This document shows, in pieces, positions 1 to 64,000 of a stretch of 64,000 nt of DNA. The stretch lies in assembly GCF_003952345.1 (NCBI RefSeq), contig NZ_CP034433.1:3596001-3660000 (forward strand), in the 5' to 3' direction. This DNA is from Iodobacter ciconiae (GTDB lineage: Bacteria; Pseudomonadota; Gammaproteobacteria; Burkholderiales; Chitinibacteraceae). The first letter of the stretch is position 1, and each line of letters opens with the position of its first letter. Position numbers and translations under genes: made by a program. The notes under the pieces are model-generated. The model saw only the letters and a list, made by a program, of their open reading frames with translations. It had not been told where the DNA came from and ran no database searches.

Positions 1-191
1 CCGCATTGGAAGTGTGGGATACCGCGAGCATTTCCGCCTTTATTAAAGAATTCTGCAAATCGCAGGGCGTAAAAATGGGCCAGGTAGGCATGCCACTGCG
101 CGCCAAAGTGTGCGGCACCACGCATACGCCTTCGGTGGATGCGGTGCTGGCTTTGCTGGGTAAGGCTGAAGTATTAAAACGCCTGGCTTGA
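1..191 (+). CDS. gltX: glutamate--tRNA ligase, C-terminal end (partial)
   Basis: Only the last 63 or so codons are present; the gene enters from the left edge in an open frame. The end (GVKMGQVGMPLRAKVCGTT, then a TPSVDAVLALLGKAEVLKRL-like tail) matches the anticodon-binding C-terminus of class I glutamyl-tRNA synthetase, which charges tRNA-Glu in the cytoplasm. A strong hairpin terminator follows within 15 bases of the stop, so it ends its transcription unit. No start can be seen. Confidence 0.85.
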   Translation, partial: ALEVWDTASISAFIKEFCKSQGVKMGQVGMPLRAKVCGTTHTPSVDAVLALLGKAEVLKRLA

Positions 192-204
192 ATGCCGGGT
201 GATT

Positions 205-242
205 TAAAAAAAGCCGAATGATTAATCGTTCGGCTTTTTTTA
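205..242 (+). terminator. Rho-independent terminator after gltX
   Basis: An A-rich left arm with AAGCCGAA (about 206-218) pairs with TTCGGCTT and a T run (229-242), with a 10-base loop. It sits just after the gltX stop. The rest of the 320-base gap up to the next gene shows no further gene; the short reading frames there look accidental. Confidence 0.85.
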
Positions 243-511
243 CACTGAAGGTATTCCAGCGAGCGATCAGATGATTGCCAGCAGGGAGCGGCGGCTCACG
301 GATAAAACAGGTTCTGAATTTAGCTATTGATTAAAAATGGGCTTTGAGTATTTTCAAACTTCAATGTCTTTTCTTATCGTTCATCGTGGCTTCGGAGTCT
401 TTTGCCCACAGCTTTGCTTATCTTGTCAACATTACAAAGCGCGTAGGGCGGGCGAAACTCGTCGCATTATAATGGCGACGTACGATCTTATTTCTCCCCG
501 GAGCATTGCCC

Positions 512-2062
512 ATGCACGCCACTGAACTCTTACAATCGCTTACCCTTAGCCAGAAAATAGCCCAGTTGTTTATGGTGGGGTTTGATGGTCTTGTGCCTAA
601 TTTGCATATTGAAGAGATGCTTAGAGAGCACCAGATTGGCGGTGTTATTTTATTTCGCCGCAATGTTGAAACGCCTTCCCAGCTTGCCGCGCTGAATTTG
701 CGTTTACAACAAATTAATGCGGAACAAAGCCAGGTGCCGCTCTTGATTGGTACAGATCAGGAAGGCGGCATGGTGATGCGGATCGAGCGTGGTGTTACAC
801 CTTTGCCTTCTGCCATGGCATTTAAAAGTGCGGGCAGCGAAGCTGGTTGTGAAGCGCTCACCAAGGTGGCTAATGCCGAGCTGAAATCGCTGGGAATAAA
901 TATCAATTTTGCTCCGGTACTGGATATTAATAATAATCCGCAAAACCCTGTGATTGGTGTGCGGGCTTATGGTGAAACAGTCAGCGAGGTTTGCCAGTAC
1001 GGTTTGGCGGCTTTGCGGGGCATACAGGCTGCAGGAATGGCTGCAACTGGTAAGCATTTTCCAGGGCATGGTGATACTGCAGTGGATTCTCATCACAAGA
1101 TGCCGGTAGTGGCTTACGATCGGGCCCGCTTAGATACCGTTGAGCTGGCCCCGTTTAGTGCCGCATTTGCTGCAGGGCTTGATGCGCTGATGACTGCACA
1201 CGTTGCTTTTCCGGCAATTGAGCCCGATTCGGCAAAACCTGCAACCCTTTCCCATGCCACTCTCACTGGTTTATTAAGAGACGAGCTTAATTATCAGGGG
1301 GTAGTGATTACCGATTGCCTGGAAATGGATGCAATTGGTAAAAGCGTTGGAACCGTAGCAGGTGCCGTGTTGGCGATCAAAGCCGGTGCTGATATCGTTT
1401 TGATTTCGCATTCTCCTGCCAAACAGGCTGCCGCTTTGGCTGCTGTTTTACATGCTGTTAAAGCCGGTGAGATTCCGGCCGCACGGATTGATGAATCTGT
1501 GCTGCGTATCCTGGCTTTAAAACAGCGCTATCGGATGTCGGATTGGGCGAGCCTTGCGCCGTCTTTACTGGATTTTGAAGCATTGCAATTATCTGCACGC
1601 GTTCATCAGGCTGCGATTACTGGCCATGCTTTGCAATTAGATAAAAATAAACCTGTTTTTTTAATTAGTGCAGAAGTGCGTACTCACACTGAAATCGATG
1701 AAGTGGCACTCGGTAAAACACCGGAAGCACGTAATTCGCTGGCTCTGCCTTTGCGAGAGCTGGGTTATACGGTTAGCGAAGAGTGGATTGCTCTGCAGCC
1801 GGCAGCGGTAGAGTTAGGTGGGGTGTTGAGCCAGGCTGCGCATGCGGAGCAAATCGTTTTTGTATCTTATAACGCAAAATTATTTAAAGAACAGCAAGCA
1901 CTGATTGCAGCCTTGCCACAGGAAAGGCTGTGGTTGATCGCCGGGCGCCTGCCCTATGATCTGGATCTTGCTCCTAAAGCTGCTGGCCGGTTGAGTTGTT
2001 GTTCTAATCGCCCGGCAGCTTTGCATGCTTTAGCTAAAAAATTGGCAACCACAGCTGTTTAG
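512..2062 (+). CDS. nagZ: beta-N-acetylhexosaminidase (glycoside hydrolase family 3), long form
   Basis: A GH3 enzyme that removes terminal N-acetylglucosamine from anhydromuropeptides or glycans during cell-wall recycling. It carries the KHFPGHGDT motif at residues 181-189, followed by DSH, the His/Asp acid-base loop of NagZ. The likely nucleophile is the Asp near residue 268 in ITDCLEMDAI, which resembles the Bacillus-type (TDDLEM) sequence more than the short enterobacterial form. At 516 residues it is longer than the roughly 340-residue enterobacterial NagZ; the last 170 or so residues form an additional domain, as in Bacillus NagZ. I chose ATG 512, preceded by CCGGAG, over the in-frame TTG two codons upstream. 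No signal peptide is visible, so it is probably cytoplasmic. It is a single gene with its own terminator. Confidence 0.85.
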   Translation: MHATELLQSLTLSQKIAQLFMVGFDGLVPNLHIEEMLREHQIGGVILFRRNVETPSQLAALNLRLQQINAEQSQVPLLIGTDQEGGMVMRIERGVTPLPSAMAFKSAGSEAGCEALTKVANAELKSLGININFAPVLDINNNPQNPVIGVRAYGETVSEVCQYGLAALRGIQAAGMAATGKHFPGHGDTAVDSHHKMPVVAYDRARLDTVELAPFSAAFAAGLDALMTAHVAFPAIEPDSAKPATLSHATLTGLLRDELNYQGVVITDCLEMDAIGKSVGTVAGAVLAIKAGADIVLISHSPAKQAAALAAVLHAVKAGEIPAARIDESVLRILALKQRYRMSDWASLAPSLLDFEALQLSARVHQAAITGHALQLDKNKPVFLISAEVRTHTEIDEVALGKTPEARNSLALPLRELGYTVSEEWIALQPAAVELGGVLSQAAHAEQIVFVSYNAKLFKEQQALIAALPQERLWLIAGRLPYDLDLAPKAAGRLSCCSNRPAALHALAKKLATTAV

Positions 2063-2071
2063 AGGAGTGTT

Positions 2072-2097
2072 CAGGCCGGCTTTGCCGGCCTGTTTTA
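2072..2097 (+). terminator. Rho-independent terminator after nagZ
   Basis: A perfect 9-bp stem (CAGGCCGGC / GCCGGCCTG) with a 3-base loop and a short T run begins 10 bases after the nagZ stop. Confidence 0.85.
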
Positions 2098-2570
2098 AGG
2101 CGCAATTTTTTCAAATGGTTTTAGGGGGCATGGAGAGAGATTATCAAAATACTTTTTTTGTGAACTAAGGCACATCGTTATATTTTTAGCTAATACCAAT
2201 TAATCTTTCAAATTTCAAAATTTTTCTTTCAATAAGTTTTTGCACCGCTGTTTCCATGCTTTTTGGGTGGAGCATGCCTCAAATTAACGTAATAAATTCA
2301 CATTTTTTACATTGCACAACGTAATGTATACCGTTGTTTACTCTGTTTTTCTTAAATACCAGCAGCATAAATATCAAAGTTGTTGCCGGTTGATATGCCG
2401 CGTTGTTGCCAGTAAAAATATGTATCAGGCAAGTAGATTAATTTAATTTGAATTGGCCTGTTTTTGTTGATTGATTAATTTCAGATTTTTATTCTTAAAA
2501 ATAATTTTATATATTTCATAAATGCAGCAGTATTTTTAAATAATGTATTTTAAAAATTTAAGGAATAGAC
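2098..2570. other. AT-rich intergenic region before the PEP-CTERM gene
   Basis: About 470 bases with no credible gene. It has a small dyad, TACATT...AATGTA at 2308-2328, that could be an operator. It presumably holds the promoter and a long leader for the next gene, but I could not pick out a convincing -35/-10 or -24/-12 pair. Confidence 0.4.
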
Positions 2571-3203
2571 ATGAATATCAAGAAAAATACGGCTGCAATT
2601 ATTATATTGCTTAGCCTGTTTAATTCGGCGCATGCGGTAAATGCTTATGTGGATCAGTTTATTAGTTTTAAGGACGCCTTAGGTATTAACGCTGTTGCAT
2701 ATGGCAATAACGGTACGCTGACAGCTCCTCCTCCTGAAGTGGTCAACCCTGATATTATCCTCGGTGTACCTACTGTTTCTCAATGGGTTTCAGTTCCTAC
2801 CGATTACTCTGCTGTGTATGGCTTTAATGGGCAAAAAGCAACCGGTGGATTGGATATTTATTATGTGGATGCAGGGGCTTTATCAAATGTCAGCATTTGG
2901 GGAAAGTTAAATACTGCTGATGCCTGGACTCAAATTGGTTCAGTGACAGAAGGCGCGCCTTTGGGAAGCACTTATAATCCGGTGTCTTCATTCTTAAGCC
3001 TGGCTGGTACAGGTTTAAGCGGGGTAAGCCAGGTAATGATCCGTGGCACTGATGTGGCTGGCTGGTCTCCTGGTTTTGATTTAATGGGAATTCAAGGCAG
3101 GGGAATGTTGGCCTCTCCTGTGCCAGAGCCGGAAACATATGCATTAATGGGATTGGGTTTAATTGCCTTGCTGGTGAATCGTCGCAGGCAGGTTAATGCT
3201 TGA
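2571..3203 (+). CDS. PEP-CTERM sorting domain protein, exported
   Basis: A 210-residue secreted protein. It has an N-terminal signal peptide (about residues 1-22, ending SAHA), a Gly/Ser/Thr-rich body, and a C-terminal PEP-CTERM tripartite signal: VPEPETYALM, a hydrophobic helix (LGLIALL), then a basic tail (NRRRQ). PEP-CTERM proteins are recognised by exosortase (EpsH/XrtA) and are usually linked to exopolysaccharide or biofilm formation. No exosortase gene lies in this window. AAGGAATAG precedes the ATG. The body has no domain I recognise. Confidence 0.8.
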   Translation: MNIKKNTAAIIILLSLFNSAHAVNAYVDQFISFKDALGINAVAYGNNGTLTAPPPEVVNPDIILGVPTVSQWVSVPTDYSAVYGFNGQKATGGLDIYYVDAGALSNVSIWGKLNTADAWTQIGSVTEGAPLGSTYNPVSSFLSLAGTGLSGVSQVMIRGTDVAGWSPGFDLMGIQGRGMLASPVPEPETYALMGLGLIALLVNRRRQVNA

Positions 3204-3218
3204 TTGTTGCTTTTTAAT

Positions 3219-3252
3219 AAAAAAAGGTCATTTATAAAATGGCCTTTTTTTT
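3219..3252 (+). terminator. Terminator after the PEP-CTERM gene
   Basis: A-rich arm AAAAAGGTCATTT pairs with AAATGGCCTTTTTT (one G-U pair). It has T/A runs on both sides, so it may work in both directions. Confidence 0.8.
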
Positions 3253-3255
3253 GAA

Positions 3256-3640
3256 TTAAATTACGATATATCTGTCTGGCCTGTGGTTAATTGCAATTGC
3301 CAGATTTAAGGAAAAAACACCTAAAATAGAAATGAATAACTGCTTATGATTCACAACACCAAAACCCGCACATAGAATAAATAAATCAACGATGAGTTGT
3401 ACTTTATCCAGTACTCGGTAAGAGAAAATATAAATGGGCAGATTAATAAGAAACAATATGTACCATACGACCGATGGGTGATGTAGTGCAGCAGAAATGC
3501 CAAACCTGTGGCCCTGCCTGTAAGCAGACCCGCCTGCTTAAAAAAACTGGATTGCCAGCGCCATTAATAATGCGCCGGTCAGTAAACCCTGGATGGCTTC
3601 GAGCAGGGCAATGAGATTGCATGGGCAGGGGCATATCAAA
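3256..3640 (-). pseudogene. decayed YitT/DUF161-family membrane protein
   Basis: On the minus strand, one frame from about 3625 reads ALLEAIQGLLTGALLMALAI, then KQAGLLTGRATGLAFLLHYIT, the usual first two membrane segments of the YitT (DUF161) family. Around 3455-3480 the frame must shift to continue as FLINLPIYIFSYRVLDKVQL, the family's next conserved block. After that the protein jumps to a tail-like segment (LGVFSLNLAIAINHRPDRY) and stops at 3256, so a central part also seems lost. There is no start codon in the first frame. I read this as a gene inactivated by a frameshift and deletions. The family assignment is by memory of its motifs. Confidence 0.6.
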
Positions 3641-3844
3641 TTACTGTAGTCAGAATTGGAACATCGTTGTGAATGCTATTTGAATAAACGAAAGGATATT
3701 GCAACTTTACATGCTTTGCGTTACGTCAAGTCGCCCCGAATTACGCCGTCAATCAGCAGGGGCAATATAATACTGAAGTTAAGTGGGTTTCCTGTCGATA
3801 ATTTGTTGTGTCCCTTTATACACGCAATAAATAAGGAGCTTATC

Positions 3845-4390
3845 GTGGTTAACTCGGTTTCCCAATCTACCCCCGCCAGCAGTGTGGCCCAGACAAAAGA
3901 TGTTAAAGAGGCGGTCCCCAAGCCGGAGCTGAATGAAGCCCGTATTCGGGCCCAGACAAATCAGCAGATTTTACAGGCCTCTTTACAAGTATCAATTAGC
4001 AGTGGTGATAAGCCAATGCAGCTCTTGTTTAGAACGGCCATTGATAAAATTAATGAAGTACTAAAGCCAGAATTTGGTGATGATGCAATTAAAAATGCAT
4101 TAGGGCAGGATAATTCACCAGAAGGCACTGCCGGGCGGATTGTTGCCCTTTCCACTGGTTTTTATGAAGCTTTTGCCAAGCAAAGACCGGGGCAGGATCC
4201 GGAAAAAACTGCCGAAGAATTCACCAAGGTGATTCGCGGAGGGGTTGAGCGGGGGTTTAAAGAAGCCAGAGATATCCTTAAAAGCCTGCAGGTGCTTGAT
4301 GGCACCATTGCCAGTAATATTGATAAAACCTACGATTTAGTACAGAAGGGGCTGGATGATTTTCTGGCAAGTAAAAAGGCCAAGGAGTAA
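3845..4390 (+). CDS. DUF5610 domain-containing protein
   Basis: A soluble 181-residue protein of unknown function. The start is GTG 3845 because AAGGAG lies seven bases upstream; the open frame extends much further 5' but that stretch is not protein-like. Residues 35-175 contain the DUF5610 pattern: ASLQVSISSGDKPMQLLFRT, then GTAGRIVALSTGFYEAF, then GFKEARDILKSL and SNIDKTYDLVQKGLDDF. It is predicted mostly helical, without a signal peptide or membrane segments. It stands alone between a pseudogene and a long intergenic region. The family is known by sequence only, and the context gives no clear role. Confidence 0.75.
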   Translation: MVNSVSQSTPASSVAQTKDVKEAVPKPELNEARIRAQTNQQILQASLQVSISSGDKPMQLLFRTAIDKINEVLKPEFGDDAIKNALGQDNSPEGTAGRIVALSTGFYEAFAKQRPGQDPEKTAEEFTKVIRGGVERGFKEARDILKSLQVLDGTIASNIDKTYDLVQKGLDDFLASKKAKE

Positions 4391-5177
4391 GCACTCTTTC
4401 TAAGAGGGATTACCTTCATCATTAACAGCTGGCTTATGCCTGCGTTTATTTGTTGATATACCGCCTGATTCAGTTTTTTTGTTTAAACACAGATTACGCC
4501 GGTTTGTATAACAGGCAAATCAGTCGGCAACACCTGGTTGGTAAAATATTTTTTTATTCAGGTAGATGGGATTGGCCTTTGGCTCATCTCATCTTCTTCA
4601 GGGCAGCGCTTTCACTTTTTACAAAGAGCATAAACAGATGCGCTCTATTAATAAGCATTAGATTATTCTGTTTTTACCCATTTGCTATCGCCGTAGCAGC
4701 TGGTTTGCTTTGATTAAATACGCCCAATATTACTGATCTGCTGCCCTTGTTTTTGCCTCCGCTCTTCATTCGTGCCTCCTCTCTTTAATCTGCAATAACA
4801 TCCATCCAGTACCCATGGAGTGATTTGTCTTTTCACAGAAGGCATATCAATGCGGATAAGTTTTTATTGTTCTGTCAAGCGTTGTGTTGATATGCCAAAT
4901 GCATTGGCTGCATTTTTGCTTTAAAAAGCAAGGTGTAAATGAATGTAAGGTAGGGGTGATTTAAAAAGTTATTTAAAAACAACAGGATAAAAATTTTATT
5001 AATTTGTTGATCACCGTTTACCTCATAAGGCAATGTGAATTTGTGTTTTGTGCTTGCCGTCACATTTTTAAAAATAGCGGGGGAGAACAATGCATTTGTC
5101 GGGTGGCGGATCCATTATGGTAAAGCCCTGGCGTGAAGCTGGACGATAGCTTACATAAACTTTTTGGAGTTCGTAAA
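4391..5177. other. long AT-rich intergenic region upstream of the RTX gene
   Basis: Nearly 790 bases with no credible gene. A short hydrophobic reading frame at 4450-4713 lacks a ribosome binding site and family likeness. A 7-bp hairpin (TTGCTTT/AAAGCAA, 4916-4931) lies about 250 bases before the next start. Abundant surface-layer mRNAs often carry long leaders, so the promoter and a leader for the downstream gene are expected here, but I cannot place them. Confidence 0.4.
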
Positions 5178-7397
5178 ATGGCAACTGCAGCAGCATTAGC
5201 ATTCGTGCAAAAACTCTATGTCGCTTACTATCAACGTCCAGCCGACTATGCTGGGCAGCAATACTGGGCAGAAAAATTTGATCAAGAAGGGGGTGCCTCG
5301 GCAATTGCCACTGCTTTTTCCGTCTCGCCAGAATCAGTTGCACTGTTTGGTTCTCAATCTTTGGGTGCACAAATTAATGCTGTATATCAGGCCGCTTTTG
5401 GCCGTGCAGCAGAAACCGCTGGTTTGCAATTCTATCTGAATGAAATTGGTGCTGGCCGTATGACTGTAGGCACGATGGCGGTTGCCGTGCTAAATGGCGC
5501 GCAGGGTGCGGATTTAACCACTTTGAATTCTAAACTGGCTGTTGCAGATGCTTACACAACTGCCGTTTCTGATGCTTCGGGCATCTTGAAATATGTTGGT
5601 GATGCCTCTGCCATCACGGCACGCACATTTATGGCAACGGTAACAACGGCCAATCAGGCTACGTCGACGGCTGCGATTCCAACCGAGGTTGCCAAGCTGG
5701 TTCTGCCTAGTGTTGTGACCAGCTTTGCCCTCACCGAAGGCATTGATGCCTTTGTTGGCGGGGCAGGAGGGGACAACTTTGTATCTACCAAAGTGGGTGG
5801 TTTTGGCCCGCTTGATTCACTTGATGGTGGTGCTGGCACAGACAGCTTAAGCGTTTCGGATACTGCCGCGATTTCTACATCAAGTAGCCAAGTGGTTAAA
5901 AACATTGAAACAGCCAGCTTGGTGTCCAGCCTTGGTGTGACAGCTGATGTTTCTGGCTGGACCGGCCTGACAAAACTGACAGTGCAGGGCGCGGGTAATA
6001 TGAGCGTGACCGGTGCCACAAGCACTTCGGCTCTCTTGTTTAATTCTGGTGCAAATACCACAACGGTTGTAGGTACTGGTGGTGATTTGGTGATTACCGC
6101 GGGTACGGGGGCGGTCACTGTGGGCGGTACTGGCGTTGCGAATAATCTTTCTTCGGTTAGTGTGACAAATGGTACGAGTGTTGCAATTACTGATCGCAGC
6201 GGTACGGCAGCAGCTACAGGCAGCTCGCTAAAAACAGTATCGGTTACAGGTGCAACTGGCGGCTCAAGCATTACTGGTGACGGAGTCAGCACCCTTAATT
6301 TGTCAACACTCACAGCTGCAACTACTGTAAATAACGTGACATTAACTGCCGCCGCTGCAACTCGTAACCTGACCCTTAATTTGAATGGAGTAGATGAAGG
6401 CGCTGCAGGCACGGATGCGGGTACAACTGTTGTTACCGACGCTGAAGCCACATCGTTAACGATTAATGCAGTTACTTCAAAATCATTTGACGTGACTGCC
6501 GTGACGGCCAAGGCTGTGTCAGTGGCTGTGAAAGCAGATGTTGACTTACAAATGGATGCTTTGGGTAGTGCACTGGCAACCAAGTTGGATGTTTCGGGTG
6601 CCGGTCAATTTACTGCGGATACCTTAACTCTGACGAGCGGCGGGGTTATCACCAGCACCAGCACCGGAGGGGTCGTGTTAAAGAGCGCACTGGGTACAGC
6701 GCAGCAGTTTGCGGGCTCTGCATCTGCAGGTGCTGATTCGATCAGCCTTGCAGCTTCTACTGTTGTACATACAACAGGGGCAGGTAATGACACGGTTACC
6801 GCAACGCAATTTGGTATTGGTGGCAGTATTGATGCCGGTGCGGGTACTGATTCTCTTATTATGACTTCAGCAGATATTGTGGCTAACACGGTAACAACCC
6901 CCACAAAAGCGGCTTCGTTTACCAATTTTGAGACTCTGGTGGCTTCAAATGCACTCGCTACTGTTGATGTAACCAAGTTTGTGGGTGTCACGTCAGTGGC
7001 GGCGATGGGGGGAATTAACGCTGGTACGCTTACTTTGAATACTGGCAATACCGTGGCATTGGGGGCTAATTCCGCAGGTGCCATCGGTTTTACTGTGGGG
7101 GGAATATCTGCCAGCGATACGATGAACTTGAATATGAATGGCTGGGATTGTGCAGGCGCAGCAACGTTTACCGGTGTCGAGACGCTAAATATCAATACAG
7201 GTACTAATGTTGCTCTGGCATTTAATCCGGCCACTCCGACTGTTGTGCCGGTGTCTGTGGCTCCTGCTCAATTTACTAGTACATTAGTTATGAGTTCTTC
7301 CGCAGGTGCCCCTGGCGGTACGATTAATGTGAGCGGCGCAAGTGATATGAATTTCCTGGGGGCGTTACTGCAGCCAAAATCGATGCTTCTGCATTAA
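5178..7397 (+). CDS. S-layer/RTX-like surface protein with N-terminal DUF4214 region (frame-shifted 5' part)
   Basis: The gene runs 5178-8104 but is split by a frameshift; this is the 739-residue product as written. Residues 1-130 form a DUF4214-type helical region (FVQKLYVAYYQRPADYAGQQ, then YQAAFGRAAETAGLQFYLNE), often found in RTX and S-layer proteins exported by type I secretion. The rest is a long repeat-like beta region very rich in Thr, Ala, Val, Ser and Gly, with calcium-binding style GGAGTDSL and GAGNDTV turns. ATG 5178 is preceded by TGGAG; there is no signal peptide, as expected for a type I substrate. The frame ends after LGALLQPKSMLLH. One extra base in the G run at 7358-7362 would read on as LGGVTAAKIDASALTG into the 3' part and give 975 residues. 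A type I exporter is encoded about 3 kb downstream. Confidence 0.85.
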   Translation: MATAAALAFVQKLYVAYYQRPADYAGQQYWAEKFDQEGGASAIATAFSVSPESVALFGSQSLGAQINAVYQAAFGRAAETAGLQFYLNEIGAGRMTVGTMAVAVLNGAQGADLTTLNSKLAVADAYTTAVSDASGILKYVGDASAITARTFMATVTTANQATSTAAIPTEVAKLVLPSVVTSFALTEGIDAFVGGAGGDNFVSTKVGGFGPLDSLDGGAGTDSLSVSDTAAISTSSSQVVKNIETASLVSSLGVTADVSGWTGLTKLTVQGAGNMSVTGATSTSALLFNSGANTTTVVGTGGDLVITAGTGAVTVGGTGVANNLSSVSVTNGTSVAITDRSGTAAATGSSLKTVSVTGATGGSSITGDGVSTLNLSTLTAATTVNNVTLTAAAATRNLTLNLNGVDEGAAGTDAGTTVVTDAEATSLTINAVTSKSFDVTAVTAKAVSVAVKADVDLQMDALGSALATKLDVSGAGQFTADTLTLTSGGVITSTSTGGVVLKSALGTAQQFAGSASAGADSISLAASTVVHTTGAGNDTVTATQFGIGGSIDAGAGTDSLIMTSADIVANTVTTPTKAASFTNFETLVASNALATVDVTKFVGVTSVAAMGGINAGTLTLNTGNTVALGANSAGAIGFTVGGISASDTMNLNMNGWDCAGAATFTGVETLNINTGTNVALAFNPATPTVVPVSVAPAQFTSTLVMSSSAGAPGGTINVSGASDMNFLGALLQPKSMLLH
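7358..7362 (+). other. GGGGG tract at the frameshift in the RTX gene
   Basis: A run of five G in CTGGGGGCGTT. Six G would restore one open frame across the whole gene. It is either a sequencing or assembly error in a homopolymer, a real mutation, or a slippage site that switches the protein on and off. Confidence 0.75.
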
Positions 7398-7465
7398 CAG
7401 GTATTCTGACTGTAGCTGCTGCAGCAGCTAATGCGATTACCATTACTGGTGGCTCTAAAGCTGAC

Positions 7466-8104
7466 GTGATTAATGGTTCTGCCTTTGCAGATTTGATTAC
7501 TGGCGGAGAGGGGGCAGATACGGTTACAGGTGCTGCAGGCAAAGATTCAATTGTTCTGACTGAAACCACTTCAGCAGTTGATACCTTGAAGTATTCAGAA
7601 TCCGGGGTGCTTAATGCTGATACGGTAACTGGGTTCAAAGCTGGTACAGATATTGTTTCTATCACTATTGGTAACATTACTGATAATGGTGGGCTTTTTG
7701 ACACATTAAGTAATGCTGCTGGTGGCGATATTAGTGCTGGTGTAGCTGCAGGAGCTGCGGTTGCTTCATTTACCGGAGCAAGCTCTACTGGAACCTTACT
7801 AGCTAATACGGTAAATCTGGTTATCTTATCAAATGTTGCAGCAACAAGTTTTGCAACTGCGATTGGAACAACAACCTTTACTTCGTCTGTGGGAATGGAT
7901 TCAGGGCTTACTCTTGGGGAGGGGCTTGCAACAGTTTGGTTTGATGCTACCAACTCGCAAGCTGTATATGGTTATATAGAAAATAGTATTGGTGCTGGCG
8001 ATATACTTTCAACATCAGATACTTTCCACGAAATTGTGAGGGTAGGCATGGTAGCGGCTGATTTCACTCAAGGAAATATCACCGCAAGTTTCTCCTTATT
8101 CTAA
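7466..8104 (+). CDS. C-terminal part of the same RTX/S-layer-like protein (other frame)
   Basis: This is the 3' part of the surface protein gene. The family-like reading extends upstream to about 7363 (VTAAKIDASALTG), so the apparent start at 7466 is not a true start. It holds glycine/aspartate RTX-type repeats (GGSKADVINGSAFADLITGG, then EGADTVTGAAGKDS) and ends in an uncleaved-signal-like tail (ADFTQGNITASFSLF), as in type I secretion substrates. Without it the protein would lack its export signal. It has no ribosome binding site of its own, and a strong terminator follows the stop. Confidence 0.8.
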   Translation: MINGSAFADLITGGEGADTVTGAAGKDSIVLTETTSAVDTLKYSESGVLNADTVTGFKAGTDIVSITIGNITDNGGLFDTLSNAAGGDISAGVAAGAAVASFTGASSTGTLLANTVNLVILSNVAATSFATAIGTTTFTSSVGMDSGLTLGEGLATVWFDATNSQAVYGYIENSIGAGDILSTSDTFHEIVRVGMVAADFTQGNITASFSLF

Positions 8105-8151
8105 AAGGGGGAGTCTCAATCGTGCTTTAAGTCTTGTGTTTCTGCTATCTG

Positions 8152-8191
8152 AAACCCCGCGTCTGTTACCGATGCGGGGTTTTTCTTTTTT
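8152..8191 (+). terminator. Rho-independent terminator after the RTX gene
   Basis: Stem AAACCCCGC (8152-8160) pairs with GCGGGGTTT (8174-8182), followed by TTTCTTTTTT. Confidence 0.9.
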
Positions 8192-8369
8192 ACTGAAGGC
8201 TTTATTTACCAAAGAAGCCGAGCCGGTAAAAGCCTGGATAATATGGCTAATTATGCAGAGATGAGCCAATTAAAGAAAAGACAGCCAGGTATTGGATATA
8301 CAGAATCACTAAAGGCCCCGGCCACTTGAGTTATTTATCCCGGCTTCGGCGTGATTTATGGCATAGCGA

Positions 8370-8981
8370 TCAGGATGGGGTGGAGTGGTTTTCTATCAGG
8401 AGCACTTTTTTTAGCCAGCGTGGTGCTTCATTACCTGTGTTATCTGCATTGGTAAAAGAGAAAACCTCCCTGGCTGACAGGTGAAAGGGGGCCAGGCGCA
8501 GATCCAGATACCTGAAATCGCCAGTGTTGATATCATGGTTGATCGTTATTGCACCCGGATTAACACAGTTGGTAATGAGCGCATAGGGATAGCGGGTCAT
8601 ATTTTTAATAAAACATTCAATGCTTTGATTCGACAGGTGTTGCAATACATCTTTAGCAATGATTAATTCTGCATTGGGCAAATCATCCGGATTACCTGAA
8701 TACTGCTGAAACCGGATATTTGGAGCCGTATAATGCTGCTGATTATAGCTGACAACTGATTTTACAACGTCATAGCCCTGATATTGTATGCCATCCCAAT
8801 GAATGTTTTTTGAAAACTGCCAATCACCACATCCCATATCCAGAACAGATTTAATCTTGTTTTTAAGGGTAAATTGTTCAAGAAAATCAATATAGCTTTG
8901 GGTATGAATAGGCAATGAGCCTTCGCCAGAGCCTGTGCCCCATTCATTGGTGGCATATATTTCTTCAAATCGATTGTTCAT
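8370..8981 (-). CDS. class I SAM-dependent methyltransferase
   Basis: A cytoplasmic 203-residue protein with the S-adenosylmethionine site SVLDMGCGDWQFS at about residues 45-57 and an acidic motif at the end of the next strand (YQGYDVV). The N-terminus (FEEIYATNEWGTGSGEGS) is typical of small methyltransferases found among surface-polysaccharide and glycosylation genes. CGGAG precedes ATG 8981. It lies between the RTX gene and an O-acyltransferase, so methylation of a surface sugar or protein is plausible; the substrate cannot be read from the sequence. Confidence 0.8.
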   Translation of the reverse strand: MNNRFEEIYATNEWGTGSGEGSLPIHTQSYIDFLEQFTLKNKIKSVLDMGCGDWQFSKNIHWDGIQYQGYDVVKSVVSYNQQHYTAPNIRFQQYSGNPDDLPNAELIIAKDVLQHLSNQSIECFIKNMTRYPYALITNCVNPGAITINHDINTGDFRYLDLRLAPFHLSAREVFSFTNADNTGNEAPRWLKKVLLIENHSTPS

Positions 8982-9055
8982 TTTTATTGCTCCGTTAAAG
9001 AAAATAATTTATTAATCTGCAGCCCGGTTACGCACATTAATACTCTTTTAGGGGG

Positions 9056-10117
9056 TTAATGCACATAATGCTGGCGTAAATTTAAGAACGGTAATTCAAT
9101 GCTGCGCCAGCTTAAATCAGCCAATAAGCAGCTTAGAATAAACGCTATTGAAATTTTTATTAATAAAATAGGCAGGGATAAACTGATAGGTATATAGTAA
9201 TTTATTAAATAGAGCACCATGGCGTGCAGCAGATAGAATGAGTAAGATCTCTGGCCAATAAAAGAAAAAAACTCTTCTATCATATGTGCTGGCCGCCATT
9301 GTATATTTATATAAGCATAAATAAAAAAACCCCACAGCAATGCTTCCAGGGTATACCAAATGATTAGAATCATACTGCGGCTGTTTTCATTAAATAACAG
9401 GGCATATTGAGAGCGAAATATGCTGATGGCAAGAATTGTTGCCAGCGAAATAATTAATGCATAGGGTTTTTTAAAAAACAGGCTGCTGCCTAATGTGGCA
9501 AAGCCCATGCCAATTAAAAATTGATCCAGCCTGCCTATCTGTGTGGATTGCAATACATGGGCAGGATGCCCGGCGAGGCTTAATACACATAACTTTAAAA
9601 CCAGAAAGATAAGTAGTAGTCTGCCAATATAGGCCAGGCCCTGCTGGCGGACAAATAATGCTAAAAATGGAAAGATAAGATAAAAAGTAAATTCAATTGA
9701 AATTGTCCAGGCCGCACCGGTAACAAAATAATCCGAGGTGGCGGGTTTGCCAATATTACTAATTAACAGGTAGAGTAAATCCTGTGCTTGAAATTTATCG
9801 CGCCCCAGTGATATAGCCAGAAAAAACACCAGTAAAAATAAGGGGAAAATACGCAGAAAACGGTTAAAAATAAAACGGCGATAATTTATATTGCCTGTCA
9901 TGGCTATTTTCATAAACAAAAAGCCAGATAAGGTAAAAAATAAACCTACCCCAAGATGGCCCTCGGTAATGATGGCAAATAAAGGCTGCTCGGGGAATGA
10001 TTTCCAGTTTCCATAAAAATGATGAAATGCGTGAAAGAAAAAAACTAATAAGGCTGCCAAAGCACGAATATGCTCAAGTCTGGGGTTGAATTCTATATTG
10101 CTGGAGTGCGGTGGCAT
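9056..10117 (-). CDS. acyltransferase family 3 (OafA/YrhL-like) membrane O-acyltransferase
   Basis: A 353-residue integral membrane protein with about ten hydrophobic segments. It starts with the family's conserved block RLEHIRALAALLVFFFHAFH, whose His is thought catalytic, and has NRFLRIFPLFLL near residue 90, the usual RxxP motif. These enzymes transfer acetyl or other acyl groups to sugars of LPS, capsule or secreted glycans. The start is ATG 10117, preceded by GCAGGA; a TTG one codon upstream is less likely. It is in the same orientation as the methyltransferase downstream and the secretion genes upstream. Confidence 0.85.
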   Translation of the reverse strand: MPPHSSNIEFNPRLEHIRALAALLVFFFHAFHHFYGNWKSFPEQPLFAIITEGHLGVGLFFTLSGFLFMKIAMTGNINYRRFIFNRFLRIFPLFLLVFFLAISLGRDKFQAQDLLYLLISNIGKPATSDYFVTGAAWTISIEFTFYLIFPFLALFVRQQGLAYIGRLLLIFLVLKLCVLSLAGHPAHVLQSTQIGRLDQFLIGMGFATLGSSLFFKKPYALIISLATILAISIFRSQYALLFNENSRSMILIIWYTLEALLWGFFIYAYINIQWRPAHMIEEFFSFIGQRSYSFYLLHAMVLYLINYYIPISLSLPILLIKISIAFILSCLLADLSWRSIELPFLNLRQHYVH

Positions 10118-10175
10118 CAATATTCCTGCATTTTTTATGTTTTTTTATTAGGGCTGGTGAAATTTGCCATCTTAA

Positions 10176-11504
10176 TTAGTGCAGGAGCTGATCTACCGCC
10201 TGTAAATCATTTTCTTGTAAGGTACCGGCATAAAATTTAAGCCGGATATAGCCGCTTAAATAGCTGTATTGGGCAGCCGTGTGTTTTTGCTGGGCTTCAA
10301 AAAAGCGACTTTGGGCGTTGAGTAAATCAACATTGCTGCGCACGCCTGACTGGATGCCTTTGCGGGTGGATTGAATCAGCACATTGCCGGAGCGCACCGC
10401 TTCTTGTAATGCTTTGATCTGCGCCGCACTGGAGCTTAAATCCAGATATTGCTGGCGTAACCCCAGCTCAACCTGTTGCAGGGTATTACGCTGATCTTCG
10501 CTGGCGGCAGTGTGCAGGGCGACCGCGCGTTTGCTGCGGGCGTTGATTTCACCGCCGGAAAACACCGGAATACTGGCGTAAATCATGATGCTATTGGATT
10601 TAATCAGGTTATCTACCGTGCTGTAGTTGGGGCTGTCTTCATAGCTGCTGCGCAGGCGCAGATCAACGGTGGGCAGGTGCTGGTCGATATTTTTACTGAT
10701 TTCCAGTTGAGCCGCGTCAACAGATGCCTGGCGTTCAAATAAAATGGGGTTATTTTGCTTGGCCTGGCTCAGCCATTCGGTCAGCGGGTATTTCAGGTGC
10801 AAATCGGCAGCCATATTGCTGGGCTTGCGATGAGGCAGTTTGCTCATGGGCTCCCCAACCGTAACGCTTAGTTCGTGCAGCTTATTGCTATGCGCAGCCT
10901 CTGCTGACAGGATGTCGGCATCAACAAAATCCAGACGGTTTTGTGCTTCGTTCACATCGGTGACCGTGCCATAACCGGCGGCATACCATTTACTGGCCTG
11001 GGTTTTTTGCTCTTGATAAGCTTTTTTTTGTTCACCCAGCAGCTGCAATTTATCAAATGCCAGCTGCACATCCAGATATTGCTGGGAGAGCCGCAGGATC
11101 AGCTCTTGCTGGCTGCGATCAAGTGCATGGCTGGCTTCTTTTTGCTGGAATTCTGCCTGGGACAGATTATCCCAGGCGGCCATTCTGAAAAGGGGCTGGG
11201 TGAGTGTTGCCGCATAGCTTTGAGTATTAAACAGGTAGTCTTTGGAAATACTCTGCAATCTTGCACCGCTGCCTACATCAAACTCTGTATTTACCCATTC
11301 CCGGCTGCTTTGGGCAGATAGCGATAAATTGGGCAGCAGCGCCGCTCTGGCAATAGGAACGATTTCTTGGGCGGCTAAATTTTGTGCTTTGGAAATAGCG
11401 TAGCGGCTGTCATTTTGCATGGCCTTGGGGTAAAGATTGGCTAAGTCTGCGGCATGGGCTGCGCCGAGTAGCAAGATGGGAATCAGGCATAATTTTGCAC
11501 GCAT
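10176..11504 (-). CDS. type I secretion outer membrane channel, TolC family
   Basis: A 442-residue outer membrane efflux protein. A signal peptide (residues 1-18, MRAKLCLIPILLLGAAHA) is followed by the helical TolC repeat architecture (QEIVPIARAALLPNLSLSAQ near residue 50 and a second half around 250-420). It completes a tunnel from the inner membrane complex to the outside. The chosen ATG 11504 has GGGAG eight bases upstream and starts ten bases after the adaptor gene stops, so the two are co-transcribed and probably translationally coupled. Third transport gene of the operon; the likely substrate is the RTX protein at 5178-8104. Confidence 0.88.
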   Translation of the reverse strand: MRAKLCLIPILLLGAAHAADLANLYPKAMQNDSRYAISKAQNLAAQEIVPIARAALLPNLSLSAQSSREWVNTEFDVGSGARLQSISKDYLFNTQSYAATLTQPLFRMAAWDNLSQAEFQQKEASHALDRSQQELILRLSQQYLDVQLAFDKLQLLGEQKKAYQEQKTQASKWYAAGYGTVTDVNEAQNRLDFVDADILSAEAAHSNKLHELSVTVGEPMSKLPHRKPSNMAADLHLKYPLTEWLSQAKQNNPILFERQASVDAAQLEISKNIDQHLPTVDLRLRSSYEDSPNYSTVDNLIKSNSIMIYASIPVFSGGEINARSKRAVALHTAASEDQRNTLQQVELGLRQQYLDLSSSAAQIKALQEAVRSGNVLIQSTRKGIQSGVRSNVDLLNAQSRFFEAQQKHTAAQYSYLSGYIRLKFYAGTLQENDLQAVDQLLH

Positions 11505-11514
11505 CGTCAGCTCC

Positions 11515-12858
11515 CTATTTTTCAGTAAATGCAAAGGCAAGGCGGTTCAGTAAGGGGCGAATGATGTAATCGAGCAGGCTGCGCTCGCCTGTTTTAATGA
11601 TGACCTCGGTTGACATACCGGGCTGGATGGCCAGTTTTTTATGGCTAAGCTCGGCAAGCCCGTTTTTGGTTACTACAACCTTGGCGCTGAAATAGGCATT
11701 GCCCCGCGGATCAACAATACGGTCGGCAGAAATGCTGTTCAGCTTGCCCTCCAGTATGGGCGCGCTGCCTTTATTACCGAGCGAGGCGAAGCGGATATCG
11801 GCCAGGAGCCCGGGTTGCACTTTGTCAATCAAATGCGGTGGCAGCTGGATTTCTACTACCAGCTCGTCGTTCTCCGGCACGATTTCCATCAGTGTTTCGC
11901 CGGGGCGAATAATGCCGCCGATGGTGTGCACATTCAGCCCGACTACATGGCCGGAGGTGGGCGAGCGCAAAATGGTGCGGGAGAGATCTTCTTCACGCGC
12001 TTTGATTTCATTGCTCCAGCGGTTTAAATCGCTCTGAATCTGGCTGTACTGGGTTTCTACTTCTTTATTGAACTCCTGAGAGCGTTGTAAAATTCTCAGG
12101 GTTAGCTCGCCTTTTTGCCGGCTGGCCTGTTCAATATGACTGAGCCCCTCGCCGTATTCACCGGAGATTTGGGCAAATAAACGTTCCATTTCAAATAAAC
12201 GTGTGCGTGGCGCAAAGCCATCGGCAACCAGATCGCGCAGGCCTGCGATGTCTTTTTCCAGTAATTTGATCTGTTGTTTACGCCCGGCTTCCAAGGCCTG
12301 CAGCCCATTGATCTGCTCGTTAATCCCGGCAATGCTCTGTTGCAGAATATTGCCTTCATTGATCAGTGCGGTGTGGCGGGTGGTGAAGAGCTGGCTTTGC
12401 GTGGCCATGATTGCTTTGGCTTGCGGATTATTTTCTTTTAGCATCTTTTCATTAAAAATAATCTGCGGCTTATGGTTAAGCTCTGCGCTTAAGCGGTCTG
12501 CCAGTGCCTGTGTCTGCCAGTAATTGTTTTGTACCGTAGATAAATAGGCATTGGCCTGGGTTTGATCGAGCAGGACCAGCGGCTGATTTGCGGCGACTTC
12601 TGCGCCTTCTTTCACCAGTATTTTTTCAATCGTTCCTCCTTGCAAGTGCTGAATAGCCTTGCGTTTACTCTCTACCGAGACCACGCCATTGGTTGGAACA
12701 CCTTCGTCCAGTGGGGCAAATGCTGCCCAGAGCAGAAAACCACCCAGGCCAAAGAAAAGAATAAACAGGCCCAGCCGCGTAACCGAGCGGGTGTCGGTGA
12801 GCGTGTTATCAACGTCTAAAATCGGTTCGGGTGATGTTTGTTTGGCAAGTTTTAGCAT
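11515..12858 (-). CDS. HlyD-family type I secretion periplasmic adaptor
   Basis: A 447-residue membrane fusion protein (PrtE/HlyD type). It has a short cytoplasmic N-terminus, one membrane segment at about residues 27-48 (LGLFILFFGLGGFLLWAAFA), a lipoyl-like half (AIQHLQGGTIEKILVKEGAE), a long coiled coil (about 130-270), the second lipoyl half (ILRSPTSGHVVGLNV) and a beta-barrel domain ending TGERSLLDYIIRPL. It links the ABC transporter to the TolC-type channel. ATG 12858 was chosen over an upstream extension. It lies 68 bases after the ATPase gene, in the same operon. Confidence 0.9.
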   Translation of the reverse strand: MLKLAKQTSPEPILDVDNTLTDTRSVTRLGLFILFFGLGGFLLWAAFAPLDEGVPTNGVVSVESKRKAIQHLQGGTIEKILVKEGAEVAANQPLVLLDQTQANAYLSTVQNNYWQTQALADRLSAELNHKPQIIFNEKMLKENNPQAKAIMATQSQLFTTRHTALINEGNILQQSIAGINEQINGLQALEAGRKQQIKLLEKDIAGLRDLVADGFAPRTRLFEMERLFAQISGEYGEGLSHIEQASRQKGELTLRILQRSQEFNKEVETQYSQIQSDLNRWSNEIKAREEDLSRTILRSPTSGHVVGLNVHTIGGIIRPGETLMEIVPENDELVVEIQLPPHLIDKVQPGLLADIRFASLGNKGSAPILEGKLNSISADRIVDPRGNAYFSAKVVVTKNGLAELSHKKLAIQPGMSTEVIIKTGERSLLDYIIRPLLNRLAFAFTEK

Positions 12859-12926
12859 GATGCAGCCCTCTGTTGTTGGGGTTTTGGCAGGTTTCACCCA
12901 CCCTTACGATCATTTTGGGCAGCGTT

Positions 12927-14645
12927 TTAGGATTGTTGCTCTGCCATTGACGGCGCAACGGCCGGTGGCGGATTGAGCGCGGCTAAAACCTGATCACGCG
13001 GGCCGTAATAGCGCAAGGTGCCTTCATTCATGACCAGTAATAAATCGACTATGGCTAGCACATGGGTGCGGTGGGTGATCAGCACGATGGTGGCACCGGC
13101 TTCTTTGGCTTTTAAGATGGCTTGTACCAGGGCGCGCTCGCCCAGTTCGTCCAGATTGGCATTGGGCTCGTCCAGCACAATCAGGCTGGGGTTGCCGTAA
13201 AGGGCACGTGCCAGGCCGATGCGCTGGCGCTGGCCGCCCGATAATCCTGATCCGCCTTCGCCGATAGAGGTGTCATAGCCTTTGGGCAGGCGCAGGATCA
13301 TCTCGTGTACATCAGCCATTTGCGCGGCGGCAACTACTTTTTCGCTGTCGATTTCGCCAAAGCGGGAGATATTTTCGGCGATGGTGCCGGAGAATAATTC
13401 AACATCCTGAGGCAGATAGCCCAGATGCGGGCCCAGCTCGGCTTTATTCCAGGTATAAACATCCACACCATCTAACCGTACTTTGCCCATTACGGTTGGC
13501 CAGATACCAACCAGCAGACGGGCTAAGGAAGATTTACCGCTGGCGCTCGGGCCAACCACACCCAAAATTTGCCCGGCAGCCATGCCAAAGTTCATCCCTC
13601 TGATCACCATATTCTGCGTGCCGGGTATCATGGCCGAGGCGTTATCCACCAGTAGCTGGCCACTGGGGCGCGGCAGGCTCATACCTATGCTGCGGGCAGG
13701 GAAAGTATGCATTAATTCTTGCAGGCGTGAATAAGCCGAACGCACGCTAATAAATTGTTTCCACGTGCCAATGGCCAGTTCAATTGGCGCTAAAGCGCGG
13801 CCCATCAAGATAGAACCGGCAATCATTGCTCCCGGCGTGGTGGAGCCTTCGATGACCAGCAGAGCCCCGGCACCTAGAATTAAAGATTGCAAACTAATCC
13901 GGGTAAATTTGGTAATCGCCGAAATACCACCGGCCTTATCACTGGCCTCGCCTTGCAGGGCCAGAAACTTGCCGTGGTGTTTATACCAGCGCTGCATTAA
14001 TCCTCCCAGCATCCCCATGGCTTCAATCACTTCGGCATTGCGCAAATTATTATTTGCAAAACTGGTGGCTAAATTGGAATGGGTGGTGGCTTCGGCAATA
14101 GGTTTTTTGCTGACCAGTTCGGTGATATAAGCCAGTGATGCCAATAACACCGCACCCACTACTGCCAGCCAGCCCAGCAAGGAGCCGAGCATAAATAACA
14201 CGGCTAAATAAATAGGTGCCCAGGGGGCATCAAAAAAAGCAAATAAACCCTGGCCGGTTAAAAACTGGCGAATATTGTTTAAATCACCCAGTGCCAGGCC
14301 TGCATCGCTATTACCTGCTCTTAAATTACGCTCGAATGCTGCGGTAAATACCCGGGCGTTGAGCTGTGAATCCAATTTACTACTGATACGCACTAGTAAT
14401 CTGGAGCGCACCATTTCTAATAAAGACATTAAGCCATATAGCCCCAGTGTAATCACCGTAATCATAATTAAGGTAGTTTCATTTCTGCTGGCTAATACCC
14501 GGTCGTAAACCTGCAGCATATAAATAGAGGGCACCAGCATCAGTAAATTAATAAAGAAGCTAAAAACGCCGGCAATGATAAAGTGTTGGCGTAAACCATG
14601 TAATACACTGGCCAATTCAGAGCGGGGCTGTAAATGCTGCTTCAT
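12927..14645 (-). CDS. type I secretion permease/ATPase (PrtD family)
   Basis: A 572-residue ABC half-transporter that powers export of RTX-type proteins. Residues 1-300 form the transmembrane domain (FIIAGVFSFFINLLMLVPSI at the start). The ATPase domain has Walker A GPSASGKSS, signature LSGGQRQRIGLARAL, Walker B LIVLDEPNANLD and a switch histidine (TIVLITHRTH). No peptidase-like N-terminal domain is present, which places it with PrtD/RsaD exporters rather than HlyB. ATG 14645 has AAAGGA upstream. It is the second gene of the operon, 23 bases after the TnpB-like gene. Confidence 0.92.
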   Translation of the reverse strand: MKQHLQPRSELASVLHGLRQHFIIAGVFSFFINLLMLVPSIYMLQVYDRVLASRNETTLIMITVITLGLYGLMSLLEMVRSRLLVRISSKLDSQLNARVFTAAFERNLRAGNSDAGLALGDLNNIRQFLTGQGLFAFFDAPWAPIYLAVLFMLGSLLGWLAVVGAVLLASLAYITELVSKKPIAEATTHSNLATSFANNNLRNAEVIEAMGMLGGLMQRWYKHHGKFLALQGEASDKAGGISAITKFTRISLQSLILGAGALLVIEGSTTPGAMIAGSILMGRALAPIELAIGTWKQFISVRSAYSRLQELMHTFPARSIGMSLPRPSGQLLVDNASAMIPGTQNMVIRGMNFGMAAGQILGVVGPSASGKSSLARLLVGIWPTVMGKVRLDGVDVYTWNKAELGPHLGYLPQDVELFSGTIAENISRFGEIDSEKVVAAAQMADVHEMILRLPKGYDTSIGEGGSGLSGGQRQRIGLARALYGNPSLIVLDEPNANLDELGERALVQAILKAKEAGATIVLITHRTHVLAIVDLLLVMNEGTLRYYGPRDQVLAALNPPPAVAPSMAEQQS

Positions 14646-14668
14646 AAAATGTCCTTTATTAAAATTGA

Positions 14669-15277
14669 TTATGCATTTTCTACATCTGTTTTTGATGAAT
14701 CTAATGTCAGCAGGTATTCCGGCCATTCATCCTGGGAGCTTGACTGCATGGCTTCATCGGCATTCAGAAAAATAAAATTGAGCAAATAATGCTGCTGATT
14801 GTTCACAAGCATAATTTCTCTTAATCGCTGCGAGCTAAAGCTATCAATGATTTCAGGGGGAAGTTGTAATTGAAAACGCAATCGTCCCTCCAGCGTAAAC
14901 ATGGACAAAATATTGTCTTTAATACTTAAGGTATGGCGGTCGAAATAAACCGGGGCAGAGGGCAGAAAAAATAATTTGGGTAAAGGTGATTCAGCAGGCA
15001 GATTTTTCCACTTACTTAGCGGATGCTCATATAGGGTGCGATAAGCCCGGCAAACGGCATAAATTGCATTGCATGCCATCTGAGCACCCAAATCAGGTAG
15101 CTGCTCGCGTAAGGCCCTGTAAGCAAGGTGGTGCAGGGTAACGCGATGCCAGCAACGATGCTGCTGCGCAATCGGAGCCACTAAATTACAGCCATTACAA
15201 AACTCAGCCTGCAGTGCCTGCAGCCTTTGTTGCTGCGGGTCTGTTGTTAAAAGGGGGATGGAGTATGTTATGGGCAT
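14669..15277 (-). CDS. protein resembling the N-terminal half of TnpB (no RuvC domain), first gene of the secretion operon
   Basis: A 202-residue protein. Three blocks recall TnpB of IS200/IS605 elements, in the right order and spacing. The first is a helical block with FCNGCNLVAPIAQQ (about residues 26-39), like the FNxACNxI block. The second is TLHHLAYRALREQL with GAQMACNAIYAVCRAYRTL (about 47-82), like the LHxLxYxxxRxxF/AQMxxRxIxKVxxAYK block. The third is a beta block, VYFDRHTLSIKDNILSMFTL then EGRLRF (about 110-135), like TnpB's YDxRxLSFK..VSIxTLxGR. It stops where the RuvC nuclease would begin, so no DDE/RuvC residues or zinc ribbon are present. ATG 15277 fits the family's start; two GTG codons at 15283 and 15286 are alternatives. 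The gene is 23 bases upstream of the exporter ATPase, in the same direction. It may be an exapted DNA/RNA-binding regulator or a helper; function unknown. Confidence 0.65.
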   Translation of the reverse strand: MPITYSIPLLTTDPQQQRLQALQAEFCNGCNLVAPIAQQHRCWHRVTLHHLAYRALREQLPDLGAQMACNAIYAVCRAYRTLYEHPLSKWKNLPAESPLPKLFFLPSAPVYFDRHTLSIKDNILSMFTLEGRLRFQLQLPPEIIDSFSSQRLREIMLVNNQQHYLLNFIFLNADEAMQSSSQDEWPEYLLTLDSSKTDVENA

Positions 15278-15685
15278 AGTCACCACTTTAGGAAAGGTTT
15301 CTCCTATATGAAATGCCTATATGAAGTTTTTTATTGACGTTCGTCGGGAAGGATGAATGGTAAGTTGCAGGAAGTCGTTATGTTTTTTGTGTAAGGTTGT
15401 TTTTTAAGCTGGGCTGTTGATTACTGATTTACTGCTGTATTGCTTGCAGTTTTGAAGCATATATCAGTAGGGTCTGGCTTAAATAGTGGCTATTTCTGTG
15501 CTGTATGCTTATTTTGTCAGGGTTCTTCATGTTAACTCCCATTTTTTATAGGTGTTTAGTAAGTTTGGTGTCTGTATTACCCCACAGAGATACGGCAATG
15601 CTTGTATATTCCTCTTCTTTCTATAAGCTGTCTGTAGTTTAAATGGATGTGTATGTATTGAAGCAGCTTTAAAAGGATCAGTAGC
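15278..15685. other. divergent intergenic region between the secretion operon and the gtr genes
   Basis: About 400 AT-rich bases without a credible gene. It must hold divergent promoters for the TnpB-like/secretion operon (minus) and the membrane protein/gtr genes (plus). I see no confident operator or riboswitch. Confidence 0.4.
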
Positions 15686-17347
15686 GTGACTAGAAAAGCG
15701 GACTTTATATTAGGTTGCTTGTTAGGCCTTTTTGTTGCGATCTATTTTTATGGTATGAAAATAATTGATCCATATAATATTCAGTGGCTTTTAAAGGGGG
15801 GAGATTCTTATCAACATTTTATTGGCTGGGCTTTTTTTAAAAATGATATTTGGCGCTGGCCACTTGGATTTAACCCAAATTTTGGTAGCGAAATAGGGGG
15901 GTCTATTGTATTTACAGACTCAATTCCTTTACTGGCTATATTATTCAAGCTGATATTAAAAGATTTTAGTGAGCCATTTCAGTTTTTTGGTATTGCAGTA
16001 ATGATTAATTACATGCTAACCGGTGGCGTGCTGGTTCTTCTTCTTAAGAAGTTTATTAATAATTTACCTGTATGTTTAATGGTTAGTTTGTTGCTGGTTT
16101 CTTCAACGGTGATGAGCACCCGGGGTATTGGTGCGCACGGGCATGAATCATTAACTGCACACTGGACTTTTCTATATGCAATGCATTTGCTACTGGCTCA
16201 GGAGGGCAAGGCTTTCCCCTCTGTTAAATGGGCTGGGTTGCTTGTTGTTACCTCATTAATTCATTTTTACCTGCTGGTGATTTGTATTCCGTTTTATGCT
16301 GCTGCTCATATTTATCGTTTTTACTTAATAAATGATAAATCAGAAATTAAAAAAGAAATAACAAAAAAGATTTACGGCATTATTTTAACAATCATTATCT
16401 TGCTTGGTGTTATGTATATAGCCGGTTATTTTGTTATGCCTGTGGGGAATGCCAGTACGCGTGGTTATGGAAGCTACCCGGCATCATTACTTACTTTTAT
16501 TAACCCTGCATCTGCAGCATGGTTTTTAAATACAGGGGTAATTAGTTCTTTATCCCGTATTTTTCAAGGATTTCCATCCGCAATTACCGGGCAGTATGAA
16601 GGGCAGGCATATTTGGGCCTGGGGTTAATTATGCTTATTGGTGTTTCTTCTTTTAGTTTATTAAAAAGAAAAGTATCTCTGGTATGGGCAGTACCAGTCG
16701 CAATAGTCTGTTTTTTACTGTCATTGGTTGCGGTAAGTCATCATATATCACTATATGATCAGCAATTTATTATTAGTATGAATCCCATACTTTCCCGTAT
16801 TTTTGGTGTTGTGCGCTCTAGCGGGCGGCTGATCTGGCCAATGTTTTATTTGATGGTGATTATTGCTGCAGTTATTCTGGCCAGAAATTTTTCTGTTGTT
16901 AATCAATATATTCTTTTGCTGCTTGTTATTCTTTTGCAGTTTTTTGATTTGTCTCTCTGGCATGATAGTTTACGAAAAAGAAATAATGATTATTCCTCCG
17001 TATATATTGATAATCTTATAAATAACAAAGATTTTAGCAGGATGATTGCTGGCTCAAAAAAAATTGTTCTTTTGCCTGCCGATTATCTGGATGATTTTCA
17101 GATCTATGCATGGGAGGCTGTTCGGGCAGGGATTTCAATTAACTCCGGTTATTATGCACGTTTACCTTCGTCAGACTATTTTAAAAAAATAAATGAAGCT
17201 CATTTAAATGAAGTCAGAACCTGCAATTTAATCCCGCATGTTTTATATATTATTCGCGAGGTTGACGTGGAGGTATGCCAGGCCAGAGATATTATTTATG
17301 CTAAATCACATAATGCTCTATGGATGATAAAAGGAGAAAATAACTGA
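15686..17347 (+). CDS. polytopic membrane protein, DUF6311-like (putative glycosyltransferase of a gtr cluster)
   Basis: A 553-residue protein with about ten to twelve hydrophobic segments and an extracytoplasmic C-terminal part (residues 440-550). The first loop has GGDSYQHFIGWAFFKND, then LGFNPNFGSEIGGSIVFTDS, a pattern I associate with DUF6311 proteins, thought to transfer sugars or glycerol-type groups outside the membrane. GTG 15686 has AAAAGGA nine bases upstream. It is followed by GtrB- and GtrA-type genes. In such three-gene sets the polytopic protein is the specific transferase that moves a sugar from the lipid carrier to LPS or another surface acceptor. The exact sugar is unknown. 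Confidence 0.7.
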   Translation: MTRKADFILGCLLGLFVAIYFYGMKIIDPYNIQWLLKGGDSYQHFIGWAFFKNDIWRWPLGFNPNFGSEIGGSIVFTDSIPLLAILFKLILKDFSEPFQFFGIAVMINYMLTGGVLVLLLKKFINNLPVCLMVSLLLVSSTVMSTRGIGAHGHESLTAHWTFLYAMHLLLAQEGKAFPSVKWAGLLVVTSLIHFYLLVICIPFYAAAHIYRFYLINDKSEIKKEITKKIYGIILTIIILLGVMYIAGYFVMPVGNASTRGYGSYPASLLTFINPASAAWFLNTGVISSLSRIFQGFPSAITGQYEGQAYLGLGLIMLIGVSSFSLLKRKVSLVWAVPVAIVCFLLSLVAVSHHISLYDQQFIISMNPILSRIFGVVRSSGRLIWPMFYLMVIIAAVILARNFSVVNQYILLLLVILLQFFDLSLWHDSLRKRNNDYSSVYIDNLINNKDFSRMIAGSKKIVLLPADYLDDFQIYAWEAVRAGISINSGYYARLPSSDYFKKINEAHLNEVRTCNLIPHVLYIIREVDVEVCQARDIIYAKSHNALWMIKGENN

Positions 17348-17528
17348 TTTTTTGTGGAGGAAAACACCAGCTAGATTATAAAATTATTACTTATATCAGT
17401 TGTGTTAATGGTGTTTTTTTATCTGTGATGATTAAAGCCGATTAATGATTTTTTTTTGTGGTCAAGATGAACAACTGGGGTAATGTTTTTTTACAAAAGT
17501 CATTTTTAGAAAATAATCAGAGGCTGAT

Positions 17529-18503
17529 ATGATTTCTATTGTCATTCCATTTTTTAATGAAGAAAAAGGTTTGTATCATACTATTGATGTGATTGTCAGT
17601 GAGCTGCGGCATTTGGGCAAGCCCTGGGAAATAGTGGCAATCAATGACGGAAGTATTGATAAAACCCTTGCTTTGCTTCTGGAATGCCAAAGCCGGATAC
17701 CCGAGCTGGTTGTGGTTGATTTATCCAGAAATTTTGGTAAAGAGGCTGCACTTACCGCTGGCTTTGCTCATGCACGGGGTGCCGCGGTTATTCCGATGGA
17801 TGCCGATCTGCAGGACCCTCCCGAGTTAATTGCTCCCATGGTTTCAAAATGGGAAGAGGGTTTTGAGGTGGTTTTAGCCCGAAGAAGCGATAGATCCAGT
17901 GATAGTTTAAGTAAAAGATGGACTGCTGGTTTGTTTTATAAAGCAGTTAATAAGATGTCTGAAGTAAATGTGCCGGACAATGTCGGGGATTTTCGCTTGC
18001 TGGATAGAATGGTAGTGGATGCATTGAATTCTTTACCGGAAAGCCGGCGTTTTATGAAAGGTATTTTTGCGTGGCTGGGCTTTAAAACAGCAATAGTTAA
18101 TTATAAACGGGCAGAAAGATATTCCGGGGATACTAAGTTTAATCTCTGGAAACTTTGGAATCTGGCAATTGAAGGTATTACTTCGCTATCGATTACACCC
18201 TTGCGTATTTGGAGTTATATTGGTCTTATTATTGCTTCGTTATCATTTTTATATGCTGCATTTATTGTGTTACGCACCATTATTCATGGTGTTGATGTTC
18301 CGGGCTATGCATCGCTGATTACTTTATTTTTATTTTTCTCAGGATTACAGCTAGTTGGTTTGGGTATTATGGGGGAGTATTTAGGCCGGGCATATATAGA
18401 ATCGAAACGTCGGCCTCCTTATATTGTACGAAAACTATATCTTTCCCGGTTAAATAGCGAGTATATTAATCAGCCAAGGATGTTTGATGCGGCATCTTCC
18501 TAA
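17529..18503 (+). CDS. GtrB-like bactoprenol glycosyltransferase (GT2)
   Basis: A 324-residue DPM/GtrB-type enzyme that loads a sugar from a nucleotide donor onto undecaprenyl phosphate at the inner membrane. The GT2 fold starts at residue 1 (MISIVIPFFNEEKGLYHTID), with NDGSIDKT near residue 40, the acidic donor/metal site MDADLQDPPE near residue 90, and a conserved NVGDFRLLDR stretch. Two membrane helices lie at about 228-250 and 262-285. It sits 12 bases before gtrA and 180 bases after the DUF6311-like gene. Confidence 0.88.
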   Translation: MISIVIPFFNEEKGLYHTIDVIVSELRHLGKPWEIVAINDGSIDKTLALLLECQSRIPELVVVDLSRNFGKEAALTAGFAHARGAAVIPMDADLQDPPELIAPMVSKWEEGFEVVLARRSDRSSDSLSKRWTAGLFYKAVNKMSEVNVPDNVGDFRLLDRMVVDALNSLPESRRFMKGIFAWLGFKTAIVNYKRAERYSGDTKFNLWKLWNLAIEGITSLSITPLRIWSYIGLIIASLSFLYAAFIVLRTIIHGVDVPGYASLITLFLFFSGLQLVGLGIMGEYLGRAYIESKRRPPYIVRKLYLSRLNSEYINQPRMFDAASS

Positions 18504-18515
18504 TTTAGAGTAAGA

Positions 18516-18920
18516 ATGAAGATTATAAAATGGCTGGAGAGTATAAAACAGCTGCTAAAATTTGGTATTGTTGGCCTCGCGGCAACCGGCTTACATTTAT
18601 TGCTCGCATTGGTGTTGCTTTATTTTGGTGTTAATGTCTATCTGGCTAATTCGGGTGCTTTTCTGGGGGCATTTGTATTGTCATATATCGGGCATAATTA
18701 CTGGACTTTTTCGATGTCCAGCTGGCACCCCGGCACACTGCTTAAATCTTTTCTGCTCGCAAGTATCGGCTTTTTAACCAATAATATTTTACTGACTTTC
18801 TTGTTGAAAATAGCGATGTTCAACGAAGGGATGGCTTTATTTTTTTCCCTATTGCTTGTGCCGTTATTGAGCTATTTTGGCAGCCGTATATGGGTATTTA
18901 AAAAAAATAAATTACTCTAA
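18516..18920 (+). CDS. GtrA-family membrane protein (putative lipid-linked sugar flippase)
   Basis: A 134-residue protein with four membrane helices and the family signature FGIVGLAATGLHLLLALVLL near the N-terminus, GAFVLSYIGHNYWTF in the middle and SYFGSRIWVFKK at the end. GtrA proteins are thought to flip the GtrB product across the inner membrane. It starts 12 bases after gtrB, so co-transcription is likely. Confidence 0.88.
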   Translation: MKIIKWLESIKQLLKFGIVGLAATGLHLLLALVLLYFGVNVYLANSGAFLGAFVLSYIGHNYWTFSMSSWHPGTLLKSFLLASIGFLTNNILLTFLLKIAMFNEGMALFFSLLLVPLLSYFGSRIWVFKKNKLL

Positions 18921-18959
18921 AAAAAGATCCGCCCCAATTAAAGTAATGGCTTCTGAAAA

Positions 18960-18995
18960 AATAAATGGTGATCGAAATAACGACCACCATTTATT
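18960..18995. terminator. inverted repeat between gtrA and rng, possible two-way terminator
   Basis: AATAAATGGTG (18960-18970) pairs with CACCATTTATT (18985-18995), with a 14-base loop. It lies between converging genes. The tail is only weakly T-rich, hence the modest confidence. Confidence 0.45.
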
Positions 18996-19040
18996 ATTCG
19001 GTATGCTTAAATCATTCAGCTTTAAGTGTTTTAAGTTTTG

Positions 19041-20495
19041 CTACACCAATACCACGTCAAATAATTCCTGAGTGTAGGCACTTTCTACCTGCAGGTAGAT
19101 GGGTTTTTTGATGAAGTCGGCCAGCTGGGCCAGATTGGCTGATTCTTCATCCAGAAACATATCAATTACGCTTTGCGAGGCGAGGATTCGATATTCTTTG
19201 GCGTTGAACTGGCGGGCTTCGCGCAGGATTTCACGCAGGATTTCGTAGCAAATGGTTTGCGCCGTTTTGATTTCGCCGCGCCCCTGGCAGGTGGGGCAGG
19301 TCTGGCACAGCACATGTGCCAGTGATTCGCGGGTGCGTTTTCTTGTGATTTCAACGAGGCCCAGGCTGGTAAACGGGCTGACCGTAACCTTGGTGCGGTC
19401 ACGGCCCATGGCTTTTTTAAGCTCATCCATGACGGCTGTTTTGTGTTCTTCATTATCCATATCGATAAAATCGACGATGATAATGCCGCCTAAATTACGC
19501 AAGCGCAGCTGGCGGGCAATAACCTGAGTGGCTTCCAGATTGGTTTTAAATATGGTGTCGTCAAAGGAGCGTGTGCCGACAAAGCCGCCGGTATTCACAT
19601 CCACGGTGGTCATGGCTTCGGTTTGATCGATAATTAAATAGCCACCAAATTTAAGATCCACACGGCGAACCATTGCTAGCTCGATTTCGTTTTCTACGGC
19701 AAACAATTCAAACAGCGGCCGCTCACCGGCGTAGTGCTTTACTCTGGGCAGCACATCGGAGACAAAGGCGGCTGCAAATTCGCTCATTTTGACGAAATTT
19801 TCGCGGGAATCGACTAGTACTTCTTCGGTTTCGGTATTTACCATATCGCGCAAAACACGTAATTGCAGCGATAAATCCTGGAATAACAACGATCTGGCAG
19901 GCAGGGTGATTGATTTTTGCTGGATGTCGGCCCAGATTTTATCCAGATAGTTGATGTCTGCGCTTAGCTCTTCATCTGTGGCGTGTTCGGCCGAGGTGCG
20001 GATGATATAGCCCTGATGCTTTGATTCGGTGAGTAGTGATTCAAGGCGCTTTTTGAGCTGATTGCGCTCACCATCTTTGTCGATACGCTGGCTGATGCCG
20101 ATATGTTTTTCTTGCGGCAGAAAGACTAAAAATCGCCCTGCAATGCTGATTTGCGTTGACAGGCGCGCGCCTTTGCTGCCGATAGGATCTTTGGCAACCT
20201 GCACCAGCACGGGCTGGCCCTCGTGCACGATGCGCTCGATTCTTTGTACTTCGTTAGGGTGCTGGCGTTGCTCGATTACATCGGCAATATGTAAAAAAGC
20301 GGCGCGTTCCAGGCCAATTTCGATAAAGGCGCTTTGCATGCCAGGCAGTACGCGCTTTACTACGCCCAGATAAATATTGCCAACCAGGCCACGGTGGGCT
20401 GATCGCTCTATATGAATATCCTGAACCACACCATCTTCAACGGTGGCCACGCGGGTTTCTTGTGGGGTGATGTTGACGAGGATTTGTTCTTTCAT
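19041..20495 (-). CDS. rng: ribonuclease G
   Basis: A 484-residue endoribonuclease of the RNase E/G family that matures the 5' end of 16S rRNA and trims mRNAs. It opens with MKEQILVNITPQETRVATVE, followed by the S1 RNA-binding part (GNIYLGVVKRVLPGMQSAFI, residues 40-60). The catalytic region has TTVDVNTGGFVG and IIIVDFIDMDNEEHK with the metal-binding Asp residues, and the zinc-link CPTCQGRG. Its length matches E. coli RNase G (489), with no RNase E-type scaffold tail. Usual neighbours such as maf are absent; holA lies 266 bases upstream. Confidence 0.95.
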   Translation of the reverse strand: MKEQILVNITPQETRVATVEDGVVQDIHIERSAHRGLVGNIYLGVVKRVLPGMQSAFIEIGLERAAFLHIADVIEQRQHPNEVQRIERIVHEGQPVLVQVAKDPIGSKGARLSTQISIAGRFLVFLPQEKHIGISQRIDKDGERNQLKKRLESLLTESKHQGYIIRTSAEHATDEELSADINYLDKIWADIQQKSITLPARSLLFQDLSLQLRVLRDMVNTETEEVLVDSRENFVKMSEFAAAFVSDVLPRVKHYAGERPLFELFAVENEIELAMVRRVDLKFGGYLIIDQTEAMTTVDVNTGGFVGTRSFDDTIFKTNLEATQVIARQLRLRNLGGIIIVDFIDMDNEEHKTAVMDELKKAMGRDRTKVTVSPFTSLGLVEITRKRTRESLAHVLCQTCPTCQGRGEIKTAQTICYEILREILREARQFNAKEYRILASQSVIDMFLDEESANLAQLADFIKKPIYLQVESAYTQELFDVVLV

Positions 20496-20761
20496 TGGGG
20501 GCCCTGTTTTTATATGTTTGGATGGGTCAGCAGCGGGTGGTGTTGAGCTTAATATAGTGCGGGTGAAATCCGTTGTTGTTCAAAAAGGCGTATTCATAAA
20601 TTTTATTTGCTGCGAAGCCATAAGCTTAGAGCCCCCCTCAGCCCGCTTGTTCGGAGCTCAGTGTGCTTTTGGCGGGTGAAAGCGCTCATACAGAGCGCCG
20701 GGTCATTGCATATTTGCTTGTTTATTGCCAGCCCAAAGGATTGCCATCGGCCCTGTCCGTA

Positions 20762-21763
20762 TTATTTTTTTCTTAATAGCGGCATGCACATCACCATGAG
20801 TTCATCCCATACTTCGCCCTTGGCAACACCTTTATTCATTTGATCGATCAGGGCGGCGTGGGCGAGGGCGGTTTTTAGCTGGGCGGCTTTGACACGGGCA
20901 AGCGCAGGTTCGATTAGTTTTTGCTTTTCGCCCCAGATACGCAGCTCTTTAAATAGTTGTGCAGTTGGTGTGCCACGCTGTTTGCCCAGCCCCAGGCGAT
21001 ACAGGGTGCGGATTTCCTCTGCCAGCGACCAAAGTACCAAGTGCGGCGCTTCGCCTTCGGCCCGCAGGCCAGCCAGCATGCGGGCAAAACGGGTGGCGTC
21101 CCCTGTGAGCAAAGCTGCACCCAGCTGAAATACATCGTAGCGTGCTACATTGGCAACGCTGGCTTGCAGATCACTGATGCTGATTTCGCCGGCAGGGTGC
21201 AGCAGGGCGAGCTTTTGAATTTCCTGGAAGGCGGCCAGTAAATTGCCCTCAACCCTGTCGGCCAGAAATTGCAGTGCCTCGGGGGCGAGTTTTTGCTGCT
21301 GGCTGGCAAGTCGCGCGACTATCCATTCGGGTAGCTGGCGGTGTTCGATGTTTTTGGCTTCCAGTACTTCGCCCTTGGCCGATAAGGCCTGAAACCACTT
21401 GCTGCTCTGGCCGGTTTTATCGAGCCTTGGGCAAGTCACCAGTGTGATGGTGTCCGGTGGTAATCGCTGGCAATAGGCTTCAATTGCCTTGCCGCCATCT
21501 ATGCCGGGCTTGCCGGTGCTGATGCGCAGTTCGATAAGTTTTTTATCTGAAAAGAGCGAAAAGGAATTGCCCTGCATTTCCAGCTCTGACCAGGAAAACC
21601 CCGGTTCGACCGTCAGCACTTCGCGCTCCAGATAGCCTGCGATCCGTGCGGCATCTCTGATTTGCTGTGCGGCTTCGAGCACCAGCAGGGTTTCGTCGCC
21701 ATGCAGAGTATAAAGCCCGGCGAGGCCTTTGCTAAGGTGGCGGGGGAGATCATCAGGGCGCAT
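20762..21763 (-). CDS. holA: DNA polymerase III subunit delta
   Basis: A 333-residue clamp-loader subunit that opens the beta clamp during chromosome replication. It begins MRPDDLPRHLSKGLAGLYTL with the typical GDETLLVLEAAQQIR stretch, then LFSDKKLIELRI and the C-terminal bundle with LWSLAEEIRTLY. Its length is usual for the family. It follows lptE at 27 bases and forms the conserved leuS-lptE-holA cluster, all on the minus strand. Confidence 0.94.
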   Translation of the reverse strand: MRPDDLPRHLSKGLAGLYTLHGDETLLVLEAAQQIRDAARIAGYLEREVLTVEPGFSWSELEMQGNSFSLFSDKKLIELRISTGKPGIDGGKAIEAYCQRLPPDTITLVTCPRLDKTGQSSKWFQALSAKGEVLEAKNIEHRQLPEWIVARLASQQQKLAPEALQFLADRVEGNLLAAFQEIQKLALLHPAGEISISDLQASVANVARYDVFQLGAALLTGDATRFARMLAGLRAEGEAPHLVLWSLAEEIRTLYRLGLGKQRGTPTAQLFKELRIWGEKQKLIEPALARVKAAQLKTALAHAALIDQMNKGVAKGEVWDELMVMCMPLLRKK

Positions 21764-21790
21764 GTTTAATCCTTCCGCTGATGATGCGAT

Positions 21791-22279
21791 TTATGGTGCA
21801 TCTTGCAATTTTGCCAGTGCGCTGATGCGGCGCAGAATTTGCTGGGCAGCGTCTTGCTGCATATCGGTAATTAAAAGCGATGCTTCTGCATCCTTACCCA
21901 GGCTATTGTTTTCGTCGTAGCTGTAATCGCGGTTGAGCTGCAATTTGCCGTTTTCAATTAGCTGACGCTCACCCACTTGAACACTGTAATTAATGCGGTA
22001 AAACAACCGGTATTCGCTAACGCGGCCCGCATTATTCACCGTGAGTACTTTTTGCTCGGTGCTTTCATTGATGACATTGATGACCACGGCGGCTTTGCTG
22101 CTGCTCAGTGTTACGCCCGGCAGAGTAGATAAGCTTTGCTTTAGCTGATGCGCTACACTGCTTTCCCCCAGCACAGAGGCCGTGGTGTAAGGAAACGTAC
22201 CGGGTCCTGTGCCGCGTAAATGAAAGCCGCAGCCTGTTAGCAGGCTAAACAGAAGCAAAGAGATAAAGGCTTTAAGCAT
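21791..22279 (-). CDS. lptE: LPS assembly lipoprotein LptE
   Basis: A 162-residue outer membrane lipoprotein that plugs the LptD barrel and helps insert LPS in the outer leaflet. The signal peptide ends in the lipobox LLTGC (Cys17), followed by the characteristic GFHLRGTGPGTFPY. The rest is a compact alpha/beta domain. It is placed between leuS (113-base gap) and holA, the order seen across Gram-negative bacteria. Confidence 0.93.
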   Translation of the reverse strand: MLKAFISLLLFSLLTGCGFHLRGTGPGTFPYTTASVLGESSVAHQLKQSLSTLPGVTLSSSKAAVVINVINESTEQKVLTVNNAGRVSEYRLFYRINYSVQVGERQLIENGKLQLNRDYSYDENNSLGKDAEASLLITDMQQDAAQQILRRISALAKLQDAP

Positions 22280-22392
22280 AGTTTTGCCTCATGTGGAAGC
22301 GGGCACAGTGCCCACTTCTGCATACGTTTTCTCCCCTCCTTCTATTGCGAAAACCAGCCTCGCAGGCAGAAGAGAGGGGCCGGGGGGGAGCC

Positions 22393-25014
<2,622 letters not shown>

Positions 25015-25335
25015 TCACAAAGTCGATGATTATATCCCGAAATGTTTGTCCTTCGGGTTTCGAAAGGCAGCCAGATATACGTTTAGTGCTTTTATTGGGC
25101 TGATTACTCATGCTGGCGGCTGTGGAAACGGGTACCTGCTGCGGGGGGTGCCGTGGTATAAAAAAACTGATGCTTCGGGTGCTGCTCGTTTTTGGTGATT
25201 GAATCCACGTCAGGGAGAATGGTATTTACAGCTGTCCGAAAGAAATCGTGCCGAATGAAAATGCTTGGTTACTAAGGCTATTAAATATTCAATGTATATT
25301 TTCATAGGTTTTATAAATATTTTAGAGATGGCTGT

Positions 25336-25785
25336 ATGATAAAATATAGCAACACAAGAAATCATAATTTAGAGCTGCTAATGAATTTAGGATTCATTCA
25401 ATATTCAAATACTACAGTTTTCTATAAAGATGGATTAAGTTTAATTTCACCCGCTGTAGCAAAAAACAAATCTGGTGGGTATTGGTTTGATTTACGTAAG
25501 GTTAACTTGGATAGGTTATCGTCTAGTGCATTTTTATTTGTTCGAATTGTCCCTGATTTTTTTGTGCTTGAGCCTTTAAATCAAGTTGATACTCTTGTAG
25601 CAACTGCTTTGATGGGTAATCGTCCGCATTCAGGTGATGTATGGGCTATTGGTATTGAATTAGAATTAGCAGAAATGGCTGCTCATTTATTTAATAAATC
25701 AGCTTCTCAAATTAAGTTGAAATGTAAATTGTTATCATTGGATGAAACAAAAATAGGCTTAAATTTACTAGGTAAATCTTTATAA
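25336..25785 (+). CDS. hypothetical protein, AT-rich orphan gene
   Basis: A 149-residue soluble protein that I do not recognise. It is clearly more AT-rich than its neighbours and keeps a protein-like mix: YWFDLRKVNLDRL, FLFVRIVPDFFVLEPLNQVD, then NRPHSGDVWAIGIELEL. The central strand-rich part resembles small nuclease- or helix-turn-helix-like domains only in a general way. It may start at ATG 25336 (AGAGATGGCTGT upstream, weak site) or slightly downstream. It lies inside the segment bounded by the 17-bp repeats, which suggests horizontal acquisition. Confidence 0.6.
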   Translation: MIKYSNTRNHNLELLMNLGFIQYSNTTVFYKDGLSLISPAVAKNKSGGYWFDLRKVNLDRLSSSAFLFVRIVPDFFVLEPLNQVDTLVATALMGNRPHSGDVWAIGIELELAEMAAHLFNKSASQIKLKCKLLSLDETKIGLNLLGKSL

Positions 25786-25895
25786 AAACACAGGCTGAGT
25801 TTTGTTAAAGCGGTTCCCTAGCTCAACTTTAAAACCTATGGAGCCACGTAATGGGATATTACTTATCACCCAAGGCCGTAACCCGCAATGTATTT

Positions 25896-25931
25896 GTAGG
25901 GTGCACTCAAAGCGAAGTGCAGTGCGCCGTG
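25896..25931. repeat. dispersed repeat with AAGCGAAG core, copy 1
   Basis: GGGTGCACTCAAAGCGAAGTGCAGTGCGCCG-like sequence. A diverged copy is at 52638-52670. It lies in the non-coding stretch 25786-26348, which otherwise holds no convincing gene; a 60-codon minus-strand frame over the repeat looks accidental. Confidence 0.6.
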
Positions 25932-26144
25932 TAAATTGGGCCCGGTCTATAATGTTCGACATTTTTTAAATTGTTAGCCCTGAGCTTAGCTGCCAATTAC
26001 CAGTACTAGTTTATTGCCTATAATCTTACTCGCATACTGAATTGCCAGTTAGGTCCGTAGCTAAGTTGCCTTATCGGGCTCGTAGTTTCGGCTCGTTGGC
26101 TTAGGGGTAGGAATTTCCCGCGTGGGACTTTCTTTCTATGAATA

Positions 26145-26161
26145 GCCGGAAATCCAGTTGT
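26145..26161. repeat. 17-bp direct repeat, copy 2
   Basis: Identical to the 17 bases beside the leuS start (24995-25011), in the same orientation. It marks the other edge of the presumed insert. Confidence 0.75.
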
Positions 26162-26348
26162 GCAAAGAAGGCCGCATCGCTTTGCCTATTTTTTGCTTTT
26201 TGGTGTGCTTTATCCGCCCTGTGAACGTGTTTTGTTTAAGCGGGCTGGCTTGGAGATAGGGGGATTTGTTTGAGTATTAAACTATATAAGTGCTGGCAAT
26301 AAGCAATACTGGCTTGATATTTAATTAAGCCAGTATTGCCTGTTTCAA

Positions 26349-26816
26349 TTAGCCATTCACTGCGGTTCTGGCTTTATCTTTGGTTGACCAAATGCGGTAA
26401 CGTAATTCCACGTCTTCAGGGACATAAATAACCATGGGCAATTTATCGTTATAGCGGTATAGCTCTTCCGAATTTATCGTAACAAAAGCCTGTTTTTTAG
26501 GTGCATTCGGAGGGCATGCCATCATGGTGCTGATGCCTGGCTCAATTTTTGGCAATACCCAATAATCATATCCCCAGCCCTGAGCGGTTTCTTTTTTTAA
26601 CTGGCCGCCCAGGCTTTTGGTATTGCAATTTACTTCCATCATTTTTCCAGGTAATAACTGCACCCGGTAAAATTCTGGGTTTTTAACTTTAGGCAGTTGA
26701 ATGACTTTGCGAACAAAGCCCGCTTCCGGCGCAGGAAATGCTTTCATCGGGTCTGGTGTTGCGGCAAAGGTGCTGGTGCAGGCAAGGGCGGTAAGGATAG
26801 CTAGCTTAAGTTTCAT
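26349..26816 (-). CDS. eco: ecotin, periplasmic serine protease inhibitor
   Basis: A 155-residue exported inhibitor of chymotrypsin-fold serine proteases such as trypsin and elastase. Signal peptide at residues 1-19 (ends TFAAT). It has the family's WGYDYWVLPK, the reactive loop STMMAC (96-101; by alignment with E. coli ecotin the P1 residue is Met98), a conserved disulfide pair Cys64-Cys101 spaced 37 residues as in E. coli, and the C-terminal dimer segment PMVIYVPEDVELRYRIW. It is monocistronic and probably protects the cell from host or competitor proteases. Confidence 0.92.
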   Translation of the reverse strand: MKLKLAILTALACTSTFAATPDPMKAFPAPEAGFVRKVIQLPKVKNPEFYRVQLLPGKMMEVNCNTKSLGGQLKKETAQGWGYDYWVLPKIEPGISTMMACPPNAPKKQAFVTINSEELYRYNDKLPMVIYVPEDVELRYRIWSTKDKARTAVNG

Positions 26817-27222
26817 CTGATTTTTCCTTCATCGTTTTGGTATGCAATCTGCAAGATGGGCCTAGTGGAGAGGGAATGATAAGGATGATATCTGTTAAAG
26901 AGTAGCAACTATTTACAGAAAATTAATAATGATGATTGTATTTTTTATGCGGGAAAATATTAATTAATATTAATTTTAACTGCTATATCTTCCGGCTTTA
27001 TTTTAGCTTATAGGATTGTGGTGAGATTAACATACTCACTTGTTATTACTCACCATACAAAAACAGCGTGTAGCTTTTAGGCAAAGCAATTTGGAAAAAA
27101 TAGATGCCCATGAAAAATACGGACAAAACCAGAGGTATCATTTCCAATGCGCTGATTTTTTCCATGCAACTTTGTGTTTTTTGTGGCTCAAGATTTGGTT
27201 TTCTGTGTGTACCGGTGTTTTT
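26817..27222. other. intergenic region upstream of ecotin
   Basis: About 400 AT-rich bases. The ecotin promoter must lie here. Short reading frames at 27040-27328 overlap the end of the truncated LysR gene and show no family likeness. Confidence 0.35.
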
Positions 27223-27680
27223 CTATTTTTTTATCCAGCCATCCCAAGCTGGTGGCTCGCTTATACGCGCGGCTAAAAAGTTAATAAAGCTGCGGATTTT
27301 GGCAGAGAGGTGGCGGTGGCTGGGGTAGAGGGCGTAGAGGGTGAGCTCTGGCGTGGCGTAATCGGGCAGCAGGATTTCCAGCACGCCTTGGCTTAAGTCT
27401 TCACCAATTAAAAAGCTAGGCTCACAAATAATGCCTTCCCCGGCAAGGGCGGCACGGCGCAGCAGATCGCCATTATTGACGCGAAAATGCCCGCCCACTT
27501 TTGCCGTGATATCGCCATCCGCTCCGCTAAAATCCCACTCGCCACGGCGGCTGCTATTGGTGTAAGTCAGGCAGTTATGGTTGGCTAAATCCGCCGGAGT
27601 AAGCGGGCGGCCATACCGGGCCAGATAGCTTGGCGCTGCCGCTGCGACAATACGATGGCTACGCAAGAAAGGAAGGTCTG
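27223..27680 (-). pseudogene. LysR-family regulator, truncated (C-terminal effector domain only)
   Basis: The reading frame covers only the C-terminal half of a LysR substrate-binding domain: LRSHRIVAAAAPSYLARYGR, then ADLANHNCLTYTNSSRRGEW, then LAGEGIICEPSFLIGEDL and LYPSHRHLSAKIRSFINFL. The DNA-binding helix-turn-helix and the first half (about 150 residues) are missing. The frame begins in a dispersed repeat at 27681-27719, which supplies the first residues, so the gene was cut at the repeat. It may once have regulated the adjacent FMN reductase gene. Confidence 0.8.
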
Positions 27681-27719
27681 GCGGGACGCCCGCACTTAAA
27701 TTAACGTGCCGGAGGCACA
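27681..27719. repeat. double-hairpin dispersed repeat, copy 1
   Basis: A GC-rich dyad (GCGGG/CCCGC), an AT spacer with AAATTAACGT, then GTGCC-GGA-GGCAC. A matching copy with the same three parts lies at 30932-30973. This copy joins the truncated LysR gene. Confidence 0.7.
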
Positions 27720-27738
27720 AAAAAGGGGCTGCGTAAGT

Positions 27739-28290
27739 TTATTTCTGTAATTGCTTAGTCCATTTCTGCAGCGCCACCATCTGGCCCGCTACATTTTTGC
27801 TGATGGCTTCATCAATCACATTGCCATTGGCATCAAAGCCACCCGCAAAGGCGTTGGCAAAGACTTCAGGTTTGGCAAGCGGATGCAGGTTTACAAACAC
27901 GCAGACCTGGCGCAAATGGTATTGCGAGCGGGAAGAACCCATGCCGCCTGCCGCACCTAAAATGGCGACAGGCTTGCCGTTGAGCGCCTTGTTATCGGCT
28001 TCGCGCGATGCCCAGTCAATCACGTTTTTAAGGGCAGGGGCCAGGGAGTAGTTGTATTCGGGGCAAGCGAGTACCAGCGCGTCGGCTGCCGCAATTTTAG
28101 CCAGCAGCTCAATTAGCACTGCAGGGCGATCATTTGCTGCAATATCACCGTTATAAAGAGGAATTGCTGAGATATCGACGATTTCTAATTCCATGCCGAC
28201 AGGTAAATTGGCTTTGGCACAGCGCAGCAGGCCGCTATTGGTTGATGCTTTACGTAAGCTGCCAGAAATTCCGATTGCTTTAATGGTCAT
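27739..28290 (-). CDS. NADPH-dependent FMN reductase family protein (quinone/chromate reductase-like)
   Basis: A 183-residue flavodoxin-fold oxidoreductase. The FMN phosphate loop is GSLRKASTNSGLLR near residue 10. CPEYNYSLAPALKNVIDWAS (about 80-100) is the signature of the YieF/ChrR/azoreductase-like family, and GGMGSSRSQYHLR lies near 118. It is likely a cytoplasmic NAD(P)H-dependent reductase of quinones or related compounds. It is next to a truncated LysR gene, a frequent partner of such reductases. Confidence 0.88.
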   Translation of the reverse strand: MTIKAIGISGSLRKASTNSGLLRCAKANLPVGMELEIVDISAIPLYNGDIAANDRPAVLIELLAKIAAADALVLACPEYNYSLAPALKNVIDWASREADNKALNGKPVAILGAAGGMGSSRSQYHLRQVCVFVNLHPLAKPEVFANAFAGGFDANGNVIDEAISKNVAGQMVALQKWTKQLQK

Positions 28291-28413
28291 CTATGGTGTC
28301 TCTTAAAAAGTATTGATCAGTGTCGTAATGCGTGTATTTTATACGCCAGCCCTCAGGCTGGCATCATATGGTACTGCCTGCCCTGGATGCGGGGTGAAGC
28401 CTGCTGGTTAAAT

Positions 28414-29652
28414 TTAAGGCGCAATATGGTTTTTATATAATTTATTGTATTCGGATTCGCCAAAATATTTAATATATTCCTGCGTGGCAAAGGCATCCAT
28501 AGTGCCGGAGATATAATCGGTAATCAGGCGGATTCTGTTTTCCTTGCCAACACGGTAGCGTAATTCGGCAGGGAATAATTGCAGGTCCGGATTATATTGC
28601 TCATCCGAATAAACCTGAAACAAGCCGCGAATAATATTTTCACCACGTTTTTCATATTGCAAAATGCTTTTCTTTTTAAGAATCATTTTAGATAAAACAT
28701 TTTTCAGGCCCGCTGCCAGCTTGGCGTGGTGCTGATAGCCAATTTCATCCACACCATTATTATTAACTACGGCAATATCTTTACACAGGGTGTTGATAAT
28801 GGTGGAAGTGAGCTCTTTAATAAAAATATAAGAGTATTCCTCAGAAGTGCGCATTAAATAAGCGTCCCCGGCTTCTTTCTGGCAGGCTTCAATAATCTCT
28901 TTAAAGGAGTCATAGGCATCGCTGTATTTATCACTGATTTTAAAAGCGTAAAGTAGCTCGCCCATATCCACCATATCGGCATTAATGGCGTCTTCTAAAT
29001 CATGCGCAGCATAGGCAATTTCATCTGCAATATCCATAATTTGCGCGTCTATGCTTTTGGTATCGGTAATATTGTTTTTATCTAATTGTTCTTTTAAAAA
29101 ACTATAATTATCATCGTAAAGAAATTTATTCGGGTTTTCTGCCGAGGTATGAAAATATTTAATCGTGCCCCAGATGGTGCGCAGGGTTAAATTAAGGCCG
29201 GAGTAATGAATACTTTTGGTTTCTAAATTATGCACAATTCTGAATGCCTGTGCATTACCTTCGTAGCCGCCTACTTCTTTAGACAGCGAATGCAAAATTC
29301 GCTCGCCGTGATGGCCAAATGGCGGATTGCCAATGTCATGAATCAGCGCACAGGTTTCGGTAACGGCAGGGTGCTTCAGGCCCAGATCCATGGCAATGCT
29401 GCGGGCGATTTGAGCTACTTCCAGGCTATGCGTCAGCCGGTTGCGGCTAAATTTGGTGTTGTTCACGCTAAGCAGCTGCATCTTGCCTTGCAGGCGGCGA
29501 AAGGACGAGCAATATAAAACGCGGGCGTAATCGCGCATATAGTTATCACGATCCCGGCCATCCATGCTCTTTTCGGCGTGGAAGCGGTAGGCCATTTTTT
29601 CGGCTTCATTCTCTTTATGCTGCGCAAATTCCAGTGTTTGGGCTGAGTACAT
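28414..29652 (-). CDS. dGTPase family HD-domain triphosphohydrolase
   Basis: A 412-residue HD-superfamily enzyme expected to cleave dGTP or other dNTPs to the nucleoside and triphosphate. It has RVLYCSSFRRLQGKMQ, then NRLTHSLEVAQIARSI with the first metal His near residue 75, and the HD pair with FGHHGE in ALIHDIGNPPFGHHGE (about 103-117); AHDLEDA carries the last metal Asp. ATG 29652 has AGGAG upstream. Its length is between the long enterobacterial Dgt (505) and shorter relatives, so I give no gene symbol. Confidence 0.85.
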   Translation of the reverse strand: MYSAQTLEFAQHKENEAEKMAYRFHAEKSMDGRDRDNYMRDYARVLYCSSFRRLQGKMQLLSVNNTKFSRNRLTHSLEVAQIARSIAMDLGLKHPAVTETCALIHDIGNPPFGHHGERILHSLSKEVGGYEGNAQAFRIVHNLETKSIHYSGLNLTLRTIWGTIKYFHTSAENPNKFLYDDNYSFLKEQLDKNNITDTKSIDAQIMDIADEIAYAAHDLEDAINADMVDMGELLYAFKISDKYSDAYDSFKEIIEACQKEAGDAYLMRTSEEYSYIFIKELTSTIINTLCKDIAVVNNNGVDEIGYQHHAKLAAGLKNVLSKMILKKKSILQYEKRGENIIRGLFQVYSDEQYNPDLQLFPAELRYRVGKENRIRLITDYISGTMDAFATQEYIKYFGESEYNKLYKNHIAP

Positions 29653-29783
29653 GGGGCTCCTAAAGTGGTGCAATCTCAGGCTGAGCATCAGCCGGGATGT
29701 CTGAATTTGTAGGGTGATGACAGCGTGTATATTTTTAGAGCCGAAGGCCTCTATCCCCAGCCAAGATTACCACGCTGTAACTG

Positions 29784-30401
29784 CTATTTACCCAAGATCT
29801 GTATTTTACATCCTTTGATGGCGATGGCCTGAGTATTACTTATGGGGTAGAGGTCTATTTTTTCATTGTAGTTTTTAATAATTGTCGAAACTATTTCTTT
29901 GAATGGAAAATTAGTGTGGTGCGGCAAGGGGTAAATATCCACTGCAGCTAATGAGGAGAAAGATTTCAGCTCTGGTGCTGCCCCAGCATCATCCATATCA
30001 CTCACGTATTCAATATCTGGAGATAAAATTATGGAGCCGGCTGATTCACCAATATATAGTTTTCCTGCAAGGATTTGTTTAGTTAAAATTTTATCGGCAC
30101 CTGTTCTTTTTAATTCCTGAAGCAGAAAAAAAGCATTGCCACCTGTAATATAAATATAATCGTTGCCTATTAGTTTCTTTGATATTTCTTCTATCGTAGC
30201 GCTTGAAATTTCAAGCTCATCTACAATTAACCCGCATTTTTCGAGTGCTTTTTTACCCGAATTGACATAAAACGTGATGGTTTCCGGAATACTTGCTGTA
30301 GGGATAAATGTGACAGTTTTACCTTTACAATCATGATTGGTAAATTGTAGAAACAAATCAGTCACATCTGGGAATGATGATGATAAAAATAAATTTTTCA
30401 T
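29784..30401 (-). CDS. peptidase S51 family (peptidase E-like) protein
   Basis: A 205-residue cytoplasmic protein of the type 1 glutamine amidotransferase-like fold. The nucleophile elbow is YIGESAGSI with Ser120, ITGGNAFFLL is the preceding conserved strand, and a His pair lies at 161-162 (LPHHTNFP). Classic peptidase E cleaves Asp-X dipeptides; this shorter AT-rich member may have another substrate. It is monocistronic, 130 bases upstream of the dGTPase gene on the same strand. Confidence 0.82.
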   Translation of the reverse strand: MKNLFLSSSFPDVTDLFLQFTNHDCKGKTVTFIPTASIPETITFYVNSGKKALEKCGLIVDELEISSATIEEISKKLIGNDYIYITGGNAFFLLQELKRTGADKILTKQILAGKLYIGESAGSIILSPDIEYVSDMDDAGAAPELKSFSSLAAVDIYPLPHHTNFPFKEIVSTIIKNYNEKIDLYPISNTQAIAIKGCKIQILGK

Positions 30402-30657
30402 TGATAAACCTCAATAAAACTATTAGTATTGCCCGATTGAAGTATTAATGAGCAGGTGCTTTGTTTTATGTATTTTAGCACGCTGGTTTAGGTCGATGCC
30501 ATATTGGCCCAATATTCTATTTAATTAAAAATTGGTAGATTACGTAAAGGTGATGTGCTTTTGTCTAACCCTTCTTGCGAAACCATATGATATTTGTTTT
30601 TGATATGAACTAAACAAATTATTAGCCACGATGATTGCATAGGCTATTTATAAGAGC

Positions 30658-30754
30658 CAATCCTATTAACTTAAGAACGGCAGCGCTTTCGCGGCTAAAG
30701 CCGCTCCTACGAAAAACAGAAAGCCTTTGTGTTGCGCTTAAGTTGATAGGATTG
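30658..30754. mobile_element. small MITE-like element with 18-bp terminal inverted repeats
   Basis: CAATCCTATTAACTTAAG (30658-30675) is repeated inverted at 30737-30754 with one mismatch, giving a 97-bp unit. Inside is a GCGGCTAAAGCCGC dyad (30691-30704). There is no coding capacity. It lies in the 730-base gap between the S51 peptidase and treR-like genes, which holds no gene I can support. Confidence 0.6.
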
Positions 30755-30931
30755 TTTTAAGATTTCCCTTGAAGCCGCGATACGAGGAATAAGCGGGGCG
30801 GGGTAGTCGTCAATTTGTGTTTGAGCGAATTGAATTGACGCCGCCTCGATTATCCGCAGTAAGGGGGGGGTCAAGGGGGGGCCTTCTTTGCGTATTATGA
30901 TCTTTGGCGAAGTAAGCAAGTAATAAGCCCC

Positions 30932-30973
30932 ACGCGGGGGATCCCCGCGCCAAAATTAACGTGCCGCAGGCAC
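30932..30973. repeat. double-hairpin dispersed repeat, copy 2
   Basis: GCGGGGGATCCCCGC dyad, spacer with AAATTAACGT, then GTGCC-GCA-GGCAC. Same architecture as 27681-27719. Confidence 0.7.
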
Positions 30974-31130
30974 TAGAATAAGAAGTTACCCAAGGCGCAG
31001 ACGAAGAACCGCTGCAGGCTCAAACTCCCCTCCTATATACATCAACATTCCAGCTCCCCAAACTGGCATCTAAAGTCAGTTTCAGGCAGACTGCCCGTAC
31101 TATTGTTGATTTCCCTGAAGTGATCCCCGC

Positions 31131-31835
31131 GTGAATAAATACAGCCAGATTTTTGCCGATATCGTTGCGGATATTGATAATCAGCGTTTGCAAAAAGGCG
31201 AAAAAATTCCTTCCGAATCAGAGCTGATGAATAGCTATGCGGCAAGCCGGGGCACGGTGCGTAAGGCAGTGGATCAGTTGCAGGAGCGCGGCTATGTGCA
31301 AAAAATCCATGGTAAGGGGGTGTTTGTTTTAAAGCCGGGCAATATCGAATTTCAACTTAGCGGCATTGTCAGCTTTAAAGAGTCTTACGAGCGTTTAGGG
31401 CGGGGAGTAACGACGCAGATTGCCGGTTTTCAATCGGTTAGTGCGGATAAAACGTTGGCTAAGCTATTGCAAGTGCCGGAAAAAACCGAGCTGGTACGCA
31501 TTAAGCGGGTGCGTAATATCGATGGCGAGAATGTGATTCTGGATATTAACTATTTCGTGGCCGAGCTGATTCCCGGCCTTACGCCGCAAATTGCGCAAAA
31601 TTCGATTTATGAGTACATAGAGAAGGTGCTTAAGCTCAATATCTGTTATGCCCAGAGGGTGTTTGAAGCCCAGCCCTGCATTGAAGATGATCGCCGTTAT
31701 CTGGATTTAAATGGCATGGATCATGTAATTGTGGTGAAAAACCATACCCATTTATACGATGGCCGCCAGTTTGAATATACGGAATCCCGGCACCGGCTGG
31801 ATAAATTCTTTTTCTCTGATATTGCGCGGCGTTAA
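31131..31835 (+). CDS. GntR/HutC-family regulator, TreR-like
   Basis: A 234-residue transcription repressor. Residues 1-70 hold the GntR winged helix (KIPSESELMNSYAASRGTVR, then VDQLQERGYVQKIHGKGVFV). Residues 85-234 are a UTRA effector domain that closely follows the Bacillus trehalose repressor TreR, with GIVSFKE, NSIYEYIEKVLKLNICYAQR, and near the end FEYTESRHRLDKF. The start is GTG 31131. No trehalose phosphotransferase or phosphotrehalase genes are nearby, so the target is unclear. Confidence 0.8.
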   Translation: MNKYSQIFADIVADIDNQRLQKGEKIPSESELMNSYAASRGTVRKAVDQLQERGYVQKIHGKGVFVLKPGNIEFQLSGIVSFKESYERLGRGVTTQIAGFQSVSADKTLAKLLQVPEKTELVRIKRVRNIDGENVILDINYFVAELIPGLTPQIAQNSIYEYIEKVLKLNICYAQRVFEAQPCIEDDRRYLDLNGMDHVIVVKNHTHLYDGRQFEYTESRHRLDKFFFSDIARR

Positions 31836-31994
31836 TAGGCCAGATTTGACCCCGCTCATTTAAGCGTGGCTTGTGCTTTGTACTTAAATGTATCGGGATG
31901 CGGGTCGTATTTTTTAATAAACCGGCGGGCTCAAGGGCTTTTCTGATGCTCTATAGAAAACAGGGGCGGGTGCAAACCGCCACCTTGTCGTTTA

Positions 31995-33386
31995 TTAGGC
32001 TGCCTGCATCACCGCTTCAACCTCTTCTGCTGTGCGTGCAATATGCGGGCCCAGAATGCGGCTACCGGTGGTCGTGATCAGCACATTGTCTTCGATACGG
32101 ATGCCGCCAAAGTCTTTGTATTCGCTAAATTTGGCGTAATTGATCATCTCGCCGTGGCGGCCTTCTGCCTGCCAGGCGTCGATCAGGGCGGGGATAAAGT
32201 AGATGCCGGGCTCTACCGTAATCACCATGCCGGCTTTCAATGGTTTGCCTAAGCGTAAATAGCCCATGCCAAACAGCGTGCTGCGCTCTACACCTTCGCC
32301 ATAGCCGACCAGGTTTTCACCCAGGCTTTCCATATCATGTACATCCAGGCCAATCTGGTGGCCAAGGCCGTGCGGGAAGGCGATGGCGTAAGCGCCGGAT
32401 TCTACAATTGCATCCGCATCGCCTTTAAAGAAGCCCAGCTTGCTCATGGCTTTCACCATGACTTTGGCGGCCAGTTTATGCGCTGCCAGATAAGGCAGGC
32501 CGGGCTTTAGTGCAGCAATGGCTTCGGTTTGCATGGCCAGCACCGCATCATACAATTGGCGCTGGCGCGGGCTGAATTTGCCGCCCACCGGAATGGTACG
32601 GGTGATATCGCTGGCATAGCCACCAGCCGATGTTGCACCGGTGTCGTTCAGGACCAGATCGCCTGCCTGCAGGACCTGATGATGATGATGGTTATGCAGT
32701 ACTTCGCCGTTTCTGGAGAAAATACTCGGGTAGGCCAGTTGTAAATCATGACTGCGGACAATGCCTTCCATTAAACCCACAACCTGATGCTCCAGCACGG
32801 TAGCGTGTGATGCACGCATCGCGGCGTGGTGTACATCACGGGTAATGGCCAGCACTTTTTCCATTTCGGCGATTTCTTCCGCTGATTTAATTTCACGTTG
32901 TGCAATCACGGCGTGGGTTAGGGCGCTTGAAAAGCCTGCTTTTACTTTTGAGCTGTCGGTGCTTAATAGCTTAGACAGCTCCAGAATCGTTTCACCACGA
33001 TAGGGGGCTAAATATTGTACGGCAATACCGGCGGCTTGCGCAGCTGCCAGCGCTTCACCGAGTTTTGTGTAAGGCTGGCTTTGGGTAATGCCTGCTGCGG
33101 CTGCGCGCTCGCTTAAGGATGGCTGCGGGCCGGTCCATACGATATCGGCCACTTCCGGCTCATTGCCAAACAGGGTTACCACATCATTGGCGGTATCGAT
33201 CAGGCCGGCAAGGCCCGGCTCGTTCAGACCGAAGTAGTAGCGAAAGCTGCTGTCCTGAATAAACGGGAAAATATTATCCGAGTAATTCATGGGCGAATCG
33301 ACGTTGCCTAGCAGCAAAATCAGGCTATCTGGCAAGCTGGCAGAAAGAGTGGCGCGGCGCTGGCGATAGATTTCGGGCTGGAACAT
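31995..33386 (-). CDS. pepP: Xaa-Pro aminopeptidase (M24B)
   Basis: A 463-residue metallopeptidase that removes an N-terminal residue before proline. The N-terminal domain begins MFQPEIYRQRRATLSASLPD. The pita-bread catalytic domain shows the dimetal ligands: Asp in VLNDTGATSAGGYASDITRT, His in FPHGLGHQIGLDVHD, Glu in VITVEPGIYF and Glu in GGIRIEDNVLIT. It is a cytoplasmic, single gene converging with the treR-like gene. Confidence 0.92.
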   Translation of the reverse strand: MFQPEIYRQRRATLSASLPDSLILLLGNVDSPMNYSDNIFPFIQDSSFRYYFGLNEPGLAGLIDTANDVVTLFGNEPEVADIVWTGPQPSLSERAAAAGITQSQPYTKLGEALAAAQAAGIAVQYLAPYRGETILELSKLLSTDSSKVKAGFSSALTHAVIAQREIKSAEEIAEMEKVLAITRDVHHAAMRASHATVLEHQVVGLMEGIVRSHDLQLAYPSIFSRNGEVLHNHHHHQVLQAGDLVLNDTGATSAGGYASDITRTIPVGGKFSPRQRQLYDAVLAMQTEAIAALKPGLPYLAAHKLAAKVMVKAMSKLGFFKGDADAIVESGAYAIAFPHGLGHQIGLDVHDMESLGENLVGYGEGVERSTLFGMGYLRLGKPLKAGMVITVEPGIYFIPALIDAWQAEGRHGEMINYAKFSEYKDFGGIRIEDNVLITTTGSRILGPHIARTAEEVEAVMQAA

Positions 33387-33697
33387 AGCATTTTTCCGTT
33401 GAAAGTATGGGGCATATCTTTGTTGAAAGAGCGCCCTTTGTAAATGGGCGAATGTGGTATATGAAAATAACCTGCGCGTGATTTTTGAAGTTTTTGCTGT
33501 GCTGGCCTGTTTAAATTAAGGTGCGTGGCTGGCGAGTTGTCTGAGCAAATTACTTTGGTTTGCCGGTCAATGCTTATCCATGCATATGCCCGGCATTGGG
33601 CTGCATCTCGTGGCTATCTGACAAAATTGTTTTGATTGTGATATAAGTTAATGCTCATGGTATTAAATTTGATAGATAGTATTTGCGGGGGATATCT
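33387..33697. other. divergent intergenic region
   Basis: About 310 bases between pepP (minus) and the solute-binding protein gene (plus). It contains a small CGCCC/GGGCG hairpin at 33432-33450, in the pepP leader. No gene seen. Confidence 0.35.
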
Positions 33698-34465
33698 ATG
33701 AAAGAAAATATAATCAGATTCTCCTGTTTGGGGCTGATAATTTTTGCTGCACCTGCAATGGCCGCTACATTAGAGTTGGTGACTTTGCAATATCCTCCCT
33801 ATCAGTATGAAGAAAATGGCCAGATTAAGGGGCTTGTTGTAGACATTGTAAAAGAAGTTTTTCGCCGCATGCAGCAGCCTGTGAACATTACTTTAATGCC
33901 CTGGACCCGATCAATTAAAATGATTGAAGACGGCACTGCCGATGCCGTTTTTACTGCATATAAAACGGCTGACAGGGAAGTATTTGCTGATTACTCTAAA
34001 GAAGTACTTATGCCTCAGGCTGTTTCATTTTTTGTTTTGAGTGAATCAAATATTAAATTTGATGGTGATTTACAAAAGCTGGCTAATTATAGTTTTGGTG
34101 TGGTCAATAAGATAAGCTATGGTGATGTTTTTGATTCTGCTGTAAAAAATAAAATAATTAAAATGCCGGACATTACTTATACCGGAGAGCAGAATATAGA
34201 TAAATTATTAGCTAAGCGTTTTGATATTTTAGTCAGCAATAAATATGGTGCACTGGATATTTTAAAAAATAAAAGAGTTCTCCATAAAGTTAAAGCTCTT
34301 TCTCCGGTGCTGCAAACTATTCCAAGTTATATAGCTTTTTCTAAAAAAAGAAAGCTTAGTTTGATTCGTGATAAATTTGACGAGATTTTACTTTCCATGA
34401 AAAAAGATGGCAGTTATGAAAGAATCATGGCTATCCAGAATAAAATGGAATTTAAAAATAAGTAA
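33698..34465 (+). CDS. periplasmic solute-binding protein, family 3 (amino-acid type)
   Basis: A 255-residue exported protein with a signal peptide (residues 1-22, ending PAMAA). The binding fold starts LELVTLQYPPYQYEENGQIK and GLVVDIVKEVFRRM, followed by MPWTRSIKMIEDGTADAVF. The start is ATG 33698 with GGGGGA upstream. No permease or ATPase genes are adjacent, so it may serve a distant transporter or act as a stand-alone sensor-type protein. It is AT-rich compared with its neighbours. Confidence 0.85.
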   Translation: MKENIIRFSCLGLIIFAAPAMAATLELVTLQYPPYQYEENGQIKGLVVDIVKEVFRRMQQPVNITLMPWTRSIKMIEDGTADAVFTAYKTADREVFADYSKEVLMPQAVSFFVLSESNIKFDGDLQKLANYSFGVVNKISYGDVFDSAVKNKIIKMPDITYTGEQNIDKLLAKRFDILVSNKYGALDILKNKRVLHKVKALSPVLQTIPSYIAFSKKRKLSLIRDKFDEILLSMKKDGSYERIMAIQNKMEFKNK

Positions 34466-34573
34466 AAATACAGGGCATCAGCGTGGCCAGGTGATGTTTT
34501 TGTTTGGATTGATTTATATCAATTGCTGTTTTGATAACTGGATCCGCTTACGGCCATTCGTTAAATACCCATA

Positions 34574-34610
34574 TAAAAAACGGGAAGCTCAGGCCTCCCG
34601 TTTTATTTCA
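34574..34610. terminator. bidirectional terminator between the solute-binding protein gene and ahcY
   Basis: A-rich stretch, CGGGAAGC/GCCTCCCG stem (34581-34600, one mismatch), then TTTTATTT. It lies between the converging gene ends. Confidence 0.8.
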
Positions 34611-34615
34611 AATTA

Positions 34616-36013
34616 TCAATACCGGTAATGCGCTGGTTTATATGGCCCTTGTTTGGGGACGTCGATGTAAGCGGCTTGCTCATCGGTCAGCTCCGTGAGT
34701 GCTGCGCCGATCTTTTTCAGGTGTAAACGGGCGACCATTTCATCCAGATGCTTAGGTAGCACGTAAACGCCAACCGGGTATTGCTCGGTTTTGCTAAATA
34801 GCTCGATTTGTGCCAGCACCTGATTGGTAAAAGAGTTAGACATTACAAAGCTGGGGTGGCCCGTGGCGCAGCCCAGATTCACCAAGCGCCCTTCGGCCAG
34901 CAGGATGATGCGTTTGCCATCAGGGAAAATAATATGATCAACCTGCGGTTTGACGTTTTCCCATTTGTACTGGCGTACGGATGCCACCTGAATTTCGCTG
35001 TCAAAGTGGCCGATATTGCAGACAATAGCGTTATTGCGCATTTTAATCATATGCTCGTGCGTAATCACGGCCACATTGCCAGTGGTGGTGACAAAGATAT
35101 CACCCTGATCGCAAATGCTGTCCATTGTCACCACTCGGTAACCTTCCATCGCCGCTTGCAACGCGCAAATCGGGTCGATTTCGGTCACGTAAACGGTAGC
35201 TCCCAGGCCGCGCAGGCTTTGAGCGCAGCCCTTACCTACATCACCATAGCCTAGAATCACGGCGGCTTTGCCAGCAATCATCACATCGGTGGCGCGTTTA
35301 ATGCCATCAACCAGCGACTCCCGGCAGCCGTAGAGGTTGTCGAATTTAGATTTGGTGACGGCGTCGTTAACATTAATTGCAGGGAATGAAAGGCGGCCTT
35401 CGCCATGCATTTTATACAGGCGGTGTACGCCGGTGGTGGTTTCCTCCGTTACGCCTTTGATGTAGGAAAGGCGGGTGGAATACCACTTAGGATCTTTTGC
35501 CAGCGTGGCTTTGATTGAGGCAAACAGTACGATTTCTTCCTCATTACCTGGCGCAGAAATCACCGAAAGGTCGGTTTCAGCACGCGCGCCAAGGTGTAGC
35601 AAAATGGTGGCATCGCCACCGTCATCCAGAATCATATTGGCGTACTGATTCTTGGGGAAATCAAAAATACGGTGAGTAAAATCCCAGTATTCTTCGAGTG
35701 TTTCACCCTTATGGGCAAATACGGACGTGCCTGCTGCGGCAATGGCCGCAGCGGCGTGGTCCTGCGTAGAGAATATATTGCACGATACCCAGCGCACCTC
35801 GGCACCTAAGGCTTGTAGTGATTCGATCAGTACGGCAGTCTGGATGGTCATATGGATGGAGCCCGCAATACGGGCCCCTTTAAGCGGCTGGGCTTTGGCG
35901 TATTCTGTTCGTACAGACATCAGGCCCGGCATTTCTGTTTCTGCTATACGAATTTCTTTACGGCCCCAATCTGCCAAAGATAGGTCAGCAACTTTAAAAT
36001 CAGGATTTGCCAC
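34616..36013 (-). CDS. ahcY: adenosylhomocysteinase
   Basis: A 465-residue NAD-dependent enzyme that splits S-adenosylhomocysteine to adenosine and homocysteine, keeping methylation reactions running. It has [20 protein letters not shown] near the N-terminus, the Cys/Ser-rich [16 protein letters not shown], the NAD-binding [18 protein letters not shown] and the C-terminal [13 protein letters not shown]. The start is GTG 36013, chosen because AGAGGA lies eight bases upstream; an in-frame ATG 14 codons upstream falls within the leader hairpin. Expression is very likely controlled by the SAH riboswitch just upstream. Confidence 0.95.
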
Positions 36014-36098
36014 AGTGGTGATTCCTCTCTGTGGCCGGGCCGGCATCTCCAACACGCATGCCGTACCCGGCGCGGGTTTACAGGAGAGCGCAGTTAAG

Positions 36099-36142
36099 AA
36101 ATTCGAGCCTAGCCCCTTAGGGTTGCAGCGCCCCTCGAATGT
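36099..36142 (-). promoter_or_regulatory. SAH riboswitch aptamer upstream of ahcY
   Basis: Read on the minus strand, ATTCGAGGGGCGCTGCAACC, then CCTAAGGGG and CTAGGCTCGAAT fold into the short aptamer known upstream of ahcY in Pseudomonas and Ralstonia: outer helix CGAG/CTCG, conserved GCGCTGCAACC, and AGGCTCG. The GTG start lies about 90 bases further on. In that class S-adenosylhomocysteine binding turns expression on. Between aptamer and start there is another strong hairpin (CCGGG...CCCGG, 36032-36070) just 5' of the ribosome binding site, the likely expression platform. Confidence 0.88.
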
Positions 36143-36148
36143 GCTTTC

Positions 36149-36154
36149 AGTATA
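36149..36154 (-). promoter_or_regulatory. putative -10 box for the SAH riboswitch/ahcY transcript
   Basis: TATACT on the minus strand, about seven bases before the first aptamer base, at the expected distance for transcription to start at the riboswitch. The -35 is weak (AGACAA-like). Confidence 0.45.
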
Positions 36155-36322
36155 GTACTAAGAATCTGATGATTGTCTTGTTCATAATGTAGTACTTGCT
36201 TACATTGCGAGTTGGTAGCAAATGAGAAACAATGTGTTGCATTTCTTATATGATATTTAAAGTAGATTAAGACATATTCTAAGTTTGATTTGTGGTTCAG
36301 GCTTATTCACCAAGGTTTTGGA

Positions 36323-37729
36323 ATGAAACTAAAAATAAGCGCTAGCTTGATCTTGGTCCTTGCTTTAAGTGCTTGCGGATCAATGCGTCAGTATCAGGCC
36401 GAATCCCAGGGGGTCATTGATTTTTCCCGTGCAGGTAAGCCAGATAGTGCTTTGGCAGTATTGGAGTCGAATAACAGCGATAAAGACCTGCTGTATTTTC
36501 TGGAAAAGGGCCAGCTATTACAGCTTAAAAATGACTGGTCTGGCAGCAGCAGTGCCTGGCTGAAGGCCGACGCCAAAATTCATGATTGGGAAAACACCGC
36601 TAAAAACTCGCCGGACAAATTATTGGGAGAGGTGGGGAGCTTTTTAATCAATGATAAAACCCGCCGCTATGATGGCTACGATTATGAAAAAGTACTGCTG
36701 TCCACCTTGCTGGCCATGAATCATGCCGCCTCAGGTGATTGGGGTAATGCGCGGGTTGAGGTCAAAAAAACGCATGAGCGTGAAGCGATCATTGCAGAAT
36801 TTCGCTCGCGTGCTTATGAAAAAGATGAAGCCGAAGCCAGAAGCCGGGGCGTGCAAACGACATTTAAAGATTTAAGAGGTTATCCAACCGAAACTCTGGA
36901 TGATCCTGATGTTCTGGCCTTAAAAAATAGCTACCAAAATGCGTTTAGCCATTACTTAGCAGCTTTTGTTTACGAGGCGCTGGGTGAAAAAAGCCTGGCC
37001 GCGCCGGGGTATCGTAAGGCGATCGAGTTGCAGCCTAATACCAAAGTTTTAGAAGACAGCTTAGCGCAGCTCGATAGCAAAACTGCCAAGCATGGCATGA
37101 GCGAGGTGCTGTTTGTGGTGAGCTCGGGCCTTGCACCGCTACGTAAATCGGTCAGCCTGCCCCTGCCGGTTTACCGGGCGGGCTTAACGGCGATGTCTTT
37201 TCCTGTTATTCGCTCCGGCAATGATTTTGCACCATCGCAGCTTAAATTAGATGGGCGTTTTGTGCCGGTTAGCGCCATCGCCAGTGTGGATGCAATGAGC
37301 CGCCGCGCACTGCGTGACGATATGCCGGGCATTATTTTACGCTCTACTGTTCGTGCGTTAAGTAGGGGTGTCGCCCAGAAACAGTTAAACGACAGAGATA
37401 ATAACGCCAGTGCAATTGCCAGCTTAGTGCTTGGGCTGGTTAGTGTCATTACCGAGCAGGCCGATGAGCGTACCTGGAGCACCCTGCCCGCACAAATTGC
37501 TATTGTGCGGGCATCTTTGCCGCAAGGGATGCATAAAGTACTGGTGCCGACATTACAGGGGCAGGAAGCTTTTGACTTTAAAGCCAGCAGCCCCTACCAG
37601 ATTGTGCCGATTCGGGTGATGGGCAATCAGGTGTATTTTGGTCAGACAGGCTTAGCGCCTGTAATTTTAAATACCGCAGTAACAGAGAGTGCGGACGCGG
37701 TGATTCAGCCTGAAAAGGCCAAGAAATAA
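36323..37729 (+). CDS. COG3014-family lipoprotein of the lpoB gene set
   Basis: A 468-residue exported lipoprotein with signal peptide and lipobox LALSAC (Cys at about residue 18). Residues 25-260 look like TPR-type helical repeats (GKPDSALAVLESNNSDKDLL, then AAFVYEALGEKSLAAPGYRK near 220). A C-terminal beta-rich domain follows. The function is unknown. The order COG3014-ycfL-lpoB with short spacing recurs in other proteobacteria, so it is probably tied to peptidoglycan synthase regulation. ATG 36323 is the chosen start. Confidence 0.78.
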   Translation: MKLKISASLILVLALSACGSMRQYQAESQGVIDFSRAGKPDSALAVLESNNSDKDLLYFLEKGQLLQLKNDWSGSSSAWLKADAKIHDWENTAKNSPDKLLGEVGSFLINDKTRRYDGYDYEKVLLSTLLAMNHAASGDWGNARVEVKKTHEREAIIAEFRSRAYEKDEAEARSRGVQTTFKDLRGYPTETLDDPDVLALKNSYQNAFSHYLAAFVYEALGEKSLAAPGYRKAIELQPNTKVLEDSLAQLDSKTAKHGMSEVLFVVSSGLAPLRKSVSLPLPVYRAGLTAMSFPVIRSGNDFAPSQLKLDGRFVPVSAIASVDAMSRRALRDDMPGIILRSTVRALSRGVAQKQLNDRDNNASAIASLVLGLVSVITEQADERTWSTLPAQIAIVRASLPQGMHKVLVPTLQGQEAFDFKASSPYQIVPIRVMGNQVYFGQTGLAPVILNTAVTESADAVIQPEKAKK

Positions 37730-37768
37730 ATCATCGTATTTTCTACTTTGAATAAAAAAGGAATCAGC

Positions 37769-38170
37769 ATGAAAAAGTATTTTGCCCGTAGCGTGTTACT
37801 GGCGGCCATTTTAGGATTTTCGGCCATCGCTCAAGCAGCCCCGATTTCCCTCGCTGATCGGATCGAGCAGCTGGGTGAAATGAAATACATCAAGCTAACC
37901 GGTGGGCGCACTGCACAACGCAATGGCCTGTTGGCGGTACAGCTGGAAATGCACAATCAGGATAAGAGTGATCAGCAGCTTTATTATCGTTTTCGCTGGC
38001 TGGATGATGCAGGTTTTGTAGTGGGGGGAGAAGAAGTCTGGAAGCCACTTAAATTTATTGGGCTACAAAAACAAATTATTGACACTATTGCCCCTGTGCC
38101 CAATGCGGTGGATTTCAAAATGGAAGTCAACAGCCCGGAAAACACTGGCTCAGCGCCTGCAGCCAAGTAA
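37769..38170 (+). CDS. YcfL-family (DUF1425) exported protein
   Basis: A 133-residue protein with a signal peptide (residues 1-22, ending IAQAA) and a small beta-sandwich. It has GLLAVQLEMHNQDKSDQQLY and YRFRWLDDAGF, the YcfL family's core. In E. coli ycfL sits next to lpoB, as here. No lipobox Cys is visible, unlike the E. coli lipoprotein. AAAAAGGA precedes ATG 37769. Confidence 0.8.
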   Translation: MKKYFARSVLLAAILGFSAIAQAAPISLADRIEQLGEMKYIKLTGGRTAQRNGLLAVQLEMHNQDKSDQQLYYRFRWLDDAGFVVGGEEVWKPLKFIGLQKQIIDTIAPVPNAVDFKMEVNSPENTGSAPAAK

Positions 38171-38190
38171 TTATTTAAAGGAATAAATCA

Positions 38191-38787
38191 ATGAAAACGA
38201 CGAAACAAGCATTAAAGCTGAGTGCGGCATTGGCTGCGGTATTACTTGCTACAGGCTGCGCATCCAGCTCATCGCCTACTGTGGGCAGTGGTGATGTGGT
38301 TTATGGCGATAGTAAGGCAATAGAAACGGTAACGAATGAATTTGGCTCTACCGATTTGCAAATGATTTCAGAATCAATGGCACGCTCTTTAATGCAGCAT
38401 CCGTCAATGGCAGAACGCCCTTTAATTGTGGTAGCCGAAGTTAAAAATAAAACCACGGAATATATTGATACCCGAAATATTACAAATAGCATGAAAACGC
38501 AGCTGATGAAAAGCGGTGCTAAATTTGTAACTGACAGCAGCACGTTAGATGCCCAGGTTGAAGAAATTCGCCGTCAGACTGAAAGCGGACTTTATAAAAA
38601 TAAAGTTAAAGTTGGCCAAATGAAGGGCGCTAAATATTTATTAACTGGCGAAATTACTTCGATTGTTAAAAAAAGCGATAGTACCAAAGATGTTTATTAT
38701 AAATTCACACTGATTTTGAAGAATATTGAAGAGGGTGTGGATGAATGGCAGGATGAAAAAGAGATCCGCAAAACATCCAAGCGTTAA
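38191..38787 (+). CDS. lpoB: penicillin-binding protein activator LpoB
   Basis: A 198-residue outer membrane lipoprotein that, in E. coli, reaches through the periplasm to stimulate the peptidoglycan synthase PBP1b. Lipobox LLATGC (Cys23), a short Ser-rich linker, then the LpoB domain: ERPLIVVAEVKNKTTEYIDT, MKTQLMKSGAKFVTDSS and AKYLLTGEITSIVKKSDS. It is 20 bases after the ycfL-like gene in one operon. The linker is much shorter than in E. coli LpoB. Confidence 0.88.
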   Translation: MKTTKQALKLSAALAAVLLATGCASSSSPTVGSGDVVYGDSKAIETVTNEFGSTDLQMISESMARSLMQHPSMAERPLIVVAEVKNKTTEYIDTRNITNSMKTQLMKSGAKFVTDSSTLDAQVEEIRRQTESGLYKNKVKVGQMKGAKYLLTGEITSIVKKSDSTKDVYYKFTLILKNIEEGVDEWQDEKEIRKTSKR

Positions 38788-38856
38788 GTTACTGAGGAGT
38801 ATGTTTTCTTATACCCGCGCGGTGCGTTGAAATAAATGCATTGTTGTATTCAAGGC

Positions 38857-38881
38857 GTGGGCAAGACAATGCCTTGCCCAC
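38857..38881. terminator. hairpin between converging lpoB and paeA-like genes
   Basis: Perfect 9-bp stem GTGGGCAAG/CTTGCCCAC with a 7-base loop. It lacks a clear T run, so termination is likely but not certain. Confidence 0.5.
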
Positions 38882-38887
38882 ACTGTA

Positions 38888-40201
38888 TTACTCGCTGTCC
38901 GCTTTTTTCTGCGGATTAATTCTGGTTACTAAGAGCTGGTCGATCCGGTAATTATCAATGTCGACCACTTCAAATTTATAATCACCAAAAATTAATAATT
39001 CTGCTTTTTTTGGAATGCGTTTTAGCATGTACATCATAAAACCGGCAATCGTTTCGTAATTCTCTTCATCTTTTAATTCATCAATATCCAGTGCTTTTTT
39101 TACGTCTTCAATTGGCGTAACCCCATCAACCAGCCATGAGCTTTCATCTCGCTGCACAATCTGATCGGCTCCGGGGTCTACCATGCTGCCCATTAGTTGA
39201 ATGGTGACATCATTTAGCGTAATAATTCCAACCACCAGGGCGTATTCATTCAAAATAACGGCAAAGTCTTCGCGCGCTTCTTTAAATTGTTCAAGTACCT
39301 CGGATAAAGAAAGTGTGTCCGGAATCGTGAGTAATTTTCGATTACCGCATTGCTTCAAGCCTTCGAGTAAATTAATTTCCCCGCCCTGAAGTACTAATTG
39401 CAAAATATCTTTGGCATCAATATAGGCAAATACACTGTCAATACTGTTTTCACAAAGCAGAAACTTTGAATGTGGCTCGGCCAGCATTCTGGCTCGTATG
39501 GTTTCTTCGGCCTCATTAAGTGAAAAGAAAATAACGCTTTCGCGCGTCGTCATTACAGATGTAACGGTGCGTGTTTCCAGTTCAAATACATTTTCAATCA
39601 GATTGTGTTCTTTACGGCGTACCGTGCCCGCCATTGCGCCTGCATCTGCCATGGCTACAATATCATCGGTGGTAATTTCATCCCGGCGTACTGCGGGTAA
39701 ATTGAAGGCGTTGAAAATCATATTGGCAATGCCATCAAAAATAAACACCAGCGGGCGCAGCAGGAAAATACAAAATAAAATGGGTGAAACTACATTGACT
39801 GCAGTGGCTTCCGGTACTGCCATGCCAATTCTTTTTGGAATTAAATCGGCAAACTGAATAAACAGCCCGGTTACTACAGTAAACGACATCAGAAAGCCTA
39901 GCGTTTCAGCTGTTTCTGCCTGTACACCAAATTGAATAAATAGTGCCTTAAAAACAGGCGAAAAGGCGGGTTCACCTAAAATACCGGCCAAAATTGCCAC
40001 GGCATTCACACCGACTTGCACCACAGTGAAAAAATCTCCGGGCCGCTCCTGCAGGGCCAGCACCAGATCGGCGCGTTTATCGCCGTCTTCGCTCATTTGT
40101 TGCAGCTTGTGTTTGCGTGCTGCGGCAAGTGCAATTTCCGAAACCGAGAAAAGAGCGCTGATTAAAATAAGAATAAAAATAACAAGTAAGCCATTCATCA
40201 T
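38888..40201 (-). CDS. paeA: CNNM/CBS/CorC-domain membrane protein, PaeA (YtfL)-like
   Basis: A 437-residue inner membrane protein. A CNNM transmembrane domain (residues 1-190, with FFTVVQVGVNAVAILAGILG and FIQFADLIPKRIGMAVPEA) is followed by paired CBS domains (about 210-340, ending ALVVGIITLNDV) and a C-terminal CorC domain (SSWLVDGVTPIEDV to VDIDNYRIDQLLVTRI). It follows E. coli YtfL/PaeA closely along its length; that protein is reported to export polyamines such as cadaverine and putrescine. The gene symbol is by homology. Confidence 0.85.
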   Translation of the reverse strand: MMNGLLVIFILILISALFSVSEIALAAARKHKLQQMSEDGDKRADLVLALQERPGDFFTVVQVGVNAVAILAGILGEPAFSPVFKALFIQFGVQAETAETLGFLMSFTVVTGLFIQFADLIPKRIGMAVPEATAVNVVSPILFCIFLLRPLVFIFDGIANMIFNAFNLPAVRRDEITTDDIVAMADAGAMAGTVRRKEHNLIENVFELETRTVTSVMTTRESVIFFSLNEAEETIRARMLAEPHSKFLLCENSIDSVFAYIDAKDILQLVLQGGEINLLEGLKQCGNRKLLTIPDTLSLSEVLEQFKEAREDFAVILNEYALVVGIITLNDVTIQLMGSMVDPGADQIVQRDESSWLVDGVTPIEDVKKALDIDELKDEENYETIAGFMMYMLKRIPKKAELLIFGDYKFEVVDIDNYRIDQLLVTRINPQKKADSE

Positions 40202-40696
40202 AATATGAAATCTCCTGCCGCTAGCTTAGCAGCTCGCCAGCTTGCAATGAAGTCTCTTTGAATGCAAAAACCTGCATAAAACAACAATATGGCGTTATTG
40301 TGCCGGGGTCGGCCGCCTTTCTTGGCAAAGTCTGCCGGGTTTGTGGATAAAAATGTGCCTGAAATAAACTGCATACGTCTGAAGGTAAAAGCTTGATTGG
40401 GCTGGATTTAAGCCGTAAAGCTATCAGGGTAGATCAGCTCTGAAAAACCCCGGATAGTTGATAAATAAAGTGAGACCCTGCAATAGCCTGATGCCTTTGC
40501 AGAAAGAATGATTTGTGAATTTGCCGAAGAAAAAGTGATGCTAAGCAACTCTGGAAGAATTTCAATCTTCGGTTTAATCTGAGCCTGAAGATGGAAAGCT
40601 GGAAAAAGGCGGCTAATTATTTAAAGCAGAAGTTTAATTAAAAGATGGAAAAATTGTTGAATGAGCAGAATGGCCTGATATGCATTAACCTGCATT
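40202..40696. other. intergenic region without visible genes
   Basis: About 500 bases between the paeA-like gene start and the terminator of the deaminase gene. I see no credible gene, repeat or RNA in it. Confidence 0.35.
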
Positions 40697-40730
40697 AAAA
40701 TACGGATGAGCTTTAGTTCATCCGTATTTT
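40697..40730 (-). terminator. terminator of the adenosine deaminase-like gene
   Basis: AAAATACGGATGA pairs perfectly with TCATCCGTATTTT, with A and T runs on the two sides, 11 bases after the minus-strand stop. Confidence 0.88.
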
Positions 40731-40741
40731 ATAGAACAACT

Positions 40742-42202
40742 TTATTGTTTAATCATTTTTGCAACTTTTGCTTCAAATTCATCAAAGCGCTGTTTAAGGG
40801 CCTGCATTTCCGTGGCTTTTTCTGCTTTGCCCAGGAATGAATAACGAATGCTATTCATAGCGGTGTTTTTTAGCTCGTCATAAGATGGTTTGTAGCGGCT
40901 GGCGTAAAGCAGGTATTCGCTACTGAGATTATTGCGTGATACGCCCGGATCATCGCTGGAAATTATAAAAGGCACGCCATGGCGGCGGTAAACCTGAATT
41001 GGGTGTGCTTCGTTTTTTACCCCAAGAATAAATTCATTACTGGTGAGGTTAACTTCGACCGGAATGTCTTTTTCTTTCAGCTTTTTTAAAAGTAGATCGG
41101 CATTTTTTTCGTGGGTAATATCAATACCGTGGCCAATACGGTTTGCGCCTGCAATTTGCACTGCGTCGTTAATATGATTCTTTAATCCTTCTGGCGGCAC
41201 CATGCCGAGTGCTAATTCTCCTGCATGCAGGGCGAGCTTGCTGTCGGGGTAGCGTTTTTTAAAGAATTTAAACATCTGCATATGCAGATCATAATCACGC
41301 ATCGCAACGTGTTCATTTTCCGGCCCTACAATATTTACGGCCACAATCAGATTGCTGGCCTTATCGGCGGCAAAGGCGGAGTACATAGCGCTAAAGACCA
41401 GTGAAGGTGATAAATTACGTAATACATAGGCTTGCACACGTAATTTAAAATCGCTGCTATCAATGCCTTTTGCTGCGTCTTCCATGATTTTTACATAGGT
41501 ACTGATTTGCTGCTGGCTGGTAGTATCTTGCGCCATAAAATCGGCATAGCGGGTAAAGATGGCTTCTGCATCTTTAGGGTTTTGTACCAGCTGATTTATT
41601 TTTTCGTCTAATTCTTTATTACTAATGCTGGGGGCCAGATCAACCATGGTTTCCAGATATTGTACGTTTTCTGCCTGTGCACGCTCTTTTAAAGATTGAA
41701 AACCTTCATTCATGGCATAGCTGGCAACAGGTATGAAATAGAAAAAGGTATTAAAGAAATTTTGATCGGGTGCGGGCTGATCGTGGCTATGATTGCTGAA
41801 ATCCTTATCAGACCATTTTTTGAGTAATTCACGGTAGAAAGCATTGTTTTGCCGGGTTGCATCTGCGCTTAGGCAAATTTTGCTGCTTGCATCGCTTGGG
41901 CTGGTATTGATATGAAATTTCTGAGCATTCAGTGCGGCATTGTCTTCGCTATAAATACAAAACTTTTGCCGGCCTACCCATTCCAGATAAGTTTCAGCAT
42001 AAATTGCACCGGAATAATGGTGGTGTAAATCAGCTCCTTTAGGCAGCATATTCATCAATAGTCCCAGCTCTGCAGTATTCGGAACAGGGGCGCTAATTAA
42101 TTGAGAATAATATTGCTTGGTTTGTGCATAGTTATTATTAATATCTTTAGCGTGGCTGGCTCCGATGGCAAGCAGGCAGAGGGCAAGTAGTTTTGTTTTC
42201 AT
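40742..42202 (-). CDS. exported adenosine deaminase-like amidohydrolase
   Basis: A 486-residue metal-dependent deaminase of the adenosine/AMP deaminase superfamily, with a signal peptide (residues 1-18, MKTKLLALCLLAIGASHA). Zinc ligands: HxH in GADLHHHYSGA (near 60), LALHAGE (near 330), ANRIGHGIDITHE, and the catalytic Asp pair in ISSDDPGVS. It is longer than cytoplasmic Add (about 330) and resembles secreted ADGF-type enzymes. It may salvage extracellular adenosine or other purines. ATG 42202 is favoured; an ATG three codons upstream is possible. Confidence 0.8.
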   Translation of the reverse strand: MKTKLLALCLLAIGASHAKDINNNYAQTKQYYSQLISAPVPNTAELGLLMNMLPKGADLHHHYSGAIYAETYLEWVGRQKFCIYSEDNAALNAQKFHINTSPSDASSKICLSADATRQNNAFYRELLKKWSDKDFSNHSHDQPAPDQNFFNTFFYFIPVASYAMNEGFQSLKERAQAENVQYLETMVDLAPSISNKELDEKINQLVQNPKDAEAIFTRYADFMAQDTTSQQQISTYVKIMEDAAKGIDSSDFKLRVQAYVLRNLSPSLVFSAMYSAFAADKASNLIVAVNIVGPENEHVAMRDYDLHMQMFKFFKKRYPDSKLALHAGELALGMVPPEGLKNHINDAVQIAGANRIGHGIDITHEKNADLLLKKLKEKDIPVEVNLTSNEFILGVKNEAHPIQVYRRHGVPFIISSDDPGVSRNNLSSEYLLYASRYKPSYDELKNTAMNSIRYSFLGKAEKATEMQALKQRFDEFEAKVAKMIKQ

Positions 42203-42453
42203 CTGGAGCATCTTTTATGAGTGAAATGCTAAATTATAAGCTGCAAAAAAAGAATAGATGAATAAGGTGTTAGATTGCTTGCAATTTTTGTAATTGGGGA
42301 GTTTTTAATTAGTGGCAATGTAGAGGGGGATAAAATGGTGCGATAAAAACGGCAATTATCTATTTAATGCCAGAACTGTTTTTTGATCTTTGAGAATAAG
42401 CAATAAAATCCGAATGCATTTGATTAAAAACTGAAACAGAATATTTAAGAAGT

Positions 42454-42479
42454 GCGGGCAAGCTAAGCAAGCTGCCCGC
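42454..42479 (-). terminator. hairpin after aceB
   Basis: GCGGGCA (42454-42460) pairs with TGCCCGC (42473-42479), 20 bases after the aceB stop. The T run is poor. Confidence 0.4.
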
Positions 42480-42498
42480 CACAGGCTTACATAAGCCC

Positions 42499-44085
42499 TT
42501 ATTTCAAGCGATCGTAGCCTGGTAAAGTCAGAAATTCGACAAATTCTTCACTGGTGGTCAGCTCGTCAAACATGAGTGCAGCTTCGTCCAGCGTGCTGCT
42601 AAAGCGGCCGCTGGCATGAATTTTGGCGACTTCTTCGGGCAGCCACTGGCGAAATAGCGCTTTGCTGACTTTGCGGCCATCGTCCAGCACGCCTTTGGGA
42701 GATCTGATCCATTGCCAGATTTGCGAGCGACTGATTTCGGCGGTAGCTGCGTCTTCCATCAGATTGTGAATCGGTACGCAGCCAAGACCGGAAATCCACG
42801 CAGCTAAATACTGCACACCCACGCTGATATTGCCGCGCAAACCGGCTTCGGTGATGGGCGCTTCAGGCTGGAAATTCAGCAGGTCTTTTCCCGCCACGCT
42901 GACATCTGGGCGTTGCTTACCGATTTGATTGGGTTTGTCGCCAAGAATCGGGTCCCAGGCCGCCTGTGCAATGGTGACGAGACCCGGGTGAGCCACCCAG
43001 CCGCCATCGTAGCCATCATTGGCATCCCGCTCTTTATCCGTGCGTACTTGTTGCATGGCTTTTTCATTTGCCGCATCATCGTTTTTGATCGGGATTACGG
43101 CGCTCATGCCGCCCATTGCAGGAGCATTGCGGTGGTGGCAGGTTTTAATCAGCAGTAGGGAATAAGCGCGCATAAACGGCACGGTCATGGTGATTAAGCT
43201 GCGATTGGCTAGGCAGAAGTCTGTGTTGCTGCGGAACTTCTTGATGCAGCTAAAGATGTAATCCCAGCGGCCAGCATTCAGGCCTGCGGAGTGCTCACGC
43301 AGCTCGTAGAGGATTTCGTCCATTTCAAAGGCGGCCAAAATGGTTTCGATCAATACGGTACCCTTGATGCAGCCATGCGGCGCGGCCAGCTCTGCTTCGG
43401 CCCAGGTAAACACATCATTCCAGAGGCGAGCTTCTAAATGCGATTCCATTTTTGGCAGATAGAAATAACACGATGTGCCTTGGCTAAGGCGGTATTTCAG
43501 GTTGTGAAATACGGTAAGGCCAAAATCAAACAAGGAGCCTGCCATAATTTCGCCGTCAACTTCAACGTGCTTTTCCATTAAATGCCAGCCGCGCGGGCGC
43601 AGAACCAGCGTGGAAATTTTGTCATTTAATGTGTATTGCTTGCCATCGGCAGAGGTAAAAGATAGCTCTTTACGATAGGCGTCCTTTACATTGATCTGGC
43701 CTTCGATCTGGTTTTCCCAGGTTGGCGTATTGGAGTCTTCAAAGTCGGCCATAAACGATTTAGCGCCGGAATTAAGCGCATTAATCATCATCTTGCGCTC
43801 CACCGGGCCGGTGATTTCGGTGCGCCTGTCCTGCAGATCGGCGGGCAGGGCAGAGATGCTCCAGTTGCCGTCTCTGATGTGCTGGGTGTCAGGCAAAAAA
43901 TCAGGTACTTCACCGGCATCCAGCCGTGCCTGGCGCTCAATGCGGGCCGCCATCAGCTCACGGCGGCGCGGCTCGAAGCTGCGATGCAGCTCGGCTAAAA
44001 AAGCCAGTGCATCGGGGGTAAGAATAGGGGCAAAAGCGGGGCTGATATGGCCGAGAACCCGAATACCTGCAAGCGTGGTTGTCAT
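42499..44085 (-). CDS. aceB: malate synthase A
   Basis: A 528-residue glyoxylate-shunt enzyme that condenses glyoxylate and acetyl-CoA to malate. It has [20 protein letters not shown] (near 110-130), [39 protein letters not shown] and [11 protein letters not shown], all typical of the A form. It lies downstream of aceA on the same strand, separated by a 134-base gap filled by a hairpin repeat, so an aceA-aceB unit is likely. Confidence 0.95.
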
Positions 44086-44109
44086 GGTTTATCCCTTAGC
44101 ATTAGGGGG

Positions 44110-44212
44110 AAACCCAAGCCTTGAAACACAGAGGGCACGGAGAAAGCCAAGGGATGTTTGCCTCGGTGGTTCTCCGCGTTCTCCTTGCCTCCGTATTTAA
44201 AGACTTGGGTTT
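44110..44212. repeat. hairpin repeat of the ACACAGAG type between aceA and aceB
   Basis: AAACCCAAG (44110-44118) and CTTGGGTTT (44204-44212) bracket ACACAGAGGGCACGGAGAA and a partly complementary TTCTCCGCGTTCTCC. Related sequences lie at 46593-46706 and 48840-48965. Confidence 0.6.
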
Positions 44213-44219
44213 TGAGGCT

Positions 44220-45500
44220 TTAGTGGAACTGTTCTTCTTCGGTCGAGCCTTTGAGCGCTGTGGTAGAAGACTGGCCTTGCTGGATCACTTGGGTGACCGC
44301 ATCAAAGTAGCCTGTGCCCACTTCACGCTGATGTTTCACCGCAGTAAAGCCACGGTCGGCTGCGGCGAATTCGGCTTCTTGCAGCTCTACAAAGGCACTC
44401 ATGCCGCGGCGGGCGTAGCCGTGGGCCAGGTTAAACATGCCGTAGTTCAGTGCGTGAAAACCTGCCAGGGTAATAAACTGGAATTTGTAGCCCATCTTGC
44501 CAAGCTCTGCCTGGAAGGTTGCGATGGTGGCGTCGTCCAGGTTCTTTTTCCAGTTAAATGATGGCGAGCAGTTATAGGCCAGCAATTTACCCGGGAACTG
44601 GGTGTGAATGGCGGCTGCAAATTTACGTGCGTATTCCAGATCCGGCTTACCGGTTTCACACCATACCAAATCAGCATAAGGCGCGTAGGCGAGGCCACGG
44701 CTAATGGCTTGCTCCAGACCCGGCGTGGTTTTGTAAAAGCCTTCAGGGGTGCGCTCGCCTGTGCAATAGGGTTTGTCGTTGGCATCCACATCGGAGGTCA
44801 GCAAATCAGCGGCTTCGGCATCGGTACGCGCAACGATTAATGTTGGCACGCCCATGATGTCGGCGGCAAAACGCGCTGCAACCAGTTTTTCTACCGCTTC
44901 ACGTGTTGGCACCAATACTTTGCCGCCCATATGGCCGCATTTTTTAACCGAGGCCAGCTGGTCTTCAAAGTGAACACCGGCGGCTCCCGCTTCGATCATG
45001 GATTTCATCAGCTCGTGTGCGTTTAGTACGCCGCCAAAGCCTGCTTCTGCATCGGCTACGATCGGTGCAAAGAAATCAATGCTGTCGTCGCCTTCGGCGT
45101 GATTGATCTGGTCAGCGCGGGTCAGTGCATTATTGATGCGGCGCACCACCAGTGGAACCGAATTTGCCGGATAAAGTGATTGGTCCGGATACATTTCACC
45201 GGCGATATTGGCATCCGCTGCGACTTGCCAGCCTGACAGGTAGATAGCTTTCAGGCCCGCTTTAATTTGCTGCATTGCCTGATTGCCGGTCAGGGCACCC
45301 AGTGCATGTACGTAGGGAGTTTCGTTCACTAAGGACCACAGCTTTTCTGCACCACGGCGGGCTAGTGTGTGCTCGACTTGCACATTGCCACGCAAGCGTT
45401 CAACGTCTGCGGCGGTATAAGGGCGGGTAATGCCTTTCCAGCGTGGATTAGTGTCCCAGTCTTGCTGGATAGCGGTGATTTTTAGATCCTTTGTGCTCAT
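44220..45500 (-). CDS. aceA: isocitrate lyase
   Basis: A 426-residue glyoxylate-shunt enzyme that splits isocitrate to succinate and glyoxylate. It begins with [19 protein letters not shown], has the nucleotide-sized signature KKCGHMGGK with catalytic Cys188, and [17 protein letters not shown] near residue 310. ATG 45500 has AGGGAG upstream. The first gene of the shunt pair, probably induced on acetate or fatty acids; no regulator (iclR, aceK) is adjacent. Confidence 0.95.
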
Positions 45501-45988
45501 AACAATACTCCCTGAAGGGTGATGGGCTGCATCTTTATTTAAGTAAAGCATGTGGTCGTTGTGTTGCAGAATTATTTTGCAGTGCACCATCAGATTGTAG
45601 TCAGTAATGAAGGACTACATATTGGGACTTTCATGTACTTTTTTTAGTAAGTGTTTTTTAGCCAATAAATTGTAATTAAGTGATTGAAAATGAAGAAAAA
45701 TAATTGTTATTCTTTATTGCTTTAAACGATTGTTTTAATGGTATAAATTTGTCAGTTTATGGCTTGGAATGAGGGTTTTGATAAGCTTGAATTGATGAGC
45801 TATATACAGGCGTAATGCCGCCGATGTTAATGATGGGGCGTAAAAAAACGGGTGTTTTTGATACATCTAAGGGACAAGTTTTAATTAGCAGATTAGCTTG
45901 CCTGGTTTTTGGGTTATTAAAAGCGGCAAATATAGGATGGAGTTAATCCGGGGCCGGGAAAGTTTTGGCATCGTCTTGCTGCAACGCC
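45501..45988. other. divergent intergenic region between aceA and grpE
   Basis: About 490 AT-rich bases before the grpE heat-shock promoter; no gene seen. The aceA promoter is expected in its left part. Confidence 0.4.
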
Positions 45989-46016
45989 CTTGAAATGCAG
46001 GGTACCAACCCCATCT
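45989..46016 (+). promoter_or_regulatory. sigma-32 type heat-shock promoter of grpE
   Basis: CTTGAAA (45989-45995), a 13-base spacer, then CCCCATCT (46009-46016), an almost perfect match to the RpoH consensus, 40 bases before the grpE start. Confidence 0.9.
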
Positions 46017-46055
46017 GCCCTTGCATGTTTGAAATAAGTTTTGATGGAGTTTCTG

Positions 46056-46583
46056 ATGAGTAACGAAAACGTACAAGAGCAGGCTGTAGAAAATTTGGAA
46101 GCAGCCGTTGAGGAAGTTGCCGAAAGCACTACGCTGGAAGCGCAATTGGCCGCTGCAACTGCAGATATTGAAAAAGCTCGCCAAGACGTGCTCTATGCCA
46201 AGGCCGAGGCTGAAAATAATCGTCGCCGTGCTCTTGAAGAAGTCGACAAAGCCCGTAAATTTGCGGTTGAGAAATTTGCGATTGAGCTGTTGGCTGTAAA
46301 AGATTCGTTGGAAATGGCTTTGGCTGATCAGACAGGTGAAGTAGAAGCACTGAAAAATGGTGTTGAACTCACGTTAAGACAGCTGACCGCCGCGTTTGAA
46401 AAATCGCATCTGCTTGAAATCAACCCGGTGGGGGACAAGCTGGACCCGCATAAACACCAGGCTATTTCAATGGTGCCAAGCGATGCAGAAGCTAATACCG
46501 TGGTGCAAGTGATGCAAAAAGGCTATGAATTAGCTGGCCGCGTGATTCGCCCTGCGATGGTGATGGTTGCTGCAGCGAAGTAA
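46056..46583 (+). CDS. grpE: nucleotide exchange factor GrpE
   Basis: A 175-residue cochaperone that releases ADP from DnaK. The acidic N-terminal tail leads into a long helix ([20 protein letters not shown], then [20 protein letters not shown]), with the C-terminal beta domain containing [20 protein letters not shown] and [20 protein letters not shown] 46056 has ATGGAG upstream. First of the three heat-shock genes. Confidence 0.95.
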
Positions 46584-46592
46584 AAATGTGAA

Positions 46593-46706
46593 AGGCCTGT
46601 GGATATTGGTGAGCGCCGAACACTGAAAAAACACTCAACACTTTAAGTTTAAAGAGTTTTTTTGTCAGGATTGGTGTTCTTTCTGTGCTCTGTGTCTACA
46701 GGTTTT
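46593..46706. repeat. ACACAGAG-type intergenic repeat, grpE-dnaK gap
   Basis: CCTGTGGATATTGG...GAACACTGAAAA at one end and GTGTTCTTTCTGTGCTCTG..TACAGG at the other form an imperfect dyad. A weak stem with a T run (46641-46663) inside could act as a grpE terminator. Confidence 0.45.
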
Positions 46707-46743
46707 TTAAGATTTGCGGGTTTGAGTCTTTTGAAAAAATACT

Positions 46744-46771
46744 CTTGAAAATGCTCGATGCATCCCCACTT
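46744..46771 (+). promoter_or_regulatory. sigma-32 type heat-shock promoter of dnaK
   Basis: CTTGAAA (46744-46750), a 13-base spacer, then CCCCACTT (46764-46771), 64 bases before the dnaK start. Confidence 0.88.
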
Positions 46772-46834
46772 TGTGAACATGGTTGTTAATTTACCGCCGC
46801 CCAAGGGCTGCGAGCAGATAAGGAAAAATTAAAA

Positions 46835-48766
46835 ATGGCAAAAATGATTGGTATTGACCTAGGTACAACGAACTCTTGCGTAGCGGTGTTTGAAAATGGT
46901 CAGCCTAAAGTAATTGAAAATGCAGAAGGTACACGGACAACACCTTCCATTATTGCTTACCAGGAAGATGGTGAGATTCTGGTTGGTGCACCGGCTAAGC
47001 GCCAGGCTGTAACAAACCCGAAAAACACTTTGTACGCGGTAAAGCGCCTGATTGGCCGCAAGTTTGAAGATAAAGAAGTGCAAAAAGACATCGACCTGAT
47101 GCCTTTTGCCATCGTTAAAGCCGACAACGGTGACGCATGGATTTCGGTTCGCGACAAAAAAATGGCGCCACCGCAAATCTCAGCAGAAGTGCTGCGCAAA
47201 ATGAAAAAAACCGCTGAAGATTACCTCGGCGAAGAAGTAACCGAAGCCGTTGTGACTGTTCCGGCCTATTTTAACGACGCGCAACGTCAGGCTACTAAAG
47301 ACGCTGGCCGTATTGCAGGCCTTGATGTAAAACGCATTATCAATGAGCCAACTGCTGCTGCGCTGGCCTTTGGTATGGATAAGAAAGAAAAAGGCGACAG
47401 CAAGATTGTTGTATACGACTTGGGTGGCGGTACATTCGACGTTTCGATCATCGAAATTGCCGATGTAGATGGCGACAAGCAGTTTGAAGTATTGGCGACT
47501 AACGGCGATACATTCCTGGGCGGTGAAGACTTTGACCAACGCATCATCGATTACATTATCGATGAATTCAAAAAAGACACCGGCATCAACCTGAAGCAAG
47601 ATGTAATGGCTCTGCAACGCCTGAAAGAAGCGGCAGAAAAAGCGAAGATCGAATTGTCTTCCACCACACAAACTGAAATCAACCTGCCGTACGTCACAAT
47701 GGATGCAACAGGTCCTAAGCACTTAACGCAAAAAATCACCCGCGCTAAGTACGAAAGCCTGGTTGAAGACTTAGTAAAACGTACCATCGAGCCTTGCCGT
47801 ATTGCCTTACAGGACGCTGGCCTGAAAATTACTGATATCGATGACATCATCCTGGTTGGCGGTCAGACCCGTATGCCAATGGTGCAGGATAAAGTTAAAG
47901 ATTTCTTTGGCAAAGAAGCTCGTCGTGACGTGAATCCGGACGAAGCAGTTGCTGTGGGCGCTGCACTGCAAGGCTCGGTACTGTCGGGGGATCGTACTGA
48001 CGTATTGCTGCTGGACGTGACTCCGTTGTCCCTGGGGATTGAAACCATGGGTGGTGTTCTGACTAAGCTGATCAAGAAAAACACCACGATTCCTACCAAG
48101 GCATCGCAAGTGTTCTCGACAGCAGAAGACAACCAGACCGCCGTAACCATCCATGTACTGCAAGGTGAACGTGAAAAAGCTTCTGCAAATAAGAGCCTGG
48201 GCCAGTTTAACCTGGGTGATATCCCGGCAGCGCCACGCGGCGTGCCACAGGTTGAAGTGACTTTTGATATTGATGCAAACGGTATCTTGCATGTAGGCGC
48301 TAAAGACAAGGCCAGTGGTAAAGAAGCACGTATCACGATTCAGGCATCCAGTGGTTTGTCAGAAGCCGAAATCGAAGCAATGGTTCGCGATGCAGAAATG
48401 AATGCTGAAGAAGACAAGAAATTGTCCGAATTAGTCGCAGCTCGCAATCAGGCTGACGGCATGGTTCACTCGGTGAAAAAATCACTGGCTGAATTTGGCG
48501 ACAAGATTGGCGCTGATGAAAAAGCCAAGATCGAAGCCGCTATGGCCGAAGTTGAGCTGGTGCTTAAAGACCACTCAGACGATAAAGAAAAAATCGAAGC
48601 AGCAACGGCAACGCTGACCGAAGCATCGCACAAATTAGCCGAGCAGATGTACGCTCAGCAACCTGAAGGTGCAGCAGCAGGTGATGCTGCAGGTGCAGAA
48701 GCCGATGCCAAAAAAGATGACGGCAATGTAGTGGATGCTGAATTCACCGAAGTAAAAGACAAATAA
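46835..48766 (+). CDS. dnaK: chaperone DnaK (Hsp70)
   Basis: A 643-residue cytosolic chaperone. It has the ATPase signatures [17 protein letters not shown] at the N-terminus, [16 protein letters not shown] near 195 and [13 protein letters not shown] near 340. The substrate domain starts with [16 protein letters not shown], followed by the helical lid, and the EEVD-like tail ends [12 protein letters not shown]. It has its own RpoH promoter and a terminator, so it can be transcribed apart from grpE. Confidence 0.98.
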
Positions 48767-48786
48767 GCCACGCTTATTTAAATGAA

Positions 48787-48817
48787 ACAGGCCCGCTTGA
48801 TGCGGGCTTGTTTTTTT
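48787..48817 (+). terminator. Rho-independent terminator after dnaK
   Basis: CAGGCCCGC pairs with GCGGGCTTG (one G-U), with a 5-base loop and a run of seven T. Confidence 0.9.
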
Positions 48818-48839
48818 GTGGATGTGAATATAAAAGTTC

Positions 48840-48965
48840 TGCAGACACAGAGCTAAATGAGGACATGGAGAACACAGAGAAAAACAAATAAAATCAGGTG
48901 CTGTCAGGATTTCTACACTACATATGCTCTGTGTTCTTCCGGATTTCTGTGTCCATAGATCTTTT
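48840..48965. repeat. ACACAGAG-type intergenic repeat, dnaK-chemoreceptor gap
   Basis: GACACAGAG and GAGAACACAGAG on one side face CTCTGTGTTCTTCC and TTCTGTGTC on the other as an imperfect dyad. Related to 44110-44212 and 46593-46706. Confidence 0.5.
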
Positions 48966-48979
48966 TTTGCCGTCGGGAT

Positions 48980-50611
48980 TCAAGCCAGTTTAAAACGGCT
49001 GATGGATTGTTTTAGGTTGCTTGCTAATTTCACTAAGTTTTTGGATGAATTGGCGACTTCTTCTACTGCCGCGCGGTTTTCCTCGGCCATTTGTGCGATG
49101 CGTTCTACATTCTGTGCCAGATCGGTGCTGACTGAGCGCTGCTGGGATAAGGAGGAGGCAATGTCGTTAATTGATATTTGCACCTTGGATGAGCCTGCTT
49201 TAATTTGCTCCATCACCTGATTGGTGTGATCGGATGCGGTAGAAACCTGGCTGACGCTTTGCTGGCTCGATTGCATACCGCTTACTGCTGCGCGTGTGCC
49301 TTGCTGAATGGTCTGGATCATGCCGGTGATTTCCTGCGCCGAGCTGGTGGTGCGTTCTGCCAGTTTGCGCACTTCATCGGCGACCACGGCAAAGCCACGG
49401 CCCTGCTCCCCTGCCCGGGCGGCTTCAATGGCGGCGTTCAGGGCCAGCAGATTCGTTTGATCGGCTACGTCTTTAATGACGGTCGCGATATTACCAATAT
49501 GGATAGAGCTTTGCTCCAGGCTGGCAATCTGCGTGCCAGTGCTGTTGACGTTTTCCAGCACCGTATCAATCAGAGAATTGGATTTTTTAACTTCTTCGCT
49601 GCCAGAATTCGCCAGATTACCGGCGTCACAGGCCTGCTGGCTGGCTTCGCCGGCACTGGCTGAAACGCTGTCTATGCTTACCGTCAGCTCTTCCACACTG
49701 GCCGCCGATGAGGATGCAGATTCTGACTGGGTTTGAGAGCTGATTGCCACTTGTTGTGATGCACTGGCGAGCAGATCAGACATACTGACCAGCTCATTGC
49801 TGTTGCTGATAATGCTTCTGATCGTGGCTTTTAAATCATCCTGCATTTTTAAAAGATCAGTCTGCATAGCGGCCAGCTCGTCTTTACCTTCTACAACAAT
49901 ATGCTCGCTTAAATTGCCTTCACGGATTTTTTCTAAAGACAGACGCACATGGCTGATCGGTGTGGTGATGCTTTTGGTCAGGACTATCCCTAAAAACACT
50001 GCAAGTACAACGGCAATGAGGGTGAGAATGGTGGATCTGGTTTTGGTTGTGGCAAGCTCTTGAGTGCTGATGGCCATAGATTCATCAGATATTTTTTTAT
50101 TCAAATTAACCAGAGCGCTTAATGCATCGTGATAGGGTTGAAATGAGGCCGTTACCGTGGTGGACATCAGCTCTGCAGAGCGCTTGAAGTCATTGGCTTT
50201 CCCGGCAGCAAGTGCTGGTTTGGCCGCCTCCAGGTAGTGCGGCCACAGCTCGTCTACTTTTTTTAGCAGCTCGGCTTCCGGCGGGGTTAATGTGGTTGCC
50301 CTGTATTTATCCAGCAGCTCTTTTAGCTTGCTTTCATTGGTTTTCATCTCTTCGTCGATCTTCGCCATTTTATTGTCATCGGTTTCCAGCGAAATCGCAT
50401 AGACGGCCCGGTTATGGTAAATGGCCTGCATATTTGCATTGGCTAAATCCATAATCGGCACCAGCTGATTGTTGTGCATATCTGCAGTAAGCGCTTGCAT
50501 GGATGCGGCGCTGTGAAAGCCAAGTGTGCCTAAAATTAAGGTGATGATGGCACAAGACAAAAATCCGGTAAGTAATCTGCCGCCAATTGAAAACTGATTC
50601 AGGATGTTCAT
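48980..50611 (-). CDS. methyl-accepting chemotaxis protein
   Basis: A 543-residue chemoreceptor. First membrane helix at about 12-34, a periplasmic four-helix-bundle sensor (to about 190), a second helix at about 193-213 ([20 protein letters not shown]), a HAMP domain, then the signalling coiled coil with its tip [20 protein letters not shown] near 385. It relays ligand binding to CheA/CheW. It lies opposite in direction between dnaK and dnaJ, which are normally adjacent. Confidence 0.92.
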
Positions 50612-50698
50612 GGCATACCAAGTGTAAGGGGCCTGGCTTATTCATAGAGTGGCACAGTCCGCTGCACAAGGGCTAACGTATAAAGGGGAGCTGGGGGG

Positions 50699-50726
50699 CT
50701 TGTAGATTGGATACTTCGCCCCAATG
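50699..50726 (+). promoter_or_regulatory. sigma-32 type heat-shock promoter of dnaJ
   Basis: CTTGTAG (50699-50705), a 13-base spacer, then CCCCAATG (50719-50726), 54 bases before the dnaJ start. The -35 differs from consensus at two places. Confidence 0.7.
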
Positions 50727-50779
50727 TGCAATCCGTTGATGAATTCGTGGGGCGCGGCCTCCTGTGCAGGATTAAAAAG

Positions 50780-51904
50780 ATGGCTAAAAAAGATTTTTAC
50801 GACACGCTGGGTGTGAACCGCGATGCGGGTGATGACGAAATTAAAAAAGCGTATCGCAAACTGGCTATGAAATATCATCCGGACCGTAATCCGGATAGCA
50901 AAGATGCAGAAGAAAAATTTAAAGAAGGCAAAGAAGCCTACGAAGTCTTATCCGATGCACAAAAGCGTGCAGCTTATGATCAGTACGGTCATGCAGGTCT
51001 TGATCAGCAATCAGGCATGGGCGGTGGTGGTGCAGGCTTTGGTGATGCCTTCTCTGATATCTTTGGTGATATCTTTGGCGCGGCGGGCGGGGGCGGTCGC
51101 GGCGGGCGTTCCAATGTTTACCGTGGAGCCGATCTGCGTTACAACTTGGAAATCAGCCTGGAAGAAGCAGCTCGTGGTGTAGAGCGCCAGATCAAGATTC
51201 CATCGCATGAAGAATGCGGTAGCTGCCACGGTAGCGGTGCCAAAGCAGGCACGCAGGCTAAAACCTGCCACACCTGTGGTGGTCATGGTCAGGTTCGTGT
51301 TTCGCAAGGTTTTTTCAGCCTGCAACAAACTTGCCCGACTTGCCACGGCAGCGGTAAATATATTCCGGATCCATGCCGCCCATGTTCCGGCACGGGGCGG
51401 GTGAGCACGCATAAAACGCTGGCGGTGAAGATTCCTTCCGGCGTGGATGAAGGCGATCGTATCCGCTTAAGTGGTGAAGGTGAAGCCGGGGTCAACGGTG
51501 GCCCATCGGGCGATCTGTATGTGGTGATTCACGTAAAAGCACATTCGGTATTTCAGCGTGATGGTAATGATCTGCATTGTGAAATGCCGATCAGCTTTAC
51601 TATTGCAGCTTTGGGTGGTGAGATTGAAATTCCGACACTTGATGGCAAAGCACGGATTACTATTCCTGCCGAAACGCAAAGCGGACAGCAATTCCGTCTG
51701 CGCAGCAAAGGCATTAAAGGCGTACGTAGCGCAATTACCGGTGATTTAATGTGCCATGTGATTCTGGAAACGCCCGTTAAGCTGACATCGCGTCAGAAAG
51801 AGCTGTTGAAAGAATTTGAAGAAATCAGCCAGGGTGATTCGGACAAGCACAACCCACGTGCTAAATCGTTTATGGATAAAGTAAAAGACTTTTTCGCTTC
51901 ATAA
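50780..51904 (+). CDS. dnaJ: chaperone DnaJ (Hsp40)
   Basis: A 374-residue class A J-protein that delivers substrates to DnaK and stimulates its ATPase. J domain at residues 1-70 with the HPD in MKYHPDRN, a Gly/Phe-rich linker (75-115), four zinc-binding repeats ([42 protein letters not shown]; about 145-205), then the C-terminal substrate domains. ATG 50780 starts the conserved [12 protein letters not shown]; the frame upstream is not part of the protein. Confidence 0.97.
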
Positions 51905-51944
51905 GTCTAATGAAGTCTTTCTTTTGCAAAGAGAGCTTTTTAGT

Positions 51945-51983
51945 GTAAAAAAATAGCGATGGCTTAGCCATCGCTATTTTTAT
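51945..51983. terminator. terminator after dnaJ
   Basis: AAAATAGCGATGGC pairs perfectly with GCCATCGCTATTTT around a 3-base loop, with A and T runs on the two sides. It may serve both directions. Confidence 0.9.
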
Positions 51984-52098
51984 ATCTGCTGGTTTAATCA
52001 AAGATAAGTGTTTTTGTGTGTTTTAAAAGATAGCCCATTTTATATTGGGTTTTATAAGGCAAGAGCAAAAAATGCAAATGTCTTTGTTGAGTAATCTG

Positions 52099-52566
52099 TT
52101 ATATGCGCTTTGCAAGCATAGGCGCAAAATTTACCAGCAATACGCCTATTGCAATAAGTGCTGCACCTAAAATTCGCAAGCTACCAATCTCTCGTATTGG
52201 CAAGCCTAAAATACCAAAGCGATCAAATAAGAGAGAAGCAATAATCTGGCCGCTAATAATTAAAGACACCATTGCCGCTACGCCAATTTTGGGTGCCAGT
52301 AAAGTCGTTCCAAATACAAATAGCGCTCCCATTAGCCCGCCAGTTAACATCCACCACGATGCATTCCCCAAGCTAGCCAGCCCTGTCCATTTTTGTCCGC
52401 TAAGCAAAGTAATTAAAGCCAGTGTCAGAGTGCCAATCGAAAAAGAGATTAAAGCCGCCAGTAGCGTACTGCCACCAATCACGCCTTTGAGCTGGTTGTT
52501 AACGGCAGATTGCAGTGGCACGATCAGGCCAATGATGAGGGCGAGCAGAAAGTAGGGAAGTTGCAT
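52099..52566 (-). CDS. DMT-family transporter, YdcZ/DUF606 type
   Basis: A 155-residue membrane protein with five hydrophobic helices. It begins LPYFLLALIIGLIVPLQSAV and contains VSLIISGQIIASLLFDRFGI, both typical of the DUF606 half-size drug/metabolite transporters, which act as dimers or pairs. The substrate is unknown. Single gene. Confidence 0.85.
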   Translation of the reverse strand: MQLPYFLLALIIGLIVPLQSAVNNQLKGVIGGSTLLAALISFSIGTLTLALITLLSGQKWTGLASLGNASWWMLTGGLMGALFVFGTTLLAPKIGVAAMVSLIISGQIIASLLFDRFGILGLPIREIGSLRILGAALIAIGVLLVNFAPMLAKRI

Positions 52567-52637
52567 GGGTTTTGTGAGTGATAAGTAAGCAGGGGAAATA
52601 GGCTAGCATGTTTTTTCGGAGGGAGGGAGTGGATGCA

Positions 52638-52670
52638 GGGGGTACTCGAAGCGAAGCGTAGTGCGCCGCC
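52638..52670. repeat. dispersed repeat with AAGCGAAG core, copy 2
   Basis: GGGTACTCGAAGCGAAGCGTAGTGCGCCG-like sequence, a diverged copy of 25896-25931. Confidence 0.6.
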
Positions 52671-52708
52671 GCCCGGCCAACCCCGCTGCCCGTATCATCA
52701 ATAATCAC

Positions 52709-52765
52709 GGTGTATTGTGCTTTTCAGGGAGAATAAATATTCCCCCTGAAAAGCGTCGGGTACAC
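52709..52765. repeat. long hairpin (MITE-like) near the thiC end
   Basis: GCTTTTCAGGGAGAAT and ATTCCCCCTGAAAAGC (52719-52754) form 16-bp arms with one mismatch; weaker pairing continues out to GGTGTA/TACACC. It could terminate thiC or be a small mobile repeat. Confidence 0.6.
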
Positions 52766-52799
52766 CCTGCGATGCACCCGGCTACCCAGGTCCTATTTA

Positions 52800-54728
<1,929 letters not shown>

Positions 54729-54773
54729 CTACTCCACAAAGGCGCGGGTGAGCTAAACGAAGTATCTAGCTCG

Positions 54774-54853
54774 CTTCCCTACGCCGGTATTAACCGAATC
54801 AGGTTCAGAGGGTATATCTCATCCGCGCCTGATATTGACGCAGAACCCCTAGC
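54774..54853 (-). promoter_or_regulatory. TPP riboswitch (THI element) upstream of thiC
   Basis: On the minus strand the conserved elements appear in order: TAGGGGTTCTGCG, then GATGAGATATACCCTCTGAA, CCTGATTCGGTTAATACCGG, CGTAGGGAAG. Thiamine pyrophosphate binding lowers thiC expression in this class. The aptamer ends about 50 bases before the thiC start, consistent with control of translation. Confidence 0.95.
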
Positions 54854-54957
54854 GATAAAAAATCAGCCTAGACGGTATCGAAAAATGGCGGAAACAGCAA
54901 ATTTAAGATCAAATAGGCCCGATTTGTATCAAGGTTTGTTGTGGGGGGGGAGCGGGG

Positions 54958-54987
54958 CCACTCTCCACTCCCGAGTCCCTGCTCCTC
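54958..54987. repeat. C-rich ACTCCC repeat-like string
   Basis: CCACTCTCCACTCCCGAGTC and neighbouring bases form tandem CTCC/ACTCC units. A similar string occurs inside rmlD (62167-62200). Confidence 0.45.
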
Positions 54988-55099
54988 ATTAAACCCTTGC
55001 GGCTTTTTACGCTATAACCACACTGGGCTTGGTCTGTGGGATAATTGCCGAAATTTTCAAATGCTGGGTTTGATCCTGGCTCGCTTTGGGGTAATTAAA

Positions 55100-55753
55100 A
55101 TGGATTGGGAAAACGCGCGTTATTTATTGGTTGAGCAGCAAATCCGCCCCTGGGATGTGCTGGATCAAAAGGTGCTTAACCGTGTATTGGCGGTAAAGCG
55201 CGAAGACTTTGTGCCTGCAGATAAAAAAGAGCTGGCTTTTGTGGATATCGAGCTGCCGCTGGGTAATGGCACGCAGATGCTGGCCCCTAAGATGGAAGCC
55301 AAGCTGCTGCAGGATATTGATCCGCAGCCAAGCGATAAATTGCTAGTGGTGGGGGCGGGCACAGGTTACCTGATGGCACTGGCTGCTGGTCTGGTGGCGC
55401 ACGTTTATGGGGTGGAAATCGATGCTGCGCAGGCAGATACTGCCCGCGCAAATCTGGCTGCTGCCGGGATTAAAAACGCAACAGTAACGCAGGGCGATGC
55501 GCTTGCCGCAGCCCAGGTGCAAGGCCCTTTTAATGCGATTATTGTGACCGGCTCTCTGGTTGAAGTGCCTGCGCTACTGAAAGATCAGCTTGCTGTGGGT
55601 GGCCGTTTGATTGCGGTGGTGGGCGAGCTGCCCATTATGTCGGCAACGCTGGTGAGCTGTGTGGATAAAGGCAGCTTTGGGTTTCGCAAATTATTTGAAT
55701 ACAATTTACCACGCCTAAAAAATGTGGCTGAAAAAACGGCTTTTACATTTTAA
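55100..55753 (+). CDS. protein-L-isoaspartate O-methyltransferase family protein
   Basis: A 217-residue SAM-dependent protein of the Pcm family. N-terminal MDWENARYLLVEQQIRPWDV, then VKREDFVP, the SAM motif LLVVGAGTGYLMALAAG (about 78-94) and motif II IIVTGSLVEVP. It may repair isoaspartyl residues, but this branch, usually placed before a rhodanese gene and a TolC gene in related bacteria, is uncharacterised. ATG 55100 is chosen; the frame upstream is not protein-like. Confidence 0.85.
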   Translation: MDWENARYLLVEQQIRPWDVLDQKVLNRVLAVKREDFVPADKKELAFVDIELPLGNGTQMLAPKMEAKLLQDIDPQPSDKLLVVGAGTGYLMALAAGLVAHVYGVEIDAAQADTARANLAAAGIKNATVTQGDALAAAQVQGPFNAIIVTGSLVEVPALLKDQLAVGGRLIAVVGELPIMSATLVSCVDKGSFGFRKLFEYNLPRLKNVAEKTAFTF

Positions 55754-55844
55754 AAATATCTTTGAAGTCTGCAGGCATAGTGTATTTTCGGCCCGCTCTC
55801 GGGGAAAGCCCGGCTAGGTAAAAGGTGCTGATTAATTTGGTTTT

Positions 55845-55893
55845 GTCATTTCTGTCCGGTGGGTACCCTGTGCCTGCCGTGTACAGGGATGAC
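55845..55893. repeat. imperfect inverted repeat before the rhodanese gene
   Basis: GTCAT...ATGAC ends with an inner CCCTGT/ACAGGG stem. It lies in the 283-base gap after the Pcm-like gene. The role is unclear; it could be a terminator or a dispersed repeat. Confidence 0.4.
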
Positions 55894-56036
55894 GATTTAA
55901 TCCAGTAAATCAGCAGCTCCAAAATAATCAGCAAAAAGTATTGATTTAAATACTTGCCCTGATTTCAAGCTTACCGCCGAATCTTTGTGTGTTACAGATT
56001 TAATGATTTTGTCATTGTGTTATTGGGGCTTTTTAT

Positions 56037-56360
56037 ATGCAACAGATTAATCCTCTTGAATTATCTCAATGGCTAAATGAAGCAGAGCGTGCCAGCCCGA
56101 TGTTGCTGGATGTGCGTGAAACGGGCGAGTATGAGATTTGCCATATTGCAAATAGCCAGCTGATTCCTATGAATACAATTGCCCACCGTTTTGCCGAATT
56201 AGATGAAGATGCAACAATTGTGGTGATTTGTCATCATGGTATGCGTAGCTATCAGGTTGGCTCGTTTTTAGAGCGGCAGGGGTTTGCCAATGTGATTAAT
56301 TTAAATGGCGGTATTGCACGCTGGGCCGAGGAAGTCGATTTAACGATGGCTAAATATTGA
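56037..56360 (+). CDS. single-domain rhodanese-like sulfurtransferase
   Basis: A 107-residue cytoplasmic protein. It has LLDVRETGEYEICHI (about 23-37), the persulfide Cys65 in the loop CHHGMRS, and the closing GGIARWAEEVD. The loop is that of a GlpE-sized sulfurtransferase acting on thiosulfate or cysteine persulfide. It is preceded by a Pcm-like gene, a pairing common in this group. Confidence 0.88.
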   Translation: MQQINPLELSQWLNEAERASPMLLDVRETGEYEICHIANSQLIPMNTIAHRFAELDEDATIVVICHHGMRSYQVGSFLERQGFANVINLNGGIARWAEEVDLTMAKY

Positions 56361-56522
56361 TCACAGGCGCTCTATTTATGTGAATAAACGTAGTAAGAAA
56401 TAATTTAATATGCCAGATGAATTGTTTTTAATTCGCAATGGCTTCCATCGCGTTCTTTGAGTTGTTATAGTCTCCCCGCTTGTTTGCCCGCACTCCATGC
56501 CTTTCAGAAGATATTACTCATC

Positions 56523-58973
56523 ATGAAATTATTCAGACACTCTGCTGCTATTTCACTTTCGCTGCTTTTAGCTGGCCCCGTGTGGTCGGCTACCTGTTTA
56601 TCCGGCTCTGGTGATTGTCAGACTATACCGGATGATCCTTCAGCGCTCATGAATCAGAGCACGCTACAGGGAAATACCCAGGGGCTCTCTCAGTCGGCGG
56701 TGCAGCAGAACCAGCAAAGTCAGCAGAATCAACAAAATCAGCAAAGCAAAAGTTTCTCTTCGCAATTACAAATGCCCATGGCACCTGTTTCTTGTGACGA
56801 GGTGAGCGGGAAGCTCACGCTGGATCGCAATAATAAGTATAAAGCGGCTTTGCCGCTGAATGATTTTCAGAAATACCTTTGCAGCAGTGCAAATCTGCCT
56901 TTGCCGGTGTTTGGCCAGCAGATATTCCAGATGCAGCAGTCGCCTTACTCACCTTTTGAAGCAGCACCGGTTTCTGCCGATTACTTGATTGGGGTTGGGG
57001 ATAATTTCTCGGTACGGCTCTGGGGCCAGCTGGATGCAGATTTGCAGCTAAAAGTGGATCGCTCAGGGGCGGTGTTTATTCCACGTGTGGGCAATGTGAG
57101 CGTCGTCGGTATTCCTTTTGGCGCGCTTAAACAGCATTTAAGTCGTGAAGTGGGCAAGGTTTACCGTAATTTCGATCTGGCTGTCACGATGGGCCAGCTT
57201 AAAAGCGTGCAGGTTTTTGTCGTGGGTTTTGCGCAAAATCCTGGCAGCTATAGCCTGGGATCGCTTTCTACCGTGGTCAATGCTTTGTTTGCTGCGGGCG
57301 GCCCTTCTGCTAACGGCTCCTTGCGTAAAATCCAGGTGAAGCGCGCTGGCAAAGTGGTTAATGAATTCGACTTATACGATTTGCTGCTGAAAGGCGATAA
57401 AAGCCATGATCTGATGTTACAAGGCGGTGATGTGGTGTATGTGCCGCCGGTTGGCGGGCAGGCGGCTATTTCTGGCAGCGTAAAAGTACCTGCCATTTAT
57501 GAAGTAAAGCCAGGCGAAAATTTACAAGATTTAATTAACTGGGCCGGTGGCGCAGGAAATTTTGCACAAGATGGCAAGGTATCGATTGAGCGGGTTGTGG
57601 CGCAAAAATCCCGCAAGGTGGAATCCGTAGAGCTGGCCAAGGCGGCTGGCTTTGCCGTGCGTGGCGGTGATGTAGTGCAGCTTTATGCTTTAAGCCAGAA
57701 AATTGAAAATATGGTGTCTTTGCGTGGCAATGTGGCGCAATCGGTGCGGATGCCCTGGTTTGAGGGGATGAAGGTGAGTGATTTAATCACCAGTAAAGAT
57801 ATGCTGATAGCGCCGCGCTTCTGGGAAAATAAATATCAGGACAAAACGGCAACAAATAAAGATTTGCAGGAAGAGGCGGATCAGGAAGAGCTGCAAAAAC
57901 AGCAGCAAAGCATACAAATGCTGAACCCTCAGAATACTTTTAACCCGCAACAAACACTGCCCAAGCGCAAAGTAGATCGCACGCTGTTAGGCGCTTTGCG
58001 TGGTAATCAGCAGGAAATCAACTGGAATTACGCTGCGATCGAGCGCATTAATGAGCTAGACAGCACAACAACGCTGCTGCCGTTTAATCTGGGGGCGGTA
58101 GTACTAAAGCATGATGCGTCACAAGATAAGCTTTTGGCTAAGGGTGATGTGGTTCATGTTTTCTCTAAAACAGATATCCGCGTTTCTATCCAGCAAAAAA
58201 CACGCTTTGTGCATATCGAAGGCGAAGTAGCCACACCGGGGATTTATCAGGTGAGTGAAGGGGAAACGCTGGCAAACCTGATTGATCGCATCGGAGGTTT
58301 AACTTCCAGTGCCTATCTTTATGGTGTCGAGTTTTCCCGTGATGAAGTGCGCAAAAAGCAGCAGGACGAGCTGGAGCGCCTGGCTGATTATGTTGAGCGT
58401 AATGCACAAACATCAGCAGGGCAGCAGGCACAAAACGCTTTGAATGAAGGCGGCGTAAAGGCCGCAACTATTCAGGCCGATCAGCAAAAACTATTGGCGC
58501 AAAAAATCCGCACGACCAAAGCCGATGGCCGCGTGGTGCTCGGCTTAAGCCCGCAGAGCAGCAAGATTACAGATATTCCCGAGCTGGCACTGGAGGATGG
58601 CGACCGTGTTTTTATCCCTGCACGCTCTGCAACGGTGGCGGTGATGGGCTCGGTATTTAGCCGTAATAATGCGTTTATTTTCAGCAAAAACCGCAAGGTG
58701 GGCGATTACCTCAATCTGGCTGGCGGCCCGACAGAAAGTGCGGATAGCGACAGCATTTTTGTGGTACGCGCCGATGGCTCGGTAGTCAGTGCCAAGCAGT
58801 TTGGTTTACTCTCTGGCTCCTTTAAAAGTGTAGCGTCTTTGCCTGGTGATGTGATTGTGGTGCCGGAGAAGTTTGACCGTACCGGATTTGTGAGAAATGC
58901 CCTGGATTGGACGCAAATTCTGGCTAACTTCGGTACCGGTTTGGCAGGGATTAAAGTCTTGGGTGATTTGTAA
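56523..58973 (+). CDS. polysaccharide export protein with multiple SLBB domains
   Basis: An 816-residue exported protein. Signal peptide at about 1-24 (LLLAGPVWSA), a Gln/Asn-rich spacer (residues 60-85), a poly-export domain starting LIGVGDNFSVRLWGQLDADL (about 158), then several SLBB domains (VFVVGFAQNPGSYSLG, FVHIEGEVATPGIYQVSEGE, VAVMGSVFSRNNAFIF). It is far longer than Wza (about 380) and matches the long capsule/EPS outer membrane exporters. It opens the polysaccharide locus with wzz and the rml genes. Confidence 0.88.
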   Translation: MKLFRHSAAISLSLLLAGPVWSATCLSGSGDCQTIPDDPSALMNQSTLQGNTQGLSQSAVQQNQQSQQNQQNQQSKSFSSQLQMPMAPVSCDEVSGKLTLDRNNKYKAALPLNDFQKYLCSSANLPLPVFGQQIFQMQQSPYSPFEAAPVSADYLIGVGDNFSVRLWGQLDADLQLKVDRSGAVFIPRVGNVSVVGIPFGALKQHLSREVGKVYRNFDLAVTMGQLKSVQVFVVGFAQNPGSYSLGSLSTVVNALFAAGGPSANGSLRKIQVKRAGKVVNEFDLYDLLLKGDKSHDLMLQGGDVVYVPPVGGQAAISGSVKVPAIYEVKPGENLQDLINWAGGAGNFAQDGKVSIERVVAQKSRKVESVELAKAAGFAVRGGDVVQLYALSQKIENMVSLRGNVAQSVRMPWFEGMKVSDLITSKDMLIAPRFWENKYQDKTATNKDLQEEADQEELQKQQQSIQMLNPQNTFNPQQTLPKRKVDRTLLGALRGNQQEINWNYAAIERINELDSTTTLLPFNLGAVVLKHDASQDKLLAKGDVVHVFSKTDIRVSIQQKTRFVHIEGEVATPGIYQVSEGETLANLIDRIGGLTSSAYLYGVEFSRDEVRKKQQDELERLADYVERNAQTSAGQQAQNALNEGGVKAATIQADQQKLLAQKIRTTKADGRVVLGLSPQSSKITDIPELALEDGDRVFIPARSATVAVMGSVFSRNNAFIFSKNRKVGDYLNLAGGPTESADSDSIFVVRADGSVVSAKQFGLLSGSFKSVASLPGDVIVVPEKFDRTGFVRNALDWTQILANFGTGLAGIKVLGDL

Positions 58974-59070
58974 ACCGCGATGACTTCAGGCGGGTGTAGG
59001 CCGCTAGTTTATCCGGAAAAATGGCAGGTTTCAGCCGCCTTGCGAAAACGACAATAACGATTAGAAGCCC

Positions 59071-60270
59071 ATGGAAAATAAAACAATGATTCAGGAAAAC
59101 GATCAGGATGATGAAATCAGCCTGATCGATTTATTAATCGTCCTGGCTAAACACAAAAAACTGATTTTTGGTTTGCCTGCCGTGTTTGGTATTCTGGCTT
59201 TAGTTTATGGCTTTGTTGCTACTCCTATTTTTGAAGCTAAAACGACCATCTTGCCGCCACAGCAGCAGCAATCCTCTGCATCGGCGATGCTGGCGCAACT
59301 TGGAGGGCTGGCAGGCGGGGCGGGTGCGGCTCTGGGAGTGAAAAGCCCGAATGATATCTATATCGCCATGCTGCAAAGCCGCCGTCTGGAAGAAAAACTG
59401 GTTGAGCGTTTTAAGCTGCAAACGGTATACGAAACTAAAACGGCGGGTGATACCTTGCTTGCTCTTGAGGGCAGTAGCAAGATTGCAACCGGTAAAGATG
59501 GCCTTATTTCGATTGCGGTTGAAGATAAAGATCCAAAGCTGGCTGCTGCGATTGCCAATGCCTATGTAGAAGAGCTGCGTAATTTAAGCAAGGTGTTAGC
59601 CGTAACGGAAGCTGCGCAGCGTCGTCAGTTTTTTGAAGGGCAGATTACAACGGCTAAAAAAGAGCTGGCAGATGCTGAAGTTGCTTTAAGGCAATTACAG
59701 GAACAGACCGGTGTATTGCAGCTCAACGAGCAGGGCAAGGTGGCGATAGAAGCATTGGCCAGTTTGCGTGCCAAAGTATCGGCCAAGCAGGTGCAGCTGA
59801 ACGCCATGCGTAATTTTGCCACCGAAAACAATCCTGAGTTGCAAAGAGCCAAAGCAGAGCTCGATAGCCTGCAGACCCAGCTGGCAGATATGAGCAAGGG
59901 TGGGGAAGAGAATGAAGATGTTTTAATTGCCAAGAGTAAAGCCCCGGGAGTTGGCCTGGATTACCTGCGCAAAATGCGTGATGTGAAATATCAGGAAACA
60001 TTATTCGAGCTGATGTCCAAGCAATATGAAATTGCCAAATTAGACGAAGCCAAAGATGGTGCCAATATTCAGGTGCTAGATAGTGCTATTCCCCCAGAGA
60101 AAAAAGCCAAACCTAAGCGTAGTATTTTGATTTTACTCGCTTTATTTGCGGGCTTCTTTTTGGCAATTCTGGCGAGCTTTATCTTAGAAGCAATGAATAA
60201 AATGGCTACAGATCCGGAACAGAAACAGCGTCTGGATTTATTGAAGAATACATGGAAGGGTAGAGCATGA
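59071..60270 (+). CDS. Wzz-type polysaccharide chain-length regulator
   Basis: A 399-residue inner membrane protein. First helix at about 32-52 ([20 protein letters not shown]), a periplasmic coiled-coil domain (60-345, with [20 protein letters not shown]), a Pro-rich stretch [11 protein letters not shown], and a second helix at about 350-372. It lacks a cytoplasmic tyrosine kinase domain. It sets the length of O-antigen or EPS chains. Its stop overlaps the rmlB start by four bases (ATGA). Confidence 0.88.
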
Positions 60271-61322
60271 TTTTAGTAACCGGTGGTGCTGGCTTTATTG
60301 GCGGTAATTTTGTGCTGGATTGGTTAGCTGGCACAGATGAGCCTGTGATTAATGTGGATAAGCTAACTTATGCCGGTAATCTGGATACATTAGCGTCTTT
60401 AAAAGACGATGCCAGGCATATTTTTGTGCGTGCCGATATTGGTGATAAAGCCGTGATTGGCGAATTGCTGGCCAAATATCAGCCACGTGCAGTGATTAAT
60501 TTTGCTGCCGAATCGCATGTGGATCGCTCTATCAGCGGGCCGGGTGAGTTTATCCAGACCAATGTAGTGGGTACGTTTAATTTGCTGGAAAGCGTGCGTG
60601 GCTATTGGGCTGATCTGGCGACAGAGGCCAAGGCTGCATTTCGCTTTTTGCATGTTTCAACAGATGAAGTCTATGGCTCTTTAGCCAGTGATGATCCTGC
60701 CTTTACCGAAACCAAAACGTATGAGCCAAACAGCCCGTATTCGGCCTCCAAGGCCGCATCGGATCATCTGGTTCGCGCCTGGCATCATACTTATGGCCTA
60801 CCGGTACTAACCACCAATTGCTCAAATAATTACGGCCCTTACCATTTTCCGGAAAAACTGATTCCGCTGGTGATTTTGAACGCACTGGCTGGCAAAGCCC
60901 TGCCAATTTATGGCGATGGCCAGCAGATTCGCGACTGGCTGTATGTAAAAGATCATTGCAGCGCCATCCGCCGTGTACTGGAAGCGGGTGTGGTGGGCGA
61001 AACTTACAATGTAGGCGGCTGGAATGAAAAGCCGAATCTGGATGTGGTTCACACTATTTGCCAGATTCTGGACAAACGCCAGCCACGAAGGGATGGCAAA
61101 GCGTATGCCGAGCAAATCACATATGTAACAGACCGCCCGGGTCACGATAAGCGTTACGCCATTGATGCGAGCAAGCTGGAGCGTGAGTTAGGCTGGAAGC
61201 CGGCGGAAACCTTTGAAACAGGCATTGCCAAAACGGTTGACTGGTATTTAGAGCGCCAGGACTGGGTGCAAAATGTGACATCCGGTGCTTATCAAAACTG
61301 GATTGAGCAGCAGTATGCTTAG
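60267..61322 (+). CDS. rmlB: dTDP-glucose 4,6-dehydratase
   Basis: A 351-residue extended-SDR enzyme, second step of dTDP-L-rhamnose synthesis. NAD site [15 protein letters not shown] at residue 4, [10 protein letters not shown] with the catalytic Thr-Asp-Glu, the [11 protein letters not shown]yr/Lys pair near 165, and [18 protein letters not shown]. It is translationally coupled to wzz. Confidence 0.95.
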
Positions 61323-61509
61323 GTGGTGAGCTGGGCGTTAGCTCTACCAGCCTCTTCTGGTGTGCCGTGCTTTGTTAAATACTTACAAACACTGAATGAT
61401 CACAGGGCAGGTCAAGCTCGCGTATTTTCTGCTGCGGGTTGTACCTGCCTTTGCAAAAAAACATTTTGCAGAGCCAAAGCATGATTAATAACTTTAAACA
61501 TCAACTCAA

Positions 61510-62466
61510 ATGACAAAAAGCGTAATGGATATGGCTTCTAACTCTTCGTTGCCCACTTGCCGCATTTTGCTTACCGGCAAAAATGGCCAGCTTGGCTTTG
61601 AGCTGCAGCGTAGCCTTTCCGTACTGGGGACGGTGATTGCGGTTGATCGGGATGACTGTGATTTAAGCGATCCGGAGGCGATACGTGCGCTGGTGGCTAA
61701 AGTGCAGCCGCATGTGATTGTGAACCCGGCTGCGCATACCGCTGTGGATAAAGCAGAGAGCGAGCCAGAGCTGGCGCACGCCATCAACAGCATCGCCCCG
61801 CAGATATTTGCGGAAGAGGCCGCCAAAATTGGCGCATTGCTGGTGCATTATTCTACCGATTATGTGTTTGATGGCACAAAAGACGGCTGGTATAGCGAAA
61901 CCGACACACCGAACCCGCAATCTGTATACGGCAAAACCAAATTAGCCGGGGAGCTGGCCATTGCTACAGCCAACCCAAGGCACCTGATATTCAGAACCAG
62001 CTGGGTGTTTGGCGCGCATGGCGCTAATTTTATGAAAACCATTCTGCGTTTGGCTGGCGATCGGGAAGAGCTGAAAATTATTGCCGACCAACACGGCGCA
62101 CCGACTGCAGCCAGTCTTTTAGCCGATGTGACGGCCCACGCAATTCGGCAAATTTTAGTTGCTGAGCCATCCCCAACTCTCGACTCCCCACTCCCTAACT
62201 TATATGGTACATATCATCTGGTAGCCGGTGGCAGTACAACGTGGCATGGCTATGCGCAAACGGTTGTTGAGTTAGCAAAGTCGGCTGGCATAGCGATTAA
62301 AGCCGCACAAATCCTGCCTATCCCGGCCAGTGCCTATCCTTTACCTGCAGCCAGACCTGCAAATTCGCAGCTCAATACGCAAAAGCTGCAAGCGGCATTC
62401 GGGCTTTGCCTGCCGGATTGGCAAACAGGCGTGGCTCAGGTGATGACCATTTTAAGTGAAAAGTAA
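61510..62466 (+). CDS. rmlD: dTDP-4-dehydrorhamnose reductase
   Basis: A 318-residue SDR enzyme, last step of dTDP-L-rhamnose synthesis. ILLTGKNGQLGFELQRSL near residue 19, then NPAAHTAVDKAE, STDYVFDG and the YGKTKLAGE catalytic pair. A segment EPSPTLDSPLPNLYG at about 220-234 interrupts the usual family spacing and is encoded by a C-rich repeat-like string. It may start at ATG 61510; in-frame ATGs at 61525 and 61531 are possible. Confidence 0.92.
   Translation: MTKSVMDMASNSSLPTCRILLTGKNGQLGFELQRSLSVLGTVIAVDRDDCDLSDPEAIRALVAKVQPHVIVNPAAHTAVDKAESEPELAHAINSIAPQIFAEEAAKIGALLVHYSTDYVFDGTKDGWYSETDTPNPQSVYGKTKLAGELAIATANPRHLIFRTSWVFGAHGANFMKTILRLAGDREELKIIADQHGAPTAASLLADVTAHAIRQILVAEPSPTLDSPLPNLYGTYHLVAGGSTTWHGYAQTVVELAKSAGIAIKAAQILPIPASAYPLPAARPANSQLNTQKLQAAFGLCLPDWQTGVAQVMTILSEK
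62167..62200. repeat. C-rich ACTCCC-type string inside rmlD
   Basis: CCATCCCCAACTCTCGACTC and the following CCCACTCCCT lie in frame in rmlD. Similar in kind to the intergenic string at 54958-54987. Confidence 0.45.
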
Positions 62467-62592
62467 TATAAGCGTTTGCGAGGAGGGGGAGTAGGCTGTG
62501 TAGCTGGATCTGCAGCCTGTTAGTCTTCAGACGCGTTAATGCACATATCGTAGTGCGGGCAAAACCTGCCAGATCACGTAAACGAGAAAAAA

Positions 62593-63498
62593 ATGACGAC
62601 TTCTAATACACCATCAGCAATCCGCAAAGGCATTATTCTGGCTGGCGGCAGCGGCACACGCCTTTACCCCGCCACGCTGGCAGTCAGTAAGCAGCTGTTA
62701 CCTATTTACGATAAGCCAATGATTTACTACCCGCTCTGCACCTTGCTGCTGGCCGGGATTACGGAGATTTTGATCATCTCCACCCCACAAGATACCCCGC
62801 GCTTTGAGCAGCTGCTTGGCGATGGCAGCCAGTGGGGCATCAGGCTGCAATACGCCGTGCAGGCCAGCCCGGATGGCCTGGCCCAGGCTTTTCTCATTGG
62901 TGAAGAATTTATTGGTAAAGACAATTGCGCCCTGGTGCTGGGAGATAATATCTATTACGGCCACGATTTTGCTGGCCTATTGCAAGACGCATCCGCCAAA
63001 GCCAGTGGTGCCAGCGTCTTTGCCTACCGCGTGACGGATCCAGAGCGCTATGGCGTGGTGGAATTCGATGCGGAAGGTAAAGCCGTTAGCCTGGAAGAAA
63101 AACCAGCGCAGCCAAAATCAAACTATGCAGTTACGGGGCTGTATTTTTACGACAACCGCGTAATAGAAATCGCCAAGGGCATTAAGCCATCCGCCCGAGG
63201 CGAGCTGGAAATCACCGACGTAAACGCGGCCTATTTAGCTATGGGCCAGCTGGACGTACAAACCATGGGCCGAGGCTACGCCTGGCTGGATACCGGTACC
63301 CACGAATCCTTACTGGAAGCCAGCCAGTTTATCCAGACCATTGAATCGCGCCAGGGCTTAAAAGTATGCTGCCCGGAAGAAATTGCCTACCGCGCAGGCT
63401 GGATTGATGCCGCACAGATAGAAAAACTGGCCCAGCCTTTAAAGAAAAACGCCTACGGCCAGTACTTATTGAACATGCTGAAAGACAAAACATTCTGA
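62593..63498 (+). CDS. rmlA: glucose-1-phosphate thymidylyltransferase
   Basis: A 301-residue nucleotidyltransferase, first step of dTDP-L-rhamnose synthesis. It has the signature [20 protein letters not shown] near residue 13, then [16 protein letters not shown], the metal-binding [11 protein letters not shown], and [15 protein letters not shown]. It is full length. Confidence 0.96.
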
Positions 63499-63625
63499 TG
63501 ATTTTTTGTCATGAGCATGGTGAACAAGCGCTGTGATTATCTGGCAGCACTTCGATATATAAAATATTTTTATCAGGGGCAATAAGCAGGGCTGGTTTAA
63601 ATTAGCTTTGCTTAAAAAGTGCAAT

Positions 63626-64000
63626 ATGAAAATCATTGATACAGCAATTAGCGACGTTAAAATCATTGAACCGCAAGTCTTTGGCGACGATCGTGGTTTC
63701 TTTTATGAAAGTTTTAACCACGCCAAATTCGAAGCCAGCATTGGCCGGAAAGTTGAATTTGTGCAGGATAACCATTCCCGCTCTGTAAAAGGGGTATTGC
63801 GTGGTTTGCATTACCAATTGCCCCCGCATCCCCAGGGTAAATTAGTGCGCTGCACTTTGGGTGAAGTCTTTGATGTAGCCGTAGATATCCGCAAATCTTC
63901 CCCAACCTTTGGAAAATGGGTGGGAGCTACGCTGAGCGCAGAAAATAAACACCAGATGTGGATACCGGAAGGCTTTGCCCATGGCTTTGTAGTGATCTCT
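63626..64000 (+). CDS. rmlC: dTDP-4-dehydrorhamnose 3,5-epimerase (partial, runs off the end)
   Basis: The first 125 codons of the third-step enzyme of the dTDP-L-rhamnose pathway. It begins MKIIDTAISDVKIIEPQVFG, then DDRGFFYESFN, the catalytic His in VLRGLHYQLPPHPQGKLVRC, and VAVDIRKSSPTFG. The window ends at GFAHGFVVIS, so about 55-60 residues are missing. It follows rmlA, giving the order B-D-A-C. Confidence 0.95.
   Translation, partial: MKIIDTAISDVKIIEPQVFGDDRGFFYESFNHAKFEASIGRKVEFVQDNHSRSVKGVLRGLHYQLPPHPQGKLVRCTLGEVFDVAVDIRKSSPTFGKWVGATLSAENKHQMWIPEGFAHGFVVIS

What the first reader, a model, noticed from the sequence alone, without database searches (positions are those of the whole stretch)
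14669..15286. A RuvC-less TnpB-like protein heads a type I secretion operon
Seen: three motif blocks in the right order and spacing recall the N-terminal half of TnpB (FCNGCN, then LHHLAYRALRE with GAQMACNAIYAVCRAYRTL, then YFDRHTLSIKDNILSMFTLEGR). The protein stops at about 200 residues, before the RuvC nuclease, and lies 23 bases upstream of the exporter ATPase on the same strand. Known: nuclease-dead TnpB relatives (TldR) have been exapted as RNA-guided repressors, but they keep a RuvC-like part. Inferred: a much smaller exapted form could use the recognition half alone to regulate the secretion or surface-layer genes, or serve another role in the operon. No IS200/IS605 ends or TnpA are visible nearby, so it does not look like a fresh transposon remnant.
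Basis: partly seen in the sequence, partly recalled or inferred. Interest (0 to 1): 0.82.

Follow-up and report, generated by a model that had tools for sequence, protein, structure and literature searches.

The report
Nuclease-less TnpB likely turned operon repressor
A gene at the head of a bacterial protein-export operon is the DNA-reading half of a transposon nuclease, and it appears to have become a plain repressor that recognises the transposon's old target word in the operon's own promoter.

Summary
The minus-strand gene at 14669-15286 encodes about 202 aa homologous to the REC+WED half of TnpB (38% identity to full-length TnpBs, E 3e-19; profile-profile probability 100%; top PDB fold matches Cas12f and TnpB). 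It stops where RuvC would begin. It is not a decaying fragment: I found 32 RuvC-less loci in Iodobacter and other proteobacteria, 31 directly upstream of a PrtD-type exporter ATPase. They form one clade, under strong purifying selection in Iodobacter.

New here: the operon promoter carries an 11-bp near-palindrome, TTCATATAGGA (variant TTCATATATGAA). Within one mismatch it occurs in 18 of 18 non-redundant loci where the gene comes first. Where TolC precedes the gene, it sits upstream of TolC. It is absent from 22 of 22 PrtD loci without the gene nearby. It begins with TTCAT, the word at 11 of 11 left ends of related TnpB insertion sequences delimited by comparing copies, so probably their TAM. 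The highest-scoring TnpB relative, L070, is an exception.

Best explanation: the TAM-reading lobe became a protein-only, probably dimeric, autorepressor of the secretion operon. Binding, repression and RNA-independence are inferred. A guide with a 6-nt seed is not excluded.

The parts
14669..15277 (-). RuvC-less TnpB-derived protein (REC+WED lobe, 202 aa, ATG start; alternative GTG start at 15286)
15302..15312 (-). candidate operator site, TTCATATAGGA (proximal)
   Evidence: the two-site operator is exact in 8 of 9 Iodobacter genomes
15315..15325 (-). candidate operator site, TTCATATAGGC (distal, direct repeat at 13-bp spacing)
12927..14645 (-). PrtD-type type I secretion permease/ATPase, 23 bp downstream
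   Evidence: NCBIfam TIGR01842, E 7.7e-230
11515..12897 (-). HlyD-family periplasmic adaptor
   Evidence: NCBIfam TIGR01843, E 6.3e-107
10176..11504 (-). TolC-family outer membrane protein
   Evidence: NCBIfam TIGR01844, E 1.1e-79

Best explanation
A TnpB of an IS200/IS605 element whose TAM was probably TTCAT lost its RuvC nuclease half and kept the REC+WED lobe, which in TnpB reads the TAM duplex (shown for ISDra2 TnpB, PMC10097598). The lobe was captured, probably once, at the head of a type I secretion operon. There it binds, probably as a dimer and without guide RNA, the near-palindromic 11-12 bp operator TTCATATAKGA(A), a TTCAT word facing TTCAT or TTCCT on the other strand. Sites overlapping or flanking the -10 and the start codon let it repress its own operon (itself, one or two PrtD ATPases, HlyD, TolC) and hold exporter levels steady.

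Shown computationally: homology, domain boundary, operon conservation, grouping as one clade, purifying selection in Iodobacter, motif co-occurrence, and the TTCAT word at related IS left ends. Inferred: direct binding, dimer, repression, RNA-independence, homeostasis.
For: Homology and boundary. hhalign pairs residues 2-174 with TnpB 2-168, just before the RuvC MGVD motif. AlphaFold pLDDT 86.2, pTM 0.83, with strand, REC helices, barrel in that order.

Operon: PrtD directly downstream in 31 of 32 RuvC-less loci. Tree: 29 RuvC-less proteins on one side of a branch, support 99/96. dN/dS 0.01-0.10 in 20 of 21 Iodobacter pairs (dS above 1 in 16 of these 20, so rough); one pair gave no value.

Operator:
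- Counting all 10-mers with one mismatch allowed, TTCATATAKG-type words are among the top in 18 of 21 non-redundant upstream windows; 10 shuffles top out at 4-5. Of two coding-sequence controls, one inside the conserved gene also reaches 18 and one inside the next gene 11.
- The other 3 loci have TolC first, and the motif lies upstream of TolC (two exact, one with 1 mismatch).
- No other exact copy in the 29 loci scanned.
- The exact inverted pair occurs in 2 of 399 genomes, both at this gene; 9 of the 399 carry the gene, most with another arrangement.
- 0 of 22 PrtD loci without the gene within 1.5 kb have the motif in that 1.5 kb.
- The one Iodobacter genome of 9 without the gene also lacks a close PrtD and the operator.
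- A -10-like hexamer near the start in 18 of 18 loci, 5.6 expected.

TAM: TTCAT at 11 of 11 left ends delimited by comparing copies, and at 2 more found by searching for TTCAT and recognised by the shared sequence that follows.

Against RNA: no credible IS right-end remnant in 29 loci; no guide hexamer conserved outside the operator, 6 of 29 loci having none at all; no Rfam hit above gathering score in window 14000-16000; synonymous changes spread over the CDS; fewer basic residues; site conservation stops after base 11-12.
Against: No binding or expression data. TldR guides can work with a 6-nt seed (PMC13418256, passages), and TTCAT plus ATAKGA equals a TAM plus 6 nt, so guidance by a distant or cryptic RNA is not excluded. 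The highest-scoring TnpB relative (L070) has no clear TTCAT at its left end; the nearest candidate is GTCAT. The TAM assignment rests on IS flanks and the recalled IS200/IS605 rule, not on cleavage assays. In Iodobacter the sites are direct rather than inverted repeats and the -10 is weak (TAAAGT). L031 has only an imperfect site (TTCATATAAGGA). Site statistics are biased because TTCAT was required there. In one search the best -10 of L081 overlaps an operator-like stretch. Another regulator could bind the motif.
Confidence: 0.68

Rival explanations
1. RNA-guided repressor of the TldR type in miniature: the REC+WED lobe still holds a guide RNA (from elsewhere, or from the operon's own transcript) whose first six bases, AUAGGA, pair next to the TTCAT TAM at the operon promoter.
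For: The conserved site is exactly a TAM plus six bases, and TldR repression works with 6-nt guides (PMC13418256). WED contributes to omega-RNA binding in ISDra2 TnpB.
Against: The RuvC part of the RNA- and heteroduplex-binding surface is gone. No credible IS right-end remnant, no guide hexamer conserved outside the operator, no Rfam RNA above gathering score near the gene, free synonymous change, fewer basic residues. The variant site is a palindrome (TTCATATATGAA), which a guide does not need.
Confidence: 0.15
2. The protein is a regulator of the operon but an activator, or acts on the mRNA leader, rather than a DNA-level repressor.
For: -35 boxes look weak by eye, and sites sit close to the start codon.
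Against: In loci with an upstream copy it lies 5' of the likely -10, so it would not be transcribed; a site overlapping the -10 or start codon is a typical repressor position (general knowledge); direct repeats in Iodobacter cannot form a leader hairpin.
Confidence: 0.08
3. The protein is an accessory part or chaperone of the exporter, and the promoter motif belongs to another regulator.
For: 31 of 32 loci are next to the exporter, and the C-terminal LPxYLxV tail is conserved in the family and absent from TnpB.
Against: Among the PrtD loci examined the motif goes with this gene, not with PrtD (0 of 22 without it), and it contains the TAM word of related IS elements.
Confidence: 0.06
4. Transposon remnant without function.
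For: Homology to IS-encoded TnpB.
Against: Intact frames of 191-245 aa in divergent genera, dN/dS 0.01-0.10 in Iodobacter, fixed operon position. One copy, L035, is truncated.
Confidence: 0.02

Closest known systems
TnpB of IS200/IS605 elements (for example ISDra2 TnpB; here L010, L070, and Methylomarinovum L143)
   Same: REC helices inserted in a WED barrel; conserved RVALHHLAY..LGSQMACNAI-type block; for most of the related IS examined, the same DNA word, TTCAT
   Different: No RuvC or zinc-ribbon half, no transposase gene beside the exporter operon, no guide RNA detected, chromosomal operon gene
TldR (TnpB-like nuclease-dead repressor)
   Same: TnpB-derived and, by inference, a transcriptional repressor
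   Different: TldR keeps an inactivated RuvC and works with a guide RNA; here RuvC is absent and no guide was found; the operator is near-palindromic and conserved across genera
Cas12f (dimeric miniature Cas12)
   Same: Best fold matches; works as a dimer (UnCas12f1, PMC10097598 passage), a precedent for pairing such proteins
   Different: Nuclease with a CRISPR guide; this protein has only the first half

Membership tests
TnpB RNA-guided nuclease | REC+WED lobe homologous to TnpB | tested here: met
TnpB RNA-guided nuclease | RuvC nuclease domain with catalytic D-E-D | tested here: not met
   The RuvC-less ORFs end before the RuvC MGVD motif
TnpB RNA-guided nuclease | Linked omega-RNA / IS right end | tested here: not met
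   29 loci searched with 3 IS right ends: only weak short matches (best blastn E 0.005, 26 bases in L030; best profile E 0.22, also L030); the profile found 2 of 3 control IS loci, the miss being a degraded copy
TldR | RuvC-like domain retained but catalytically dead | tested here: not met
   Domain absent
TldR | Adjacent guide RNA matching the target next to a TAM | tested here: inconclusive
   TAM-like TTCAT present at the operator; no guide hexamer conserved outside the operator, no RNA family above gathering score; a remote guide is not excluded
TldR | Represses transcription of a target gene | not testable with these tools
   Operator placement only suggests it
Type I secretion operon gene | Conserved position in PrtD-HlyD-TolC operons | tested here: met
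   PrtD directly downstream in 31 of 32 loci

The most novel reading that the evidence does not exclude
A family of guide-free transcription factors made from the TAM/PAM-reading lobe of a TnpB/Cas12-type nuclease: the lobe alone, dimerised, reads two inverted copies of the ancestral TAM as a classical operator.
Probability: 0.62. Interest if true: 0.92.

Novelty: categorically new. Interest (0 to 1): 0.86.

Why it matters
The TnpB exaptations known to me (TldR, Cas12) keep the RNA-guided logic. Here the part that normally only licenses the first DNA contact seems to have become a stand-alone sequence-specific DNA-binding protein whose operator still carries the ancestral TAM word. It would show that TAM/PAM recognition can be separated from RNA guidance. 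It would also offer a roughly 200-aa DNA-binding scaffold, and make the origin of a transcription factor directly testable by comparing IS TAM with operator. It also names a candidate regulator for this group of type I secretion operons.

Tried and rejected
Library searches (Pfam, NCBIfam, PHROGs, PDB by sequence) give no significant hit; taken alone they would have wrongly refuted the finding. Other exact copies of TTCATATAKG in the own genome were checked as possible further targets: all three lie inside ORFs. One further 1-mismatch site in the window (36243) is within chance. RNA hypotheses were tested by Rfam (only a twister-P1 match at 18.9 bits against a 67.2 cut-off), IS right-end search and guide-hexamer scan. 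A 110-aa ORF in G412 (L079, E 3e-7) resembles part of REC but has no exporter in the 11 kb fetched; not pursued. Weak matches in G482 and G732 were not followed. Papers: PMC10097598 and PMC13418256 were seen as passages. The TldR Nature 2024 paper (PMC11702177) and the TnpB/Cas12 classification paper (PMC10691335) are not held, so what I say of TldR in general is recalled or comes from PMC13418256. Searches for an earlier report of a RuvC-less or guide-free TnpB regulator found none in their listings; coverage is the open-licence library only. The pdb_via library was not available.

Counting notes. The 32 RuvC-less loci are the 20 plus 12 others (G000, G004, G005, G007, G037, G169, G173, G264, G269, G298, G334, G717). 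The 29-locus motif scans omit L090, three Iodobacter genomes and duplicate records; they include L035. For the 21-locus count I dropped 5 Iodobacter rows, L029, L030 and L035 as near-duplicates or fragment; one search also drops the 3 TolC-first loci. For the 0-of-22 control, 30 of the 32 listed PrtD matches were scanned; I set aside 4 with the gene and 4 that are the second ATPase of such operons; the 22 include two tandem pairs. 'Without the gene' means none within the 1.5-kb flank. Two of the 4 loci with the gene (L138, L139) show no motif in the 1.5 kb because TolC comes first. Left ends: L016 is 5'-truncated, L076 is masked upstream, L071 is a 5'-truncated copy and L070 shows no TTCAT; these four are outside the 11. 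L144 (a phage-labelled contig) has the same IS as G054. dN/dS used the first 190 codons of 7 sequences.

Full report
WHAT IS THERE. The gene lies on the minus strand at 14669-15286. The ATG at 15277 is shared by the Iodobacter copies aligned and gives 202 aa. Its stop is 23 bases from the ATG of a PrtD-type ATPase, followed by HlyD and TolC. The genus is Iodobacter, judged from named relatives and the same-genus handles that match those records; the window's own genome is one 3.88-Mb contig and holds one copy.

IT IS THE REC+WED HALF OF TNPB. Curated libraries miss it, but relatives do not. In a 61-genome search it matched 7 copies of a 432-aa TnpB at about 38% identity, E about 3e-19. The copy examined, L010, sits beside a Y1 transposase and carries OrfB_IS605 and Cas12f1-like_TNB domains. 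In plasmids the protein matches a Methylomarinovum 'transposase' beside an IS200/IS605 tnpA (E 1e-26) and Bacteroides genes annotated as RNA-guided endonuclease TnpB (E 2e-5). A profile of 20 RuvC-less proteins aligns with 5 TnpBs at probability 100, E 4e-40, residues 2-174 against 2-168; the RuvC motif MGVD follows directly in TnpB. The AlphaFold model is good (pLDDT 86.2, pTM 0.83). All 16 PDB matches at E <= 0.001 are Cas12f or TnpB chains (TM by query 0.46-0.60, so the fold agrees but the superposition is moderate). In ISDra2 TnpB, residues 1-176 are WED and REC, the TAM duplex lies in the cleft between them, and the omega-RNA scaffold binds WED plus RuvC (PMC10097598, passages). The protein therefore keeps the TAM reader and drops much of the RNA holder.

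IT IS A CONSERVED FAMILY IN ONE OPERON. One scan of genome contigs gave 20 loci, and genome searches added 12 more RuvC-less loci. In 31 of 32 the next gene is PrtD. The exception, L035, is a 3'-truncated second copy in Tepidimonas aquatica. Outside Iodobacter, 20 of 22 operons that could be read have two PrtD ATPases in tandem. In the order sample, 15 of 399 genomes matched: 9 RuvC-less, 5 with TnpB (full-length or cut by a contig end), 1 unclear fragment. In the class sample 4 of 369 matched: the own genome, one more RuvC-less (L090, which groups with Sulfurivirga), and two weak ones not followed. The 29 RuvC-less rows form one side of a branch with 99/96 support against 8 TnpBs; three long TnpB branches make the TnpB side uncertain. 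dN/dS among 7 Iodobacter sequences is 0.01-0.10 in 20 of 21 pairs; dS exceeds 1 in 16 of these 20, so the values are rough; one pair gave none.

THE OPERATOR. Reading upstream regions showed TTCATATAGGA or its reverse complement near almost every start. A count of all 10-mers, one mismatch allowed, gave TTCATATAKG-type words in 18 of 21 non-redundant loci, against a best count of 4-5 in 10 shuffles. The same count inside the conserved gene also reaches 18, as expected of conserved coding sequence, and inside the next gene 11. The three loci without it are those where TolC precedes the gene, and there the site lies 5' of TolC: exact direct pairs in L027 and L082, one mismatch in L083. L031 has only an imperfect form, TTCATATAAGGA. 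No other exact copy occurs in the 29 loci scanned. Arrangements vary: inverted pairs around a -10 with the start ATG inside the right-hand copy, direct pairs at 13-16 bp, or single sites, some fully palindromic. A -10-like hexamer is found in 18 of 18 loci (5.6 expected) and ends 6-13 nt before the start codon in 17 of 18, suggesting short-leader or leaderless transcripts; in L081 it overlaps an operator-like stretch.

CONTROLS. The exact inverted-pair pattern occurs in 2 of 399 genomes, both at this gene, with none for the reversed pattern; 9 of those genomes carry the gene, the others having different arrangements. Of 22 PrtD loci without the gene within 1.5 kb, none shows a site in that stretch, even with one mismatch. 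Of 9 Iodobacter genomes, 8 carry gene and exact operator; G002 lacks both and has no close PrtD (best 30% identity). In the own genome TTCATATAKG occurs 5 times: 2 here and 3 inside ORFs.

THE TAM LINK. The motif suggested a prediction: related TnpB elements should border TTCAT. Left ends delimited by comparing copies read TTCAT then AGAA in 6 of 7 copies in G054 (the seventh is truncated), 3 of 3 in G128 and 2 of 3 in G181 (the third is masked): 11 of 11 that could be read. Two more, in Methylomarinovum and on a phage-labelled contig with the G054 element, were found by searching for TTCAT and recognised by the shared sequence that follows, so they count for less. One G128 insertion abuts what reads as the start of a host gene (by my reading, purN; no call identifies it), so TTCAT looks like host sequence there. 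By rough arithmetic a random 5-mer would match somewhere in a 12-bp site about 1.6% of the time (16 of 1024; inference). Against this, L070, the TnpB that scores highest with the family profile, shows no clear TTCAT at its left end. That the left-end flank equals the TAM is recalled knowledge of IS200/IS605.

WHY PROTEIN-ONLY IS FAVOURED. No credible right-end remnant (weak short matches only, best a 26-base match at E 0.005 in L030). No guide hexamer conserved outside the operator; 6 of 29 loci have none within 600 bases of the gene, and most hits elsewhere are the operator read on its other strand. No RNA family above threshold. Synonymous change is spread over the CDS. K+R is 8-15% in 28 RuvC-less proteins against 14-17% in the same part of 8 TnpBs, two of them cut short by contig ends. 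Site conservation stops at base 11-12 (where TTCAT was required by construction), and the T variant makes a full palindrome. Against this, TldR can use a 6-nt seed (PMC13418256, passages), so a short guide remains possible.

VERDICT. The family, its operon link and its operator link are strong. That this protein binds the operator is likely. Repression and RNA-independence are inferences awaiting bench tests. It fails membership in TnpB nucleases and in TldR (no RuvC; no guide found), but it probably works as a repressor, as TldR does, with classical operator recognition. I rate it categorically new because the likeliest reading has no described counterpart in the listings I searched. If a guide RNA were found it would become a new variant of TldR.

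Noticed in passing
window 5133-8104 (+): Putative surface or secreted protein (DUF4214; glycine/aspartate-rich stretch) reads as two ORFs in different frames (5133-7397 and 7466-8104): a frame break or two genes; possible exporter substrate.
   Followed up: no
L022-L034, L037, L081-L083, L085-L087: These operons carry two PrtD-type ATPases in tandem, unlike the single one in Iodobacter, L036 and L084; a heterodimeric exporter seems likely. G060 and G106 have tandem ATPases without the TnpB-derived gene within 1.5 kb.
   Followed up: partly
L022, L026, L028-L030, L032, L034, L037, L081, L085-L087: The start ATG lies inside an operator copy, shortly after a -10-like hexamer: probably leaderless mRNAs.
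   Followed up: partly
L079:5160-5489: 110-aa ORF resembling only part of REC (E 3e-7), with no exporter in the 11 kb fetched; perhaps a further reduced relative or chance.
   Followed up: no
L035:7980-8564: Second, 3'-truncated copy of the gene in Tepidimonas aquatica that still has one operator copy; on the same contig as the intact one (L023).
   Followed up: no
L143:1015-2533: In the Methylomarinovum plasmid an IS4-family transposase gene lies between the IS200/IS605 left end and its tnpA.
   Followed up: no
L026: The contig labelled Chitinophaga pinensis (MAG) carries a copy very close to the Malikia locus L029 and is probably misbinned.
   Followed up: no
L070:2090-3277 (-): TnpB with no TnpA seen in the stretch read, whose N-terminal half is very close to the RuvC-less family but whose left-end flank looks like GTCAT rather than TTCAT.
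   Followed up: partly
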